In this document: piece after piece, positions 1-64,000 of the stretch
Layout of the letters: each line of letters begins with the position of its first letter
How positions within the stretch are numbered: position 1 is the stretch's first letter
NCBI GenBank assembly: GCA_903939115.1
Contig: CAJAFV010000068.1
Coordinates: 1 to 64,000, forward strand
Source of the DNA: an uncultured Geobacteraceae bacterium
GTDB lineage: Bacteria > Desulfobacterota > Desulfuromonadia > Geobacterales > Pseudopelobacteraceae
DNA length: 64,000 nucleotides
Direction: 5' to 3'
The notes under the pieces: model-generated
Databases searched by the model: none
Seen by the model: the letters and a program-made list of their open reading frames with translations, nothing else
Told to the model about the DNA's origin: nothing
Made by a program: the position numbers and the translations under genes

Positions 1-30
1 AAACCGACCTGATAATTGGCACGTCGAACC

Positions 31-1332
31 CTACATCTTCGGCATAAAAACAAACAGGGAAACTGAAAGCAGTGCCAGCACCCACATCCCTGCCTTGACT
101 TCACGCACTCTTCCGGTGCACACCTTGAGCAGCACGTAGGTTATCATTCCCGACGTCATACCGACGCCGATATTGTAGGTAAATATCATCAGAACAATAG
201 TGAGGAACGCCGGAATCAGTTCCGTCAGATCGTCAAAATCAATCTGGGTGACCGGTTTGATCATAAAAGAGCCGATGACTACAAGGGCGATGCCATAGGC
301 GTGAGGTGGTACGATCGTAAAAAGCGGAGCAAAAAACAGCGACAGAGCAAACAGAGCCGCTACTACAAGAGCAGAAAAACCGGTCCTGCCCCCTTCCTCT
401 ATTCCGGCAGCAGATTCAATATACGCGCCGGTAGTGCTGGTTCCGAGAAGCGGCGCAGCCATTGTGGCGAGGGCATCCGCAAGCATGGGGCGCTCTATCT
501 CCGGCAGGTTGCCATGTTCATCCAGCAGGTCGGCCCGCATTGAAAGACCAATCAATGTTCCAATCGTATCCAGAAAAGCCATGATGAAAATTACCATTAC
601 TACCGGGAAAAACTGCGGGGTCAATGCCCCGGCGATATCCAGCTTGAACATGATCGGCTCAAGAGATGGCGGCATGCTGACAATGTTAGTCGGCAAGGGA
701 GTGATGCCAAGCAGAATAGAGCCGGTTGTTGTGGCGATAATACCGATCACTAAGGCACCATGGACCCTGCGTGCCATCAAAACAACCACCAGCATGAATC
801 CGGCAACGGCCAGCAGAAGGGAAGGCTGAGCAAGATTCCCCAGGCGGACCGGCGCTCCCGGCACCCCCAGGACAACGAGTCCGATTTCATTCAGGCCGAT
901 AAAAGTCAGAAACAATCCTATGCCCACGGCAAAACTGGCCTTGAGAGACATCGGGATTGACTCGGCAAGCCAGCTGCGTATTTTGAATACGGTCAACAAC
1001 GTGAACAGTGCCCCAGCAATGAACACCGCACCGAGTGCCACCTGCCAGGTGTACCCCATTACCTTGACGACCACGAAAGCGATAAAGGCGTTCTCGCTCA
1101 TGTATGGGGCGATGGCAAAAGGACGCCGCGCCCAGAGCGCCATAATGGTTGTACCTATGACAGCGGCAAGAATGGTGGCCGTAACTGACGGGCCGCGGGG
1201 AATTCCGGCGTTCTCAAGTACTGCCGGGTTGACAATAATAATGTACGCCATCGTTAAAAACGTTGTCACACCCGCCAGGGTCTCTTGACGGTAACTTGTC
1301 TTGTGCCGCTTGAATTCAAAGAATGCCTGCAT
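31..1332 (-). CDS. NCS2-family purine permease (AzgA/PbuG-like)
   Basis: The 433-residue protein is a polytopic inner-membrane transporter with about 12 hydrophobic segments. It matches the AzgA/PbuG branch of the NCS2 family, whose members import adenine, guanine or hypoxanthine with protons. Family features visible are the N-terminal TSYRQETLAGVTTFLTMAY stretch, the ENAFIAF motif near residue 80 and the STTGAYIESAAGIEEGGRTG segment near residue 300. The ATG has an AAGGA ribosome site that overlaps the end of hpt, only 3 bases upstream, so the two are surely co-transcribed. Pairing a purine importer with hypoxanthine [25 protein letters not shown] makes a base-salvage unit, which favours hypoxanthine/guanine/adenine over uracil as substrate. 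Substrate identity is inferred. Confidence 0.9.
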   Translation of the reverse strand: MQAFFEFKRHKTSYRQETLAGVTTFLTMAYIIIVNPAVLENAGIPRGPSVTATILAAVIGTTIMALWARRPFAIAPYMSENAFIAFVVVKVMGYTWQVALGAVFIAGALFTLLTVFKIRSWLAESIPMSLKASFAVGIGLFLTFIGLNEIGLVVLGVPGAPVRLGNLAQPSLLLAVAGFMLVVVLMARRVHGALVIGIIATTTGSILLGITPLPTNIVSMPPSLEPIMFKLDIAGALTPQFFPVVMVIFIMAFLDTIGTLIGLSMRADLLDEHGNLPEIERPMLADALATMAAPLLGTSTTGAYIESAAGIEEGGRTGFSALVVAALFALSLFFAPLFTIVPPHAYGIALVVIGSFMIKPVTQIDFDDLTELIPAFLTIVLMIFTYNIGVGMTSGMITYVLLKVCTGRVREVKAGMWVLALLSVSLFVFMPKM

Positions 1333-1335
1333 CCG

Positions 1336-1887
1336 CTACAATCCTTTAACCGCGTAAATCCCCGGAGCATTCCGCCAATAGCCCTTGTAATCCAGACCAT
1401 ACCCGAAGAGAAAGCGGTCACCGACTTCAATACCGTAAAAATCGGCCCGCATACCGGGCGTTACTTTGCGCAGGTGCAGTTTTTCAATCAGTACCGCCAT
1501 AAATATTTCAGCAGCCCCCTGCTGGCGGCAGTAAGCGGCGATAGCCGCCAGTGTGACCCCTTCGTCGAGAATATCATCCAGCAAAAGTACCGTTCTTCCT
1601 TTCATATCAAGCTGCGGTTTAACTGTCCAGTGCAGGTTGGTACCGTTCGTTTCATGGCCGTAACGGGTGGCGTGGACGTAATCAACCTCCAGCGGAAAAA
1701 CAAGCTTGGTCAGCAGCTGACCGGTAAAAATAAGCCCACCGTTCATAACACAGAGCAAAATCGGGTCGGAGTCTTGTAGCTGACCGGTTATTTCCTTTGC
1801 CATCCGGGCAATAGCAGCCTCAACCTCGCTATTGGTTACAAGCAAATCGGCTTCGGCCAATATAGTTTTAGCTTTTTCTCTGTTCAT
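1336..1887 (-). CDS. hpt: hypoxanthine [25 protein letters not shown]
   Basis: A 183-residue cytoplasmic enzyme that joins hypoxanthine (and probably guanine) to PRPP to make IMP or GMP. The PRPP-binding loop is clear as VLLLDDILDEGVTLAAI at about residues 96-112, and the flexible-loop Arg-Tyr-Gly (ATRYGHE) lies at about 73-79. Length is usual for the family (170-185). The ATG follows AAGGAG and overlaps the prmC stop codon by 4 bases (ATGA), showing translational coupling. The permease gene follows immediately. Guanine versus hypoxanthine preference cannot be decided from sequence alone. Confidence 0.92.
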   Translation of the reverse strand: MNREKAKTILAEADLLVTNSEVEAAIARMAKEITGQLQDSDPILLCVMNGGLIFTGQLLTKLVFPLEVDYVHATRYGHETNGTNLHWTVKPQLDMKGRTVLLLDDILDEGVTLAAIAAYCRQQGAAEIFMAVLIEKLHLRKVTPGMRADFYGIEVGDRFLFGYGLDYKGYWRNAPGIYAVKGL

Positions 1888-2747
1888 GGTTTCTCCTTTA
1901 AGTATGCTCCTACGACACGATCTATACCTGCTGGATCACGTGAAACGCACGGTTCACTGAAGCAACCGGCAGTACGAAACAGTTGCGCAACATCTTCTGC
2001 CTGTCCTGCTCCAATCTCCACCAGCAGCCATCCACCAGAATGTAAATAAGTAACTGCAACCGGGATAAGTTCTCGGTATATGTCAAGACCATCTTTACCG
2101 CCGTCCAGTGCGGAACGAGGATCATAATCACGTACTTCCCGATCAAGTGTTTCAATCTCTGCCGAAGGAATATACGGCGGATTTGATACGATCAGGTCAA
2201 AACTGCGACCGGCGACCGGAGCGAATAGTGATCCAACCAGAAACTCAATAGAAGCTCCATGCTTTTCGGCGTTGCGCCGGGCGACAACAAGTGCAGCCGC
2301 AGAGATATCAGTAGCGGTTATAAGCGCTTTTGTAAACAGCTTCTGCAGAGAAATCGCAATACATCCGCTCCCGGTACCGATATCCAGAATAGTCGCAGCG
2401 TCCGGATGCCGGGCGAAAGCCTCTGAAACCAATACCTCTGTGTCATGGCGCGGCACCAGCACATCTGCTGTTACTTCATATTCGAGCCCGTAGAATTCCT
2501 GACTTCCCAGTATATGCTGGAGTGGTTCCCTTTTGGCTCTCCGGGCAACTTTAGATTTGTATTCAGCCAGTTCACTCTCATTCAACGGCTTATCGTACTG
2601 CAGATACAAACCGACACGATCCAGGCCGGTAACGGCGCAGAGCAGCCATTCAGCTTCAAGGCGTGCATTGACGATCCCTTTGGAGAGGAGAAACTCTTTT
2701 GTCCAGGTAAGGACTTTCAGGGTCGTCCAGACTTCATTCTGCGTCAT
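1884..2747 (-). CDS. prmC: release factor glutamine [17 protein letters not shown]
   Basis: A 287-residue SAM-dependent [17 protein letters not shown] that methylates the glutamine of the GGQ motif in peptide chain release factors RF1 and RF2. The SAM motif DIGTGSGCIAISL lies at about residues 120-132 and the catalytic NPPYIP motif at about 187-192; the N-terminal helical release-factor-binding domain is present. In most bacteria prfA sits directly upstream; here that place is taken by a toxin-antitoxin pair and a tiny coupled ORF, so prfA must be elsewhere. The start ATG overlaps the stop of that tiny ORF (ATGA). Confidence 0.93.
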   Translation of the reverse strand: MTQNEVWTTLKVLTWTKEFLLSKGIVNARLEAEWLLCAVTGLDRVGLYLQYDKPLNESELAEYKSKVARRAKREPLQHILGSQEFYGLEYEVTADVLVPRHDTEVLVSEAFARHPDAATILDIGTGSGCIAISLQKLFTKALITATDISAAALVVARRNAEKHGASIEFLVGSLFAPVAGRSFDLIVSNPPYIPSAEIETLDREVRDYDPRSALDGGKDGLDIYRELIPVAVTYLHSGGWLLVEIGAGQAEDVAQLFRTAGCFSEPCVSRDPAGIDRVVGAYLKEKP

Positions 2748-2791
2748 AAGTATGCCCGTTCCACTTCCAGAATGATCGTTTCCCGGTTCAT
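2744..2791 (-). CDS. tiny coupled ORF between hepT and prmC (15 aa)
   Basis: This 15-codon reading frame (MNRETIILEVERAYL) starts in an ATGA overlap with the hepT stop codon and ends in another ATGA overlap with the prmC start codon. It may serve only to pass ribosomes from hepT to prmC, or it may be the last remnant of a gene that stood upstream of prmC before the toxin-antitoxin pair arrived. I recognise no family, and the product may not be stable. Confidence 0.3.
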   Translation of the reverse strand: MNRETIILEVERAYL

Positions 2792-3165
2792 AGTTTGACC
2801 ATGTCCCGCTCTATCTGGCCGTTAGTTGTCTCAATAGTTTTAACGAGTAACCCCATTTCTGTTCGCAAAGTTGGCAGATGATTTTCGATAACATCCCATA
2901 CGATCAGCCAATTAACCCCGAAGTATTGATGAATCAGCTTATCTCGCATTGCTGCAAACTGCTTCCACTGGATATGAGGATGAGATTTTCGGAGAGCAAA
3001 AGAAACATTCTTTGTCGCCTCTCCAATAATTTCAATACTTCGAGCGCAGGCACGCTGCAACATGCCATCCTCAAGGAGATCCGTCACTGTTTTCCCTGAA
3101 GTTGCAGCAAGCACAAAATCAATTTCATCGAGAATATGTTTGAGGAACACCACATCAGGCTTCAT
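2788..3165 (-). CDS. hepT: HEPN-domain toxin HepT (type VII TA)
   Basis: A 125-residue all-alpha HEPN protein (DUF86) that acts as an RNase toxin in MntA/HepT modules. The catalytic RX4HXY motif is complete: R74, H79 and Y81 in RDKLIHQYF. In studied HepT proteins the tyrosine is the residue AMPylated by MntA to switch the toxin off. I chose the ATG at 3165 because it follows GAGGTG at good spacing and overlaps the end of mntA by 11 bases; the longer reading frame to 3201 has no ribosome site. It sits directly upstream of the prmC-hpt-permease genes and may be co-transcribed with them. Confidence 0.88.
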   Translation of the reverse strand: MKPDVVFLKHILDEIDFVLAATSGKTVTDLLEDGMLQRACARSIEIIGEATKNVSFALRKSHPHIQWKQFAAMRDKLIHQYFGVNWLIVWDVIENHLPTLRTEMGLLVKTIETTNGQIERDMVKL

Positions 3166-3472
3166 GCCAGAGCACCTCTTTCTCAATATACGGTCGCACA
3201 TGGATGCTCAAACCGTCAGATGTTACCAGATCTACATGGCGGCCAAATAGTTTCTCTAATGAAAAAACCAGGTTCATGTAGTTATCGAATGTTGGTTGTT
3301 CAAATTCCACCAGGAAATCCAGGTCACTCCCAGCCCGTCCCTGATTTCTTGCAAATGAGCCAAAAAGACCGATACGACGAACACTCCTGTTCCTGAGTAA
3401 TTCATCATTGTCACTTAATACTGCAAGAATTTGCTGACTGGTCGGGATTGTTTTTTTTATTTTTTCAGCCAT
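3155..3472 (-). CDS. mntA: MNT-domain antitoxin MntA ([19 protein letters not shown])
   Basis: A 105-residue minimal [22 protein letters not shown]. The GSX10DXD signature is exact: G38-S39, then ten residues, then D50 and D52, with a third acidic residue at about D81 (HVDLV). Such proteins neutralise HepT by [12 protein letters not shown] AMP to the HEPN tyrosine. The ATG follows an AGGAGGAAG ribosome site. It is the first gene of the pair, and a 20-bp perfect palindrome lies 33-52 bases before its start. Confidence 0.9.
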   Translation of the reverse strand: MAEKIKKTIPTSQQILAVLSDNDELLRNRSVRRIGLFGSFARNQGRAGSDLDFLVEFEQPTFDNYMNLVFSLEKLFGRHVDLVTSDGLSIHVRPYIEKEVLWHEA

Positions 3473-3504
3473 CTGTTTTTCTTCCTCCTGACCGCTTTGC
3501 TTTT

Positions 3505-3524
3505 ATCCACTGATTACAGTGGAT
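3505..3524. promoter_or_regulatory. palindrome upstream of mntA-hepT, candidate operator
   Basis: Perfect inverted repeat ATCCACTG-ATTA-CAGTGGAT, centred about 42 bases before the mntA start codon. Many toxin-antitoxin operons are self-repressed at such a site, but MntA has no obvious DNA-binding domain, so the binder is unknown. It could instead be a weak hairpin terminator for the decayed gene just upstream, although there is no strong U run. Confidence 0.4.
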
Positions 3525-3549
3525 ATTTTGTTACCCGCTTTCACAACTC

Positions 3550-3745
3550 TTATTTGTCTTCATCACAATCTTCATCAATCTCTTCATCACCATCTTGATT
3601 CAGCTCATCACCTTCATTATTCGGTTTATCTCCAGTGGCAAGATCAAATGCGATATAAGCTCCGTTCGGCCGGCTCTATTAAACTTCAACTACCGCCAAT
3701 CACACTCTTACCACAAAATGTGCTTTCAACCTCTACAAATTTCAT
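3550..3745 (-). pseudogene. decayed small gene with acidic C-terminal tail
   Basis: This fills most of the 368-base gap between mntA and nuoN. An ATG at 3745 behind a GAGAG site opens MKFVEVESTFCGKSVIGGS and then meets TGA at 3686-3688; the same frame goes on with SLIEPAERS. A second frame, open from 3675, reads NGAYIAFDLATGDKPNNEGD and ends in an acidic stretch (GDEEIDEDCDEDK) with TAA at 3550-3552. The composition of both pieces looks coding, and together they would make a protein of about 65 residues broken by one stop and one frameshift. I know no family for it. Chance open frames remain possible. Confidence 0.35.
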
Positions 3746-3786
3746 TCTAACTCTCTTCAATTCGGATCATTATTACTTTAAACAAA

Positions 3787-3815
3787 AGGGCGATCCCGTA
3801 TGGAGACCGCCCTCA
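3787..3815 (-). terminator. rho-independent terminator of the nuo operon
   Basis: Read on the minus strand, AGGGCGGTCTCC-ATAC-GGGATCGCCCT forms a GC-rich hairpin (GGGCGgTC paired with GAtCGCCC plus inner pairs) followed by TTTTGTTT. It lies 26-54 bases past the nuoN stop codon. Confidence 0.8.
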
Positions 3816-3840
3816 TTATTACCATTTATTAGCAGACAAA

Positions 3841-5298
3841 CTACATAAGCTTGACTGCCATCTGGGCATACTCGAGAATAATTGAAGGGACAATACCCGG
3901 TATCAACGTGCCGGCTGCGGCGATAATCAGCGCAAGAGCGACCGGTGCGGTAACCTTGATCCACGCAAAATCTTCGGTAGATTCTTTGAAATACATGTAC
4001 ACCATGATACGGAGGTAGTAATAGACCGATGCGGCGCTGTTAAGAACACCAATAACCGCTAACCAGATATACCCTTTCTGGATTGCGCCGGAGAAGAGAT
4101 AAAACTTGCCGATAAAACCTGCTGCCGGAGGAACACCGGCAAGTGAGAAGAGGAATAATGTCATAACAAGAGCAAGCAGCGGACGTTTGAAGCCAAGGCC
4201 AGCAAAGTCGGAAACGTTGCCATTGGTTTCACCCTTTTTAGAAACAAGGATAACAATGGCAAAGGCGCCGATGTTCATAAATGCGTACGAGAGCATATAG
4301 AACAAAATACCCGCCGTACCGGTTCCATTTCCGGCGGTAAAACCGACCAGAGCATATCCGGCATGAGCGATAGAAGAATAGGCAAGAACTCGCTTGATGT
4401 TATCCTGACGCAGTGCGGTAATATTACCAACCGTCATTGTCAATACTGCCATAACCCAGAGGACCTGGCTCCATTCAGCCTGAAGTGTCGGGAGGGCAAC
4501 CAGGAATATACGCAGCAGTGCAGCAAAACCGGCAGCCTTGGGACCAGCTGACATAAAAGCGGTCATTGGTGTCGGGGCGCCTTCATAGACATCAGGTGTC
4601 CACATATGGAACGGTGCCGCAGCGATTTTAAAGGCAAAACCGGTCATCATCAGCAGCAAACCCGCTACGAGAAGGATATTCGCCGAAGGGAGAGTCATTT
4701 GACCGACAATAGCAGCAATCTTATAGAGGCGAGTGGTACCGGTGGCACCGTAGATCAATGCCATACCGTAGAGCATGAAACCGGTTGAGAAAGAACCGAG
4801 CAGGAAATATTTAAGGCCCGCTTCATTGGACTTTTTATTCGCCCTGTTAAATCCGGCGAGGACATACAGCGATATCGACATCACTTCGAGGCCAAGGAAG
4901 ATCGTCATGAGATCGGTGCCTGACGCCATCAGCATCATACCGACAACCGTGAAGAGGATCAGCGGATATAATTCGCCATGATTACACCCTTCTCTCTCCA
5001 TATAGCTGTCAGATATCAGTACCGTCAATCCGGCGGCCACCAAAAATGTCATCTTGAAGAATGTCGCAAAGTTATCGAGAACCACTGAACCGCTAAAGCT
5101 CTCAATGTGACTTCCCCACCCCGCGCCAACCAGTACCGCCGTCACAATGACACCGATGAAACTGACGTATGCGAGGTATGACTTCTGTCCGCCGGGAATA
5201 AAAACATTGATCAGCAGAAGAGCCATGGCCAGCACGGAGAGAAATATCTCCGGTAGAATCGGCGTCATGTTGACGGCTGGAATTAAAATCATGTCCAT
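3841..5298 (-). CDS. nuoN: NADH-quinone oxidoreductase subunit N
   Basis: A 485-residue antiporter-like proton-channel subunit of complex I with about 14 membrane helices. The conserved buried lysine region (AAAPFHMWTPDVYEGAPTP, near residues 225-245) and the YSSIAHAGY segment near 308 are typical of NuoN. The ATG follows GGAGG. It is the last of the 14 nuo genes, 37 bases after nuoM, and is followed by a terminator. Length and motifs are normal for the family. Confidence 0.96.
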   Translation of the reverse strand: MDMILIPAVNMTPILPEIFLSVLAMALLLINVFIPGGQKSYLAYVSFIGVIVTAVLVGAGWGSHIESFSGSVVLDNFATFFKMTFLVAAGLTVLISDSYMEREGCNHGELYPLILFTVVGMMLMASGTDLMTIFLGLEVMSISLYVLAGFNRANKKSNEAGLKYFLLGSFSTGFMLYGMALIYGATGTTRLYKIAAIVGQMTLPSANILLVAGLLLMMTGFAFKIAAAPFHMWTPDVYEGAPTPMTAFMSAGPKAAGFAALLRIFLVALPTLQAEWSQVLWVMAVLTMTVGNITALRQDNIKRVLAYSSIAHAGYALVGFTAGNGTGTAGILFYMLSYAFMNIGAFAIVILVSKKGETNGNVSDFAGLGFKRPLLALVMTLFLFSLAGVPPAAGFIGKFYLFSGAIQKGYIWLAVIGVLNSAASVYYYLRIMVYMYFKESTEDFAWIKVTAPVALALIIAAAGTLIPGIVPSIILEYAQMAVKLM

Positions 5299-5335
5299 CT
5301 AAAATATCCTCCGGTCGGATTGACTCGTTATTTGT

Positions 5336-7054
5336 TTACTTAGCATCGTGCGGGTTAACTGCAGGTGATGTTTGTAGTACAGCGCTCTTATCCACACCAG
5401 AATGTCCGGCGGGCATTTCACCGCCACCGTGCGGAGCAGCAGGCTTTTCACCGCCACCTTCGTGACCGGCAGGCATCTGGCCCTGCTGTGCGTCGGGCGT
5501 CTGATCGGCACCCTGATGTCCCGCTGGCATCTGCATCTGGTTTGATGCAGGCATCATCCGGGCAGGAAGCGGAGCAATACGGGCCTGAGCAACCAGTTTT
5601 TTGATGGCAGGATCCATTTTATCAATGAAAGGCTTGGGATACAGACCCATGAAAAATATCATTGCTATCAGAGGAACCATGATCGTAATTTCGCGACCAT
5701 TCAGGTCAAGGAGTTTCTGGTTCTTTGGGTTATCAAGCTCACCAAACATGACACGCTGGAACACCCACAACATGTAGACCGCTGAGAGGATGACCCCACT
5801 CGTAGCTACTATGGTGAACCACCGCAGTTCACTTTCAAAAGCGCCAAGCAGAATCAGGAACTCTCCGACGAAACCGTTGGTACCAGGCAGACCGACTGAA
5901 GAAAACGTAACAATCATGAATATTGTGGCGAATATCGGCATCTGCTTAGACAAACCGCCAAAATCGGTAATCAGGCGAGTATGTCGGCGTTCGTAAATAA
6001 AGCCGACGATAAGGAACAGTGCCCCGGTTGAAATACCATGGTTAATCATCTGCAGCATGCCGCCGGTTATACCCTCTTGATTGAAAGCGAATACGCCGAG
6101 CATGACAAAGCCGAGATGGGCAACTGACGAGTAGGCAACAAGCTTTTTAACATCTTCCTGTACCATCGCGACAAGAGCGGCATAGATGATGCCGATAACA
6201 GCAAGTGTCGCAATAAGTGGCGCAAACTTATGAGCAGCCTCAGGGAACAACGGGATTGCGAACCGTACATAACCGTAGGTACCCATTTTCAGGAGCACAG
6301 CAGCCAATATTACAGAACCAGCAGTCGGTGCTTCGGTATGTGCATCAGGTAACCAGGTATGAAGTGGGAACATCGGCACCTTGATCGCAAATGCAAAGGC
6401 GAAAGCCAGGAACAACCAGATCTGTGTAGCCATATCCAGCTTGAGATTATAAAACTGAAGCAGACCAAAATCGTGAATACCGGCTTCCATTCCTTTGAAA
6501 TAGAGGAATATAAGCGCTACCAGCATGAGCAGCGAACCGACCATTGTGTAAATAAAGAACTTTACTGCCGCATAGATTTTATTTTTACCGCCCCAGATAC
6601 CGATCATGAAATACATCGGGATCAACATGACTTCCCAGAAGATATAAAACAGGAACAGGTCGAGCGAGATGAAGGCGCCCAGCATACCGGTTTCAAGCAG
6701 CAGCAGACAGACCATGTATTCCTTGACCTTCTCTTCTACAGCCGTGAATGTCGACAGTACGGCAATCGGCATAATGAACGTAGTCAGAATAACAAGCCAC
6801 AGACTTATGCCGTCGATTCCGATGTTATAGCGCATCATGAATGGACCGGCGGCAATCCAGGGTACATTTTCAACAAACTGGAACTCAGCATTAGTCTGAA
6901 AACCGGTCAGCATGATCAGCGACACTAGGAAAGTGACAACTGTAACCGCGAGGGTGACATTCCGAAGTACGCCCTTGCTGTCTTTCGGGATAAACAGCAG
7001 CAGCAGGACACCCAAAATCGGCAGGAATGTCGTCAGGCTCAGTACGTTACTCAT
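5336..7054 (-). CDS. nuoM: NADH-quinone oxidoreductase subunit M with Met/His-rich tail
   Basis: A 572-residue antiporter-like subunit of complex I with about 14 membrane helices. The PMFPLHTWLPDAHTEAPTAGS motif carrying channel residues lies near 228-248, and YSSVAHLGFVMLG near 310. The membrane part ends at about residue 490, the usual NuoM length. Beyond it is an added soluble tail of about 82 residues rich in Met, Pro, Gly and His, with three exact MPAGH repeats at 509-513, 527-531 and 547-551 and a GGGE spacer repeat. The tail is in frame to the stop, so this is not a frameshift. The role of the tail is unknown; metal binding is one guess. Confidence 0.95.
   Translation of the reverse strand: MSNVLSLTTFLPILGVLLLLFIPKDSKGVLRNVTLAVTVVTFLVSLIMLTGFQTNAEFQFVENVPWIAAGPFMMRYNIGIDGISLWLVILTTFIMPIAVLSTFTAVEEKVKEYMVCLLLLETGMLGAFISLDLFLFYIFWEVMLIPMYFMIGIWGGKNKIYAAVKFFIYTMVGSLLMLVALIFLYFKGMEAGIHDFGLLQFYNLKLDMATQIWLFLAFAFAFAIKVPMFPLHTWLPDAHTEAPTAGSVILAAVLLKMGTYGYVRFAIPLFPEAAHKFAPLIATLAVIGIIYAALVAMVQEDVKKLVAYSSVAHLGFVMLGVFAFNQEGITGGMLQMINHGISTGALFLIVGFIYERRHTRLITDFGGLSKQMPIFATIFMIVTFSSVGLPGTNGFVGEFLILLGAFESELRWFTIVATSGVILSAVYMLWVFQRVMFGELDNPKNQKLLDLNGREITIMVPLIAMIFFMGLYPKPFIDKMDPAIKKLVAQARIAPLPARMMPASNQMQMPAGHQGADQTPDAQQGQMPAGHEGGGEKPAAPHGGGEMPAGHSGVDKSAVLQTSPAVNPHDAK
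5402..5530 (-). repeat. MPAGH-coding repeats in the 3' end of nuoM
   Basis: Three diverged copies of a unit coding for MPAGH followed by Gly/Glu-rich spacers lie within 129 bases. The copies encode the same pentapeptide while the spacers differ, which suggests internal duplication followed by retention of the pentapeptide. Confidence 0.7.
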
Positions 7055-7092
7055 GAATTCGTGCTCCTTTATACAAAGTGCTAATGAAGTAG

Positions 7093-9087
7093 TTATTTGA
7101 AAATGAAGTAGCCAAGCATAACAACAACACCAAGAGCCATTGAAAATGCATAATTATAGATGTAACCGGACTGCATGTAGCGGAAGATCCCGCTGAACCC
7201 CATAACAACGTTGGCAACCCCGTTGACAACACCGTCGATAACAAGCACGTCAAATCCCTTCCAGAGGAACTGGCCGGCCATCTTGCATGGATTCACAAAT
7301 ACATAGTCATAGATTTCATCAACATACCATTTATTGAAAACGGCACGATGCAGTGTCGGGAAAGTGGCGACAAATTTACCCGGCAGTTCGGTATTCTTGA
7401 CGTACATGGTAAACGCGATAGCAATACCGACCAGAGCGATCACAACAGAGAGGCCCATAAGTCCCCATTCTATGGCATGACTTGGATGAGCGCCATGGTG
7501 GGCATATGTGCTGCCGTACTCATTTGCAAGCTCAAAAACCGGCTCTAACCAGTGCTCAAAGTAGTTGGGCAGCATCCCTAAAATCTTCGGCATCCCGAGG
7601 TAACCGCCGACTGCGGCAAGTGCACCAAGAACCATCAAAGGGATTGTAATAACTAATGGCGACTCGTGTAGATACCCTTTGGCTTTCGGGTTGATACGGC
7701 ACTCGCCGAAGAAGGTCATGAAGACAAGACGGAACATATAGAATGCTGTGAAGCAGGCGGCAATTGCACCAATGCCCCACAAAACGATATTGAGATTTCC
7801 GTGGTAGGGGTTTGCAAAAGCCATCCAGAGGATCTCATCCTTGGAAAAGAATCCGGAGAAGCCGGGGATGCCGGAAATCGCTATGGTTGATACCAGAAAC
7901 GTCAGGAAGGTAATCGGCATCGCATGGCGAAGACCACCCATGTTGCGCATATCCTGGGCATCATCGTTAGAGTGAACTTTATGGAGCGCATGATGCATTG
8001 CGTGTATGACTGAACCGGAACCAAGAAACAGGCAGGCTTTGAAGAATGCATGGGTCATCAGGTGAAAGATACCTGCACTGAAGGCACCAACGCCCATCGC
8101 CAGGAACATGAAACCGAGCTGTGATACCGTTGAATAGGCCAGGACGCGTTTGATGTCGTTCTGGGCAGTACCGATTGTTGCTGCAAATATGGCCGTTGCC
8201 GCGCCGACGACGGCAATAACCATCATGGTTTCAGGGGACTTTACAAAGACGAAACTCATTCTGCCGATCATGTAGACACCGGCCGTTACCATTGTGGCGG
8301 CATGGATGAGGGCGGAGACAGGTGTCGGACCTTCCATAGCATCCGGCAGCCAGGTAAAGAGCGGGAGCTGGGCGGACTTGCCGGTAGCGCCGACGAAGAA
8401 GCATAGCGATGCAAAGGTGACAACACCACCATAGGGAAGCAGGTGCGATGCGGCCTTGATTTCCATGAAATTAACAGTCCAGATGTTGTGGTTACTGCCA
8501 AACCACCAGTACAAGGTAAACAGCCCGATCAAAAAGCCGAAGTCACCAACGCGGTTCATGACAAACGCCTTCTTGGCGGCATCACCGGCGGATTTTTTAT
8601 GGAAGTAATAACCGATCAGCAGGTATGAGCAAAGACCGACCCCTTCCCAACCGATGAACATAACCAGCATATTGCTGCCAAGAACCAGCAGAAGCATGGA
8701 CATGCAGAAGAGATTGAGATAGGCAAAGAAACGGTAGAAGCCCTCTTCACCGTGCATATAGCCGATCGAATAGAGGTGAATCAGCGATCCGACACCGGTG
8801 ACAACCATGATCATAATGGCTGAAAGCGGATCGACCAGGAAGGCCATGTCGGCTTTGAAACTGCCGGAATGGATCCAGGGGAAAAGGACTTTTTCAAATA
8901 CTCTCTGCTCCGGAGGGAGGCCGATCATCTGCATGAGTATTCCGCACGACACAAGAAATGAGAGGAAGATCATCAGCGTTCCGATACCGCCGATAACAGC
9001 TTCATTCTTGATCTTTTTCCCGAAGAGCCCGTTGATCAGGAACCCTATGAGCGGGAAGAGCGGGATTAGCCAGACCTTGTCAAACAT
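7093..9087 (-). CDS. nuoL: NADH-quinone oxidoreductase subunit L
   Basis: A 664-residue antiporter-like subunit, the distal proton channel of complex I. The conserved GKSAQLPLFTWLPDAMEGPT motif with the channel lysine is near residues 232-251, and YSTVSQLGFMFLAMG near 315. The last ~100 residues contain the long lateral helix and a final membrane segment, as is usual. The ATG follows AAAAGGAG. It lies between nuoK and nuoM. Confidence 0.96.
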   Translation of the reverse strand: MFDKVWLIPLFPLIGFLINGLFGKKIKNEAVIGGIGTLMIFLSFLVSCGILMQMIGLPPEQRVFEKVLFPWIHSGSFKADMAFLVDPLSAIMIMVVTGVGSLIHLYSIGYMHGEEGFYRFFAYLNLFCMSMLLLVLGSNMLVMFIGWEGVGLCSYLLIGYYFHKKSAGDAAKKAFVMNRVGDFGFLIGLFTLYWWFGSNHNIWTVNFMEIKAASHLLPYGGVVTFASLCFFVGATGKSAQLPLFTWLPDAMEGPTPVSALIHAATMVTAGVYMIGRMSFVFVKSPETMMVIAVVGAATAIFAATIGTAQNDIKRVLAYSTVSQLGFMFLAMGVGAFSAGIFHLMTHAFFKACLFLGSGSVIHAMHHALHKVHSNDDAQDMRNMGGLRHAMPITFLTFLVSTIAISGIPGFSGFFSKDEILWMAFANPYHGNLNIVLWGIGAIAACFTAFYMFRLVFMTFFGECRINPKAKGYLHESPLVITIPLMVLGALAAVGGYLGMPKILGMLPNYFEHWLEPVFELANEYGSTYAHHGAHPSHAIEWGLMGLSVVIALVGIAIAFTMYVKNTELPGKFVATFPTLHRAVFNKWYVDEIYDYVFVNPCKMAGQFLWKGFDVLVIDGVVNGVANVVMGFSGIFRYMQSGYIYNYAFSMALGVVVMLGYFIFK

Positions 9088-9141
9088 GTAAGACTCCTTT
9101 TATGCAATCAGTAATCATTGGTGTAAGGGTGGAGTGCACTG

Positions 9142-9444
9142 TTACCACTTCATCAGATTAATGTCGTCAACATCAATCGACTCTTTATTATTGAAAAACG
9201 CAATGATAAGGGCCAGACCTACAGCAGCTTCTGCAGCCGCAACAGTCATAATGAAAAAGACGAATACCTGTCCATCCAGATTGCCGAGATGCCTGGAGAA
9301 GGCGACAAATGTAAGGTTTACGGCATTAAGCATCAGCTCGATGCACATAAACATAACAATTACATTCTTGCGGGTCAGGACGCCGATGGTGCCTATGGTG
9401 AAGAGCAAGGCGCTTACGATGAGATAGCTGTTCAGGTTTTCCAT
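9142..9444 (-). CDS. nuoK: NADH-quinone oxidoreductase subunit K
   Basis: A 100-residue protein with three membrane helices, the usual length for NuoK. The conserved intramembrane glutamates are visible in [12 protein letters not shown] (near residue 36) and [11 protein letters not shown] (near 70). It forms part of the proton pathway with NuoJ, NuoA and NuoH. Its ATG follows AAGAGG; nuoJ ends 14 bases upstream. Confidence 0.96.
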
Positions 9445-9458
9445 GAAATAGAGCCCTC

Positions 9459-9962
9459 TTATATTTTTTTCTTGGCCAGTATGACCGCGCCAATGATCGC
9501 AACTAACAGCAGTATCGAGGTGACTTCGAATGGCAGCAGAAAGTTAGTGAATATCTCACGACCAACCAGTTCGGTGTGCCCGATTTTTTTGATCATGTCG
9601 CCGCTAAAAGGACCGGTCGGAAGCGCTGCGCGACTTTTAACGATAACAACAATCAGGTTTATAACCGTAAAAAAACCGATGATTGAAGCGACTATAAGTT
9701 TGTGTGAATGCTTCTTTGTCGCATCAACCCGTATATTCAGCAGCATGATAGTGAACACCATCAGAACCATAATTGCGCCGGCATATACCATTACCTGAAC
9801 GGCAGCCATAAAAGGTGCATCAAGCATGACGTAATAGGTTGCGAGGCAAAAGAAGGTCATTATAAGTGCCAGCGCGCTATTAATCGGGTTCTTACAGGTA
9901 ACAACAAGGATTGCCGCTATAAGAGCCACTAACGATATTATGAGAAAGAAGAGGGTTTCCAT
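9459..9962 (-). CDS. nuoJ: NADH-quinone oxidoreductase subunit J
   Basis: A 167-residue membrane protein with five predicted helices. The helix-3 pattern with [20 protein letters not shown] at about residues 43-62 is the NuoJ hallmark. The ATG follows AAGGAG. It lies 13 bases after nuoI in the canonical order. Confidence 0.95.
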
Positions 9963-9975
9963 GCACTGCTCCTTA

Positions 9976-10377
9976 TTACTTTACTAAGAGACGTTCTTTG
10001 GAGTAGATGAAGTCTTTACGATTATAATTAGCCAGTTCGAACTCTTCAGTCATCTTGACAGCGTCAACCGGGCACGCTTCGACACAATATCCGCAAAAAA
10101 TGCAGCGCAACATGTCGATTTCATATACTGACGCATACTTATCGTGGTTGGCATCCTCAGCCGCCTCAACCGTGATACATTTTGCCGGACAGACTGTCGG
10201 ACAAAGGTAGCACGCGACACACTTGGCCTTATCGTGCGAAACATTCAGTGCGTGCAGACCGCGAAAACGTTTTGCAACTTTGGGACGTTCAGTCGGGTAC
10301 TGCAAAGTTACCGGCTTCATGAACATATGTTTCAATGTTATTTTCATGCCGTTTATAATCGGTGTAATCGGATTCAT
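9976..10377 (-). CDS. nuoI: NADH-quinone oxidoreductase subunit I
   Basis: A 133-residue 8Fe ferredoxin-like subunit that carries clusters N6a and N6b between NuoG and NuoB. The two motifs are complete: C53, C56, C59 with C63, and C92, C95, C98 with C102. An extra cysteine, C67, follows the first motif. The protein is shorter than E. coli NuoI (180) because the C-terminal extension is absent, as in many non-enteric complexes. The ATG follows GAGGATGG. Confidence 0.95.
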   Translation of the reverse strand: MNPITPIINGMKITLKHMFMKPVTLQYPTERPKVAKRFRGLHALNVSHDKAKCVACYLCPTVCPAKCITVEAAEDANHDKYASVYEIDMLRCIFCGYCVEACPVDAVKMTEEFELANYNRKDFIYSKERLLVK

Positions 10378-10422
10378 ATTTCCATCCTCGCTTCAGAAAT
10401 AACGTTACGCGTTCTGCGGCAG

Positions 10423-11487
10423 TTAAATTAAATAGCCAATAATCCCTGTCACTATAATGTTTACGAGTGCTACCGGAATAAACACTTTCCAACCCAGATG
10501 CATTAACTGATCATATCGATAGCGGGGCAATGTCGCGCGGATCCACATACAGACGAACATCAGGAAATATACTTTAGCTACAAAATAGACCGGTCCCAGG
10601 AGAGGTATGGCAACAGCCATCGGGCCATTCCAGCCACCAAGAAACAGAGTGACGGTGAGCGCACAGACGGTTACCATGTTTGCATACTCTGCCATGAAGA
10701 ACATGGCGTATTTCATCGATGAATATTCCGTACAAAAACCGGAAACCAGTTCCGTCTCTGCCTCAGGAAGGTCAAACGGGGTTCGGTTTATTTCGGCGAG
10801 TGAGCAGATAAAAAACATGAATGCGGCCAGAGGTTGCTTAAATAGATACCACTCAAAACCGCCGAAACCTGACTGAAGCTCGACAATCTTGGTAAGAGAC
10901 AGCGTACCCGAAAGCATGAACACGGCGATGATTGACAATCCGGCAGCAAGCTCATACGAAATCATCTGAGCTGAGGCACGAAGCCCGCCCATAAGTGAAT
11001 ACTTGCTGTTTGATGCCCAGCCCGCAAGCACGATTCCGTAAACACCGAGTGATGACATGGCCAGGATATAGAGCACACCGACATTCACGTCGAAAACCTG
11101 ACCGGCGGCTGTGTCATAATAGGCTGCTATCTGCAGCGGGATCTTATAACCGGCCACCTCAATGACGCCGCCGAACGGGATAACGGCAAAAGTAATGAAC
11201 GCCGGTATCAGGGCAATCAGCGGTGCGACCAGAAAAGCAAAGGTGCTGGCTTGCGAAGGGACAATCTCTTCCTTGAAGAAGAGCTTTACCCCGTCGGCAA
11301 TCGGCTGTAACAGTCCATGCCATCCGGTGCGCATCGGCCCCAGACGAACTTGCATATGCCCAATAATCTTACGCTCGGCATACGTGGCGTAGGCAACGGT
11401 CAGCAACACAAAGACAAAAGCCACCAGGACCTTGGCAACCATGGCGATGTAATACATCAGCGGCAGTCCTAATATCTCGATTCCCAT
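10423..11487 (-). CDS. nuoH: NADH-quinone oxidoreductase subunit H
   Basis: A 354-residue membrane subunit with about eight helices that forms the quinone-binding chamber with NuoB and NuoD. The conserved ERKIIGHMQVRLGPMRTGWHG loop lies at about residues 33-53 and the acidic quinone-site loop AEINRTPFDLPEAETELVSGF at about 211-231. The ATG follows AAAGAGGG. Length is normal. Confidence 0.96.
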   Translation of the reverse strand: MGIEILGLPLMYYIAMVAKVLVAFVFVLLTVAYATYAERKIIGHMQVRLGPMRTGWHGLLQPIADGVKLFFKEEIVPSQASTFAFLVAPLIALIPAFITFAVIPFGGVIEVAGYKIPLQIAAYYDTAAGQVFDVNVGVLYILAMSSLGVYGIVLAGWASNSKYSLMGGLRASAQMISYELAAGLSIIAVFMLSGTLSLTKIVELQSGFGGFEWYLFKQPLAAFMFFICSLAEINRTPFDLPEAETELVSGFCTEYSSMKYAMFFMAEYANMVTVCALTVTLFLGGWNGPMAVAIPLLGPVYFVAKVYFLMFVCMWIRATLPRYRYDQLMHLGWKVFIPVALVNIIVTGIIGYLI

Positions 11488-11548
11488 CTGTCCCTCTTTC
11501 TATACCTGTATGAAATTTGTATTCGTCTGGTTACTGGATGTAACGGTA

Positions 11549-14023
11549 CTACTTTGAAACTGTTACTGATGTTACCGGTGATCCGTTCCAGATTGTATTA
11601 ATCGGGGCAGCAGTGAAATGATACGGTGAAAACACGACGCCTGCCGGCATACGTGGTGTAACTTTGGCCTTGAGCTGCAAACTTCCGGATGCTGAAGAAA
11701 CGGTTACCACATCACCTTCAGAAATTTTGTAGAGAGAAGCGTCTGTCCGGGACAGTTCAATATAGTTTTCCGGGCAGACATGCATTGGCCCTTCGCCGTA
11801 CTGTGACAATGTGCCGTTGTGGTACAGGGCGCTGCCGGTAACAAGAGCAAGCTTGCCCACTTCTACTGTGAACGGTGCATCTGCCTGCGGGATAACGAAT
11901 TTCGGAGTTGTAGCAACAGCAGCGAAAGCACCCTCTTTTCGAAGAGAAACGTGGCTAAGTCCCTGGTAACCTGGTGTGTTAGCGGCTATTTCAGTAAAGA
12001 GGAGTGCCGGCGTCGGTGCAACCGTTCCCCCCAGCCGGGTAACCAGATTCGAGAAAATTTCATAATCGGATTTGATCTGAACGTTTTTGCGGATTGCCGA
12101 CTTGAAGTACTGGACACGACGATCTGTGCTCGTAAAAGTGCCGTCTTTTTCGGCGAAGGAACAGACCGGCAGCACGACATCTGCCATGGCAGCTGTTTCG
12201 GTAAGGAACAGTTCTGATACGACCAGGAACTCAACCGCTTCGAGAGCTGCCTTTACTTTCGTATGGTTCGGGTATGAAGTCAGCGGATTCTCGCCTGCAA
12301 TAAAGAGCGACTTAACGGTTCCTTTGGCACACGCGTCAAGGATCTCCACGCCATTCAGACCACCATCCTGAGCGAAAAAGCCCATGTCTATAGCGCCCTG
12401 GCTGTTGTTTTTCTCAGAGAGGCAGAGAACACCGCACCCTTCTTTATCATACTTTCCGGTCAGAATCGCGAGATTTGCCAGAGCAGTTGCCAGCTCGGCA
12501 GTATGCCCGCTATACGCCTGACCTACCGGGAAAACAATCAAAGCCTTCTCGGCAGCCGCGTATTCAGAGGCCAGTTTTTTGATATCGGCGGCAGAAATTC
12601 CGCACTGCGCAGCAACCACATCAGCAGTGAACGCGGCCAGAGCTTTTTCCAACTCTGCGTACCCAGCAATCGTCGCTGCAGATCCGGCAACCAGATTGTC
12701 ATCGATCAGAGTCTTTGCAATCGCGTTAAGAATTGCCACTTCACTTCCGGGCCGATGTACAAGAGTCGTAGCATCGGGGAGTTTTGACAGCTTACCGCGC
12801 TTGTCGGAAAGAATAGTGAGCTTGATACCTTTATTTTTTACGCCCATGTTGATTTCAAAACCAACTACCGGATGTGTCTCGTAGGCATCGGTTTTAATAA
12901 CAAGCAACATGTCACTTTTCTGGATATCAAGAATTGACGCAGACGAAGCTTTAGCCCCAAAACTTCTGGCAAAGCCCTCAGTAATGGCAGTGTGCGCATA
13001 CCCTGCGGCGTGGTCAAAGTTATTGGTTCCCACATTCTCTACAAGCAGTTTTTTAAAGAGAGTCAATTCTTCATTGGTCAAGCGAGGTGTTGCCAACGCA
13101 GCGACGGCAGCACCACCCGAAAGACGGGCTGCAACAAGTTCAAGAGCTTCGTCCCAAGTGGCTTCAATCAGCCTGCCATTCTTTTTTATCAGCGGCGTAG
13201 TCAGTCGTTCTGTACTGTTGATAAACTGATACCCAAAGCGACCACGGACACATAACTGACCTTTATGGAAGCCCTGATCCTCATCATAAATCGTCGTCAG
13301 GACTTTGTTGTCTTTAACGCCGAGAGTAAGATTACAGCCGGTACCACAGTAGCCGCAGACCGTAGGATGCTTGGTCATCGCCCAGAAACGGGCTTTGTGC
13401 TTGAACGGGCGGGCAAGTAACGAACCGACCGGGCAGACTGCTATACATGAACCGCAGAATTCACAGTTAAGTCCGTCATCAAATTCACAGCCTATTTTTG
13501 TTTCAATACCGCGATCGATAAACGTTAACGCACCATAGCTGACGATCTCGTCACAAATACGGGCACATTTTCCGCATAAGACACAACGGTTCATGTCGCG
13601 TTCTATAAGTGGATTGTTGTAATCGATTTCATGGTTGAATTTTTCATCGGTAAAGCGGTTGCTGTTAACCTGATATTCATAGGTAAGATTTTGCAGATCA
13701 CAGTCTCCGGACTTATCACAGACCGGGCAATCGAGCGGGTGGTTGAGCAGTAACAGTTCAAGAACCATCTTACGGGCTTTAACGATATCCGGCGTCGAGG
13801 TACGAATGATCATCCCCTCGGTTGCCGGTGTCGTACACGCAGGGATCTGACGCCCTTTCATCTGCTCAACTTCAACCAGACACATGCGACACGCGCCGAA
13901 CGGCTTCAACTTTTTATCATGACACAGGATCGGAATCTTGATCCCGTTCATCTTGGCCGCTTCATAAATCGTCGCACTTTTGGGTGCAGTAACCTGCTTG
14001 TCATCTATTGTAAGATTTACCAT
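11549..14023 (-). CDS. nuoG: NADH-quinone oxidoreductase subunit G (molybdopterin-oxidoreductase fold)
   Basis: An 824-residue iron-sulfur subunit of the peripheral arm. Cluster ligands seen: [2Fe-2S] N1b C34, C45, C48, C63; N5 H95, C99, C102, C108; further [4Fe-4S] motifs C147, C150, C153, C157 and C187, C190, C193, C197; and an N7-type motif C223, C226, C230, C258 at the start of the molybdopterin-like domain. The remaining ~550 residues have the oxidoreductase fold. The N7-type cluster is not in the main electron path in known enzymes. The ATG follows GAGG; nuoF ends 45 bases upstream. Confidence 0.95.
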   Translation of the reverse strand: MVNLTIDDKQVTAPKSATIYEAAKMNGIKIPILCHDKKLKPFGACRMCLVEVEQMKGRQIPACTTPATEGMIIRTSTPDIVKARKMVLELLLLNHPLDCPVCDKSGDCDLQNLTYEYQVNSNRFTDEKFNHEIDYNNPLIERDMNRCVLCGKCARICDEIVSYGALTFIDRGIETKIGCEFDDGLNCEFCGSCIAVCPVGSLLARPFKHKARFWAMTKHPTVCGYCGTGCNLTLGVKDNKVLTTIYDEDQGFHKGQLCVRGRFGYQFINSTERLTTPLIKKNGRLIEATWDEALELVAARLSGGAAVAALATPRLTNEELTLFKKLLVENVGTNNFDHAAGYAHTAITEGFARSFGAKASSASILDIQKSDMLLVIKTDAYETHPVVGFEINMGVKNKGIKLTILSDKRGKLSKLPDATTLVHRPGSEVAILNAIAKTLIDDNLVAGSAATIAGYAELEKALAAFTADVVAAQCGISAADIKKLASEYAAAEKALIVFPVGQAYSGHTAELATALANLAILTGKYDKEGCGVLCLSEKNNSQGAIDMGFFAQDGGLNGVEILDACAKGTVKSLFIAGENPLTSYPNHTKVKAALEAVEFLVVSELFLTETAAMADVVLPVCSFAEKDGTFTSTDRRVQYFKSAIRKNVQIKSDYEIFSNLVTRLGGTVAPTPALLFTEIAANTPGYQGLSHVSLRKEGAFAAVATTPKFVIPQADAPFTVEVGKLALVTGSALYHNGTLSQYGEGPMHVCPENYIELSRTDASLYKISEGDVVTVSSASGSLQLKAKVTPRMPAGVVFSPYHFTAAPINTIWNGSPVTSVTVSK

Positions 14024-14068
14024 CTCAACCTCTGTTCAGTGAGTTTGACTGTGTGTACGTGAAGTATA

Positions 14069-15850
14069 TTATTCAAGAGCCATAAAGCGGCAGGCGTCGT
14101 AGCAGGAAGTGCACTTCGTGCATTTTTCCTTGTCCAGATAGGCTAACTGACCTTTTTCCCAGACAATCGCATCGACCGGGCAGACCTTCTTACAGGCGCC
14201 GCACTTGACACATTTATCCTCAACAACCTGCCAGAGAAGCAGCGGCTTGCAACAGTTTGAAGGGCAGCGCTTCTCGTTGATATGTGCTTCGTATTCGTGG
14301 CGGAAATAGTTAATCGTAGAAAGAATCGGGTTTGGCGCTGTCTGCCCAAGTCCACAAAGCGATGCCTTTTTAATGGCGATGCCGAGATCCTGAAGTGTCT
14401 CAATGTCAGTCGGCTTGCCATGACCCTCGGTGATACGCTCAAGAATATCAAGCATGACCTTCAGGCCGATTCGGCAGGGAACGCACTTGCCGCAGGATTC
14501 CATCCTGGTGAAATTGAGGAAGAAACGGGAGACATCGACCATGCAGGTGGTTTCATCCATAACAACCAGACCACCGGATCCCATCATGGCACCGGCTTTG
14601 ATCAGGGAGTCATAGTCAACGGGGGTATCAAGAATTTCGGCAGGAATACAACCACCGGAAGGGCCGCCGGCCTGTACGGCCTTGAATTTACGATTGTTGG
14701 CGATGCCGCCGCAGACGTCATAAATAACCTCGCGGATCTTCATACCTGCCGGTACTTCAACCAGTCCGGTATGCTTCACTTTACCGGTTACCGCAAAGAT
14801 TTTTGTCCCCTTGGTTGTTTCTGTACCGAGTGAGGCGTACCAGTCGCCACCCTTGTTAATGATATGACGAACGTTACCGAAGGTTTCAACATTATTGATG
14901 TTGGTTGGTTTTCCCCAGAGGCCGCGGACAGCCGGGAACGGTGGGCGGGGACGGCTCATACCGCGGAAGCCTTCGATAGAGGCCATCAGAGCGGTCTCTT
15001 CGCCGCAGACGAAAGCGCCTGCGCCCATCTTGATGCGCATGTCAAAGTTGAGGCCCCATCCCTGGATATTTTTACCAAGGTAGCCTTTTTCGTAACAGAC
15101 ATCTATCGCGTGCTGGAGGCGCTGTACAGCCAGGGGATACTCGGCGCGGACATACACATAGCCAAAGTCGCAGCCGATGGCGTATGCGGCGATCATCATC
15201 CCTTCGATGATGCAGTACGGATCGCCTTCGAGCAGAGATCGGTCCATAAATGCGCCTGGATCGCCCTCGTCAGCATTACAAATCAGGTATTTATGATCGC
15301 CGGGGGATGCCTTGCAAAAAGACCATTTCATTCCGGTAGGGAAACCGCCGCCGCCTCGGCCGCGCAGACCGGACTTCTTGACCTCTTCGATAACTTCTTC
15401 AGGTTTCATGCTCTTAATACATTTTTCAATAGCTTTAAAACCGTCTTCATTTTTATAGGCGTCAATACTGTCTGGATCGATCTGGCCGCAACCGGTCATG
15501 ACTACGCGCATCTGGGCGTCGACAAACTGGTTGTAATAAGGCTTGGCCTTTCTCTTTTCTATAATCACCTTATTGACGATATGTTCGTCAATAATTTTTT
15601 CTACCTCTTCAGGCTTGACGAAGTCGTAGGTAATACGCCCTTGTTCGGGAGTTATAATATCCACAAGAACATCATTGGCGCACAGACCGCGACAGCCGGT
15701 TTTTATAACGTCGCAGCGCTTGCCGACAGTTGCATCGACGCCTTTTGCAGCCAGCAACTGTATAAAAGCCGCCTCAACTTCTTTGGCACCCATCGAAATT
15801 CCACCAGTTCCCTGGCAGATAAGAATCTGTATTCCTGCGTTTTCGCTCAT
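14069..15850 (-). CDS. nuoF: NuoF with extra N-terminal thioredoxin-like and C-terminal ferredoxin domains
   Basis: A 593-residue NADH/FMN subunit, about 150 longer than E. coli NuoF. From about 130 the core shows the FMN/NADH glycine motif (GLRGRGGGGFPTGMKW), CNADEGDPGAFMDR and the N3 cluster ESCGKCVPCRIG (near 446-457). The N-terminal ~95 residues are a thioredoxin-like [2Fe-2S] domain of the HndC/HydB kind, but its first pair is CQGTGG (C12, G17) where relatives have CX4C; C46, C53 and C57 remain. The last ~60 residues hold two [4Fe-4S] motifs (CVKCGACKKVCP and CTKCTSCYDAC). This architecture resembles flavin subunits of NAD(P)-linked hydrogenases. The ATG follows AGGGG. Confidence 0.93.
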   Translation of the reverse strand: MSENAGIQILICQGTGGISMGAKEVEAAFIQLLAAKGVDATVGKRCDVIKTGCRGLCANDVLVDIITPEQGRITYDFVKPEEVEKIIDEHIVNKVIIEKRKAKPYYNQFVDAQMRVVMTGCGQIDPDSIDAYKNEDGFKAIEKCIKSMKPEEVIEEVKKSGLRGRGGGGFPTGMKWSFCKASPGDHKYLICNADEGDPGAFMDRSLLEGDPYCIIEGMMIAAYAIGCDFGYVYVRAEYPLAVQRLQHAIDVCYEKGYLGKNIQGWGLNFDMRIKMGAGAFVCGEETALMASIEGFRGMSRPRPPFPAVRGLWGKPTNINNVETFGNVRHIINKGGDWYASLGTETTKGTKIFAVTGKVKHTGLVEVPAGMKIREVIYDVCGGIANNRKFKAVQAGGPSGGCIPAEILDTPVDYDSLIKAGAMMGSGGLVVMDETTCMVDVSRFFLNFTRMESCGKCVPCRIGLKVMLDILERITEGHGKPTDIETLQDLGIAIKKASLCGLGQTAPNPILSTINYFRHEYEAHINEKRCPSNCCKPLLLWQVVEDKCVKCGACKKVCPVDAIVWEKGQLAYLDKEKCTKCTSCYDACRFMALE

Positions 15851-15889
15851 GACTCACTTGTCCCCTGCTGGATAGTTTCGAGCTACGTG

Positions 15890-16402
15890 CTACTTCATCG
15901 GTCTTTGGTTGTAATCAGCTACGATTTCTTCGACTTTCTGTACCGTCATTGCACCGTAGGTTGAGTCGTTAACCATTGCCAACGGCGCCATTCCGCAGGC
16001 ACCAAGACAAGCAACTTTCTCAAAGGTATAGCGAAGATCCGGAGAAGTCTCCGCATGTCCGATGTGCAGTTTATCAAAAAAAGTATCGACGATTCGGGTT
16101 GCGCCCTGAACATGACAGGCAGTCCCGACGCAAACTCTGATAATGAATTTGCCGCGTGGCTTGAGATGAAACTGCGAATAGAAAGTGAGAACACCGTAAA
16201 TCTGACTCGGATAGACATTCAGTCGCTCGGCGATATGATCTGCGACGATACGCGGAATGTAGCCGTACTCATCCTGAACCCCTTGAAGCACCGGCATCAG
16301 GTTACCAGGAATATCAATATATTTGTCGATGACCACATCGGCTAAAGAGAGGTCTATTGCCGGTTGTTGATCTGTGGCCTGCTGCGCTGCTACGTCACTC
16401 AT
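15890..16402 (-). CDS. nuoE: NADH-quinone oxidoreductase subunit E
   Basis: A 170-residue thioredoxin-like [2Fe-2S] subunit (cluster N1a). All four ligands are present: C91 and C96 in CVGTACHVQG, and C132 and C136 in CLGACGMAP. I set the start at the ATG at 16402, with AAAGGAG 8 bases upstream; the ATG 9 bases earlier would touch the ribosome site. It partners NuoF in the NADH-oxidising module. Confidence 0.95.
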   Translation of the reverse strand: MSDVAAQQATDQQPAIDLSLADVVIDKYIDIPGNLMPVLQGVQDEYGYIPRIVADHIAERLNVYPSQIYGVLTFYSQFHLKPRGKFIIRVCVGTACHVQGATRIVDTFFDKLHIGHAETSPDLRYTFEKVACLGACGMAPLAMVNDSTYGAMTVQKVEEIVADYNQRPMK

Positions 16403-16431
16403 GCGCCTCATCTCCTTTGAATCATGCGGAG

Positions 16432-17604
16432 TTACCTGTCAATTTCACCAAGAACGATATCCAGAGTACCGATTACGGCAACCAAGTCGGCTATCATGGT
16501 GCCTACACTCATCTGTTCGATGGCCTGAAGATTCACAAACGAAGGGGGACGGATCCTCAAACGCTCCGGTTTGTTGCCGCCATCGCTGACAATATAGAAA
16601 CCGAGTTCACCTTTTGGCGCTTCCACACCCTGATACACTTCGCCTTCCGGTGCGGCAAACCCTTCGGAAGCGATCTTGAAGTGATGAATCAAACCCTCGA
16701 TACTGTTGTAGACATTTTCCTTGGGCGGATAACATACCTGCGGACAATCGGCAAGCACTGGGCCCGGTTTAAGTCGGTCAAGAGCCTGACGCACAATTTT
16801 GCAGGCTTCACGCATCTCGATAAGTCTGACTTTATAGCGGTCAAATGTGTCGCAGTTTTCACCGGTCGGGACTTTGAACTGATATTTGTCATAGCCGCAG
16901 TAGGGATTGTCGCGGCGCAGATCCCAATCAACTCCCGAACCGCGCAGGGCAGGACCGGTAAGACCGATATCAATTGCGTCTTCTGCGGAAATGACGCCGT
17001 TGCCGACGGTACGCTTGAGCCAGATCGGGTTGGTTGTCAGCAGGCCTTCATACTGATCAAGATATCCCGGCATAACATCGATGAAGTCGCTGACTTTTTT
17101 TACAAAATCTTCCGGAACATCCTGCGAGAGTCCGCCAACACGGAAAAAGTTTGAAGTCATACGAGCGCCGGAAATCAGTTCATAAATCTCCATAACGGTT
17201 TCACGCTCACGGAAAGCGTAGATAAAAACCGTCATGGCGCCGATATCAAGAGCATGGCAGGCAAGCCAGACAAGATGCGACTCAAGTCGGGTCAGCTCGG
17301 CCATAATTATTCTGATCGTTTCAGCGCGTTCAGGCACCTCAACCGCCATCAGCTTTTCTACACTAAGAATATAACCCAGATTGTTGCTCATCGGCGCCAG
17401 ATAGTCGAGGCGATCGGTCAGCGGCAGGATCTGGTGATACGTCCGGTATTCAGAAAGTTTCTCAACACCGCGGTGTAGAAAACCGATGTGAGGAGTAACT
17501 TTGACGATTACCTCGCCATCAAGCTCGAGAACGAGTCGCAGAACCCCGTGGGTACTGGGGTGCTGTGGACCCATATTTAGTGTCATTGTTTCTGTAGCAG
17601 CCAT
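16432..17604 (-). CDS. nuoD: NADH-quinone oxidoreductase subunit D
   Basis: A 390-residue subunit of the quinone-reducing module, related to the large subunit of NiFe hydrogenases. The N-terminal MGPQHPSTHGVLRL motif (residues 11-24), which carries quinone-site histidines, and the C-terminal SVGTMIADLVAVIGTLDIVLGEIDR region are typical. NuoC and NuoD are separate genes here, unlike the fused NuoCD of enterobacteria. The ATG follows AGAGGCG. Confidence 0.96.
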   Translation of the reverse strand: MAATETMTLNMGPQHPSTHGVLRLVLELDGEVIVKVTPHIGFLHRGVEKLSEYRTYHQILPLTDRLDYLAPMSNNLGYILSVEKLMAVEVPERAETIRIIMAELTRLESHLVWLACHALDIGAMTVFIYAFRERETVMEIYELISGARMTSNFFRVGGLSQDVPEDFVKKVSDFIDVMPGYLDQYEGLLTTNPIWLKRTVGNGVISAEDAIDIGLTGPALRGSGVDWDLRRDNPYCGYDKYQFKVPTGENCDTFDRYKVRLIEMREACKIVRQALDRLKPGPVLADCPQVCYPPKENVYNSIEGLIHHFKIASEGFAAPEGEVYQGVEAPKGELGFYIVSDGGNKPERLRIRPPSFVNLQAIEQMSVGTMIADLVAVIGTLDIVLGEIDR

Positions 17605-17648
17605 GTATCGCCTCTTCTATGATCGAATTACAAACGAAGTAGTAAAAA

Positions 17649-18137
17649 CTATGACAAGCGACCTTTGTAGGGTTCGCGGTCCGGTCCCTGTAACGGGTAG
17701 TCCTTGCGGAGCGGATGCCCAACCCAGTCATCGGTCATGAGAATGCGCCGAAGGTCGGGGTGCCCGCCAAACGTGATACCGAAGAGGTCGAACACTTCGC
17801 GCTCGAGCCAGTTGGCCGTCTTCCAGACAGGAATCGCCGTAGGAATAGTACAGTCAACTTCGCTAACCGGTGTTTTGATACGCAACCGATCTTTGTTTGG
17901 AATAGAATAGAGCTGATATACCATCATGAAACGCTCTTCTTTCTTGCCCAGATAATCGACTGCCGTAAGGTCGGTAAGCAGGTTGTACTGAAGAGACTTT
18001 TTGAGGAACGAAAGAATTTCAATAATAGCATTCTTCGCTACTGTTACTGTCACCTCACCCCTGAATTCGACTACATCAATGATCGAAGCGGCAAACTTTT
18101 CTTTCAGCTTCAGTACTGCTCGATTGTTTTCTGCCAT
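17649..18137 (-). CDS. nuoC: NADH-quinone oxidoreductase subunit C
   Basis: A 162-residue 30-kDa subunit of the quinone module. The family motif ERE(V/A)FDLFGI(T)FxGHPDLRRILM is easy to see near residues 111-133, followed by GHPLRKDYPL. I start at the ATG at 18137 with AAAGGG upstream; an in-frame TTG 9 bases earlier is the only longer alternative. It lies between nuoB and nuoD. Confidence 0.95.
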   Translation of the reverse strand: MAENNRAVLKLKEKFAASIIDVVEFRGEVTVTVAKNAIIEILSFLKKSLQYNLLTDLTAVDYLGKKEERFMMVYQLYSIPNKDRLRIKTPVSEVDCTIPTAIPVWKTANWLEREVFDLFGITFGGHPDLRRILMTDDWVGHPLRKDYPLQGPDREPYKGRLS

Positions 18138-18184
18138 GATATCCAACCCTTTTGTGGGATTTGTGTGTATTCGTTTACTTGCAA

Positions 18185-18700
18185 TCAGGCCGCTTCAGGA
18201 ATATAGCGTTCGCCGAGACCGATGGCGTTGCCGAAGGAGTTTCGTTCCTTCATGATTTTGTCCTGGAGTTTCAACAGTCCAAACAGCAGCGCCTCGGGGC
18301 GTGGCGGGCATCCGGGAATATAAACATCAACCGGCAATGCTTCATCAATACCCTGTACAACACTGTATGTGTCAAAAATTCCGCCCGAACAGGCGCATGC
18401 GCCCATTGCAATAACCCATTTCGGCTCCGGCATCTGCTCATACACGGTCATAATTACCGGCAGCATTTTTTTGGTAACCGTGCCGGCGATAATAATGCAG
18501 TCTGACTGACGCGGAGACGCACGGAAAATAATCCCGAAACGGTCCAGGTCGTTGTGAGAGGCGCCGGTCGCCATCATTTCGATAGCGCAGCATGCAAGTC
18601 CGAAGGTCATAGGCCAGATGGACGACTTCCGGGACCAGTTAACCAAGAGATCCAGTGACGTGGTGATAACGTTATCGCCAAGCGGATTGTCTACTCCCAT
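18185..18700 (-). CDS. nuoB: NADH-quinone oxidoreductase subunit B
   Basis: A 171-residue subunit carrying the terminal [4Fe-4S] cluster N2 that passes electrons to quinone. Ligands are the tandem C37-C38 (FGLACCAIE), C102 (MGACACSGG) and C131 (PGCPPRP). An extra cysteine, C104, sits where many homologues have Asn. The start overlaps the end of nuoA by 10 bases, so the two are translationally coupled. Confidence 0.96.
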
Positions 18701-19047
18701 TCCAGCGCTCCTTTTTTCCAGACATAAATATAACCAACAAAAAGAATGACAATAAAAAGACCCATCTCAACCAGGCCGAAGGCGCCCAGCTTCTTATAGA
18801 GAATAGCCCATGGATACAGGAACACGGCCTCAATATCAAACAGGATGAACAGAACTGCGATCATGTAAAACTTGATCGAGTAACGCTCACGGGCGGTCCC
18901 GACAGGTTCGCATCCGCTTTCATACGGCTGCAGCTTTAGTTTTGACGGCTTTTTCGGGCCTATCAGGGAAGAGAAAATTAACGAGCAAAGCCCGAAACCT
19001 ATCGCTACGAGCACCAAAAGTAGAATTGGCAGGTATGCACCAAGCAT
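18691..19047 (-). CDS. nuoA: NADH-quinone oxidoreductase subunit A
   Basis: A 118-residue membrane protein with three helices, first gene of the operon. The conserved loop [44 protein letters not shown] (residues about 39-82) is the diagnostic NuoA pattern, with the FDIE motif and the redox-sensitive Cys. The ATG follows a strong AAGGAGG. A sigma70-like promoter lies about 50-75 bases upstream. Confidence 0.96.
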
Positions 19048-19070
19048 TAAAATCCTCCTTACTGCGAACG

Positions 19071-19083
19071 GTATACTGTATAC
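19071..19083. promoter_or_regulatory. palindrome GTATACTGTATAC in the nuo leader, candidate operator
   Basis: A 13-bp palindrome (GTATAC-T-GTATAC) lies between the predicted -10 element of the nuo promoter and the nuoA ribosome site, roughly at +5 to +17 of the transcript. A repressor bound here would block initiation or clearance. Its length and symmetry suit a GntR- or TrpR-like dimer, but I cannot name the binder. Confidence 0.4.
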
Positions 19084-19094
19084 AATCGCAGGAT

Positions 19095-19123
19095 TTAATA
19101 TGTGAATTAAGTTTCTTTGTCAA
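19095..19123 (-). promoter_or_regulatory. sigma70-type promoter of the nuo operon
   Basis: On the minus strand TTGACA (19123-19118), a 17-base spacer and TATTAA (19100-19095) give an almost consensus -35/-10 pair about 50 bases before the nuoA start codon. This is the best promoter match I saw in the window. Confidence 0.7.
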
Positions 19124-19198
19124 TAGTTTTTTTACCCATGATGAATTTATCAATGTAACTGCGCAATCTAAATTACAAATAAAATTAACGCTTTACCA

Positions 19199-19228
19199 TT
19201 GACACTCCGCGCTTATGTATGGTAATTA
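19199..19228 (+). promoter_or_regulatory. candidate promoter of hemL
   Basis: TTGACA at 19199-19204 and TAATTA at 19223-19228 with an 18-base spacer, about 48 bases before the hemL ATG. It is divergent from the nuo promoter within a 228-base shared intergenic region. Confidence 0.55.
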
Positions 19229-19275
19229 TTTCGCCCTGATATACACTTTATCTTCAATCAATGCGAGGCTAATTT

Positions 19276-20562
19276 ATGAATCACGAACGTTCCAGTGTAC
19301 TTTTCCAGCAGGCAAAAGCCGCTATTCCAGGCGGGGTAAACAGTCCGGTACGCGCATTCAAGTCGGTCGGCGCCGACCCTCTCTTCATCAAGAAAGCATC
19401 CGGCTCTCACATATTCGACGAAGACGGCAATGATTTTATCGACTTTGTCGGCTCCTGGGGACCTATGATTGTTGGTCATTGCCATCCGGATATCCTTAAA
19501 GCCGTTCAGGACACCATGACCAGCGGCGCAAGCTTCGGTGCCCCCACAGAGCGTGAAACCATTCTTGCAAATATGGTTATTGATGCAGTTCCTTCAATTG
19601 AAATGGTGCGCATGGTCAGTTCGGGGACCGAAGCGACAATGAGCGCTATCAGGCTCGCCCGTGGCTTTACCGGACGGGACAAGATTATGAAGTTCTCCGG
19701 CTGCTATCACGGGCACTCAGATTCGCTTCTCGTCAAGGCCGGCTCCGGCATGGCCACATTCGGAGTACCGGATTCTCCCGGAGTTCCTGCCGATTTCGCA
19801 AAACTTACTCTTACCGCTGAATTTAATTCACTTGACTCTGTCAAAGAGCTGGTAGCCGGCAATAGGGATGCCATTGCCTGTATTATTGTTGAACCAGTTG
19901 CCGGAAATATGGGAACAGTACCACCACGCGAAGGTTTCCTCGAAGGGCTTCGCGAGATCTGCACCAATGAAGGCATCATACTTATTTTTGACGAAGTAAT
20001 GTCCGGATTCCGCGTGGCATACGGCGGGGCACAGGAGCTATTCGGCATTACACCTGACATGACAACTCTTGGCAAAATAATCGGCGGTGGTCTTCCTGTC
20101 GGAGCATTTGGCGGAAAACGTGAAATTATGGAAAAACTTTCACCGGCCGGCGGAATCTACCAGGCCGGAACCCTGTCCGGGAACCCGCTTGCCATGTCTG
20201 CCGGGATTGCAACACTAAAATTACTTCAACAGCCAGGTTTTTATGCCGCGCTTGAAGCGAAAAGCCGGGCGGTTGCCGAAGGAATTGCCAAAGCGGCAAA
20301 GGATGCCGACTATCCGATCTACTCCACTCGAGTCGGCAGTATGTTCTGTGCCTTTTTCAGTAAAAGTGCTGTTTTTGATTGGCCGACGTCATCGCAATGC
20401 GATACCAAGGCCTTTGCCAAGTATTTCCTCGGCATGCTTGATGAAGGGGTTTACCTTGCACCGTCTCAGTTCGAAACCGCTTTCGTCTCTGCAGCGCACA
20501 GTGACGCCGATATTGAAAGAACCATTGCGGCTGCAGCCAAATGCTTCAAACTGATCGCGTAG
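19276..20562 (+). CDS. hemL: glutamate-1-semialdehyde 2,1-aminomutase
   Basis: A 428-residue PLP enzyme that converts glutamate-1-semialdehyde to 5-aminolevulinate, the C5-pathway entry to haem. The N-terminal [20 protein letters not shown] is diagnostic. The PLP-lysine sits in [18 protein letters not shown] (about residue 265), and [16 protein letters not shown] and [10 protein letters not shown] are also present. Haem supply fits an organism rich in c-type cytochromes. The ATG has a GAGG site upstream. The Fo genes begin 86 bases downstream on the same strand. Confidence 0.97.
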
Positions 20563-20647
20563 CAGGTGCGTTCGTTTCTGTTTGACAGATACACCGTACC
20601 TATGGTAAGCAGTACCGGTTTTACACCTCTTTCACAACCGGCTTTTC

Positions 20648-20890
20648 ATGGCTGATAATAACCGCCAGCTTTTTCAGAGCCTTGCAATGGTTTCCAGCAT
20701 GGGTATTTCCGTGGTGCTGGCGATTGCTATCGGAGTCTGGTTCGGCCTGACTCTTGATCGCTGGTTTGGCACGAAGCCCTGGTTCTTTTATATTTTTCTG
20801 TTCATCGGAATTGCCGCCGGTTTCAAGAATGTGTACGTAATCGCCGGCAGGGAGATCCGTAAAAGTGATGATCACGATCAACGAGGATAA
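20648..20890 (+). CDS. AtpZ/AtpQ-like ATP synthase accessory protein
   Basis: An 80-residue protein with two membrane helices (about 12-33 and 44-66) and the DRWFGTKPWF hinge typical of the small AtpZ/AtpQ/'subunit I' proteins found ahead of Fo genes. Such proteins are thought to help c-ring assembly or Mg2+ handling; the exact role is unsettled. No strong ribosome site is visible before the ATG. Its end overlaps the next gene by 26 bases. Confidence 0.8.
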   Translation: MADNNRQLFQSLAMVSSMGISVVLAIAIGVWFGLTLDRWFGTKPWFFYIFLFIGIAAGFKNVYVIAGREIRKSDDHDQRG

Positions 20891-21248
20891 TCTCTTTGCG
20901 GTCATCATCAAGGGAAGCCTCGGGTTGATGGCTTTTCTAGCCCTGGCAGGGTGGGCACTGTTTTCGCTGCGGGTCGGCTTGGGCGCAGTGGCAGGCGGAT
21001 GTATTGCGATAGCTAATTTTTTCTGGATTCGCAACGTTCTTCAGCGCATTCTCGGGCAGCTGCCTGCAAACGCAGCCACGTATGCCCAGCTCCGCTACAT
21101 TGCCCGCTTGAGCGTAACCGCTCTGCTGCTTTATTTTATTATTACTTCCGGCTGGTTTTCATTAGCCGGGCTTTTTGTCGGGCTTTCAGTAATTGTTATC
21201 AATATAATCGCACTTTCACTATACAGCGCCCTGCGCGCAGGAGGTTAG
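20865..21248 (+). CDS. atpI: AtpI-like ATP synthase subunit I
   Basis: A 127-residue membrane protein with about four helices and the [17 protein letters not shown] segment seen in ATP synthase I family proteins. AtpI helps assemble the c-ring in studied bacteria. The start is GTG at 20865 (GGAG 10 bases upstream) or the next codon, ATG at 20868; both overlap the upstream gene in another frame. atpB begins 4 bases after its stop. Confidence 0.8.
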
Positions 21249-21252
21249 CTCC

Positions 21253-21942
21253 ATGGTTCACCCGTTACTGTTTCTTGAATTTTTCCGCAAAATGCTGGCA
21301 CCGCTTCATATTCCTGATGCGAGTGCTGACGCAATCAGCTACACGTGGCTGATCATTGTGCTGCTGCTGGTTCTTTCACTGCTGGCAACATCGGCGCTAA
21401 AGTCTATCCCAAGCGGCATGCAGAATTTCATGGAAACTGTTATCGGCGGCATCGAAGGCATGATCGTGGATACGATGGGAGAGCAAGGCCGTCCCTTCTT
21501 CCCGCTGATTGCAACACTCGCCATCTTCGTGCTGGTGTCGAACCTCATTGGACTTATTCCCGGTTTCTTTCCACCGACTGCAAACATCAACACAACCGCA
21601 GCCTGTGCGATAATCGTATTTGTATCGACCCACATCGTCGGACTCAAGCACCACGGTTTCGGCTATATAAAGCATTTTCTCGGACCGATCGCCTGGCTCG
21701 CTCCGGTCATGTTCTTCATTGAAGTTATCGGCCACTTGAGCCGTCCGGTTTCATTGACACTGCGTCTGTTCGGCAACATGAACGGTCACGAACTCGTTCT
21801 GATGATATTCTTCGGCCTGGCTCCATTTCTGGTACCGCTGCCGATGATGCTGATGGGTGTTCTGGTTTCGTTCATTCAGGCATTCGTCTTCATGCTGCTG
21901 GCGATGATTTATATCCAGGGTTCACTGGATCATGCACATTAA
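21253..21942 (+). CDS. atpB: ATP synthase Fo subunit a
   Basis: A 229-residue membrane subunit with about six helices forming the ion half-channels. The essential arginine lies in [14 protein letters not shown] (about residue 173), which is the family signature, and the last helices include the [19 protein letters not shown] motif. The ATG follows a strong AGGAGG. Subunit c follows after 59 bases. F1 and subunit b genes are not in the window. Confidence 0.96.
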
Positions 21943-22001
21943 CAAATAACACAGATACTCCTATACTGTTTAGGAGACAAAACCATACGGAGGTAGTAAA
22001 G

Positions 22002-22277
22002 ATGACTTTTTTCACGATGTGCGTTCTGGCAGCAGGTATTGGTATGGCTCTTGGTACACTTGGTACCGGCATTGGTCAGGGTATGGCAGTTGCACGCGCC
22101 GTTGAAGGCGTTTCACGTAATCCCGGCGCTTCCGGGAAAATCCTGACCACCATGATGATCGGTCTGGCCATGATTGAGTCCCTCGCAATCTATGCGCTGG
22201 TTGTCTGTCTGATCATTCTGTTCGCTAACCCTTACAAAGATATCGCGATTAAATTGGCTGAAACTGTAGCAAAGTAA
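22002..22277 (+). CDS. atpE: ATP synthase Fo subunit c with Na+-type ligand set
   Basis: A 91-residue two-helix proteolipid that forms the rotor ring. The ion-carrying acid is E59 in helix 2. The set Q26 (GIGQG), E59, S60 and Y64 (MIESLAIY) matches the residues that bind Na+ in Ilyobacter tartaricus subunit c (Q32, E65, S66, Y70); proton-driven chloroplast rings have Ala in place of that Ser. T67 of Ilyobacter is Leu here. The RNPGASGK loop binds F1. The ATG follows GGAGG. It ends the Fo gene set and is followed by a strong terminator. Confidence 0.96.
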   Translation: MTFFTMCVLAAGIGMALGTLGTGIGQGMAVARAVEGVSRNPGASGKILTTMMIGLAMIESLAIYALVVCLIILFANPYKDIAIKLAETVAK

Positions 22278-22299
22278 GTTTTAGCTAAAAAACCTGTTT

Positions 22300-22342
22300 A
22301 ACAAGAAATGGCATCCATTCGTGGATGCCATTTCTTGTTTTT
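22300..22342. terminator. bidirectional terminator between atpE and the convergent lipoprotein gene
   Basis: An 18-bp perfect stem (arm AACAAGAAATGGCATCCA at 22300-22317, partner 22322-22339) with a TTCG tetraloop, followed by T-rich sequence on the plus strand. It lies 22 bases past atpE and 19 bases past the end of the convergent gene, so it can serve both. Confidence 0.9.
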
Positions 22343-22360
22343 CAGATGTCATGCGCGACT

Positions 22361-23131
22361 TTATTCGTCATCCTTCAGCATCCCCTCCACCACCGCTGAT
22401 TCGAGGCTTTCTGCGATATCTCCTGTTGCCAGCACCAACACCGCTCGTGCCGAATAACGATACGTCACGCCACGCTCAAGGGAAGTGTCAACGAACTCCT
22501 TATCTGTAAGTGGTTGCACGTTAATTGGCTGGAAAGATCTGCCACCCGCAACGGTTGAGCGGTATATGTTGTAGCCGAATAATCGTCCGGACAGCGACGG
22601 TTGCATGGCAAACTGCAGCCGCATTTCAGTTGGAAAGGATTCTAGTTTCAAGTCAGGCCCGGAAAATGGCGGTATGACACGTACGTCGGAAATAGCAGCT
22701 GAAGCACCATCAACGCCATCCACAGTGAATGGGACTATACGGTATGAATAGGAACGACCCGCTTTTACTTCACTATCGAGCACGATGAGACGGCTTCCGG
22801 AGCGCTGGGTGTCGGTCGGCAGTCGGTCAACATACAGCGTTCGCAACAGCAGATAATCCTCCATACATGACCGGCAGACATCTTTTCGACCAGCTTCTGT
22901 CTCCATTCTGCTTATTTTTACACCTGCCACACCCTGAACAGGGCGGCCGGCTCTATCCTTGTCAGGAAGAATAAACTGTAACTTCACCGCAGCACCACTC
23001 TGCTGTCCAGAGACCGCCGCCGGTGAAGCCGGAATCAGCATATCAGGGTAGATCAGCGGTCCTTTCCTGCCACAGGCAGCTGTTAGGAGCGAAAGAGATA
23101 CAACAACCGCCAACCGTTTGATACCATTCAT
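22361..23131 (-). CDS. lipoprotein with fibronectin type III-like folds
   Basis: A 256-residue predicted lipoprotein. The signal peptide ends in the lipobox LTAAC, with the lipidated Cys at residue 20, followed by GRKGPLIYP, a motif shared with small LptM/YifL-type lipoproteins. The remainder looks like two beta-rich modules with YRIVPF and YRYSARA strands, as in fibronectin type III domains. Its start overlaps the gspB stop by 4 bases, so it may work in the same envelope process. No specific function can be assigned. Confidence 0.75.
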   Translation of the reverse strand: MNGIKRLAVVVSLSLLTAACGRKGPLIYPDMLIPASPAAVSGQQSGAAVKLQFILPDKDRAGRPVQGVAGVKISRMETEAGRKDVCRSCMEDYLLLRTLYVDRLPTDTQRSGSRLIVLDSEVKAGRSYSYRIVPFTVDGVDGASAAISDVRVIPPFSGPDLKLESFPTEMRLQFAMQPSLSGRLFGYNIYRSTVAGGRSFQPINVQPLTDKEFVDTSLERGVTYRYSARAVLVLATGDIAESLESAVVEGMLKDDE

Positions 23132-23868
23132 TTTTTAACCTCAGCAGGCAGTACCGCATCAAGACGCATTTCGAACTGTCCGCCGGCAGAAGAAAAACGC
23201 ACCCTGTCAGCCTGAATATCAATGATTTTGGCACCTGCAACGACAGCACCCTCCTTGAGCAGAAACCCGTTGATAACGGCTCTACGACCGGCACGCTCAT
23301 CCTGCCATGCGATTCCGGACAGCTTGATGTCGGCGGGCGCCGGTACGACCTGTACAGTCTGTGCTGTCTGTGCTGTCTGTACAACCTGTGCTGGTGACTT
23401 CTGAACAACCGGTTGAGCCTTGCCACGTGCAATAGCTCGCCTGGCTCGTCTACTCGAACGAGAATCATCACCGCCACCATCCTCGCTTGTTTCTTGCGGC
23501 GTAGTGGCGGCAGGGGGCGGCACAACTGACGGTACTACTGGGGGAGCCACCGCCTGAACCGGTATCGAGGCCGGTATAGGTGCTGGCGGAGCAACAACCG
23601 GTGATACGGCCGGAACCGCTTGCGGCGGCGTCAACGGTCGAACAGCAACGGCACTCCTGGCGTTCTTCCCGTGGAGAGCAAACCAGGTGCCACCACCGGT
23701 AACCAGTGAAGCTCCGGCAATAAGTGCGGCTATTTTCCAGATTCCGGCTCTGGAAGCAGGTTGTTTCCGTTCCTGAAACAGATCGTTGGCAACACTGAGC
23801 CTGCCGTCTGAACGTTTTTTGTTTTTTTCGTGCTCAATTTTTTTCAGGGCATCAAGAATATAACTCAT
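23128..23868 (-). CDS. GspB-like type II secretion accessory protein
   Basis: A 246-residue inner-membrane protein. I place the start at the ATG at 23868, which gives the typical GspB opening MSYILDALKKIEHEKNKKR; an upstream frame has no support. A single membrane helix lies at about 46-62, then a long Pro/Ala/Val-rich periplasmic linker, a 9-base-repeat segment (VQTAQTAQTV), and a C-terminal T2SSB-type domain (KLSGIAWQDE...AVINGFLLKEG). GspB with GspA helps place the secretin in the peptidoglycan layer. The ATPase partner lies just upstream; no other type II secretion genes are in the window. Confidence 0.82.
   Translation of the reverse strand: MSYILDALKKIEHEKNKKRSDGRLSVANDLFQERKQPASRAGIWKIAALIAGASLVTGGGTWFALHGKNARSAVAVRPLTPPQAVPAVSPVVAPPAPIPASIPVQAVAPPVVPSVVPPPAATTPQETSEDGGGDDSRSSRRARRAIARGKAQPVVQKSPAQVVQTAQTAQTVQVVPAPADIKLSGIAWQDERAGRRAVINGFLLKEGAVVAGAKIIDIQADRVRFSSAGGQFEMRLDAVLPAEVKK
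23350..23394. repeat. five 9-bp tandem units inside gspB
   Basis: Units such as CTGTACAGT, CTGTGCTGT, CTGTGCTGT, CTGTACAAC and CTGTGCTGG follow one another and encode the Val-Gln-Thr-Ala-Gln-Thr run of the linker. Unit length is a multiple of three, so copy changes would keep the frame. Confidence 0.75.
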
Positions 23869-23878
23869 AAAAATCAGG

Positions 23879-24742
23879 TCACTTTCCGGTAAAAAGCCAG
23901 CGTGAAATATGAAACCAGAATCCTTCGCGTTCATGATCCTGTTGAAGCTCCTGAATGATCTCAGTTGCCATAGATGGTGAAACAGTGCGAATTTCTCGGG
24001 TCCAGGCCAACACGAGCGCCTGTTCACAGGCCACATTTATGAGCCGGGGGATCCCTCGCGAGAAACGATATATTTTCCTGATTGCAGCAGGTGAGAATAT
24101 GCCCGGGATACGACTGCCGGCAACCTTGACCCGGTGATGAATGTACTGTGACACATCATCAACCTTCATAGGTGCAAGGCGGCATCGCACGGTAATGCGC
24201 TGGTTAAGCTGGCGCAGGTCGTGCCGCTTGAGAACGGCGTTCAGTTCCGGCTGACCGGCCAGAATGATCTGAATCAACTTGTCACGTTCGGTTTCGAGGT
24301 TGGAAATCATCCGGACCTGTTCTAAAACCTCCGGGTCGAGATTCTGTGCTTCATCGATAACAAGCAGAACGGTTCGTCCGGCGCTATTCTGTTCAAGAAG
24401 AAAGAGGTTAAGTGCATCCAGGTAGCCAAAGCGGGTCTGCTCTCCTGCCTCGACGCCAAACTCCCGACAAACGCTGGCGAGAAGCTGCTCAGCCGACACG
24501 CAGGAGTTAAAGATAAGAGCGCTTTTGTACTTTTCCTGATCCAGTTGCGTAAGCAGTGTGCGCAGCAGCGTTGTCTTACCGGTGCCAACTTCGCCCGTCA
24601 GGGCGATAAAACCGGCGTGACTGTCAACTCCATAGAGTAGGCGGGCATACGCCTCACGGTGAATGCTGCTTAGAAAAATAAAATGAGGATTTGGGGTAAT
24701 CGTGAAGGGTTTTTCTGTAAAACCAAAAAAATCACAATACAT
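23879..24742 (-). CDS. GspA/ExeA-like AAA+ ATPase
   Basis: A 287-residue ATPase of the ExeA/GspA family, which assembles the type II secretin across the peptidoglycan together with GspB. The N-terminus MYCDFFGFTEKPFTITPNPHF is the family hallmark. Walker A is GEVGTGKTT (about 50-58), Walker B is VLLVIDEAQNL (about 125-135), and a PRLINVACEQAL segment ends the AAA domain. Full ExeA proteins continue into a membrane helix and a peptidoglycan-binding domain; this one stops at 287 residues with only a short hydrophobic end. It lies 6 bases after argH. Confidence 0.85.
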   Translation of the reverse strand: MYCDFFGFTEKPFTITPNPHFIFLSSIHREAYARLLYGVDSHAGFIALTGEVGTGKTTLLRTLLTQLDQEKYKSALIFNSCVSAEQLLASVCREFGVEAGEQTRFGYLDALNLFLLEQNSAGRTVLLVIDEAQNLDPEVLEQVRMISNLETERDKLIQIILAGQPELNAVLKRHDLRQLNQRITVRCRLAPMKVDDVSQYIHHRVKVAGSRIPGIFSPAAIRKIYRFSRGIPRLINVACEQALVLAWTREIRTVSPSMATEIIQELQQDHEREGFWFHISRWLFTGK

Positions 24743-24748
24743 CGTAAC

Positions 24749-26125
24749 TCAGTTTCCCGCTCGCGCGTTCTGAATTTCACTCCACACACGTTCACGGGCT
24801 GTTCCACCCGGGACATTACGGGCATTAACACTGGCTTCGACCGTAATACATTCAAATATATCGGTATCGATCTTCGCTGAAAACAGTTGCCACTCGGCCA
24901 ACGACAGTTCGGTAAGATCCATCTCGTTTTCCACACAATACGCAACCGACTTGCCTACCACCTCGTGAGCATCACGGAACGGCAGTCCCTTGCGCACCAG
25001 ATAGTCGGCGACATCGGTAGCGGTCGAAAAACCGAGCCCTGCTGCTTTACGCATAGAGCCGACATTAACCCGCATCTCGCGAATCATTTCGGCAAAAATC
25101 TTGAGGCACCCCTTAACCGTATCGATCGTATCAAAAAGAGGCTCTTTATCTTCCTGCATATCTTTATTGTAAGCCAGCGGCAGCGCCTTCATGGTCGTAA
25201 GAAGCGCCATCAGATTGCCGTAGACACGACCGGTTTTGCCCCGCACCAGTTCCGGCACATCCGGATTCTTCTTCTGCGGCATGATTGATGAGCCGGTACA
25301 GAAGCCGTCTGATAATTCAATGAATTGAAACGCGCTGGTTGACCAGATAATCAACTCTTCCGAAAAGCGGGAGAGATGCATCATTAAAATGGAGGCGTCT
25401 GCAAGGAACTCCAACGCAAAATCCCGATCGGAAACAGAGTCCAGCGAGTTACGGGTAATGGCCGGGAATTCGAGCTGTTCCGCAACATATTCACGGTCAA
25501 TCGGGAAGGTTGTACCGGCGAGCGCACCGGCTCCCAACGGGAGAACGTTAACCCGCTTGAGGCAATCGTCCAGACGCCCCTTGTCACGCTTGAACATCTC
25601 AACGTATGCCATCAGATGATGCGCAAACAGGATCGGCTGTGCGGTCTGTAGATGGGTGAAGCCGGGCATGAGAGTATCGATATTATTTTCCGCCTGGATC
25701 AGCAGGGCATCAATTAGCAGGTCAATATACATGGTAATTTCAACAATTTCATCCCGCAGATAAAGCCGGATGTCAAGCGCCACCTGATCGTTACGGGAGC
25801 GTCCGGTATGCAGCCGTTTACCAGCTTCACCAATGGCTGCCGACAGACGCGACTCAATGTTCATATGAATATCTTCAAGGCTGACGGAAAAATCAAATTT
25901 TCCCGTTTCAATCTGTTCAAGGATGGTATGCAGACCATGGACGATCTGCTCCACGTCCTTAAGCGGAATGATGTCCTGCTTGCCCAGCATGCGGGCATGG
26001 GCAACAGAACCCCGGATGTCCTGTGGATAGAGACGTTTGTCAAATTGAATGGAAGCGGTGAACTCCTCAACAAATTTATCGGTGGGCTGGGTGAAACGTC
26101 CTCCCCAGAGCTTATCTTTAGGCAT
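24749..26125 (-). CDS. argH: argininosuccinate lyase
   Basis: A 458-residue enzyme of the fumarase/aspartase superfamily that splits argininosuccinate into arginine and fumarate, the last step of arginine synthesis. The signature [12 protein letters not shown] (about residues 278-289) carries the catalytic serine loop; [13 protein letters not shown] is near 105. I start at the ATG at 26125 ([11 protein letters not shown]), which has AAGGA upstream, rather than 15 codons earlier. It lies 15 kb from argG, separated by tamAB and sensor kinases. Confidence 0.96.
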
Positions 26126-26243
26126 GATGTACTGTCCTTGTGCCAGGTTTTGAGATTCAAGAGTGCGCACTATACGCGAAAATGAGGCAAAATCAAACCA
26201 TGAGTTCGCCCTGAGCGTATCAACGGGCGAATGGCTATCATTA

Positions 26244-29200
26244 TTATTTCAGTTCGATCCGGTACATCAGGTCTCCACCGGTTGCAACGGTGCTGATCTT
26301 GGATTCAACCTCCCACCGCTTACTGATCGAATAACGCGCTCGAAACTGTTGGCTCTGGTCAAATAACGACTTTCCATAGCTGACATAGAGCTTGGGCGTC
26401 AGATATTTTCCAAGCTGCAGCATGGTCTGGGAGACACTGGTGGTATTCGCACTGCTCTGGGAATTGCTGCGCATTGACGGTTCAATGGCCTTGTATCCCG
26501 GACGCTGGTCCTTACCGGAAGAGACCGTGACGGTATCGAGGGCAATCCACTCTTTGAGTTGCTCTTGAAGCCCTGGCGAATGGTCGGAAGAAACAAACAG
26601 CGACGCCGCCTCCATCAGTATGGCGCCCTGACTCCCGCTCTCCCCCAGGCTGCGGCCGAGAACGACATATGACAAAATATCGGTATCGGGAAGCGACGGT
26701 TCTGAATAGAGCTTTACAAAAGGTTCTTCCGGAGTACCGGTTACTGTAACCCCGGCCTTGACATCATCAACCGTGCGCAATGCCAGAATATCGAGGGTCG
26801 GCCGTTCCACCGACCCGCCTGAAAAGAGTGCCCGGCCCCGCTGTATATCAAGGCTGACCCCGTAGATTTTGTAGGTCCCCTTGGCAACCTTGATCTCACC
26901 GCTTCCAGTCGCCTTTGTGAAATCTGTCATAGCAAGCGTTACTCCACCGACCAGACGGGCATCTACCCCCCCGTACTTGACAAATACCTTGTCTCCGAGG
27001 AGTATTTGGATCTGCAGGTCCAAGGGGAAACCAGTTGACCGTGAAGCAGCACGCTCCCTTCCTGCCACGATAACGTCGCCGCTCGGCTTGATGTCTGCCG
27101 TGGAGCTGAAACGGCGGAGCAGCATCTCCGGAACCCTGATCACCCCACGGGCAGAAAATGTATCCTTGCTACCGGTGAACGTGAGGTCCGGTGCGACTAC
27201 CAACTGTTGTTCGGGGAGATTTAACGCCTGAAAACGTTCGCCGCGCAGAGTGCCATGATAGCCTGTCAATGTGCTTCCCGCTAAAGAGATGCCGGCAGTG
27301 CCCTCCAGCGTGCCCTTCCCTGACGTAAGCCGGAATTTTTCGATCTGGATTTGCGTCCCTGTGGGACTGGCGGCTAGACGGGCGTCCAGCTGGACATCGG
27401 TAAGCCTGATTCCGGCAGATGGAAGATAGGCACCTGCCTGAGTCATACCGACTGTTCCGTTCACAGTTGGCGACTGCCACGTCCCCCCGGCTTGAAGATC
27501 GACCTTAACCAGGCTCTTGACCTCCTGAAGCAGGCCGGGAAACAACGCATTGATAATCCCGCTCTCCTGGAAATTGCCTTTGATCGTCCCTTTAACTTGT
27601 TCGCCTGGATCGATAACGGCTCCGAAGTGCGCCGGAAGCGGAAGCTGGAAATCGCCCATGCATTCGCCCAGCTGCGTCAGAGACAACAAAAACGAACCAC
27701 GGAGGGAATCGTCACGCCAGCTCCACCGTAAGCCGGCCGTCCGAACTGCAATCGCCAGCTCCCGGCCGTGGTCTCGCCAGCTTCCAGAACCGTTTGCCAG
27801 TGTGACGGTCCCGTTAAGGTCGAAGCGCTGCTCCGGCAGGAATTTTCCGGAGACCTCACCGGAAAGCTTTCCCTGCAGGTCGACCCCCTGTGGGAACCAG
27901 CGTTTCGCAAGTGCCGGATCGAGGCCATCCCATGTGGCATGCAGATCGCCACGGGACGGAACTGACAGGGTTGATGACGCCGGTGAGAAAAATCTCCCCG
28001 TGGCAGAGATGCCCTGTTTGGTTCGAAGCTCAAGCAGGGCCGTGGTACCGTGGCTACCGGCATCCAGATCGAGCAACGCTTTAGTTATGGTTACGGTCTG
28101 CTTGTCAAGAGTTAGCGAACCGGCCGCTGACGCATTCCCTGCCAGACTCAACCGCTCGTTGCCACTCAGGCCGAGACGAAGCTGCCCTGAACTCTCCCCT
28201 GCGAGACTGAGATCCTTCACCCACTTGTTCACTCGCGCCAGATTCAGGCTGTTCCAGCTCACCTGTGCCGTCCCTGTACGCGGCTTCAGGTACAACCGAC
28301 CGGTGAGTTCAAGCCGCTCGGGCGACAATCCGGTCAGTACGAGGGGGGCGATGTCTACATACTCAGCTGAAATTATCAATGCTGATGGTGCCGCAAGCTG
28401 GCAGGAACCAACGGCGTCGTGCCCTGATAATTCGGTAAGTGTACCCTGCCAGCGACCATCGGCATATCCACCGGAAAGTTTTCCGATGGCAGCCGCACCC
28501 GCTGAACCGACCTCCATCTCCAGCCGGTGGTTCTGCAGCGAACCATCTGCCTTCAAAGAAGCGGTGTCGGCGTGTACACCACGATATGTCACGTTGTTCA
28601 GTTTTACGGCGGCAGTTAAACCTTTTCCAGGCCCGTCATTAGACTTTGCGGAAAAAGTGGTCGAGGAGACCTGTAGCCCCTCCGCATTCAGCTTTGAACC
28701 ACGACCGGTAACAGTGCCGCTGACAATCCCGGCGGCATAGCGCCCCCATCCCCGGAGAGCGAGAGCGCCACTGGCCTGTGGGATGAGGCCCGAGAGGTTG
28801 CTGATGTTTGCTTTTATATCGAGACGCTGACTGAGCATACCAGTGGCGGCTATGTCAAAACCGTTACCGGCCAGGGAGAGGTGCTCAATAGTGAGATCGT
28901 TATTTTTCAGCATGGCGGCAATCTCCCCGGAAAACGCCTTTCCGCGAAGACGGCTTTCCTTGAGCCGGCCATGCACTTCACCCTGCCGCAACTGGCCTCC
29001 AGCCGACGAGACCATGAAACTGTCCACGTCAAAATTCACGGCACCCTGCCATACAGGGGCAATGATGGCCGGGTTCAGCCCCGTTCCATGGAGTGCGCCT
29101 TTCACCGACACTTCGCTGCTCCAGCCGAAGCGAAGGTTTCCCCGGACAGCCCCGTTAAGAACGGCAGCATCGATATCCGATACTTCAACGCTCTCAGAAT

Positions 29201-30236
29201 TGCCGCGGAATCGGCCCGCAACACGCGATTTCAGCCAGCCATTCCCGCTGCTGTCAATGGCAAGCTGACCGGTATACCCAGTACTGTCGCCTGTAAGGTC
29301 GAGCGTCCCGGACAGATCAACTTTTTTTCCCAACTCCCGACTAAGATCGAGTCCTGCCGCGCTCAGCGTAACGTGGGCTTTTCCGGTCAGCGGCAGGGCA
29401 CCCGACATGGTGACCGTACCGCTGCGCCCTTTCTCGGTCACAATCAACCGGTGGAGATTCAGCTCTTTCCTGGTCAGTCCGACATCACCGGTTATGGTGT
29501 ATTTTGGTTTGGTTCCGGACAAAGCGGTTACGGTTACGTCGCCGGCCATCTGTTCTGGCAACAGGCCTGTATGGAGTCGGGTATGCAGTTGGATTTTGTT
29601 GCAGCCGGCACGCGGAGTGAGTGGAGTCAAGGTAAGCGAGGAGACGAGTGAAGCGCTGCCAAACCCTGCGCTGATTGTGCCTGACACCAGCCCCTGTGCT
29701 GTTTTAAGCGAAAGCCTGGTGACGCTCAGTTCGGAATCACGCCATGAGAGCGACGCAGAAATGTCAGGAATTATGATCGGCTGCTGCTTCGGCTGCTGAT
29801 AGGTGGCATCCTCGACCGTGAGAAGATCGACCCAGCCGCTTAATTGAGCGGGAATACCGGTGATGTGTGGCCAGACAATCTCAGGTCCGCTGCTGCTTGG
29901 CGGCGATCTGTCCAGAAACCGTACCCCCTTGAGCGACAGCTCCCGTATCGCTACGTAACCAAAAGGGATACGCATCGCCCGGCAACGAAGGCGCACGTCA
30001 GCAACGGTCAGCTCTCCGTCGGACCATTGGGCCGAAAGATCTTCGAGGTGCAGAGCGGAATCAAGTCCGCCGGTGACGGCCCGGGCGGAGATCGTTACCG
30101 GTGTATGCCGCGAAACGGTTCTGAGAAGCCAGCTGACTCCGTCAGGACTCTCCAGCAACCACTTCAGGGCGAGCTCGCCACCCAGGACCGTACTGAGTAG
30201 CATGACGAGCAGCCCATAGATAATGAAACGCTTCAT
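26244..30236 (-). CDS. tamB: TamB-family envelope protein (AsmA-like, DUF490)
   Basis: A 1330-residue protein with one N-terminal membrane helix (about residues 5-25), then a very long repetitive beta-rich body of the AsmA/TamB type and a C-terminal TamB/DUF490 domain ending in YRIELK. Such proteins form a hydrophobic groove across the periplasm and act in outer-membrane protein assembly or phospholipid transport. Length is close to E. coli TamB (1259). Its start overlaps the tamA stop (ATGA), the usual coupling of the pair. Confidence 0.9.
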
Positions 30237-32017
30237 AGCTGGAACCCGATCGTAAAATGGATTCTGAATTGAGGTTCCGGAACGTTGATCTGCCGCGCCA
30301 GGCTCAGATTGATCGCACCGATCGGGGTTTTGTAGTGAACCCCTATCCCTGCTCCCTGATAGAGCTTTAAATCCGCAGCGTCATCAAAAGCGTTACCGGC
30401 ATCGTAAAAGATCGACACGGCCCACTTGTCAAAAAGCGCCCGCTGCAGCTCCAGACTCCCCTGTAACAGGTTTTTGCCGCCAACCACGTCGCCACTCGCA
30501 TCCTTTGGGCCGAGCGATTTGTACGCGTAGCCCCGCACACTGTTGTCTCCGCCGGCGAAGAAACGGAGGGAGCTCGGTACGTCAGTGAAGGGATCATGCA
30601 TGACCGTTGCCGCTCCTTTCATCCTGCCTTGAATCGAGAGGCGCCAAGGGAGCGGTATAATCGCCGCACTTTCAGCAATGAACTGAATAAACGTAGCATC
30701 AGATACAAGCGGACGGTAGGCACCGCGTGTTTCCAAGGTATAGTGCCACCCCTTTGTAGGGAGAATCAGATCGTCGTAGCCATGCTGAAAAAAACGGAGG
30801 CCGGGCAGCAGCAGTAAGGAAGTACTGTTGTCTTCAAGGCCGACACTGTACTCTTCGAACATTAGTCGAATATAGGCGGTACCAAGGCGGTTTTCACCGA
30901 ACCCGGTTGTCCTGCTTGGTTCCAGGAAAGCCAGCTTGCTCACGGTATCATTAACCATTTCGCGCTGAAGGTTGAGCTGAATGGTGGTGAACGTTTCAAT
31001 GTTCTGGTTGCTTGGTATTGTGTAGGCGGAGCCAATCCCCTGTAAACGCTCGGCAACGGCTATCTCGCTGTTGAGCGTATTGCCCGGTTCAAACAGGCTT
31101 AAATATTTAAATCCCACCGATGCGCGAGCCCCGGTGTCAGTGCCGTATCCGATACCGGGACGTATGGTGCGGCGCGGTGACGGCACCACGGTAACGGCCA
31201 CCGGTACCTGCAGCGACGTGGCAGCTTCTTTGTCGGGAACGACGCTGACGCCTTTAAAATAAGGGCTACCGGCGAAATTGAGTTGTGTTTTTCCCAGAGC
31301 TTTGTAGGAGAAGGGCTCCCCAGCCGAGAACGAAATATAACGACGCAGGAGTTCATCCGGGTAATAGGTTGACCCTGCGATAGTTGTCGCACCGAACAGA
31401 TACCGGGGGCCGCTCGCCATAACCAGATGGATCCGGGCCGATGCGGTTTTCGGATCAACCTGGATTTCGTGAGTAGAAAAATGTGCGTCCAGATATCCCA
31501 GTTCCCGGGACGCAGCGAGAAGATTACTCTTGGCTTTCTCGTAAAGGTCGTGCTGGAGCTGGTCGCCCGTGCGGAGCGGAAAGGTTGCTCTCTTTTCAAG
31601 GAGAAGCGGCTCTGAGGCACCGGCTCCCTCAATGGTCACGACCACCCCGGCCAGGCGGGTCACCTCTCCGGCTGTTACGGTAACCAGCAGGGAATATCCT
31701 CCCTGTTTATTTTCCTCAAGCAGGGTGGTTACGTCTGATCCGTAGTAGCCAAAAGGTTCCAGTGCCAACCGAACCCTGGACTCTGCCTGACGGCTGAAAT
31801 ACTCTAGCCAGAGCTTGTCCACGGCCCCCTCTTTGACAAGCCCGGGGGGGAGGGCAAGTGCTGCATTCACATTTTTAAGTACATCTCCCTCGAGTCCGAC
31901 AACGCGAACCTCCACCGGTTCAGCAGCAAAAAGCCGGGAAGTCGCAACGGCAAGCATGAGCAGACTAAGGAGGATAGCGCGAAACAGGAGCGACATCGGG
32001 AGATACTTATACTTCAC
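30233..32017 (-). CDS. tamA: TamA/BamA-family outer membrane protein
   Basis: A 594-residue Omp85 protein: signal peptide (cut near SRLFAAEP), three POTRA-like units to about residue 270, then a 16-strand beta-barrel with the RFFAGGDNSVRGYAYKSLGP motif (family RGY/F signature), ending in FTIGFQL. With TamB it forms the translocation and assembly module. I prefer the GTG start at 32017: GAGGGG lies 7 bases upstream and the Lys-rich n-region then fits a signal peptide. An ATG at 31996 is the alternative. The preceding kinase gene ends 25 bases upstream. Confidence 0.9.
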   Translation of the reverse strand: MKYKYLPMSLLFRAILLSLLMLAVATSRLFAAEPVEVRVVGLEGDVLKNVNAALALPPGLVKEGAVDKLWLEYFSRQAESRVRLALEPFGYYGSDVTTLLEENKQGGYSLLVTVTAGEVTRLAGVVVTIEGAGASEPLLLEKRATFPLRTGDQLQHDLYEKAKSNLLAASRELGYLDAHFSTHEIQVDPKTASARIHLVMASGPRYLFGATTIAGSTYYPDELLRRYISFSAGEPFSYKALGKTQLNFAGSPYFKGVSVVPDKEAATSLQVPVAVTVVPSPRRTIRPGIGYGTDTGARASVGFKYLSLFEPGNTLNSEIAVAERLQGIGSAYTIPSNQNIETFTTIQLNLQREMVNDTVSKLAFLEPSRTTGFGENRLGTAYIRLMFEEYSVGLEDNSTSLLLLPGLRFFQHGYDDLILPTKGWHYTLETRGAYRPLVSDATFIQFIAESAAIIPLPWRLSIQGRMKGAATVMHDPFTDVPSSLRFFAGGDNSVRGYAYKSLGPKDASGDVVGGKNLLQGSLELQRALFDKWAVSIFYDAGNAFDDAADLKLYQGAGIGVHYKTPIGAINLSLARQINVPEPQFRIHFTIGFQL

Positions 32018-32042
32018 GCATTTGCCCCTCAAAACGGTTACG

Positions 32043-34889
32043 TTATGGCCCGATTTCCCCAACCTTGGCCATAAGCGCATCCCGTAACTCAATCGGTTTG
32101 TACGGTTTCTGCACAAAACCGGCATGTGGATCATTTGTAATGACATCCTGGACCGACTCCACGCTGTAACCGCTGCAGATGATAATCGGAAGTGTCGGGC
32201 TGATTTTTCGCAGTTCATGATAGGCTTCGATACCGCCCATTTCAGGCATTGTCAAATCCAACAGGATCACGTTTATCTCGCCGCTGTGCGCGCGGTAGAG
32301 CTCGAGTGCTTCTTTGCCATTCTGTGATGTCAACGTGGTGAAACCCATCGCCTCCAGCAGCTCGGTTCCCATGTCCCGAAGGACCTGTTCATCTTCCACC
32401 AGTAGAATTGTAGCGCCCGGTTTTCCTGGTGAAGCGGCTGCAGTTGAAATCGTTTCTGTGTAATCAGGACTCTCAGGCAGAGGGAAAAGTACCTTGAAAG
32501 TCGTACCGACACCCGGCCTGCTGGTCATTTGCAATATGGCATCATGCGAAGTGATAATACCATGTATAGCCGACATGCCGAGGCCGCGACCGGTGAATTT
32601 GGTAGTAAAAAACGGTTCAAAGATCCGCTTTTGCGTATCTTCATCCATACCGCTGCCGCTGTCGGTAACCTCCAGACAGATATATCCGCCTGCCTGGACA
32701 ACCGTGCCGAACGTATCCGTTTCAATTTGATCATCCTTAACCTGCACTCTTGTCAGGGCAACCCGGATAGTGCCGTTAGCCTCGCCGATCGCCTCGGCGG
32801 CATTAATAATCAGGTTCATGATAATCTGCTGAATCTGACCGGCGTCACCTGTTATTTCAGGGACTACACGCTTTAAATCAAGCTCTATGGTCACGTTCTT
32901 CTTGATAGCCGCTTGCAGCATTTTGACGACTTCATCCACCAGCATCCACAGATTGACCCTCGTCTGGACAAGCGGGCTCTTGCCGGCGTACGTCAGCATT
33001 TGCCGACACAGGTCGGCGGCGCGGTTTCCGGCAGCTTCAATCTGCTTGAACGTGGCTTTAAAATCCTTCTCAGGGATATAATCCTCTCTGGCCATGTAGC
33101 AGTGACCTAGGATTACCGTCAAAATATTGTTAAAGTCATGGGCGATGCCGCCGGCCAGTACACCGAGGCTCTCCAGTTTCTGGGCCTGGTGGAACTGATG
33201 TTCCAATTGCTGGCGTTCTTCCTCAGCCCGCTTACGAGCGGTGATATCCATCATGCTCCAGATGGAACCTTCCTCCATATTTTCGGGGTTGATCGCCTGA
33301 CCGACAAGATTGCACCAGATCAACGCCCCGTCCTTCTTTTTCATCATCAGATCTTCCGAAAAGATGCCGCCGGATGCAATAATTGGATACCCTTTTTCTC
33401 CGACACATACATACGATTCCTTGTCGGCATAGAACTCTGCGGTATCCATGTTTTCAATTTCTCCAGCCTCATACCCAAACATCGTACAATGTGCAGGGTT
33501 GGCCCAGAGCACTTTTCTGTTTTTGACAAAGATGATCCCCACTGTCGAATTGTTCAAAATAGCCTGCTGCATGTTTGCCAGTTTCCGGTAATTTTCCTCA
33601 CTCTCTTTAAGGTCAATAGTGGCCCTTTTGCGTCCCAGAACCTCCGTCGCAAAGGTTACGAACTGCTTGACGATATAGATATCATGCTGCGTGTAGGGAG
33701 AGGCCTTGTTGCCGACGCCAATGATAGAAACCACCTTGCCGTTTATTACTACCGGAACAGTCAGCTCGCGGATTAACGGAGCATGGCCGACCGGCAGCTC
33801 TTTACGATTCGGGAGTTTGGCGTAGTCGTTGTGGATCACCGGTTTGCGGGTGTGGAAACATTCGGCCCACACGCCAGCCTGGCTGATCGGATAGTGACTG
33901 ACGTGTTCCTGCGAAGTACACATAGTGGCAAGCGTATTTGACGACCATACCTGCAGCGTGAGATTAAGTTGATCTTCATCGACAATGTGAAAGAAACCGA
34001 TCGAGCTTTCGGTAAGGCGCTCGCAGGTATCCAGTGTGGCCTGCATAAGTTCGGCAATACTGCTTGTGGGTGCAAGATCGCGAAGCTTGAGACGCTGGTG
34101 CACCAACTCTTCGGTTTTTCTGTGCTCTGCGGTGTCCCGCATAACATGCACAAAAGCCGTTACGCGACCTTGTTCATCAAAAAGGGGTGATACCGTAACA
34201 TCATAAAAACCGTTTAGTACCTTTTCTGCGATTTCAGCGTTATGCACCCGGCCATCCTGTATCATGGCGATCGAGGGGCAGAAACAGGGGGAATCTGACA
34301 ATCCGTGCACGACCTCGTAACATTTACGCCCCACGACCTCATCCGCCGTTAAACCGCAACGATCGGCCATAGCCCTGTTGACGCGGGTAATTGTGTGGTT
34401 TATATCAATAATGGAAATCAGGTCGGGAACCGCATCGAATGTTCGTTCCCAATCCCTTTTTGCCCGGATGACCGCTTTATCGGCCAGCCTGCGCGCCAGA
34501 ATCAGGGACCAGGTCTTTAAGGCGAGCGCCACGGTGTGGGGCAATGCCTCGAACGCTTCCGGCGACTTTACGATGTAATCCTGGACACCGATTTTCATGG
34601 CTTCCACCGCTACCTGTTCGTTGCCGTACGATGTCATTATTACGACCGGACACGCTCCGTTCGCCAAAGATATAAACTCAATGCCTTCACCGTCCGGAAG
34701 ACGGTAGTCAGTCAGTATAAGGCTGGGAGAGTGTTTCTCTGTGGCCGCCATGGCAGCGGCGATAGTGTCAACCCGCACCAATCGATACTCCTCAGATGTC
34801 TCCTCCAGAGAGCGTTGGATCAGCAGGGCGTGATTGTTGTCGTCTTCAACAACCAGTATCATCGGTGCAGTGAGGCTGTCTGTCAGCAT
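32043..34889 (-). CDS. hybrid sensor kinase REC-PAS-GAF-PAS-HisKA-HATPase-REC
   Basis: A 948-residue cytoplasmic kinase with no membrane helix. The order is: receiver (phospho-Asp in LILTDYRLPDGEG, about 60), PAS (about 150-260), GAF (about 285-430), PAS with PAC (about 440-560), HisKA with H-box GGIAHDFNNIL (about 583), HATPase with NLIINAAEA and SGSGMDEDTQKRIFEPFFTT, and a second receiver (VILLDLTMPEMGG, about 880). The front receiver and H-box resemble those of the kinase at 39205-40818 (both begin MLTD), so they are paralogues. A Cys-rich CYEVVHGLSDSPCFCP stretch in the first PAS domain could bind a metal or cofactor. The signal is unknown. Confidence 0.88.
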   Translation of the reverse strand: MLTDSLTAPMILVVEDDNNHALLIQRSLEETSEEYRLVRVDTIAAAMAATEKHSPSLILTDYRLPDGEGIEFISLANGACPVVIMTSYGNEQVAVEAMKIGVQDYIVKSPEAFEALPHTVALALKTWSLILARRLADKAVIRAKRDWERTFDAVPDLISIIDINHTITRVNRAMADRCGLTADEVVGRKCYEVVHGLSDSPCFCPSIAMIQDGRVHNAEIAEKVLNGFYDVTVSPLFDEQGRVTAFVHVMRDTAEHRKTEELVHQRLKLRDLAPTSSIAELMQATLDTCERLTESSIGFFHIVDEDQLNLTLQVWSSNTLATMCTSQEHVSHYPISQAGVWAECFHTRKPVIHNDYAKLPNRKELPVGHAPLIRELTVPVVINGKVVSIIGVGNKASPYTQHDIYIVKQFVTFATEVLGRKRATIDLKESEENYRKLANMQQAILNNSTVGIIFVKNRKVLWANPAHCTMFGYEAGEIENMDTAEFYADKESYVCVGEKGYPIIASGGIFSEDLMMKKKDGALIWCNLVGQAINPENMEEGSIWSMMDITARKRAEEERQQLEHQFHQAQKLESLGVLAGGIAHDFNNILTVILGHCYMAREDYIPEKDFKATFKQIEAAGNRAADLCRQMLTYAGKSPLVQTRVNLWMLVDEVVKMLQAAIKKNVTIELDLKRVVPEITGDAGQIQQIIMNLIINAAEAIGEANGTIRVALTRVQVKDDQIETDTFGTVVQAGGYICLEVTDSGSGMDEDTQKRIFEPFFTTKFTGRGLGMSAIHGIITSHDAILQMTSRPGVGTTFKVLFPLPESPDYTETISTAAASPGKPGATILLVEDEQVLRDMGTELLEAMGFTTLTSQNGKEALELYRAHSGEINVILLDLTMPEMGGIEAYHELRKISPTLPIIICSGYSVESVQDVITNDPHAGFVQKPYKPIELRDALMAKVGEIGP

Positions 34890-34950
34890 TGGAAAGTCCT
34901 TTTAAAAGCCCCATCCTGTTGGTAAGGAGGGGGTTGGGGGTGGTCGCCTT

Positions 34951-35391
34951 TCACCACGGGTGCCTGTTCCACGCCAGCCAGTAGAATCCCAGATCCTTCA
35001 GCAATTTGCTGAAATCATCAAAATTCACCGGTTTGGTCACATAACTGTTGGCATGATATTCGTACGCCATAGCCATATCCCGCTCAGCATCCGATGTCGT
35101 CAGAATAACCACCGGCAGTGATCGCAGGGTTTCATCGCCCTTAATGTCGCGGAGAACATCCAACCCATCGACCTTGGGCAGGCGCAGGTCAAGCAGTATC
35201 AGGTGCGGCACCGGAAAGATCGTCCGGTCGGCATATATGTCCCGCCCATACAGATAATTGAGCGCGACTTCACCATCCTCAACATGAATGATGCTGTTTG
35301 CCACCTGAAAATCCTCCATGGTGCGCATTACCAGTTCGGCATGGTCGCGGTTGTCTTCCACCAGTAAAATCGTCAACGGTTCACCGTTCAT
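34951..35391 (-). CDS. single-domain response regulator (Rcp1-like)
   Basis: A 146-residue stand-alone receiver domain. The phospho-acceptor Asp is in LILLDLRLPKVDG (about residue 63), with acidic LLVEDNRDH at the front and the conserved KP of YVTKPVNF near 117. There is no output domain; Rcp1-like regulators usually take phosphate from a neighbouring PAS or GAF kinase. I chose the ATG at 35391 with AAAGGAG upstream. The gene follows a broken kinase remnant and precedes the 948-residue kinase. Confidence 0.88.
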   Translation of the reverse strand: MNGEPLTILLVEDNRDHAELVMRTMEDFQVANSIIHVEDGEVALNYLYGRDIYADRTIFPVPHLILLDLRLPKVDGLDVLRDIKGDETLRSLPVVILTTSDAERDMAMAYEYHANSYVTKPVNFDDFSKLLKDLGFYWLAWNRHPW

Positions 35392-35412
35392 TGTTGTGTC
35401 TCCTTTATCCAC

Positions 35413-35720
35413 CTAACTCCCCACCGTAAAACAGACCCGACTCCCCATACCTTCTCCCTCCGACTCCACCCACACCTTACGGCCATGGGCCTCTATGATC
35501 CGGTGATATTATTCATCAATACCGATGCCGTTATCCTGCACGAAGAAGGTATTTACACTATCTTCTTCCCACATACCACACAGTATTTTGGATTCAGCCT
35601 GGACCCCATGGAATTGATGGCATTCTCAAGCAGATTCTGCACTACCTCGGCCATCCGCCGCCGGTCGAAAAACAACATCCTGCTCCGACGGGACTGCTTC
35701 AGTTTCCGGAATATATTTTC
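35413..35720 (-). pseudogene. decayed C-terminal half of a histidine kinase
   Basis: Minus-strand translation in shifting frames gives SEQDVVF, then MAEVVQNLLENAI, then FFVQDNGIGIDE, a stop codon, YHRIIEAHGRKVWVESEGEG and MGSRVCFTVGS with a stop at 35413. These align one after another with the HATPase domain of the neighbouring kinase (VEQDLP, VAEVVQNLIENAI, FFVSDNGAGID, RIIEVHGGRVWVESEG, GSRFCFTVPVS). The G1/G2 part is deleted and at least two frameshifts exist. It cannot make a working kinase. It fills most of the 390-base gap between the response regulator and the CHASE kinase. Confidence 0.8.
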
Positions 35721-35781
35721 GTGACATCTTCGTGTTCCCCCTACCTGACGCAATAAATATATATCAATCGATTCCGGACTG

Positions 35782-37956
35782 TTATGACACCGGAACCGTA
35801 AAACAGAACCTGCTCCCCTTCCCCATCCCTTCCGATTCCACCCAGACACGGCCACCATGCACTTCGATAATTCTTTTCACCAGCGCCAGTCCAATGCCGG
35901 TTCCTTCACTGTTGGTATCCAATTTATTAAACAAGCCAAAGACCCGCTCATGGTGAAGCGAGTCAATACCGGCGCCATTGTCGCTGACAAAGAAAACAGG
36001 ACCTTTTTCCTCCTGCCTGGCACCAATATCTATCCTCGGTGCTGTCTGGCCACCCTTGTATTTAATGGCATTTTCGATCAGGTTCTGTACGACCTCCGCT
36101 ACTCGTTTCGGGTCGCCGAGAACAGCGGGGAGATCCTGCTCCACCACGACCTCAACCTGATTGCGCTTGAGAGCCCCGGCCAACTGAGCAAGACACTCTT
36201 TTACCAACAGGTTCATGTTAATCGGGGCTGCTTCGTTCATCTGCCTGCCGACGCGGGAGAGCTCCAGCAGATCGTTGAGCAGGTCTGTCATTTTGCCTGC
36301 AGCACCCTCAATCCTTTTTATATCATCCCGTGCACGCTGATATTTTCCCACATCCAGATCCTTCATTATCATGCCGGCATAGGACTGGATGGTAATAAGC
36401 GGACTCTTCAGATCGTGGGAAACCGTGTAGGTAAAATTTTCCAGTTCGGTGTTTTTTCGCAGCAGCTCCTGCTCAAACTCTTTGAGACCGGTGATATCGG
36501 AGAAAGTAACGACGACTTGCTGGATATGGCCACCCGCGTCAAAAAACGGGTAGGCATTCCATTGCACCCAGAGAGGCTCTGCGAAATCAGAGCGGCGAAT
36601 CCCAAGGACCTCACTTGCAACTGGTTCACCTGACGATAATACCCGGTTGAACGGATATTCCTCAAGGGGGGTCGGAGTGCCGTTTTCTCGAAGAAAGCAC
36701 CATGCCGGATCCAAGGATACTTTCCCATGCATCTGCTCTTCTGTCAGACCGAGAAGGGTTGAAGCCATCGGATTGGAGAACAGTATCGCCGAGTCAGATC
36801 CGTGGACCACGACACCGACAGTTATATGCTTAACCAGGCTGCGAAACCTTTCCTCGCTCTCGGCAATTACCCGTGATGTTTCAAACGCCTTGTTACGGGC
36901 GGCATTGAGCATAAAAACGACCAGGGTCAATAGTAGACTCAGCAGGATACCACCGGACAATACGGCGTAAGAAAAACTGCGATTCAGCTCTTTGGTGAGG
37001 GGGGGGAGATTTTTAAAGGAGATCAACCACGTTACGCCGTAGGCAGTGAAACTTTTCGTCTGTCCGAAAACAGGCTTGAAATTATCCGGCAGTGAAAGTT
37101 TTTCCGCAGTTACACTGTTAAACATAAGGGTTTCAGGCTGTTCGCTGTCGCTGGCGTAAAGTGCAAAGGAGATATCCTTCGGCATTCTGCCCAGGGTGGC
37201 ATAGACGAAGTCGTTGAACCTGATGGGACTGTACACGAATCCCTGAATGGCCTGTCTCCGTTTTTCAACCGTATCGGTCGGCATTCCCTGTCGGTAAACC
37301 GGTTCATACATCAACATGCCGCTCTGCATGTCCGTGTCGGTTTCCTGTAACAGGATCACCCTGGCGGCGATCGTGGCCTTGCCGCTGTCTCTGGCTCTTT
37401 CCATGGCGCTTCGACGGACCGCCTCGGAGAACATATCATAGCCGAATGCCCGCTGATTGCGCCGGTCAAACGGTTCCAGATAGACGATAGAGGTGTAGAC
37501 CGGGCGCGGCCCCTCAGGCCTTATACGATATTCTGGAAAGCCTTCTGTGCGTATTCTGCGGATATGTTCTTCTTTTTTATCGGACAGGATCCATTCGGCA
37601 TAACCGACCCCCTGAATACCGGGGTACCTCTTAGCCAGATTCAGGGTCGCCACATACCTGTGCCATTCGTCCCGACTGACCTCCCTGCTGGCATTGAACA
37701 TTCCGGCACCGCCCCGCAGTATCTGCTCGTTGCTCAGCATCCTGTTAACGATGTGGGCGGCAATCGCTTCGGTTTTGTCTGAAAAAATATAACGCGCAGT
37801 CGCTTTCAGGCCGGCATCATACAGATACCAGATGGAAATGGTTGTGACGAGGGAGAGCACAAGAACAATATAGGGTGCAGCAGTCAGGAATCCTTTCATG
37901 GAAAGCCACAGACCACCTTCGGCTGTTCCGGGTTCTTTCGTGCCGTTATCACGCAT
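35782..37956 (-). CDS. CHASE-domain sensor histidine kinase
   Basis: A 724-residue membrane kinase. A first helix (about 26-46) is followed by a periplasmic CHASE domain (about 75-260; YPGIQGVGYAEWI and PFDRRNQRAFGYDM motifs), a second helix (about 330-352), PAS/PAC (about 370-490), HisKA with H-box YTVSHDLKSPL (about 515), and HATPase (NLIENAIKYKG, DNGAGID, GTGIGLALVKRIIE). CHASE domains sense small extracellular ligands. It is the intact relative of both the decayed HATPase fragment downstream and the kinase upstream that lacks its ATPase. The ATG follows AGGGAG. Confidence 0.9.
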   Translation of the reverse strand: MRDNGTKEPGTAEGGLWLSMKGFLTAAPYIVLVLSLVTTISIWYLYDAGLKATARYIFSDKTEAIAAHIVNRMLSNEQILRGGAGMFNASREVSRDEWHRYVATLNLAKRYPGIQGVGYAEWILSDKKEEHIRRIRTEGFPEYRIRPEGPRPVYTSIVYLEPFDRRNQRAFGYDMFSEAVRRSAMERARDSGKATIAARVILLQETDTDMQSGMLMYEPVYRQGMPTDTVEKRRQAIQGFVYSPIRFNDFVYATLGRMPKDISFALYASDSEQPETLMFNSVTAEKLSLPDNFKPVFGQTKSFTAYGVTWLISFKNLPPLTKELNRSFSYAVLSGGILLSLLLTLVVFMLNAARNKAFETSRVIAESEERFRSLVKHITVGVVVHGSDSAILFSNPMASTLLGLTEEQMHGKVSLDPAWCFLRENGTPTPLEEYPFNRVLSSGEPVASEVLGIRRSDFAEPLWVQWNAYPFFDAGGHIQQVVVTFSDITGLKEFEQELLRKNTELENFTYTVSHDLKSPLITIQSYAGMIMKDLDVGKYQRARDDIKRIEGAAGKMTDLLNDLLELSRVGRQMNEAAPINMNLLVKECLAQLAGALKRNQVEVVVEQDLPAVLGDPKRVAEVVQNLIENAIKYKGGQTAPRIDIGARQEEKGPVFFVSDNGAGIDSLHHERVFGLFNKLDTNSEGTGIGLALVKRIIEVHGGRVWVESEGMGKGSRFCFTVPVS

Positions 37957-37991
37957 CAGCTTCTCCCTGTTTTCACTCTGTCGGCACGGGA

Positions 37992-39203
37992 CTAGATAAG
38001 CAGATCGCGCAGCAGTTCATTCATCATATCCGCCGCATCCTCAATCCTCTTTATATCTCCCATGGCACACTCATGCCTGCCGGTCGCCAGATCCTTCATT
38101 ATCATGCCGATATATGTCTGAATGTTGGTCAATGGGCCTTTCAGGTCGTGTGAGATGGCGTGTGTGATACGCTCTATCTCCTTTTTTTTGGCCTGTAGCT
38201 CTTGTTCAGATTCGCGAAACGCGGCTTCCATCCGCTTGCGCATAATCGACTCTCCGAGGAGTTTTGCAATTCCTTCAAGGAGTTCAATAATTTCAAGCGT
38301 GAAGCACCCTTTGCGCCGGTCATTGAACTGAACCAGGCCCAGAATTTTATCATTGATCCGAATGGGGACCAGTGCAACGGAGGCGTAGTTTTGATGTATG
38401 CATTGATTGCGTGGATGGAGGCGGGGGTCCCTGTCGAGTGGTATGGCAAGCAGCGGGAACGAATTGTTCGTCCAGAAACTCCCCCCCTTGGTAAAGAGCT
38501 GATTATCCGGGTCAGTCTTGCCGCAAAGAACCAATCCGCAGGTACATTCAAGACTTACAGTGCCGTCAGTGTCTCTGCATATCCCACCATCTGCAGCTCT
38601 CTCAATCAGCGTGTTTTCTGTCAGCATAAAATCGGTGGAAAAACCATTCTGGACAAAATAGGGAAAGTCCTCCCCGTCTTGCAGGCGGATACCCACGGCA
38701 TCGAAACCGGTACGCGTCTTCATTACATCGAGGACGCACTGAATTGAATCATGCCGGTTTTGTGGCTCCAAGAGTATCTGTGAAACCTCCCGTCCCATTT
38801 CTGCGTACGCTTCGGCCTGTTTCATCCCCGTAATGTCATTCAATGTGATCCAGTATTCACCACTTCGCGCCGGAGTCGTCTGTAAATGTGCCCACACTAT
38901 TGAGCCATCGGCTCGAACCAGGCGCATCTCCCAGGCCTGTGGTGTGTTTGATTCGAAGCACTGCTTACGCCGCAGGGAATAGATTTCCTGATCTTCAGCA
39001 AAGAAGAACTGGACTATCTGTTTATTGAGCAGCCTGTTTCGACTCACGCCAAGCATGGTGACGACAGCAAGATTGGCATTCCGGATCAGGCCCAGAGCGT
39101 CGATGACCAGATAGCCGACAGGCGCCAGATCGAACAGGTCGAAGAAGCGTTTCAGTTCTGATTCAAGTTCGTCCTGCCCACGGTGCAATTCACTCTTCTT
39201 CAT
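37992..39203 (-). CDS. PAS-GAF-HisKA protein lacking its ATPase domain (truncated kinase)
   Basis: A 403-residue cytoplasmic protein: PAS (about 20-140), GAF (about 150-320), and HisKA with H-box HAISHDLKGPL (about 348). It stops at DLLI just after the dimerisation helices, so it has no HATPase domain and cannot phosphorylate itself. The seven or so codons after the stop (SRADRV) still match the paralogue (SRVGRQ), which shows a nonsense mutation followed by a deletion rather than a natural short design. It could still act as a [15 protein letters not shown] or dominant partner. Its ATG overlaps the end region of the next kinase (GGGGGTGAG site). Confidence 0.8.
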   Translation of the reverse strand: MKKSELHRGQDELESELKRFFDLFDLAPVGYLVIDALGLIRNANLAVVTMLGVSRNRLLNKQIVQFFFAEDQEIYSLRRKQCFESNTPQAWEMRLVRADGSIVWAHLQTTPARSGEYWITLNDITGMKQAEAYAEMGREVSQILLEPQNRHDSIQCVLDVMKTRTGFDAVGIRLQDGEDFPYFVQNGFSTDFMLTENTLIERAADGGICRDTDGTVSLECTCGLVLCGKTDPDNQLFTKGGSFWTNNSFPLLAIPLDRDPRLHPRNQCIHQNYASVALVPIRINDKILGLVQFNDRRKGCFTLEIIELLEGIAKLLGESIMRKRMEAAFRESEQELQAKKKEIERITHAISHDLKGPLTNIQTYIGMIMKDLATGRHECAMGDIKRIEDAADMMNELLRDLLI

Positions 39204-39204
39204 C

Positions 39205-40818
39205 TCACCCCCGGAAACTTACCCCTTCGTCCTTCAGCGCCCTCTTCACCTCATCGCCAAGGCGATTCAGCTTGAACGGCTTCTGAATGAAGCCATTCAG
39301 TCCCAAACCCTTGAAGCGTACCGCGACCTCCTCTTGGCTGAAGCCGCTGGCGAGTAGTACCGGTATATGTGGCCACGTTTTCCTCAACTCCATGAACAGG
39401 GCAACACCATCCATGCCGGGCATGCTGTAATCCAGCAGAACCAGGGCAATTCTGTCGCCCTGACTCTGAAAGAGGTGCAGCGCTTCCTCGCCGCCATTTA
39501 CTGACAGCACCTCAAAGCCTAGCTCTGCCAGCATTTCGGCACAAACTTCGCGGACAATCTCTTCATCGTCAACGACCAGGATAATGTCGGCATGTCGGGG
39601 AGCAACCGAAGCACCGTCTTCAGCTGCCGTGCTGTTTGTTTTCCACGGTTGCAAAGCAGCTGCAATCGGGAACAGCACCTGGATAGTTGTGCCGGCACCG
39701 GGACTGCTCTCCACCAGAACCGCACCCTTGTGGGCACGGATTATCCCCTGTGCGGCCGACATTCCCAAACCACGCCCGGTAAACTTGGTGGTAAAGAAAG
39801 GTTCAAAGAGTTTATCCCGTGTCTCTGCATCCATCCCGCAACCGCTGTCGCTGACTTTCATCCAGACGTACCTGCCGGCAGCCAATTTTTCCTCAAGTCG
39901 ACTGGAATCAAGCGTTTTCTGATCAAACTGCTGTACACCGGTTGAAAGAGTGATCAAGCCGTTACTGCTGCCAATAGCTTCGGATGCGTTAATAACAAGA
40001 TTCATAACTATCTGCTGAATCTGATCAGCGTCGATCATGACCTGGGGCAGGGTGTGGTCGAGCTTTATGTCAAACGTTATGCTTTTTGAGACTGCGGCAG
40101 CCAGCATCGTAGCAATGTTTTCAATCATTTCGCTTAGATTCTGCTCCTTGAGCGCATAAACACCCTTGCCGGAGTAAACCAGCATCATGCCGCTCAGCTT
40201 GGCGGCACGCTCGGCCGCGATGAACGCCTTAATCAGTAGATTGCGCACCGGCGTATCTGGTGGAAGCTTCATGAGGGACAGCTCCAGATTGCCAAGGACC
40301 GCCTGCAGCAGATTATTGAAGTCGTGGGCGATACCGCCGGACATTGTCCCCAAACTCTCAAGTTTTTGGATATGGAGCAAGTGACGCTCCGTCCTGTGAC
40401 GTTCTTCTTCGCTTCGTTTCCGTTCCTGAATAAGCGCCCATTCACGGAGACCGCGCTGCACGACTCGAGACATTGCGGAGAAAACCGCCGATGACTTGAC
40501 GACATAATCCTGCGCTCCGGCTTTCATGGCTTCGACAGCAATCTGTTCGTTCCCCTGGGATGTCATCAATATCAACGGGCTGAGCCCATTTAATGCCGAC
40601 GCCAGTTCGCAGCCGTCTCCGTCCGGCAGCCGGTAATCGGCCAGAACGAGGTCCGGGGCCTGGCGATCTATGGCGCTGCGCGCCTCCCGCAGGGTACCTG
40701 CATGTTCCAGGCGATACTCTTCCTCTGCATCCTGAAGTGCCATTTTCATCAGCTCAACATGACTATCGTCATCTTCTACAAGCAGTATCAAGGAGGCGTT
40801 CAGGTTATCAGTCAGCAT
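39205..40818 (-). CDS. hybrid sensor kinase REC-HisKA-HATPase-REC
   Basis: A 537-residue soluble kinase. The first receiver has phospho-Asp in LVLADYRLPDGDG (about 58); H-box GGIAHDFNNLLQ is near 158; HATPase motifs are NLVINASEAIG and DSGCGMDAETRDKLFEPFFTT; the final receiver has LVLLDYSMPGMDG (about 470). I place the start at the ATG at 40818 (GGAG upstream), which gives the same MLTD opening as the 948-residue paralogue. It heads the kinase block behind argG and lacks PAS/GAF sensors, so the input is probably phosphorylation of the front receiver. Confidence 0.88.
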   Translation of the reverse strand: MLTDNLNASLILLVEDDDSHVELMKMALQDAEEEYRLEHAGTLREARSAIDRQAPDLVLADYRLPDGDGCELASALNGLSPLILMTSQGNEQIAVEAMKAGAQDYVVKSSAVFSAMSRVVQRGLREWALIQERKRSEEERHRTERHLLHIQKLESLGTMSGGIAHDFNNLLQAVLGNLELSLMKLPPDTPVRNLLIKAFIAAERAAKLSGMMLVYSGKGVYALKEQNLSEMIENIATMLAAAVSKSITFDIKLDHTLPQVMIDADQIQQIVMNLVINASEAIGSSNGLITLSTGVQQFDQKTLDSSRLEEKLAAGRYVWMKVSDSGCGMDAETRDKLFEPFFTTKFTGRGLGMSAAQGIIRAHKGAVLVESSPGAGTTIQVLFPIAAALQPWKTNSTAAEDGASVAPRHADIILVVDDEEIVREVCAEMLAELGFEVLSVNGGEEALHLFQSQGDRIALVLLDYSMPGMDGVALFMELRKTWPHIPVLLASGFSQEEVAVRFKGLGLNGFIQKPFKLNRLGDEVKRALKDEGVSFRG

Positions 40819-40938
40819 GGCAGGCTCCGGAATTGTGGAATACAGACCAAGAAAACAAAAAAGACGCACGAAGAACGTTACGCCGAATTGAGTGGAATTA
40901 TATCATAGTTACTGTTTTTGTCAGCTGGATGAACTGCC

Positions 40939-40981
40939 ACTTAAGGAACCACCCGCAGCAAGCTGAGGAGTAGTTCCTTAA
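40939..40981. repeat. inverted repeat between argG and the kinase block
   Basis: Arms CTTAAGGAAC (40939-40948) and GTTCCTTAAG (40972-40981) pair perfectly around a 23-base loop. There is no T run after it in either direction, so it is not a typical terminator; it could be an attenuating hairpin or an operator. Confidence 0.5.
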
Positions 40982-41032
40982 GCGCAGTTGCTTACAGTGC
41001 TGCTACCTGTTGGATCATGCAATTTCCTCGCG

Positions 41033-42262
41033 TTACTTCTTCCGGTTGGCATTCATCAGTGAACGAATTTTCAGTCGCAGAGCGTTAATCTTGATAAAAC
41101 CTTCGGCGTCAGCCTGGTTAAAGACCTGATCCTTCTCGAAGGTGGCAAAGTCGAGGTTAAAGAGCGAATCTGACTCGGACTTACGTCCCACCGTACGGCA
41201 GAGCCCTTTGTATAGCTTGACTCGGGCAACACCGTTGACGCATTTCTGTGAATCGTCGATCAGGGTCTGCAGCATCAGACGCTCGGGGGAGAACCAGTAA
41301 CCGGCGTAGATCTGCTTGGCATATTCAGGAATCAGGCTGTCGCGGATACGCATGACTTCACGGTCCATCGTGATCTGTTCAACAGCTGAGTGGGCTTCTC
41401 GCAATATGGTGCCGCCGGGTGTCTCATAGACGCCACGTGACTTCATACCGACTGAGCGGTTCTCCAGCAGATCAACGCGGCCAACGCCATGCTGGCCACC
41501 AAGGTAGTTCAAGTGGGCAAGCAGCTGCGCCGGTGTCATTTTTTCACCGTCTACGGCCACCGCATTGCCGTTCCTGAACTCGACTTCAACGTACTGCGGC
41601 TTATTGGGAGCTTTCTCAGGCGGTTTTGTTAACACATACATCTCTTCCGGCGCCTCGGCCCAGGTATCTTCGAGAATGCCGCCTTCAAAGGAGATATGCA
41701 GCAGATTGCGGTCTGATGACCAGGGACGTTTTTTGATTGTCGGAATTGGAATGTCATTCTTCTTGGCGTAGTCGATCAGAGCCAGGCGACTATTCAAATC
41801 CCACATTCTCCATGGTGCGATAACTTTTATTGACGGATCAAAATGGTAATACGCCAGCTCGAAACGAACCTGATCGTTCCCCTTGCCGGTGGCGCCGTGA
41901 GAGACTGCATCGCATTTCTCTTTGGCGGCGATTTCCATCTGGCGTTTGGCGATCAGCGGACGGGCAATCGAAGTGCCGAGCAGGTAGTGCCCTTCATAGA
42001 TAGCGTTGGCACGGAACATCGGAAAGACAAAGTCGCGGACAAATTCCTCTTTCAGGTCATCGATGTAAACCTTGTCAGCGCCGGTTGCCAGAGCTTTTTC
42101 ACGGACCGGGTCAAGCTCTTCACCCTGTCCAAGATCAGCCGAAAAGGCAACTACTTTGCAGTCGTACTCATTTTTCAGCCATTTAAGGATGATCGAAGTA
42201 TCCAGACCGCCGGAATATGCCAAAACAATTTTCTTGATTTCCTGCTTTTTGGTTGGTGCCAT
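41033..42262 (-). CDS. argG: argininosuccinate synthase
   Basis: A 409-residue ATP-dependent ligase that joins citrulline and aspartate. The N-terminal P-loop-like AYSGGLDTS (about residues 14-22) and the citrulline-site [15 protein letters not shown] (about 118-132) are diagnostic. Length is usual (400-410). The ATG follows AAAAGGAG. It lies 19 bases after a RelE-type toxin gene that separates it from argF. Confidence 0.97.
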
Positions 42263-42281
42263 CTGCTTAGTCTCCTTTTAG

Positions 42282-42542
42282 TTATGGTTTTTTTAAAACA
42301 TCATCATGATTTCCAACAACTCGTAAAAAAATTGTTTCGTCAGCAATTTCAAAGGAGATCCGGTAGCTATAGTCTACCCGCGCTTCCCAAATCCCATCTG
42401 TTCCCTGAATCCTCTTTGTATGCAGTGACGGGTGTCTGAAATTCCCAGCTAACAATTCAAGCTGCTTGGCAAGCTTTAATTTTATCTGCTCCGGCAGCTT
42501 TTGATAGGCTTTTTTGAACGAGGGACACGCTTTTATATTCAT
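42282..42542 (-). CDS. RelE/ParE-superfamily toxin
   Basis: An 86-residue protein with the RelE/ParE core: an N-terminal helical hairpin (FKKAYQKLPEQIK), then beta-strands GIWEARVDYSYRISFE and FLRVVGNHDDV. Most relatives cleave mRNA on the ribosome. The start ATG overlaps the antitoxin stop codon (ATGA), which is typical of such modules. It sits between argF and argG on the same strand. Whether it acts as RelE, YafQ or ParE cannot be told. Confidence 0.82.
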   Translation of the reverse strand: MNIKACPSFKKAYQKLPEQIKLKLAKQLELLAGNFRHPSLHTKRIQGTDGIWEARVDYSYRISFEIADETIFLRVVGNHDDVLKKP

Positions 42543-42790
42543 GCATCAAGCTCATTCAGCAACCCTGAAAGGGTGCCGTCTCCGATCACTTTTCCTGACT
42601 TTTTATCCTTATCTGCTTTTCGCTCCAACTCCTGCCATTTTTGAGTCCAGAAATACGATTGTGACGGATCTATGGCTTCACGTGCCTTAAGAAAACAGAC
42701 AAAGTCGATAATCTCCTTCAATTTACGGGATGGCAGCCCCTCTATTTCCTGTAGCAGTTCATTTTTATACTGGGCTATTGCTGTTCCCAT
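42539..42790 (-). CDS. antitoxin partner of the RelE/ParE toxin (DUF2281-like)
   Basis: An 83-residue protein. The N-terminal half (ELLQEIEGLPSRKLKEIIDFVCFLKARE) resembles DUF2281-type small proteins; the rest is charged and probably disordered, with GDGTLSGLLNELDA at the end likely wrapping the toxin. A strong AGGAGGTGA site precedes the ATG, stronger than that of the toxin, as expected for an antitoxin. The gene pair lies 41 bases after argF. Confidence 0.78.
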   Translation of the reverse strand: MGTAIAQYKNELLQEIEGLPSRKLKEIIDFVCFLKAREAIDPSQSYFWTQKWQELERKADKDKKSGKVIGDGTLSGLLNELDA

Positions 42791-42831
42791 AGGAAGTCAC
42801 CTCCTGTCGTGAATTATCCGCCTGCAGCCAA

Positions 42832-43749
42832 TCACACTCCGCCGATTAACGTTGCCATAATAGCCTTCTGAATATGAAGGCGGTTCTCCGCCTCATCCCA
42901 CACAACGGAATGTTTTCCTTCAATAACCGTATCAGATATTTCTTCACCACGATGGGCAGGCAGGCAGTGCAGCACTATGCAGTCAGGGTGTGCCAGAGCA
43001 AGCAACGCGTCATCCAGGCAGTAGCCGACAAAAGCCTTTTCACGTTCTTTCTGCTCCGCTTCCTGCCCCATACTGGCCCAGACATCCGTGTTAATAACGT
43101 CTGCACCTGACACCGCCACCTTCGGATCCGCCGTAAGCGTAATCAGGCCGGGAGCTTTGGCCTGAGCCCATTCCATGACGGTTGCATCCGGAGCATATCC
43201 GCCCGGGCAAGCCAGGGCGAGTTCAAAGCCGAAGATAGCAGCCGCTTCGATCCAGGTGTTGGCCATGTTGTTGCCATCACCAACCCACGCACATTTGAGC
43301 CCCTGATAGCCGCCTTTATGTTCAATCACCGTCTGCAGATCGGCCATAATCTGGCATGGATGGAACAGGTCGGTCAGGCCGTTGATAACCGGCACATCAG
43401 AGTGTTTCGCAAACTCGTCCACGATCTCCTGGCCAAAAGTCCTGATCATTACCCCATCGCAATATCGGGCCATGACGCGGGCGCTATCCTTTATCGGCTC
43501 ACCTCGCCCCATTTGAGACGAACCGGATGGCATAAACAGGCCATGAGCGCCTAACTGAAAAGCCCCCACTTCGAAGGAAACTCTGGTGCGCGTTGATGAT
43601 TTCTCAAAGATAAGCGCAACGGTTTTCCCTTCGAGCAGTCGGTGCGGAATTCCGTTTTTCTGCTTGGCCTTCAGATCGGCAGCCAGCAGCAACAGCTCGT
43701 CCAGTTCATTCTTTGTGTAGTCGTGCAGCGCCAGAAAATGTCGCGTCAT
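42832..43749 (-). CDS. argF: ornithine [20 protein letters not shown]
   Basis: A 305-residue enzyme that makes citrulline from ornithine and carbamoyl phosphate. The carbamoyl-phosphate motif SSTRTRVSFE (about 51-60), the ornithine-side HPCQIMADLQT and HCLPAHRGEEI (about 262-272) are all present. I start at the ATG at 43749 with AAAGGA upstream; the preceding in-frame TTG is less likely. It is flanked by toxin-antitoxin pairs on both sides. Confidence 0.97.
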   Translation of the reverse strand: MTRHFLALHDYTKNELDELLLLAADLKAKQKNGIPHRLLEGKTVALIFEKSSTRTRVSFEVGAFQLGAHGLFMPSGSSQMGRGEPIKDSARVMARYCDGVMIRTFGQEIVDEFAKHSDVPVINGLTDLFHPCQIMADLQTVIEHKGGYQGLKCAWVGDGNNMANTWIEAAAIFGFELALACPGGYAPDATVMEWAQAKAPGLITLTADPKVAVSGADVINTDVWASMGQEAEQKEREKAFVGYCLDDALLALAHPDCIVLHCLPAHRGEEISDTVIEGKHSVVWDEAENRLHIQKAIMATLIGGV

Positions 43750-43800
43750 CAAATTATATCCTTTGCTTTTAAGATACCAACGAGTGTGCTATCCAATTTA

Positions 43801-44055
43801 TTATGAAGTAACTTGCTTGCGAGAGACCCTGCTTGAGCAATGCGTGAGGCGGTAAGTGTCGGCGGTTACCCGTAAAAGTGCTCTTAATGCTTCGTTAACC
43901 GCCTCTGACGTTGGAAACGCCTTCGCAACATCTTCCTGGAGCACAACCAGGTTTGAACCTTTTTGAAAAGCAGCGCTGTGCCTGCCACGAACACCTTTAC
44001 CAAGTACTTCACGATTGTATTCGGAGCGAAGCGTATCTTCCTCAGAGTTCTTCAT
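43801..44055 (-). CDS. brnA: BrnA-type antitoxin
   Basis: An 84-residue protein that begins inside the end of brnT. The EYNREVLGKGVRGRHSAAF stretch resembles antitoxins that accompany BrnT toxins, and the following NLVVLQEDVAKAFPTSEAVNEALRALL looks like a ribbon-helix-helix DNA-binding part. It would bind BrnT and repress the pair. The ATG at 44055 has AAAGGA upstream; the longer frame to 44082 lacks one. The last ~20 residues are unlike what I know of the family. Confidence 0.75.
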   Translation of the reverse strand: MKNSEEDTLRSEYNREVLGKGVRGRHSAAFQKGSNLVVLQEDVAKAFPTSEAVNEALRALLRVTADTYRLTHCSSRVSRKQVTS

Positions 44056-44317
44056 ATATTTTCCTTTCTGTGCGCACGACACGCCTTGCGCTGATGATAC
44101 GAATTGTTTTATTCCGCTCCGTGTAGGAAACGATTAGCAGACGACCGCGATCTGAAACTCCGATGGTAAGATATCTCATTTCATCCGCCGAGTGGTCAGG
44201 ATCGTGAAATGTATACTCAAGTGGGTCTAAAAATACGCTTGTTGCCTCTTCAAAAGTTATTCCACGGTGTTTTATGATGTTTGATGCGGCTTTTTCCGGA
44301 TTCCAATCTACTTGCAT
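44042..44317 (-). CDS. brnT: BrnT-family ribonuclease toxin
   Basis: A 91-residue RelE-fold toxin. The BrnT pattern is clear: WNPEKAASNIIKHRGITFEEA (DPxKxxxNxxKHGVxFEEA), VFLDPL, RYLTIGVSDRGRLLIVSYTER and RIISARR. The start ATG at 44317 lies 4 bases past the argD stop and the gene overlaps brnA by 14 bases. BrnT toxins cleave RNA and are held by BrnA. The pair is inserted exactly between argD and argF. Confidence 0.88.
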   Translation of the reverse strand: MQVDWNPEKAASNIIKHRGITFEEATSVFLDPLEYTFHDPDHSADEMRYLTIGVSDRGRLLIVSYTERNKTIRIISARRVVRTERKIYEEL

Positions 44318-44321
44318 TATT

Positions 44322-45521
44322 TTAATTCTCAACAACCTCGACAAAAATCCCGTCGAGGATTGCAATCATTGTATTTATTTCCTGCTTGGTCACGACCAGC
44401 GGCGGCACAAAGCGGAGTACCGTGTCGTGCACCACATTCAGGAGCACTCCGCGTTCATGGCCCTTCTTCACGATATCGCCTGCCGGAACAGTCAGCGACA
44501 TGCCGATCATCAGTCCGACTCCGCGCACCTCTTTGACAAAGGGATACTTCCGGCCAAGCTCTTCCAGTTCACCGGTCAGATATTCGCCGATTTCCTCGCA
44601 GCGATTAAGCAGGCCATCCTCGAGGATAGTCCTGATCGTAGCGATGGCAGCGGCGCAGACGAGCGGGTTGCCGCCAAAGGTCGAGCCGTGGGTGCCGGGG
44701 ACAAAAGCGGCGGCAAAGGTATCCTTTGCCAGCATCGTTCCGATAGGAGCCCCACCGGCCAGCGCCTTGGCCAGCGTCATGATATCCGGGGTCACGTCAA
44801 AATGCTCGTACGCGAACATTTTGCCGGTACGCCCCATTCCGACCTGAACTTCGTCGAAGATCAACAGCAAGCCATGCCGGTCACACAATTCCCGAACCGC
44901 CTGAAAATAGCCGGGTGATGGCATGTTGACTCCACCCTCGCCCTGGATCGGCTCCAGCATGATGGCGCAGGTAGTCGGAGTTATCGCTGCTTCCAGCGCA
45001 GCAACATCGTCAAACGGCACATGCTTGAAGCCGTGCAGGAGCGGATCAAAAAAGCGCTGCACCTTTTCCTGGCCGGTCGCAGAGACCGTAGCCATGGTGC
45101 GGCCATGAAAGGAGTCGGCGGCAGTGATAATTTCGTACCGTTCCGGGCCATAGGTATCGCGGCTGTATTTACGCGCCAGCTTGATGGCCGCCTCGTTGGC
45201 CTCGGCGCCGCTGTTACAGAAGAATGCTTTATCGGCAAAGGAGTGCCTGCAGAGCAGCTCCGCCAACTCAATCTGCTGCGGAATTTGGTAGTAATTGGAG
45301 CAGTGGATCAGCTCGGCTGCCTGCTTTTGCAGTGCCGCGACAACATTCGGGTGACAATGCCCCAGATTGTTAACCGCAACGCCGCCAAGGAAATCAAGAT
45401 ACTCCTTGCCATCAGCATCCCACAACCGGCACCCCGCCCCTTTGACAGGAACAATCGGGTAGCGGCCGTATGTTTTCATGATGTACTTATCTGATTTTTC
45501 AACCCATTGCTGACTGTTCAT
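44322..45521 (-). CDS. argD: acetylornithine [16 protein letters not shown]
   Basis: A 399-residue class III PLP [16 protein letters not shown] that converts N-acetylglutamate semialdehyde to N-acetylornithine. The [14 protein letters not shown] motif (about 104-117), [14 protein letters not shown] (about 219-232) and the PLP-lysine in [13 protein letters not shown] (about 248-260) are present. Its start overlaps the argB stop by 4 bases, so the two are coupled. It may also serve as succinyldiaminopimelate [16 protein letters not shown], as ArgD does in E. coli. Confidence 0.95.
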
Positions 45522-46396
45522 TTCGTAATCTCCGTGCCGATTCCCACGTCAGTGAAAATTTCCAGCAGCACCGCATGCTCCATGCGGCCATCAATAATAT
45601 GTGCTTTTTTTACCCCCTCTTTGAGAGCATCGGCACAACAGATCACCTTTGGTATCATGCCGCCGGTAATAGCCTCTTCCTCAATCAGGCGATGCAGTTC
45701 TGCCACCGTCAGGCTGGCCAGAAGGGTGCCCCCGGTATCCTTGACTCCGTTGATATCGGTCAGCAGGATCAGCTTCTCGGCATTAAGTGCCGCCGCAACT
45801 CTGCCGGCCACGAGGTCAGCGTTAATGTTGTAACTCTCACCATCCGGCCCGACACCGATAGGCGCAATAACCGGAATATATTTCCCCTGCTCCAGCGTGC
45901 TGATCAGGTCGGTGTTGACCTTCACCACGTCACCGACATAGCCGATATCAACCATGCTAAATGAGCCATCATCATTTTTCACTTCCTGCAGCAGTTTCTT
46001 TGCCAGCAGCAGGGTGCCATCTTTACCGGACAGCCCAACCGCACGGCCGCCATGCTGGTTCAGATAGCCGACGACCTCTTTGTTAACCTGGCCCGCCAGC
46101 ACCATTTCGACCACCTGCATCGTTTCTGCGTCGGTGACGCGCATGCCGCGCACAAACTCGGATACTATGCCGTAACGTTTCAACGTATCGTTGATCTGCG
46201 GCCCGCCGCCATGAACGATAACGGTATTAATCCCCAAGGACTTGAGCAGAACTATGTCCAGTGCAAATGACTCCTTCAGCTTTTCGTCTGCCATGGCATG
46301 GCCGCCATACTTAATGACAAAGGTTTTTCCGGCAAAGCGCCGAATATAGGGTAAAGCCTCCATCAACGTATTCGCTTTTTCAATTAACTGTTTCAT
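45518..46396 (-). CDS. argB: acetylglutamate kinase
   Basis: A 292-residue amino-acid kinase that phosphorylates N-acetylglutamate. The motifs [10 protein letters not shown] (about 27-36), [11 protein letters not shown] (about 60-70) and [19 protein letters not shown] are typical. An N-terminal helix before residue 25 matches the longer, arginine-inhibited hexameric enzymes, so feedback inhibition by arginine is likely. The ATG follows AAGGAT. It is the first arg gene of the cluster. Confidence 0.96.
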
Positions 46397-46419
46397 TGCA
46401 TATCCTTACACCTGAAATC

Positions 46420-46442
46420 TCATCACTCATCACTCATCACTC
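46420..46442. repeat. three tandem CATCACT heptamers upstream of argB
   Basis: CATCACT is repeated three times in the 50-base gap between argB and the upstream kinase gene. It could be slippage-prone spacer DNA; no binding protein is suggested. Confidence 0.6.
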
Positions 46443-46446
46443 TTCA

Positions 46447-47568
46447 TCAATGAAGCGGCAGGTTTATCGTTACCGTCGTACCTGAATCGGTCTCACTGGC
46501 GATACTGATACTCCCGCCATGCTGCCTGATGAATTCGCGCGCATAGAACAGCCCCAGCCCGAAACCTCGGATCTGACCGGTGCGATCCGGATCGACCTGA
46601 TAAAATTTTTCAAACACTTTGGGTATTTCGCTCTCGGGGATCCCGATTCCGGAATCTGAAACAACAATGAAGACAGAACCAGCGTGACTTCCAAGCTTGA
46701 GAGAGATGTGGCCCCTCCCGCCGGAGAACTTGAAAGCATTATCTATCACTTGATGCAGCGCGAAGCAGATTTTAGGCGCGTCGAGCATCACGGGGGGAAG
46801 AGCTTCCGGGGCGGTTTCAAGCTCAACATCGAAATTGCCATGTTCCTCGCGACACTCAATCAGCACATCAGCAACAATTTCATTCAGATCAGTAGGACAC
46901 TTGCTGACACCGGTACTGTCAACCATGACCTGGCTGAATGCAAGCAGATCGGCAACCAACTGACCGAGATAGCCCGCCTCTTCGATTGCCATGTCAATAC
47001 TCTGCTGGAAAATCGGGTCTGCCGGATCAAACAACCCGGTCTTCAAATTCTGCAGCAGGAGAGAAATACCGGTGATAGGAGTGCGCAGTTTATGCGAGAC
47101 AAGCGATAGAAATACGTTTTTCAACTCGTCAGAGCGCTTGATATCAACCAGTTCTTCTTTAAGTTTTTTTCTTTCCAAGGCTTTTTCAATAGATGTTTTC
47201 AGTTGCAGAAGATTAAGCGGTTTGTTGATAAAATCATCAGCATCTTCTTTCAGGGCATTCAGTATGGTTTCTTTATCCGAAAATCCGGTCATGATAATCA
47301 CGACCGCAGTCGGGTCTATCTTTTTCACCTGCTTAAGAAGCTCAATTCCTGAATCCCCCGGCATCATTATATCGGAGAGGATCAGGTCGACCTCCTCCGC
47401 TTCGTACAACCGGAGTGCCTCCTCACAGGTGCCGGCCTGTAACACTCTATAATTGTTGAGGACATGTCCACACATTTCACGGATAATCGGTTCGTCATCA
47501 ACGACTAGAATAGTAGCCCGTGGCGCTTGCGTACAATGATTCCTGGTGTGTAACAGTTGTTCTTGCAT
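46447..47568 (-). CDS. REC-HisKA-HATPase hybrid kinase/response regulator
   Basis: A 373-residue soluble protein. The receiver (phospho-Asp in LILSDIMMPGDSG, about 70) is followed by HisKA with H-box SLVSHKLRTPI (about 157; Lys replaces the usual Glu after His) and an HATPase domain with HQVIDNAFKFSG, DSGIGIPESEIPKVFEKFYQ and GFGLGLFYAREFI. I start at the ATG at 47568, preceded by AGGGA, so it lies 28 bases after alaS; the longer frame overlaps alaS and has no ribosome site. Its output partner is unknown. Confidence 0.86.
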   Translation of the reverse strand: MQEQLLHTRNHCTQAPRATILVVDDEPIIREMCGHVLNNYRVLQAGTCEEALRLYEAEEVDLILSDIMMPGDSGIELLKQVKKIDPTAVVIIMTGFSDKETILNALKEDADDFINKPLNLLQLKTSIEKALERKKLKEELVDIKRSDELKNVFLSLVSHKLRTPITGISLLLQNLKTGLFDPADPIFQQSIDMAIEEAGYLGQLVADLLAFSQVMVDSTGVSKCPTDLNEIVADVLIECREEHGNFDVELETAPEALPPVMLDAPKICFALHQVIDNAFKFSGGRGHISLKLGSHAGSVFIVVSDSGIGIPESEIPKVFEKFYQVDPDRTGQIRGFGLGLFYAREFIRQHGGSISIASETDSGTTVTINLPLH

Positions 47569-47596
47569 GATAATTCCCTGGGAAGTCTCTTTTTCT

Positions 47597-50233
47597 TTAG
47601 CGCCCTGCAAGGAGAGTAGAAACGGCTGCCAAAGCATCCGCAAGTTTATCTGGCTGACTTCCGCCGGCCTGAGCAAGTTCCGGCTTACCGCCGCCACTGC
47701 CGCCAACGAGAGGCGCTATCTGTTTGATGATGTCACCAGCCTTGATTGTATTACTCAGCTCTTTAGTCACGGCAACGAGGAGATTAGCCTTACCGGCAAT
47801 ATCAGCACCAAGGGCGATCACCCCGGAGCCGATACGATCCTTCAGCGTATCAGACAGATCGCGCAGCGCCTTAATATCCTCGACCTGAACCTGCACGGCC
47901 AGCAGTTTGAATCCGTGCAGCTCAACAGCCTGTGACAACAGATCTCCGGAAGCGGCAACATTCAGCTTTGCGTGCAATGTCTCTATTTCCCTCTGCAGTT
48001 CCCTCTGACGAGCCAGCAGCTTTTCAACTCTATCCCGTGAATTACCCGCTTCAGATTTGAGCAGTGCAGCAATCTCCCTCTGTTCGTCCTCCATCTGCCG
48101 GACAAAGTCAAGAGCCCCGAAACCGGTCAGCGCCTCAATACGTCGCACTCCGGCAGCAATACCCGCTTCAGAGGCTATTTTGAACAGCCCTATATCACCG
48201 GCGGCCCGCACGTGAGTCCCACCGCACAGTTCCATGCTGACCTCTCCGACCTTCACGACACGGACTGAATCGCCATATTTTTCATCGAAGAGCGCGGTAG
48301 CGCCGGCATCTATCGCTTCAGCGACGTTCATCTCACGGGTAACGACCTGGTCATTCGCCATTACAAACCGGTTGACAATTGTCTCAACCTCGCGAAGTTC
48401 AGCATCAGTCACCGCAGAAAAATGGGTAAAGTCAAAACGGAGTCTCCCCTGTGAAACCAGCGATCCAGCCTGTTTAACATGCTCGCCCAACACCATACGC
48501 AGTGCACTCTGCAGCAGATGCGTTGCGGTATGGTTACGGCATGTGGCATCACGTTCCGCCCGTGCCACCTTCAGGTCTGCTGCTTCTCCGACCGTCAGGA
48601 TCCCTTCTGTGACAACAGCATGATGAACAACCATGTCGATAAAGGGGCGACTGGCAGCAACAATGTCAAGATGGGCATTACCGGTTGAAATCGTGCCGCA
48701 ATCACCTTTCTGGCCACCAGAGTCACCGTAAAAGGGGGTTTTTTCCGTAATGACCGCCACTGAATCTCCGGCATTCGCAGTGTCGACGGGAACTCCGTCC
48801 CGGATAATGGCGAGCACCGGTGCGTAGGTCGACATTTCGTCATAGCCGACAAACCGTCCGCGCACTCCACTGTTGTGCAGCTCCTTGTATACCTGGGCGA
48901 TTCCCTCCTCACCGGAACCTTTCCAGTGTTCACGGGCCTGTGCTCTCTGGCGCTCCATGCAGTTTTCAAAGCCGGCTTCGTCGATGGTAAACCCTTCACT
49001 CTCGACGATATCAGCGGTCAGGTCAGTCGGGAAACCGTAGGTATCGTACAGTTTGAACAGCACATCTCCGGGGATAATTGTTGTACCGGCACCACGAAGA
49101 ACGGCGACCTCGTCGTTGAGAATTGCCAGTCCCCGATCCAGTGTCTCAATGAATCGCTGTTCTTCAGCCAAGACGACCTTCTTGATATACTCTTCGCGCT
49201 CCTGCAGTTCCGGATATGCATCCCCCATGACTTCGCGCACCGCATCAACCATATTAAACAGCATCGGCTCCGCACAGCCGAGCATCTTGGCATGACGGGC
49301 CGCCCGGCGCATGATGCGCCGTAATACATACCCGCGCCCTTCGTTGGAAGGAAGTGCACCGTCACAGATCAGGAACGTTACTGCCCGGGCGTGATCGGCA
49401 ATAACCCGCATCGAGACATTGTCCTTATCATCGGCGCCATACTGCTTGCCGGTCAGCCGCTCGATATGGCGGATAATCCCCTGAAGGATATCAATATCGT
49501 AGTTTGATTTCACCCCCTGCATGACGGCCGAAACCCGCTCCAATCCCATACCGGTATCGACCGAAGGCTTCGGCAGCGGTGTCATGACGCCGTCACTTGA
49601 CCGGTTGAACTGCATAAAGACGTTGTTCCAGATTTCCATGTACCGGTCACATTCACAGCCGACATTGCACTCCGGACGATCACATCCGATTTCGGCACCC
49701 TGATCGTAGAATATTTCACTGCAGGGACCACACGGACCGGTATCACCCATCGACCAGAAGTTATCCTTTTCGCCAAAACGGAAAATCCGCTCACGCGGGA
49801 TCCCTTCCTGAAAATGCCAGATATCGGCCGCTTCGTCATCATCGGTGTACACGGTTACATACAGACGGCTTTTGTCCAGTTTTAACTCGACAGTCAGAAA
49901 CTCCCAGGCATAGGCGATCGCTTCTTTTTTGAAATAATCGCCGAAGGAAAAATTCCCCAGCATTTCAAAAAAAGTATGATGTCGTGCCGTTCGACCGACG
50001 TTTTCAAGGTCATTATGCTTTCCGCCCGCTCGGACACACTTCTGTGAACTTGCCGCCCGGTAATAGCCCCGATCCTCGAGGCCGAGAAAACAGTCCTTGA
50101 ACTGGTTCATTCCGGCGTTGGCAAACATAAGGGTCGGATCGTTTTTGGGGAGAATTCCCGAACTTGAAACGACCGTGTGGCCCCGATCGGCAAAATACTG
50201 AAGAAAACGTGCCCGAATTTCTGTACCTGTCAT
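47597..50233 (-). CDS. alaS: alanine-tRNA ligase
   Basis: An 878-residue class II synthetase that charges tRNA-Ala. The N-terminal catalytic core starts [19 protein letters not shown]. The editing domain shows [11 protein letters not shown] (about 569-579) and the zinc/editing motif CGGTH (about 666-670). The C-terminal DHHA1 domain ends with [15 protein letters not shown]. Full length for the family (about 875). The ATG follows AGAGGA. Confidence 0.97.
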
Positions 50234-50254
50234 AAATTCCTCTTAATTTTATTC

Positions 50255-50284
50255 ATTTTAGTATTTAAGAAATCGAAGCTGCAA
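50255..50284 (-). promoter_or_regulatory. candidate promoter of alaS
   Basis: On the minus strand TTGCAG (50284-50279) and TAAAAT (50260-50255) are 18 bases apart, about 20 bases before the alaS start codon. The fit to consensus is moderate. Confidence 0.35.
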
Positions 50285-50287
50285 TAG

Positions 50288-50391
50288 AACACAGATGACG
50301 CGGATTGAACGGATTTACGCAGATTACAAATTGGTCCCTCGGTTCATCTGTTAAAATCCGCTTAAATCAGATTTTATCCGCGTTTAATTGC
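50288..50391. repeat. imperfect palindromic intergenic element (ACGCGGAT type)
   Basis: The gap between recX and alaS holds a run built of short units such as ACGCGGATTGAACGGATTTA on the left and their imperfect complements (AAATCAG, ATCCGCG) on the right, around a centre near 50335. Elements with these near-periodic ATCCGCGT units recur in many bacterial genomes as dispersed, non-coding palindromes. Confidence 0.6.
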
Positions 50392-50431
50392 CTTTGATTT
50401 TTTATTTTGAGGCTCAGGCTAGTCATCATGT

Positions 50432-50908
50432 TTACTCATCAGCCCGTAATGCCCGCAGTATCGCGGAGAGTCCGAAGCCACGCCGTTGCAAAAAACCGAC
50501 CATCCGTCGCTTATCGCGATCACTCGCCGCTGAATAGGAAAATCCGGGGGAGCGTCGCTCCGCCGCCGACCTGACCTCGGAAAGCTCGTCACTCTCCGAC
50601 AGAAGAGGTGCAAGGGTTTCATTCACGACGTCAGCGGTGAACCCTCTGCGGCGCATCTCCAAGCGGAGACGCACTCCGTAATAACGGCCGGAGGAAAGTG
50701 CCGATTCTGCAAAGCGGGCGGCAAACCGGTGGTCATCCAACCACCCTTCACGCTGCAGGCGGAGAATCGTATCCTCAATATCCTGCCCGGCAACCTGACG
50801 CATCGCGAGCTTTTGCCGGATTCTGGCAACCGTGTAATCCTGACCGGTCAGCAACCGTACGGCGTACGGGTAGATCTTGTCAGACGGCAGCGGTTCAGTA
50901 CTTTTCAA
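50432..50908 (-). CDS. recX: regulatory protein RecX
   Basis: About 158 residues of three-helix repeats, the RecX fold, which restrains RecA filaments. Seen are YAVRLLTGQDYTVARIRQKL, WLDDHRFAARFAES and MRRRGFTADVVNETL, all family patterns. The start is uncertain: the frame runs back into pilT, and I chose the TTG at 50908, next to the pilT stop; no good ribosome site is visible, so translation is probably coupled to pilT. It lies two genes after recA on the same strand. Confidence 0.85.
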   Translation of the reverse strand: MKSTEPLPSDKIYPYAVRLLTGQDYTVARIRQKLAMRQVAGQDIEDTILRLQREGWLDDHRFAARFAESALSSGRYYGVRLRLEMRRRGFTADVVNETLAPLLSESDELSEVRSAAERRSPGFSYSAASDRDKRRMVGFLQRRGFGLSAILRALRADE

Positions 50909-52052
50909 TATCAAGTTTTGGCAACTCGGCAGCAGGGTCTTCGATCTTATCTTCAAAGTCATCCCAGGATGCGTCAGAGGTTGATGAAATGCCGGATATT
51001 TTGAGGGCAAAATCATCCGGATTGGAGCATTGCCGCAACGCCTCTTCGTAGGTAATCAGTTTGTTTGAATAGAGCTTCATCAGCGACTGATCAAAACTCT
51101 GCATACCATATGTTACGTACCCCTGTGAAATGGCATCGTTAAGCTGCTTGGTTTTGTCCTTATCATCGATGCATTCCCTGACGCGCGCTGAAGCCAGCAT
51201 AACCTCCACTGCCGGCACTCGTCCCTTGCCGTCTGATTTCGGCACCAGTCGTTGTGAAATGACCGCCTTGATAATGCTGGCAAGCTGTATCCTCACCTGG
51301 CGCTGATGATAGGGAGGAAAGACCCCTATAATGCGGTTAATGGTTTCGGCCGCGTCAGTTGTGTGGAGCGTAGACATAACAAGATGCCCGGTCTCGGCAG
51401 CCGTCATAGCCGTTTCTATGGTTTCATAATCGCGCATTTCTCCAACCAGGATGACATCCGGGTCCTGACGGAGAGCACCCTTAAGAGCCGCCGAGAAGGT
51501 AGGGGTATCAGTACCGACCTCACGCTGGCTGATGATGCTCTTGTTATCACGATGCAGAAACTCAACCGGGTCTTCGATAGTGATGATGTTACAGGTACGG
51601 GATTGATTGATCGAGTCAATCATGGCGGCCAGAGTACTGGACTTGCCCGACCCGGTTGTTCCGGTCACCAGAATCAGGCCGCGCTCTTCCTTGCAGACTT
51701 TCTGAATAACCGGAGGGAGATTAAGTCCCTCCAGTGTCGGGATAATAAAAGCGATTGAACGAAAAACCATCGCCACAGTGCCACGCTGACGGTAGACACT
51801 GGCTCTGAAACGCCCCAGACCCGGAACGGCATACGCCAGATCGACCTCGAAATTTTCCTCAAACATACGCCGCTGACGATCATTCATCATCTTGTGGGCA
51901 GTATCTGAGACAAAATCAGGCGACAACCGCGGGGCGTTGGGAATCGGGTGCAGTCGGCCATCGATCCTTACGATGGGAGGCAGACCGGTTTTGATATGAA
52001 TATCAGACCCCTTGGCCTTAAACGCGATGGTAAGTATTTCGTTCAAATCCAT
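50895..52052 (-). CDS. PilT/PilU-family retraction ATPase
   Basis: A 385-residue hexameric ATPase of the type IV pilus retraction family. Walker A is GTTGSGKSST (about 130-139), the Asp box is ITIEDPVEFLH, Walker B is DPDVILVGEMRD (about 199-210), and the His box is GHLVMSTLHTTDA. The canonical PilT AIRNLIRE motif is replaced by ARVRECIDDKDK, which points to a PilU-like or diverged PilT. The last ~35 residues are an acidic extension (SWDDFEDKIEDP). Its 3' end overlaps recX; recA ends 15 bases upstream. Confidence 0.9.
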   Translation of the reverse strand: MDLNEILTIAFKAKGSDIHIKTGLPPIVRIDGRLHPIPNAPRLSPDFVSDTAHKMMNDRQRRMFEENFEVDLAYAVPGLGRFRASVYRQRGTVAMVFRSIAFIIPTLEGLNLPPVIQKVCKEERGLILVTGTTGSGKSSTLAAMIDSINQSRTCNIITIEDPVEFLHRDNKSIISQREVGTDTPTFSAALKGALRQDPDVILVGEMRDYETIETAMTAAETGHLVMSTLHTTDAAETINRIIGVFPPYHQRQVRIQLASIIKAVISQRLVPKSDGKGRVPAVEVMLASARVRECIDDKDKTKQLNDAISQGYVTYGMQSFDQSLMKLYSNKLITYEEALRQCSNPDDFALKISGISSTSDASWDDFEDKIEDPAAELPKLDIEKY

Positions 52053-52067
52053 AGCGTATCTCCGCTG

Positions 52068-53105
52068 CTAGGCAGCCTTGACCGTTTTTTCAGCGACAGG
52101 CGCCGGCTTAAGGAGGTCCATCAGCTTGGCTTCGATCTCAGCCAGCGTATCCGGATGCTCAGTCAGCCAGGTACGGGAATTTTCTCTACCTTGTCCGATT
52201 CGCTCTTTACCGTAGGAGTACCAGGCACCGCTCTTTTCAACGATGTTTTTATCAACCGCCAGGTCAAGAACATCACCGGTGCGCGAAATCCCTTCACCGT
52301 AAAGGATATCAAACTCAACCTCTTTGAACGGGGGAGCAACTTTGTTTTTGACCACCTTTACGCGGGTGCGGGAGCCAATAATCTGATCACCCTGCTTCAG
52401 GGTGGCGATCTTACGGATGTCCATACGTACCGAAGCGTAGAATTTAAGCGCGTTACCTCCGGTGGTCGTCTCCGGATTGCCGAACATGACGCCGATCTTC
52501 ATGCGGATCTGATTGATGAAAATGACACAGCAGTTCGATTTGCTGATAATGCCGGTCAATTTGCGCAGCGCCTGAGACATCAAACGGGCCTGCAGACCCA
52601 TATGGGAATCCCCCATATCGCCCTCTATCTCTGCCTTGGGCACCAAGGCAGCAACCGAGTCGACCACCAGGATGTCAATCGCACCGCTTCTGACCAGGGT
52701 TTCGGTGATTTCCAGCGCCTGTTCACCGGTGTCCGGCTGAGAGACCAGCAAGTCATCGGTTTTAACTCCCAACTTACGGGCATAGCCGATATCGAGCGCA
52801 TGCTCGGCATCAATAAACGCAGCGATCCCTCCTGTTTTCTGCGCTTCTGCAACAATATGCAGCGCCAGCGTTGTTTTACCGGACGACTCGGGACCATATA
52901 TTTCAATTACCCGGCCACGCGGCACACCACCGACACCCAGAGCCATGTCGAGAGAGATGGATCCGGTGGAAATAGCTTCAACCCCCGGAAGTGCCTCATC
53001 GTTACCGAGCCGCATGATAGACCCTTTGCCAAACTGTTTTTCGATCTGACTAAGAGCCAGCTCAATCGCCTTGTTTTTCTCCAGAGTGTTGTTTTTTTCA
53101 GCCAT
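52068..53105 (-). CDS. recA: recombinase RecA
   Basis: A 345-residue DNA-strand-exchange ATPase and SOS co-protease. Walker [10 protein letters not shown] (about 69-77), Walker [11 protein letters not shown], loop L1 and L2 ([23 protein letters not shown]) are intact. Length is usual. The ATG follows AGGAGA. A candidate extended -10 promoter lies about 50 bases upstream. Confidence 0.98.
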
Positions 53106-53150
53106 TAGGGGTATCTCCTGAAGGATAGGATAGGTATATTAAAGGATAGA

Positions 53151-53180
53151 AAAATAGCATATCAGGCCGCTGTATCGCAA
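53151..53180 (-). promoter_or_regulatory. candidate recA promoter (extended -10)
   Basis: On the minus strand TTGCGA (53180-53175), an 18-base spacer and TATTTT (53156-53151) with a TG one base before the -10 box. I saw no clear LexA-type palindrome next to it, so SOS control is not shown. Confidence 0.4.
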
Positions 53181-53235
53181 GGTTTTATCTGACGCTGATT
53201 TGTGCGAGAAAGGTCTGCCGTTTTTCCAATACTGC

Positions 53236-54039
53236 TCACTTTTGACAGCTGCGGCAAAAAACGGTACTCCGGTTTCCGAGACGAATCTCGTCAAGCTGTT
53301 TCCCGCAACCGGAACACGCCTCTCCGCCCCGCCCGTACACCTTAAGATCCAGCGGGTGATAGGTAACTGTCTCCTCGGCGATCCGGCAGGTACTTCCGTC
53401 ACCGATTGACTCCTCCAGGACGTCGCGAATCACCGTTGCCAGCACTGAACATTCCGACACTGTCAGCGTCCCGGAGGCACGGTCGGGACGAATGCCGGCA
53501 CGGAACAACGCCTCGTTAGCGTAGATATTCCCCACACCTGCAACCACGGCACTATTCATGATCAACTGCTTGATCGCAACTTTTCGCCCTCTGGCTGCGT
53601 CAAACAGGTATCCGCTATTAAACGCTTCCGTAAGCGGTTCCGGGCCGATCCCCGCCAATAGTGGCTGCTGCTGCGGATCACCGGCAAACCAGGAAACGAT
53701 GCCGAATTTGCGCGGATCGTGAAAACGGAGCAGATGGCCGTCATCAAAGATAAAATCGATGTGATCATGTTTTTCCGGCGGCGTAGGACGGCTGAACAGC
53801 CGTAAATAACCGGTCATCCCGAGATGTATCAGCAACCAGCCGCTGCCGCAATCAAACAGCAGATACTTGCCGCGACGGATAATGGCCCGCAGAGTCAACC
53901 CCGGCAGTATCTCCGCAAGCGCCACAGGCACCGGAAGCCGGAGCTTTGCTACACGCAGCACTATCTGGGTAAAGCGCTTCCCCGCCAATTCCCGCTCAAG
54001 TCGACGACGGGTTACTTCAACCTCCGGAAGTTCCGGCAT
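53236..54039 (-). CDS. mutM: formamidopyrimidine-DNA glycosylase
   Basis: A 267-residue base-excision repair enzyme that removes 8-oxoguanine. The catalytic PELPEVEV N-terminus is intact (P2 and E3 after Met removal), and the C-terminal zinc finger has four cysteines (CSGCGK...CRSC). The helix-two-turn-helix NEALFRAGIRP is near 172. The ATG follows AAGGAG. It lies 131 bases upstream of recA in the same direction. Confidence 0.96.
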   Translation of the reverse strand: MPELPEVEVTRRRLERELAGKRFTQIVLRVAKLRLPVPVALAEILPGLTLRAIIRRGKYLLFDCGSGWLLIHLGMTGYLRLFSRPTPPEKHDHIDFIFDDGHLLRFHDPRKFGIVSWFAGDPQQQPLLAGIGPEPLTEAFNSGYLFDAARGRKVAIKQLIMNSAVVAGVGNIYANEALFRAGIRPDRASGTLTVSECSVLATVIRDVLEESIGDGSTCRIAEETVTYHPLDLKVYGRGGEACSGCGKQLDEIRLGNRSTVFCRSCQK

Positions 54040-54232
54040 GTTTTCTCCTTAATTCAAATAGTGGCACTGAACTATAATCAGGATAAATCAAGCGGCGTCA
54101 ACAGAAAATGGCATAATTGACAACTTTCCACTTGTCTTGCTATACCTACCCTTGACCGGGAGGCTGAGGTCCGAACACTGCATAGTGTATTTGATGGCCT
54201 TGTGACAGGCTAATCCCAACATGAGGTATGTA

Positions 54233-55378
54233 ATGAAACAGACAAAAGGGACTGTAGTAACACTTCTCCTATTGATATGCATAACAGCCTGCAGCAAGGG
54301 TGACGCTAAAAAAAGCACCGGGCAGGCCGCCAAGCCACCGGTTGCCGTAGAAGCCGTCGCTGCAGCCGCTTCCGAACTAATCGACGGGATTCAGGTTACC
54401 GGCAGCCTGGAACCAAAGTTTTCAGTGGATATCAAGACCCAGATCCCCGGCCTGATACAGCAGGTGTATGTTACCGAGTGGATACGGGTCAGGAAAGGGC
54501 AGGCGCTGGCGCGGATCGATGTCGCCGAAACGGCGGCTCTGGTCAAGCGGGCCGAGGCGGCAGTGGAATCGGCCAAAGCCGGTCTGGCCCAGGCCGGTGT
54601 CGCAGTTACCCGTGCCGAGCGGGAGCGAGAACGTATGCTCAAGCTCAAAGAATCCGGGCTGGCCACGCAGCAGGCCGTAGATGATTCCCGCTCCGAGGCC
54701 GAAGCGGCCAGGACGAAGGTTGACGCGGCCCGCGCCCAGTTAGGTGTGGCCGAAGGAGAACTGCACCAGACAAAGGCCAGGCAGGACAAGTCGCTTGTGG
54801 CATCCCCTCTGGACGGTGTCGTTGCCCTGCGCGACGTCAACGTGGGAGACCTGGCAAGTGACGCCGCCGCCGGCAAGCCGATCTTTCGTATCGTGGACAA
54901 CCGCCTGCTCAACCTTACCGTAACAGTTTCATCGGCAGACTCCGCACGGATCAAGACCGGACAACCGGTGGAGTTCTCCGTGGATGCGCTGCCGGGACGG
55001 ACCTTTACCGGCACGGTTATGTTCATCAATCCGGAATTGAGCAGTGCCGACCGTTCACTGAAGGTTATTGCCGAAGTTAAGAACGTGCCCGAACTCCTGA
55101 AGGGTGGGCTGTTCGCCAAAGGACGCATCATCACCGGCAGGCGTAGCGGTGTGTTGCAGATACCGCGGAGCAGTGTCGACCGCTTCGATCCGGCAGCACG
55201 TACGGGTGTCGTATATGTTTTGCAAAACGGCATCGCCCATACGCGCACTGTCTCCACCGGCAGCGTAACCGGTGAGCAGGTGGAAGTGGTAACAGGCTTG
55301 AAAATCGGAGAGCAATACGTCGTACGCGGCGGGTTCAACCTCAAGGATGGGGACACCATACTGATTCAAAAACATTAA
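54233..55378 (+). CDS. RND efflux periplasmic adaptor lipoprotein (MFP)
   Basis: A 381-residue membrane-fusion protein. A signal peptide ends in the lipobox ITAC (lipidated Cys near residue 18). The order is lipoyl half-motif (VDIKTQIPGLIQQVYVTEWIRVRKGQ), long alpha-helical hairpin (Ala/Glu/Arg-rich, about 85-165), second lipoyl half, beta-barrel and membrane-proximal domain. I start at the ATG at 54233 with GAGG upstream. It bridges the inner-membrane pump to the outer-membrane channel encoded downstream. Its stop codon lies in the left arm of a palindromic repeat. The substrate is unknown. Confidence 0.92.
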   Translation: MKQTKGTVVTLLLLICITACSKGDAKKSTGQAAKPPVAVEAVAAAASELIDGIQVTGSLEPKFSVDIKTQIPGLIQQVYVTEWIRVRKGQALARIDVAETAALVKRAEAAVESAKAGLAQAGVAVTRAERERERMLKLKESGLATQQAVDDSRSEAEAARTKVDAARAQLGVAEGELHQTKARQDKSLVASPLDGVVALRDVNVGDLASDAAAGKPIFRIVDNRLLNLTVTVSSADSARIKTGQPVEFSVDALPGRTFTGTVMFINPELSSADRSLKVIAEVKNVPELLKGGLFAKGRIITGRRSGVLQIPRSSVDRFDPAARTGVVYVLQNGIAHTRTVSTGSVTGEQVEVVTGLKIGEQYVVRGGFNLKDGDTILIQKH

Positions 55379-55500
55379 CGCAAAGACGCCAAGGCGCAAG
55401 GGCGCAAAGTTAAAATTGAATTACATTAAATATTAAACCTTAATTTGCTAGATTTTCCTTGTGCCTTTGCAACTTTGCATCTATTGCATCTTTGCGTTAA
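55375..55500. repeat. palindromic element A (ACGCAAAG units) between adaptor and pump genes
   Basis: The outer 12 bases of the arms (TTAACGCAAAGA) match perfectly in inverted orientation at 55375-55386 and 55489-55500. Inside, both arms continue as near-periodic GCAAAG/GCCAAGG units around an AT-rich centre. The adaptor stop codon lies in the left arm, and the pump start is 63 bases beyond the right arm. This is a dispersed non-coding palindrome type known from many genomes. Confidence 0.8.
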
Positions 55501-55562
55501 ATGCCTTTTAATCCTTTGACCATAGAAGTTACAAAATAAGATTGATAAAGGAAACATCCTGG

Positions 55563-58500
55563 ATGATCCTCTCCGACCTCTCTATAAAACGCCCCGTCTT
55601 CGCCACGGTTATGATCCTGGCCCTGGTGGTCGTGGGCATATTCTCCTACCGTCGTCTGGCGGTGGAAATGTTCCCCAATGTCGAATTCCCGGTCGTCTCC
55701 GTGGTGACAACCTTTGCCGGTGCATCGCCGGAAACCGTCGAGCGCGAGCTCTCCAAACGGATCGAGGAAGCGGTCAACCAGGTGGCCGGGGTAAAGCATG
55801 TCTTTTCGACCTCCCGCGAGGGTGTTTCCACTGTCGTGGTCGAATTTCGCCTGGAAGAGAAGGTCAATGACGCGGCTCAGGAGGTGCGCGCCAAACTTTC
55901 CTCTATCCGCGGCACCCTGCCGACAGGAATTGAAGAGCCGATCATCCAGAAACTGGATTTCAACGCCGCTCCGGTGGCAGCTCTGGCGGTACAGTCAACC
56001 ACCCTTTCCCCACGGGAACTGACTGTCCTGGTGGAGAAAAAGATCAAGAAGCGCTTCGAGAGCGTAGCCGGCGTGGGTAAAGTGGACATGGTCGGTGGGC
56101 AGAAGCGGGAAATCAACGTGGATATTGATCCGACCCGACTGGAGGCCCTCGGCATGGGGGTCAATGATGTCGTCAACGGGATTAAATCCGAAAACACCAA
56201 CACCCCGCTCGGGCGCATAACCCGCGGCACAGCCGAATATCCGCTGCGCATCGAGGGGAAACCGGACCGCGCTGATCAGTACCGCCAGATGACCGTGGCC
56301 CAGCGGAGCGGACGCCCGATAACATTGGGCGAGGTCGCCCAGGTGTCCGACGGCGTAGAGGAAAAGCGTAAACTGGCCCTGGTAAACGGCCAGCCGGCAA
56401 TAGGACTGGATATTTACAAACAGTCCGGCGGGAACCAGGTGGAACTGGTCGACACGGTCAAAAAGGTTATCGCCAAGGTGCAGAAAGAGATGCCGCCCGG
56501 CGTCAGTATCACGCTTGTCCGGGACGGTTCAATCATGACCCGCGAGTCTCTGGCCGATGTCAAGGAGACGCTGATTATCGGCGGCATACTGACGGTGCTG
56601 ATTGTGTTCTGCTTCATCAACTCCTGGCGATCCACGGTCATTACCGGCGTGACCCTGCCGATCTCGGTTATTTCGGCGTTTATCGTCATGAACTCGCTCG
56701 GCATGACTCTCAATGTCATGACCCTGATGGCACTTTCCCTCGCTATCGGCCTGCTGATCGATGATGCCATCGTCGTGCGGGAGAATATCGTCCGGCACCT
56801 GGAGATGGGCAAGGATCATATGGAGGCCTCGCGCTTCGGCACTGCCGAAATCGGCCTGGCAGTCTTCGCCACCTCGATGTCGATCATCGCTGTATTTGTG
56901 CCGGTTGCCTTCATGAAAGGGATCGTCGGACGCTTCTTCTACCAGTTCGGCATAAGTGTGGCCTTTGCCGTGCTGGTTTCGCTGTTCGTCTCCTTTACCC
57001 TGGATCCGATGCTCTCTTCGCGCTGGCATGACCCCTCCATCCATCTGCAGGGGAAACGCAAAGGGCTGGCCCGCTGGCTGGAGAGCTTCAATCTCTGGTT
57101 TGACCGCAATGCCGACCGCTACCGTTCGGCTGTCGGCTGGGCCCTCGATCACCGCAAAACAGTGCTGGCAGCGGCCTTTACCTCATTTGTCGCCGGGCTG
57201 GCAATCTTCAGCACGTTGGAATCCTCCTTTATGGCCCAGTACGACAAGGGTGAGCTCCAGGTATCCTTCAAGACCGCACCGGATGCCTCCATGGCCGAGA
57301 CCGAAGGGAGGATGACCGCCGTTCTGGCTGCCGTACGCGATTTTCCCGAAATCGACCATACCTATACAACCATCGGCGCCGGTGATAGCGGCACGGTACG
57401 GGACGGACTCCTCTATATAAAACTTAAGGAGCGCACGGAACGGTCAAAAAATCAGTTTGTGCTCCAGCGGGAGATCCGCGAACGGCTGCACAAGGTGGCC
57501 GGCATTACCTTCTCCATCGAAGAGGTCGGACAGATCGGCGGTGCACTGAAACCACTCAACGTCAACCTGAAGGGTGAGGACCTGAACGTACTCAAGCAGC
57601 TCGGCGCACGGCTGAAAAAAGAGCTCTACACGGTGCCGGGTATCGTTGACCTCTCCATGACCCTGGAAAATGACATCCCGGAGTATCGTATGCGGGTCGA
57701 CCGTGACAAGGCGCTCTCGGCGGGGGTCACCACCAATGATATCGTCGCGACCCTCAGCCGGCTGATTGGGGGTGAAGCCATTTCCACCTACGAGGACGAA
57801 GACGGCGATGCGGTGGATGTGCGGGTCAGACTGCCGGAACGTCTGCGCCAGAACCCCTCGCAGGTAAATGATCTGCGGGTATCGGTTCCCGATGCTACTG
57901 GCGGCATAAAACGTGTGCCACTGGCCAGCCTTACCTCAACGGTGGTGGCGGCCTCGCCGACGGAAATCAATCGCCGCGACCTGGCACGACAGGTAACGGT
58001 CAGCGCCAATCTGGACGACCTCCCTATCGGAACAGCGGTAAAACATGTCGAGGCGGCGGCCAAACGGATCAACATGCCGCCCGGCTATGCCATCAATCTT
58101 TCCGGCGAGGCCGAGGACATGGCTGAATCCTTCGGCTACATGGGGGAGTCGCTGATCCTGGCGGTACTGTTTGTCTACCTGATTCTGGCGGCCCAGTTCG
58201 AGTCGTTTTTCGAACCGTTTGCCATCATGCTGTCGCTGCCGCTCTCGATTGTCGGCATGGCCGGCATGCTCAAGCTTACCGGCGACACCGTCAACATCAT
58301 GTCCCTGATCGGCCTGATCATGCTGATGGGACTGGTCACCAAGAACGCTATCCTGCTGGTGGACTACGCCAAAATACTGCAGCGAAGAGACGGGCTGTCG
58401 CGTCGAGATGCGGTAATCCTGGCCGGTCGGACGCGTCTGCGGCCGATCATCATGACCACTCTGGCCATGATCTTCGGCATGCTGCCGCTGTTCCTCGGCA

Positions 58501-58703
58501 TCGGCAGTGGCGCCGAGATGCGCGCTCCTATGGCCCGCGCCGTGGTCGGCGGACTGATTACCTCGACCTTCCTGACGCTCCTGGTGGTTCCGGTTATGTA
58601 CACGGTCATGGATGACTTCGGCGGCTGGCTGAAACGGAAGTGGAAAGGGAATATTTCGCATAACACGGAGCAACGAAGCAACGGAGGAGCAACAAAAGCA
58701 TGA
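55563..58703 (+). CDS. RND multidrug/metabolite efflux pump (HAE1 type)
   Basis: A 1046-residue inner-membrane pump of the AcrB/MexB type with 12 helices and two large periplasmic loops. The proton-relay pair of aspartates is in [12 protein letters not shown] (helix 4, about residue 400) and the relay lysine in [13 protein letters not shown] (helix 10), so it is H+-driven. I chose the ATG at 55563 ([13 protein letters not shown]), which has AAAGGA upstream; a TTG 21 bases earlier is less likely. Its last codons ([13 protein letters not shown]) come from the left arm of a palindromic repeat. Its stop overlaps the next start by 4 bases. Confidence 0.93.
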
Positions 58704-58815
58704 AAAATTTCAAAAAGAATCAAACCGTTTTAGATCTATCTACACCACGGTCTTCAAGGAAAACATTTTTCAGAAGGTTTCTTGCCTTCTCTGTTGCTCC
58801 GTTGCTCTCTGTTAT
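58660..58815. repeat. palindromic element B straddling the pump/outer-membrane gene junction
   Basis: Inverted arms of 23 bases lie at 58660-58682 and 58793-58815 and match at 20 of 23 positions; they consist of ATAACA and repeated GAGCAACG units. The element carries the last ~14 codons of the pump gene, the start codon of the next gene and its signal-peptide codons. Its unit style is like element A. Confidence 0.75.
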
Positions 58816-60091
58816 TTCAGGATTTACCTGTTTCGCCCATGCCTCTGAAATCCGCACAGTAATCCTGGATGAGGCGATCTCTATCGCCATGGAAAAGAAC
58901 CGCGATATCGAAAAAGCCCGCGAGTACGCCCACTATGTTGAAGGAAAATATGTCGAGGAGCGTGCTGCTGCCCTGCCACAGTTGTCGCTGAACGGCTACG
59001 CCGGCATGACAAGGGACAACGGTCAGGGGGCACTGTACGGCGCAGGTACGGCCCCCCTGCAGTACAGTCGCACCGCTGACATTGCTCTGAGCCAGCCCCT
59101 CTATACCTGGGGCAAGATCGGTGCGGCCATACGGGCGGCAGAGGCGGGACAGAAAACAGCTGAGGACCAGCTGCGGCTGTTCCGGCAGGCTGCTGTCAGG
59201 GACGTTACGACCGTCTTTTGTGATGTCCTGCTGGCGAAGGAGCTGCATACCGCAGCCCGTGAGAACCTGGAACAGAAAAAGCGCCTTCTTGAAGAGGCGC
59301 AACGCAAGTTTGCCGCCGGAACGGCGACAGATTATGATGTATTGGCGGCAGAGGTAGCTGTTCAAAACGCGTTTCCAGCCACTATCAGGAGTGAAAATGC
59401 GATCGCTGCCGCCCGGCATCAGCTCCGCTTTCTGCTGGCACTGGATGGCCAGGACGTCGATGCCAGTGGAACCCTTGATATGCCGCCCACGAATCCACCC
59501 GACTACCAGCAGGCCCTGAGGACTGCGCAGTCGAAGCGGCCCGAACTGGCCGACCTGCGGCACCGTATCGACATCTATAGCGAACTGGTAAAGATCGCCG
59601 ACGCCGAGAACAAGCCGCGACTCGATTTTAAAGGGAGTGCCGGCTGGCACTGGCTGGATATCAAGGAGTCTCCAACCTTGAACGGAGCATCAAACGGATC
59701 GGCATGGAGTGCGGGGCTGCACCTTTCATTCCCGTTTTTCGATGGGCTGAAGGGAAGCGGCAAGACGGCACAGGCAAAAAGTGACTTGCGCAGCCGGCAG
59801 ATCGATGAAGCCAGACTGCTCGAATCGATCGCTCTTGAGATCCGGACCAGCAGAGACGCTGTCAAAGAGGCCACAGATATTGTCCAGGCACTCAGCGGAA
59901 CGGTCAAACAGGCGGAACGGCTGGTGCGGATGGCAGAGAAGGGGTACGAATTCGGCGTCAAGATCCGTCTGGAGCTCGATGACGCCCAGCTGAACCTGGT
60001 GCAGGCCAGAAGCAATCTGGCCCGGGCAGAGCGCGACTACCTGGTGGCCCAGGTCAATCTCCTCTGGGCTATGGGTGTTGCGGGGGAATAG
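58700..60091 (+). CDS. TolC-family outer-membrane efflux protein
   Basis: A 463-residue outer-membrane factor. After an unusually long N-terminal leader (about 50 residues, cleavage near FAHAS) come two copies of the TolC pattern of alpha-barrel hairpins and beta strands, for example LDEAISIAMEKNRDIEKAR and DYVLAAEVAVQNA-like helices, and RLVRMAEKGYEFGVKIRLELDDAQ near the end. It completes the adaptor-pump-channel operon. The leader is encoded by palindromic element B, so the original start and signal were probably replaced. The ATGA overlap couples it to the pump gene. Confidence 0.9.
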   Translation: MKNFKKNQTVLDLSTPRSSRKTFFRRFLAFSVAPLLSVISGFTCFAHASEIRTVILDEAISIAMEKNRDIEKAREYAHYVEGKYVEERAAALPQLSLNGYAGMTRDNGQGALYGAGTAPLQYSRTADIALSQPLYTWGKIGAAIRAAEAGQKTAEDQLRLFRQAAVRDVTTVFCDVLLAKELHTAARENLEQKKRLLEEAQRKFAAGTATDYDVLAAEVAVQNAFPATIRSENAIAAARHQLRFLLALDGQDVDASGTLDMPPTNPPDYQQALRTAQSKRPELADLRHRIDIYSELVKIADAENKPRLDFKGSAGWHWLDIKESPTLNGASNGSAWSAGLHLSFPFFDGLKGSGKTAQAKSDLRSRQIDEARLLESIALEIRTSRDAVKEATDIVQALSGTVKQAERLVRMAEKGYEFGVKIRLELDDAQLNLVQARSNLARAERDYLVAQVNLLWAMGVAGE

Positions 60092-60307
60092 AGTTGTATA
60101 ATTATTTAGCAACAAGCGAAGAGTCAAACTACTTGTAATTCCAATTCCCAGAAGCGGAGCAACCCGTTCCGGTTCGTTATCCTCACGGAAAAAATTCCCC
60201 TTGCCGCTGCTCCATGGCCTCCTTCTTGCTCTCTGCCGAGTAGTTGATCGGCACGACTGCAGAGGTTCTCTACCAAAATTTCTTTCTGAACACAGGTTTT
60301 ATTAATT

Positions 60308-62884
60308 ATGACGGTCAGTTGTGACGATATTTCATGGATGCCCCTTTTCAGGGGCCTGTCTCCGGACGAGCTTTACTCTATCGCAATCCGTCTGGAAAAA
60401 TGTGTATTTTTGTCCGGAGTGGTCATTTTGTCCAAGAATGCGCCGGCGGATGAACTCTTTGTGATTCTTACCGGGACGGTGAAAGTTGAGCTTCAGGACG
60501 GCATCGGACAAATACTCAACCTCACTGAGCTGGGGCCCGGCGAGATCATCGGAGAACGCGCCGCCCTCACGAATGAACCGCGCTCTGCAGATGTAAGGGC
60601 AGTTTCCGACGTTCAGGCGGCACGTCTTTCACGCCGCGATTTTGAGGAACTGCTGCATGAAACCCCGAAAATCTATGCGAACCTCTGCACCATTCTATTG
60701 CGGCAGCTTGGCCGCTCGGCGCACCGTCATCAGCGGGAGGAACGCGAGCACCGTGAGGTGATCACCAATGTCATCGGCTGGCAGCTCCTGCCCGAATTTG
60801 GCGAATTTCCCGGGAATTCTTCATGGGTGCGCGCGCTGAACGGGCGCCTGGAGCGGCTCGGCAGAACCCGCAGGCATGTGCTGATCGTTGGTGAACCGGG
60901 GACCTGGAAAGACCTTGCCGCCCGGCTGATACATTTTCATGGTGACGCCCCGTGTCCCGTCCTGTTTCTGGACTGTTCATCTCCTCCTCCGGTAATTGGC
61001 ACCGGAAGTATGCAAACAAATTCTGCCGGGGACACACTGCTGGTGGAAATAGCCCAGGAGGCTGCTCTTTTCGGCCATACTCCGGATGGCGCCGTCTATG
61101 CCCGCAGAGCCCGGCGCGGCATGCTGGAACTGGCGGCCGGTGGCGATATTATCCTGCGCAACATCAATTGCCTGACACCGTCAGTTCAGGGACAATTGAC
61201 CGCTTTCATGACAACCGGTCTATTCACACGAAGGGGGGAAACCAGTCAGAGAAACGCTCAGGTACGGATTATTGCGACCAGCAGTGAAGATCTGGCTACT
61301 TTGGTTGAAGGCGGGAAGTTTAACGCAGCATTGCATGAAAAATTCAGCGGTGAAACGATAGCAATGGCGTCACTCCGCGAGCGCAAGCAGGACATACCGG
61401 TAATTGCCCGCAGCCTGCTGAAGAGCCTCAACGCCAAGCACCACAAGCAGGTGCGCCGTATTTCACAGGATGCCCTTAACCGCCTGGTTGATCACGACTG
61501 GCCGTTGAACGGCAGCGAATTATATCAGGTAATCAGCCGTGCCGTAGTCGTCTGCACGAATGAAGAAATTCATTCCGAACAGATATTTCTTCAGGGACAG
61601 CCGTTTGGGGATGGCCGTTTCAACCTGCTGTCGCTTCCGTCCATTGAAAAGCTGGCCCGACGGCACGATTTTCCCCGAATCCTGCGCTTGAGTACGGTTC
61701 CTCTGTTTTTGCTGACCATGTTCTACACGCTGCTCGGGCCATCCTTTGACAATGCTGCAAACCTGGCGGTCTGGACGCTCTGGTGGCCGGCATTGCTGCT
61801 GACGGCATTCCTGTTTGCACGGGGGTGGTGCAGTTTTTGCCCCCTGGAAGCTATCGGAGAGTTTGTCGGCGTCAAGAACCGGGTAACGCACGAACCTATG
61901 AAATGGCTCCGGCGCTGGGGGGCGCCTGTGAGTCTTGCCGCACTGGTCTTTATCCTGCTCGTTGAACAGGCGTCCGGGATGTTTTCATGGGCCTTCGCCA
62001 CCGGCCTCCTATTGACCGGCCTGCTCGTGGCAACTGTCTCCGCCGACCTGGTCATCGGCCGCCGCGGCTGGTGCAAATTTCTTTGCCCTCTCGGCAGGAT
62101 AGTCAGTATGGTGTCGCGGATTTCATTGTTGGAAATGCACAGCAACCACAATGTGTGCGCCAGCCGCTGCCGGGTTGATGATTGCGTCAAGGAGAAAGGG
62201 TGTCCAATGGGTCTTCATCCCACCGGAATCGACAACTCTGACCACTGCGTTCTCTGTTTCGACTGTGTCCGCAGCTGCCCGCATCACTCCATGCAGCTCG
62301 ACCTGCGCAACCCTGTCCTGGGGCTTTTTAATCAGGCGCGCCACGGGTTCTATGAGGCGCTCTTCAGCGTGTCCTTGGTGGGCGTTATCATTGCCGCAAA
62401 AGGAACTCCGCTGCTTGCAGGGCGCTCACAGGGGGTTTTCCCCCATACCCTATGGAGCCTGACCGAGTCGGTGCTGGCGCTGGTTATCGTGACTGCATTC
62501 ACCGGACTTGCGCTGCTCTTATCGACCGGTACCCGTGACTCCCCCTGGAAGCCGGTATTCACAATTTGCGGCATAGCCTATCTGCCGTTGGCCATCGCCG
62601 GTCTTTTCATGATTTATTTCCGCGCATTGGTTGAGGGGGGAGCGCAGATAGTCCCACGCACTATTATTGCAGCGGGTCTGGGCAATTGGCTGAATGCGGC
62701 ACGACTTACACCGGAACTTGGAACGCTCCGCCTGCTGGTCTATCCCATTCTTGTTACGGGCGCCCTCTTCTCCTGGTTCGTACTCAGCAGACTGCAGCAT
62801 CAGTACAACATAAGTGCTACCGGGCGCATCGGCCACCGCGTCCTGATTCTCCTTGCTGCCGCGGCATTTATCCGCATCTTGTAA
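60308..62884 (+). CDS. cyclic-nucleotide-binding / degenerate AAA+ / NapH-like membrane ferredoxin fusion
   Basis: An 858-residue protein with three parts. Residues 13-115 are a cNMP-binding fold with an intact phosphate cassette (GEIIGERAALTNEPRSADVRA). Residues 155-430 resemble a sigma54 enhancer-binding AAA+ domain, but Walker A reads GEPGTWKD (195-202), Walker B GGDIILRNI, the GAFTGA site GAVYAR (261-266) and sensor II WPLNGSEL (398-405); only sensor I (RIIATSSEDL) and LRERKQDIP look normal. From 460 it is a membrane protein with about nine helices and NapH-type cysteines: C508/C511, C589/C593, then [4Fe-4S] motifs C617, C621, C626, C632 and C647, C650, C653, C657. It follows the efflux operon by 216 bases. 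Likely role: a nucleotide-controlled membrane [16 protein letters not shown] protein; this is inference. Confidence 0.85.
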   Translation: MTVSCDDISWMPLFRGLSPDELYSIAIRLEKCVFLSGVVILSKNAPADELFVILTGTVKVELQDGIGQILNLTELGPGEIIGERAALTNEPRSADVRAVSDVQAARLSRRDFEELLHETPKIYANLCTILLRQLGRSAHRHQREEREHREVITNVIGWQLLPEFGEFPGNSSWVRALNGRLERLGRTRRHVLIVGEPGTWKDLAARLIHFHGDAPCPVLFLDCSSPPPVIGTGSMQTNSAGDTLLVEIAQEAALFGHTPDGAVYARRARRGMLELAAGGDIILRNINCLTPSVQGQLTAFMTTGLFTRRGETSQRNAQVRIIATSSEDLATLVEGGKFNAALHEKFSGETIAMASLRERKQDIPVIARSLLKSLNAKHHKQVRRISQDALNRLVDHDWPLNGSELYQVISRAVVVCTNEEIHSEQIFLQGQPFGDGRFNLLSLPSIEKLARRHDFPRILRLSTVPLFLLTMFYTLLGPSFDNAANLAVWTLWWPALLLTAFLFARGWCSFCPLEAIGEFVGVKNRVTHEPMKWLRRWGAPVSLAALVFILLVEQASGMFSWAFATGLLLTGLLVATVSADLVIGRRGWCKFLCPLGRIVSMVSRISLLEMHSNHNVCASRCRVDDCVKEKGCPMGLHPTGIDNSDHCVLCFDCVRSCPHHSMQLDLRNPVLGLFNQARHGFYEALFSVSLVGVIIAAKGTPLLAGRSQGVFPHTLWSLTESVLALVIVTAFTGLALLLSTGTRDSPWKPVFTICGIAYLPLAIAGLFMIYFRALVEGGAQIVPRTIIAAGLGNWLNAARLTPELGTLRLLVYPILVTGALFSWFVLSRLQHQYNISATGRIGHRVLILLAAAAFIRIL

Positions 62885-62899
62885 TTTGTGCTTTCTGTT

Positions 62900-64000
62900 T
62901 CAGTTAGATTCCGTTTGTGTCTGTTGTTTTGATTCGAACGGAAGCCTGATCGTAAAGACGCTCCCTTTCCCAAAGGTACTTTCTAAGGTTATCTCCCCAC
63001 TTTGTCTGTTTATGATCTCTCGGGAGATGGAAAGTCCGAGTCCGGTTCCCTTTCCGACCTCCTTGGTGGTGAAAAAGGGTTCGAATACCTGGCTGAAGTT
63101 TTCAGGCGGGATACCTTTACCCGTATCAGCCACCGACAGCAGAACATTACAATCGTCTTGCCAGGTTCGAATGGATATGGTTCCCTGGCCTTCAATGGCT
63201 TGGGCGGCGTTTACCACGAGGTTAGCGATAACCTGACTCAGGTGATGGCTGTTACCTCGGATCGGTGGCAAATCTTCCTGAAGGTCCAGCAATAATTCAG
63301 CGACATATTTATATTCGTTACGAACAATGTTCAGCGTGGAGTGCAGGCACTGGTTCAGATCCACTAAGTCCGTCTGTTGATCGTCGCTCCGGGAAAAGCT
63401 CTTTAAATCTTTTACAATGCTCTTAACACGGTTCACACCATCCAGCGATTCATTCACGAGTCCGCTCAGGTCAGATAGTATGCGGTCGATCTTCAGTGAA
63501 GTGCGGACGTCTTTAACAGAGTCCGGCCATTCTCCCCCGGTGCGCTCCAGAAAAGCTTTCTCCAGACTTTGGACGTAATTCCCGATTTTTTGACCATATT
63601 TGTCAAGGGTATACAGGTTGCTGGCAATGAATCCAAGCGGGTTGTTAATTTCGTGGGCGACCCCGGCTGCCAGTTGGCCGATGGATGCCATTTTTTCCTG
63701 CTGTATCATGTGCATCTGCATCTGTTTTAAAGAGTGTTCAGATTTCTTTTGTTCATCGATGGTCTGCTGCAACTGTTTCATTTTTGTTTCAAGCTTGTCG
63801 AACAGTATCTTGTTATAATTCTGTAACTGCAGCATCTGCTCATCGAGCGTACTCTCGTCATCCGCTCCGGAAATGCGCGCACTCTCGGCGAGCGCCTGTT
63901 CGACAGCTGCGATTATTTTTTCCGGCGCTGACGGTTTCAGCAGATAGCAAAAGGCACCAAGACTCAGACCGAACTGCTGATCCTGTTCCTGCTGATAATC
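62900..64000 (-). CDS. REC-histidine kinase, 5' end beyond the window
   Basis: 366 residues are visible. The frame stays open to the window edge, and residues coded at 63836-64000 are the end of a receiver domain (LGAFCYLLKPSAPEKIIAAV, with the conserved KP). A coiled coil (KLETKMKQLQQTIDEQKK) leads to HisKA with H-box AAGVAHEINNPLGF and an HATPase domain (NLVVNAAQAIEG, DTGKGIPPENFSQVFEPFFTT, GTGLGLSISREII). The protein converges on the membrane-ferredoxin gene with a 15-base gap. The ATG at 63835 is internal, not the true start. The input is unknown. Confidence 0.88.
   Translation of the reverse strand, partial: DYQQEQDQQFGLSLGAFCYLLKPSAPEKIIAAVEQALAESARISGADDESTLDEQMLQLQNYNKILFDKLETKMKQLQQTIDEQKKSEHSLKQMQMHMIQQEKMASIGQLAAGVAHEINNPLGFIASNLYTLDKYGQKIGNYVQSLEKAFLERTGGEWPDSVKDVRTSLKIDRILSDLSGLVNESLDGVNRVKSIVKDLKSFSRSDDQQTDLVDLNQCLHSTLNIVRNEYKYVAELLLDLQEDLPPIRGNSHHLSQVIANLVVNAAQAIEGQGTISIRTWQDDCNVLLSVADTGKGIPPENFSQVFEPFFTTKEVGKGTGLGLSISREIINRQSGEITLESTFGKGSVFTIRLPFESKQQTQTESN

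Follow-up and report, generated by a model that had tools for sequence, protein, structure and literature searches.

We describe here a family of bacterial proteins, conserved and apparently undescribed, in which a CRP-like cyclic-nucleotide sensor, a catalytically degenerate sigma54-activator-type AAA+ domain and a NapH-like membrane ferredoxin share one chain. The single parts all belong to known kinds; taken together, the chain is possibly a new class, and we found no description of this layout in the literature. We give about an even chance to the reading that the fusion is a signal-gated membrane redox protein. The representative analyzed lies in a 64,000-nucleotide stretch of DNA from an uncultured Geobacteraceae bacterium (the window), with the following features:

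60308..62884, forward strand: fusion gene, 858 amino acids, ATG start (open frame; full-length one-frame homologues)
60320..60745, forward strand: residues 5-146, CRP-like cyclic-nucleotide domain with a long C-helix and the phosphate-cassette residues Glu83 and Arg92
60785..61597, forward strand: residues 160-430, sigma54-activator-type AAA+ domain and lid, catalytic motifs degenerate
61613..62317, forward strand: residues 436-670, NapH-like membrane module of four helices with CX2CP and CX3CP motifs, then an eight-cysteine ferredoxin part (PF12801; NapH model; cysteine spacing; predicted helices)
62318..62881, forward strand: residues 671-858, five more predicted membrane helices with the conserved His843 (models)
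54221..60091, forward strand: neighbouring RND adaptor, pump and TolC-like genes, candidates only, ending 216 bases upstream of the fusion
62900..64000, reverse strand: neighbouring convergent histidine kinase gene, candidate only

An earlier sequence-only reading of this DNA had described one frame fusing a CRP-type sensor, an AAA+ domain and a polyferredoxin, and had proposed a domain search. Both the frame, 858 codons on the forward strand without an internal stop, and that search agree with it: Pfam matches cNMP_binding (residues 34-117, E 3e-20), Sigma54_activat (170-347, 7e-20), AAA_lid_14 (357-426, 6e-16) and Fer4_5 (488-522, 2e-6). The NCBIfam NapH/MauN model (TIGR02163) aligns to residues 498-664 with 43 bits, for a cut-off of 213. 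No curated model of Pfam or NCBIfam spans the whole chain (for NCBIfam, among the best 25 of 36 matches, none of which reaches its own cut-off).

Homologues are present in 35 of the 141 genomes surveyed from the order (search at E <= 1e-60), and in 34 of these, single-contig genomes included, the match covers sensor, AAA+ and membrane part in one stop-free frame, the exception being G099. A separate scan of named genomes returned 16 loci at 60-78% identity; they belong to Geomonas and Citrifermentans, both with cultured strains among the carriers, and to Geobacter and relatives. An even sample of 395 genomes from the phylum (Desulfobacterota in GTDB) gave a match in 21 at E <= 1e-45, two of them seen before, with identity down to about 25%. 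Finally, plasmids of the cyanobacteria Pseudanabaena galeata and Aulosira laxa bear the fusion at 24% identity, the matches covering 96% and 87% of the query.

An assembly error or a decaying gene might be suspected from the G099 homologue (L079), whose frame is without most of the sensor, and from a second Pseudanabaena plasmid (NZ_CP112876.1, about 26991-27654), where pieces of the gene are found at 95% identity, a quarter of it being covered. However, the fusion is unbroken in the single-contig genomes G121, G031, G038, G040 and G046 and in named isolates, and all four parts are under purifying selection, with dN/dS of 0.06-0.10 in the NapH-like part versus 0.10-0.23 elsewhere (seven pairs, with dS close to saturation; one AAA+ value was omitted because its dS was infinite). 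Values of 0.06-0.23 in all four parts argue for a maintained protein, and we consider error or decay extremely improbable. Homologues that were always two separate genes had been named in the sequence-only reading as a sign of misassembly; the survey instead shows a one-frame fusion, with one 528-aa relative from the phylum sample (L072) consisting of the membrane half alone.

Enhancer-binding proteins require the Walker B acids, the GAFTGA loop and the sensor II arginine. In the fusion, Walker B reads ILRN (Arg284-Asn285) with both acids missing, GAVYAR occupies the GAFTGA position and sensor II is Ser403; these motifs had been read correctly from the sequence, as had the loss of promoter-melting residues. 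The alignment adds further losses: Walker A is GEPGTWKD, with the P-loop glycine replaced by Trp200 and the lysine kept, and the two arginine-finger positions are Asn339 and Lys345. Close homologues share the replacements (Trp200 and Asn285 in 30/30, Arg284 in 29/30, Ser or Thr at 403 in 30/30), hence these changes are not due to chance.

As a control, we turned to the genome's 34 further sigma54-AAA loci; 31 of them could be aligned and three had no match. All 31 siblings keep the Walker A glycine and lysine and the first Walker B aspartate; the second acid is Glu in 30 and Asp in one, and Arg is present in 30 at each arginine finger and at sensor II. A single sibling, L134, is the source of all the arginine-finger and sensor II losses, the other 30 keeping every checked site. 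This 460-aa protein (G000:C37) retains Walker A and B and has Ser and Gln at the arginine fingers and Lys at sensor II. In a quick tree, a branch of 99% SH-aLRT support has all 31 siblings on the same side, so the AAA+ domain of the family may have a single origin.

Among 30 distant homologues, for which alignment columns are less sure, the Walker A glycine is found in 24 (23 of them with the lysine), an acid at the first Walker B place in six, and Arg at the first arginine finger and at sensor II in two each; none has Arg at the second finger. The second Walker B acid is absent from all 28 that have letters there, and thus from every readable sequence, including the 30 close homologues and the two cyanobacterial members. 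Walker A is intact in the latter. From these residues, ATP binding by the AAA+ part has probably been lost in the clade of the window, since Trp replaces the P-loop glycine throughout the 30 close homologues; it may be kept in distant lineages, and hydrolysis appears improbable across the family. The AAA+ fold itself is intact and followed by an activator-type lid. A C-terminal Fis-type DNA-binding domain (PF02954) was not found in the fusion with Pfam at E 0.1, the membrane module standing there instead, and no DNA-binding domain appears in the Pfam matches of the 13 members scanned with the AAA+ part. Loss of GAFTGA, the lack of a detected DNA-binding domain and the presence of the fusion in cyanobacteria (with no sigma54 match in the one control genome) make a sigma54 function unlikely.

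At the other end of the cytoplasmic part, the CRP-like sensor has both the fold and the phosphate-binding Glu and Arg, Glu83 and Arg92 each being kept in 30/30 close homologues. This conservation makes the ligand of the CRP-like domain the likelier switch, rather than a nucleotide in the AAA+ domain. The nucleotide-dependent AAA+ switch on the membrane ferredoxin that had been suggested from the sequence survives in part: a switch acting on the ferredoxin may be retained, but with Trp200 in 30/30 a nucleotide in the AAA+ domain is not supported as its driver. The alternative from the same reading, a protein that anchors a redox sensor at the membrane, is compatible with these data. The cassette Arg is lost in most distant members and the cyanobacterial pair lacks the Glu as well; with the Glu lost and Walker A intact, the cyanobacterial ligand may be a different one. 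Input domains also vary by lineage: L093 carries a GAF pair between the sensor and the AAA+ domain, and L066/L100 has an FHA domain ahead of the sensor, the adjoining gene encoding a Ser/Thr kinase (Pkinase) with TPRs. Since the redox part is constant, this variation points to the signal acting on the redox part and not to the opposite direction.

The membrane half forms a separate family. Its 12 cysteines are invariant in 62/62 sequences (60 from order and phylum, two cyanobacterial), as are the first membrane motif, CX2CP, the second, CX3C (followed by Pro in 50), and the ferredoxin motifs CX3CX4CX5-24C and CX2CX2CX3C; His843 is found in 30/30 close and 22/30 distant homologues. Paired Cys-Pro motifs in a membrane module liken it to NapH/MauN, NosR and RdhC/PceC, and the best curated match of this half is the NapH model, at 45 bits against the cut-off of 213. 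However, in NapH/MauN the first membrane motif is CX3CP and the first ferredoxin motif CX2CX2CX3C, and the fusion adds to the NapH/NosR/RdhC plan five predicted helices and an attached sensor. In contrast to NosR and RdhC, no FMN-binding domain was detected, with Pfam at E 0.1 or with curated models. Four other Fer4_5 proteins of the same genome, read by eye, have two CX3CP motifs each and classical ferredoxin spacing. Lys plus Arg counts are 4, 3, 12, 1 and 0 in the predicted inner loops and 0, 0, 1 and 1 in the outer ones; with the helix count, these positive charges predict that all cysteine motifs lie on the sensor's side of the membrane. According to PMC5928378, a module with two CX3CP motifs is common to NapH, NosR and RdhC, and in NapH and NosR it comes with a two-cluster ferredoxin part; the paper gives quinol oxidation as the proposed role of the NapH segments and describes the cysteine motifs as important. 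By analogy, the membrane half of the fusion, which likewise includes a ferredoxin part, would have putative Fe-S clusters and quinone chemistry.

Class III cyclase genes provide a hint as to the signal. Among the matches listed, such a gene, confirmed by Pfam in each case, lies within 3 kb of the fusion at four of 29 distant loci (L112 in G045, L085 in G209, L113 in G089 and L114 in G054), where 0.39 would be expected (Poisson P 7e-4; a test made on distant loci only and once the four cases were known; three of these belong to a single clade). All four are among the nine loci with the Glu and Arg cassette, two of which (L063 and L065) are doubtful alignments, compared to 0/20 for the other loci, again among the matches listed. 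A gene of the Apyc1-like phosphodiesterase family accompanies three of the four, standing between fusion and cyclase in G045 and G054 and on the far side of the cyclase in G089; none was seen among the clustered neighbours at G209. In the close clade the nearest listed class III cyclase is about 11 kb off, in G036. For the genome from which the window comes, no class III cyclase is among the matches listed; a class I match is absent too, and there is one weak CYTH match (33.5 bits). Across the order, class III cyclases listed show no association with the fusion gene (19/35 genomes with it, 64/106 without). Of separate note, a 3.7-Mb genome, G488, has 36 class III cyclase matches among those listed, the next highest of 23 genomes having 22.

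In a signal-gated redox protein, the CRP-like domain would bind a cyclic nucleotide and dimerise via its C-helix, the AAA+ domain would act as a non-hydrolysing oligomerisation scaffold and coupler, and the ligand-induced change would be passed on to the NapH-like module, which would exchange electrons both with the quinone pool and, by way of the Fe-S part in the cytoplasm, with a partner. We count in favour of this reading the strong constraint on the redox module (lowest dN/dS, 12 invariant cysteines), an AAA+ domain that is dead in all readable sequences, the lack of a DNA-binding domain in the 13 members scanned, the cyclase adjacency, the variable inputs and the charge topology. Counted against it are the absence of a class I or III cyclase match in the own genome and of an order-wide association, the loss of the cassette Arg in most distant members and of the Glu in cyanobacteria, the lack of a common neighbour in the close clade, the membrane-only L072, and a structure prediction with pTM 0.52 whose inter-domain geometry is uncertain. 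Second messengers are usually taken to control respiration via transcription. If our reading is right, a cyclic-nucleotide domain joined to a membrane Fe-S module would control electron flow directly and post-translationally, in relatives of Geobacter, a group prized for electron transfer. More tentatively, and with somewhat less than even confidence, we propose an ancient class spanning the Geobacter phylum and Cyanobacteria, in which ligands (cyclic nucleotides; elsewhere GAF ligands or FHA-read phosphopeptides) control electron exchange between quinone and cytoplasm post-translationally through a recruited, non-catalytic pseudo-sigma54-activator coupler, without gene regulation. The sigma54-activator AAA+ fold would then have been kept for its shape alone, even in Cyanobacteria, which are not known to have sigma54.

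Two other functions have to be weighed. CcoG, like NosR, has been proposed as a membrane maturation or activation factor, and the Fe-S part of the fusion could likewise assemble or reductively activate a partner enzyme, with the cytoplasmic part timing or recruiting. NosR is reported to help activate NosZ as well as to pass electrons to it, and when the NapH motifs are altered the partner NapG is lost from the membrane (both from PMC5928378); in cyanobacteria, the cysK gene after the fusion, with thioredoxin-like, rhodanese, DsrE or petC genes nearby, could mean thiol or sulfide chemistry. But the close clade has no conserved adjoining gene for a partner enzyme, and the lack of a detected FMN domain also speaks against such a factor, which we regard as rather unlikely.

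We hold it less likely still that the protein is a membrane redox sensor, its Fe-S or quinone state altering the pseudo-activator, which would titrate sigma54 activators or contact RNA polymerase. The intact AAA+ fold is compatible with such an output, as is an own genome with sigma54 and 30 siblings complete at all checked sites, and activators without GAFTGA working at sigma70 promoters are known (PMC10274813). However, the GAFTGA loop is lost, the searches gave no DNA-binding domain, and lineages differ in their domains at the input end rather than at the output. The same fusion is present in cyanobacteria, where PF04552 was unmatched in Synechococcus elongatus (the control genome only, not the plasmid hosts).

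Its domain content also sets the fusion apart from the closest known systems. An active sigma54 enhancer-binding protein shares the AAA+ fold and lid, but the fusion fails at Walker A and B, GAFTGA, arginine fingers, sensor II and Fis domain. Caulobacter and Rhodobacter NtrC and VpsR, which are DNA-binding regulators, are degenerate enhancer-binding proteins; the fusion has in addition lost Walker B, both arginine fingers and the sensor II arginine, has no detected DNA-binding domain and carries a membrane ferredoxin after AAA+. CRP/GlxR-type cyclic-AMP receptor proteins differ from it in that no helix-turn-helix was found in the fusion, which has AAA+ and membrane parts instead. The cyclic-nucleotide-gated potassium channel mll3241, a sequence match of the sensor, likewise joins a cyclic-nucleotide domain to a membrane module in one chain; in the fusion, however, the membrane part is a predicted electron carrier rather than a pore, and a pseudo-AAA+ domain lies in between.

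Neighbours of the fusion vary among sub-groups, and none is common to the whole close clade. Some close sub-groups have an unrelated divergent gene upstream. Several others have same-strand export genes there, namely ABC/MacB and LolA-like genes in Geomonas types and an HlyD adaptor with ABC/MacB in G015; besides the RND set of the window, these loci are L044-L047, L051, L118, L123 and L053/L111, and chance is a possible explanation. The G015 export set includes a 613-aa protein (L053:1789-3627) in which a bacterial CsgG-like domain is fused to WD40 repeats. In both plasmid-borne cyanobacterial loci (L124:7890-10583 and L125:7734-10448), cysK lies directly 3' of the fusion, and psbA and petC copies, thioredoxin-like, ArsP-like permease, and DsrE or rhodanese genes are found within about 10 kb. 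These cysK, thiol, ArsP-like and photosynthesis neighbours hint at sulfide or thiol stress, and the plasmid region is a possible island for that purpose.
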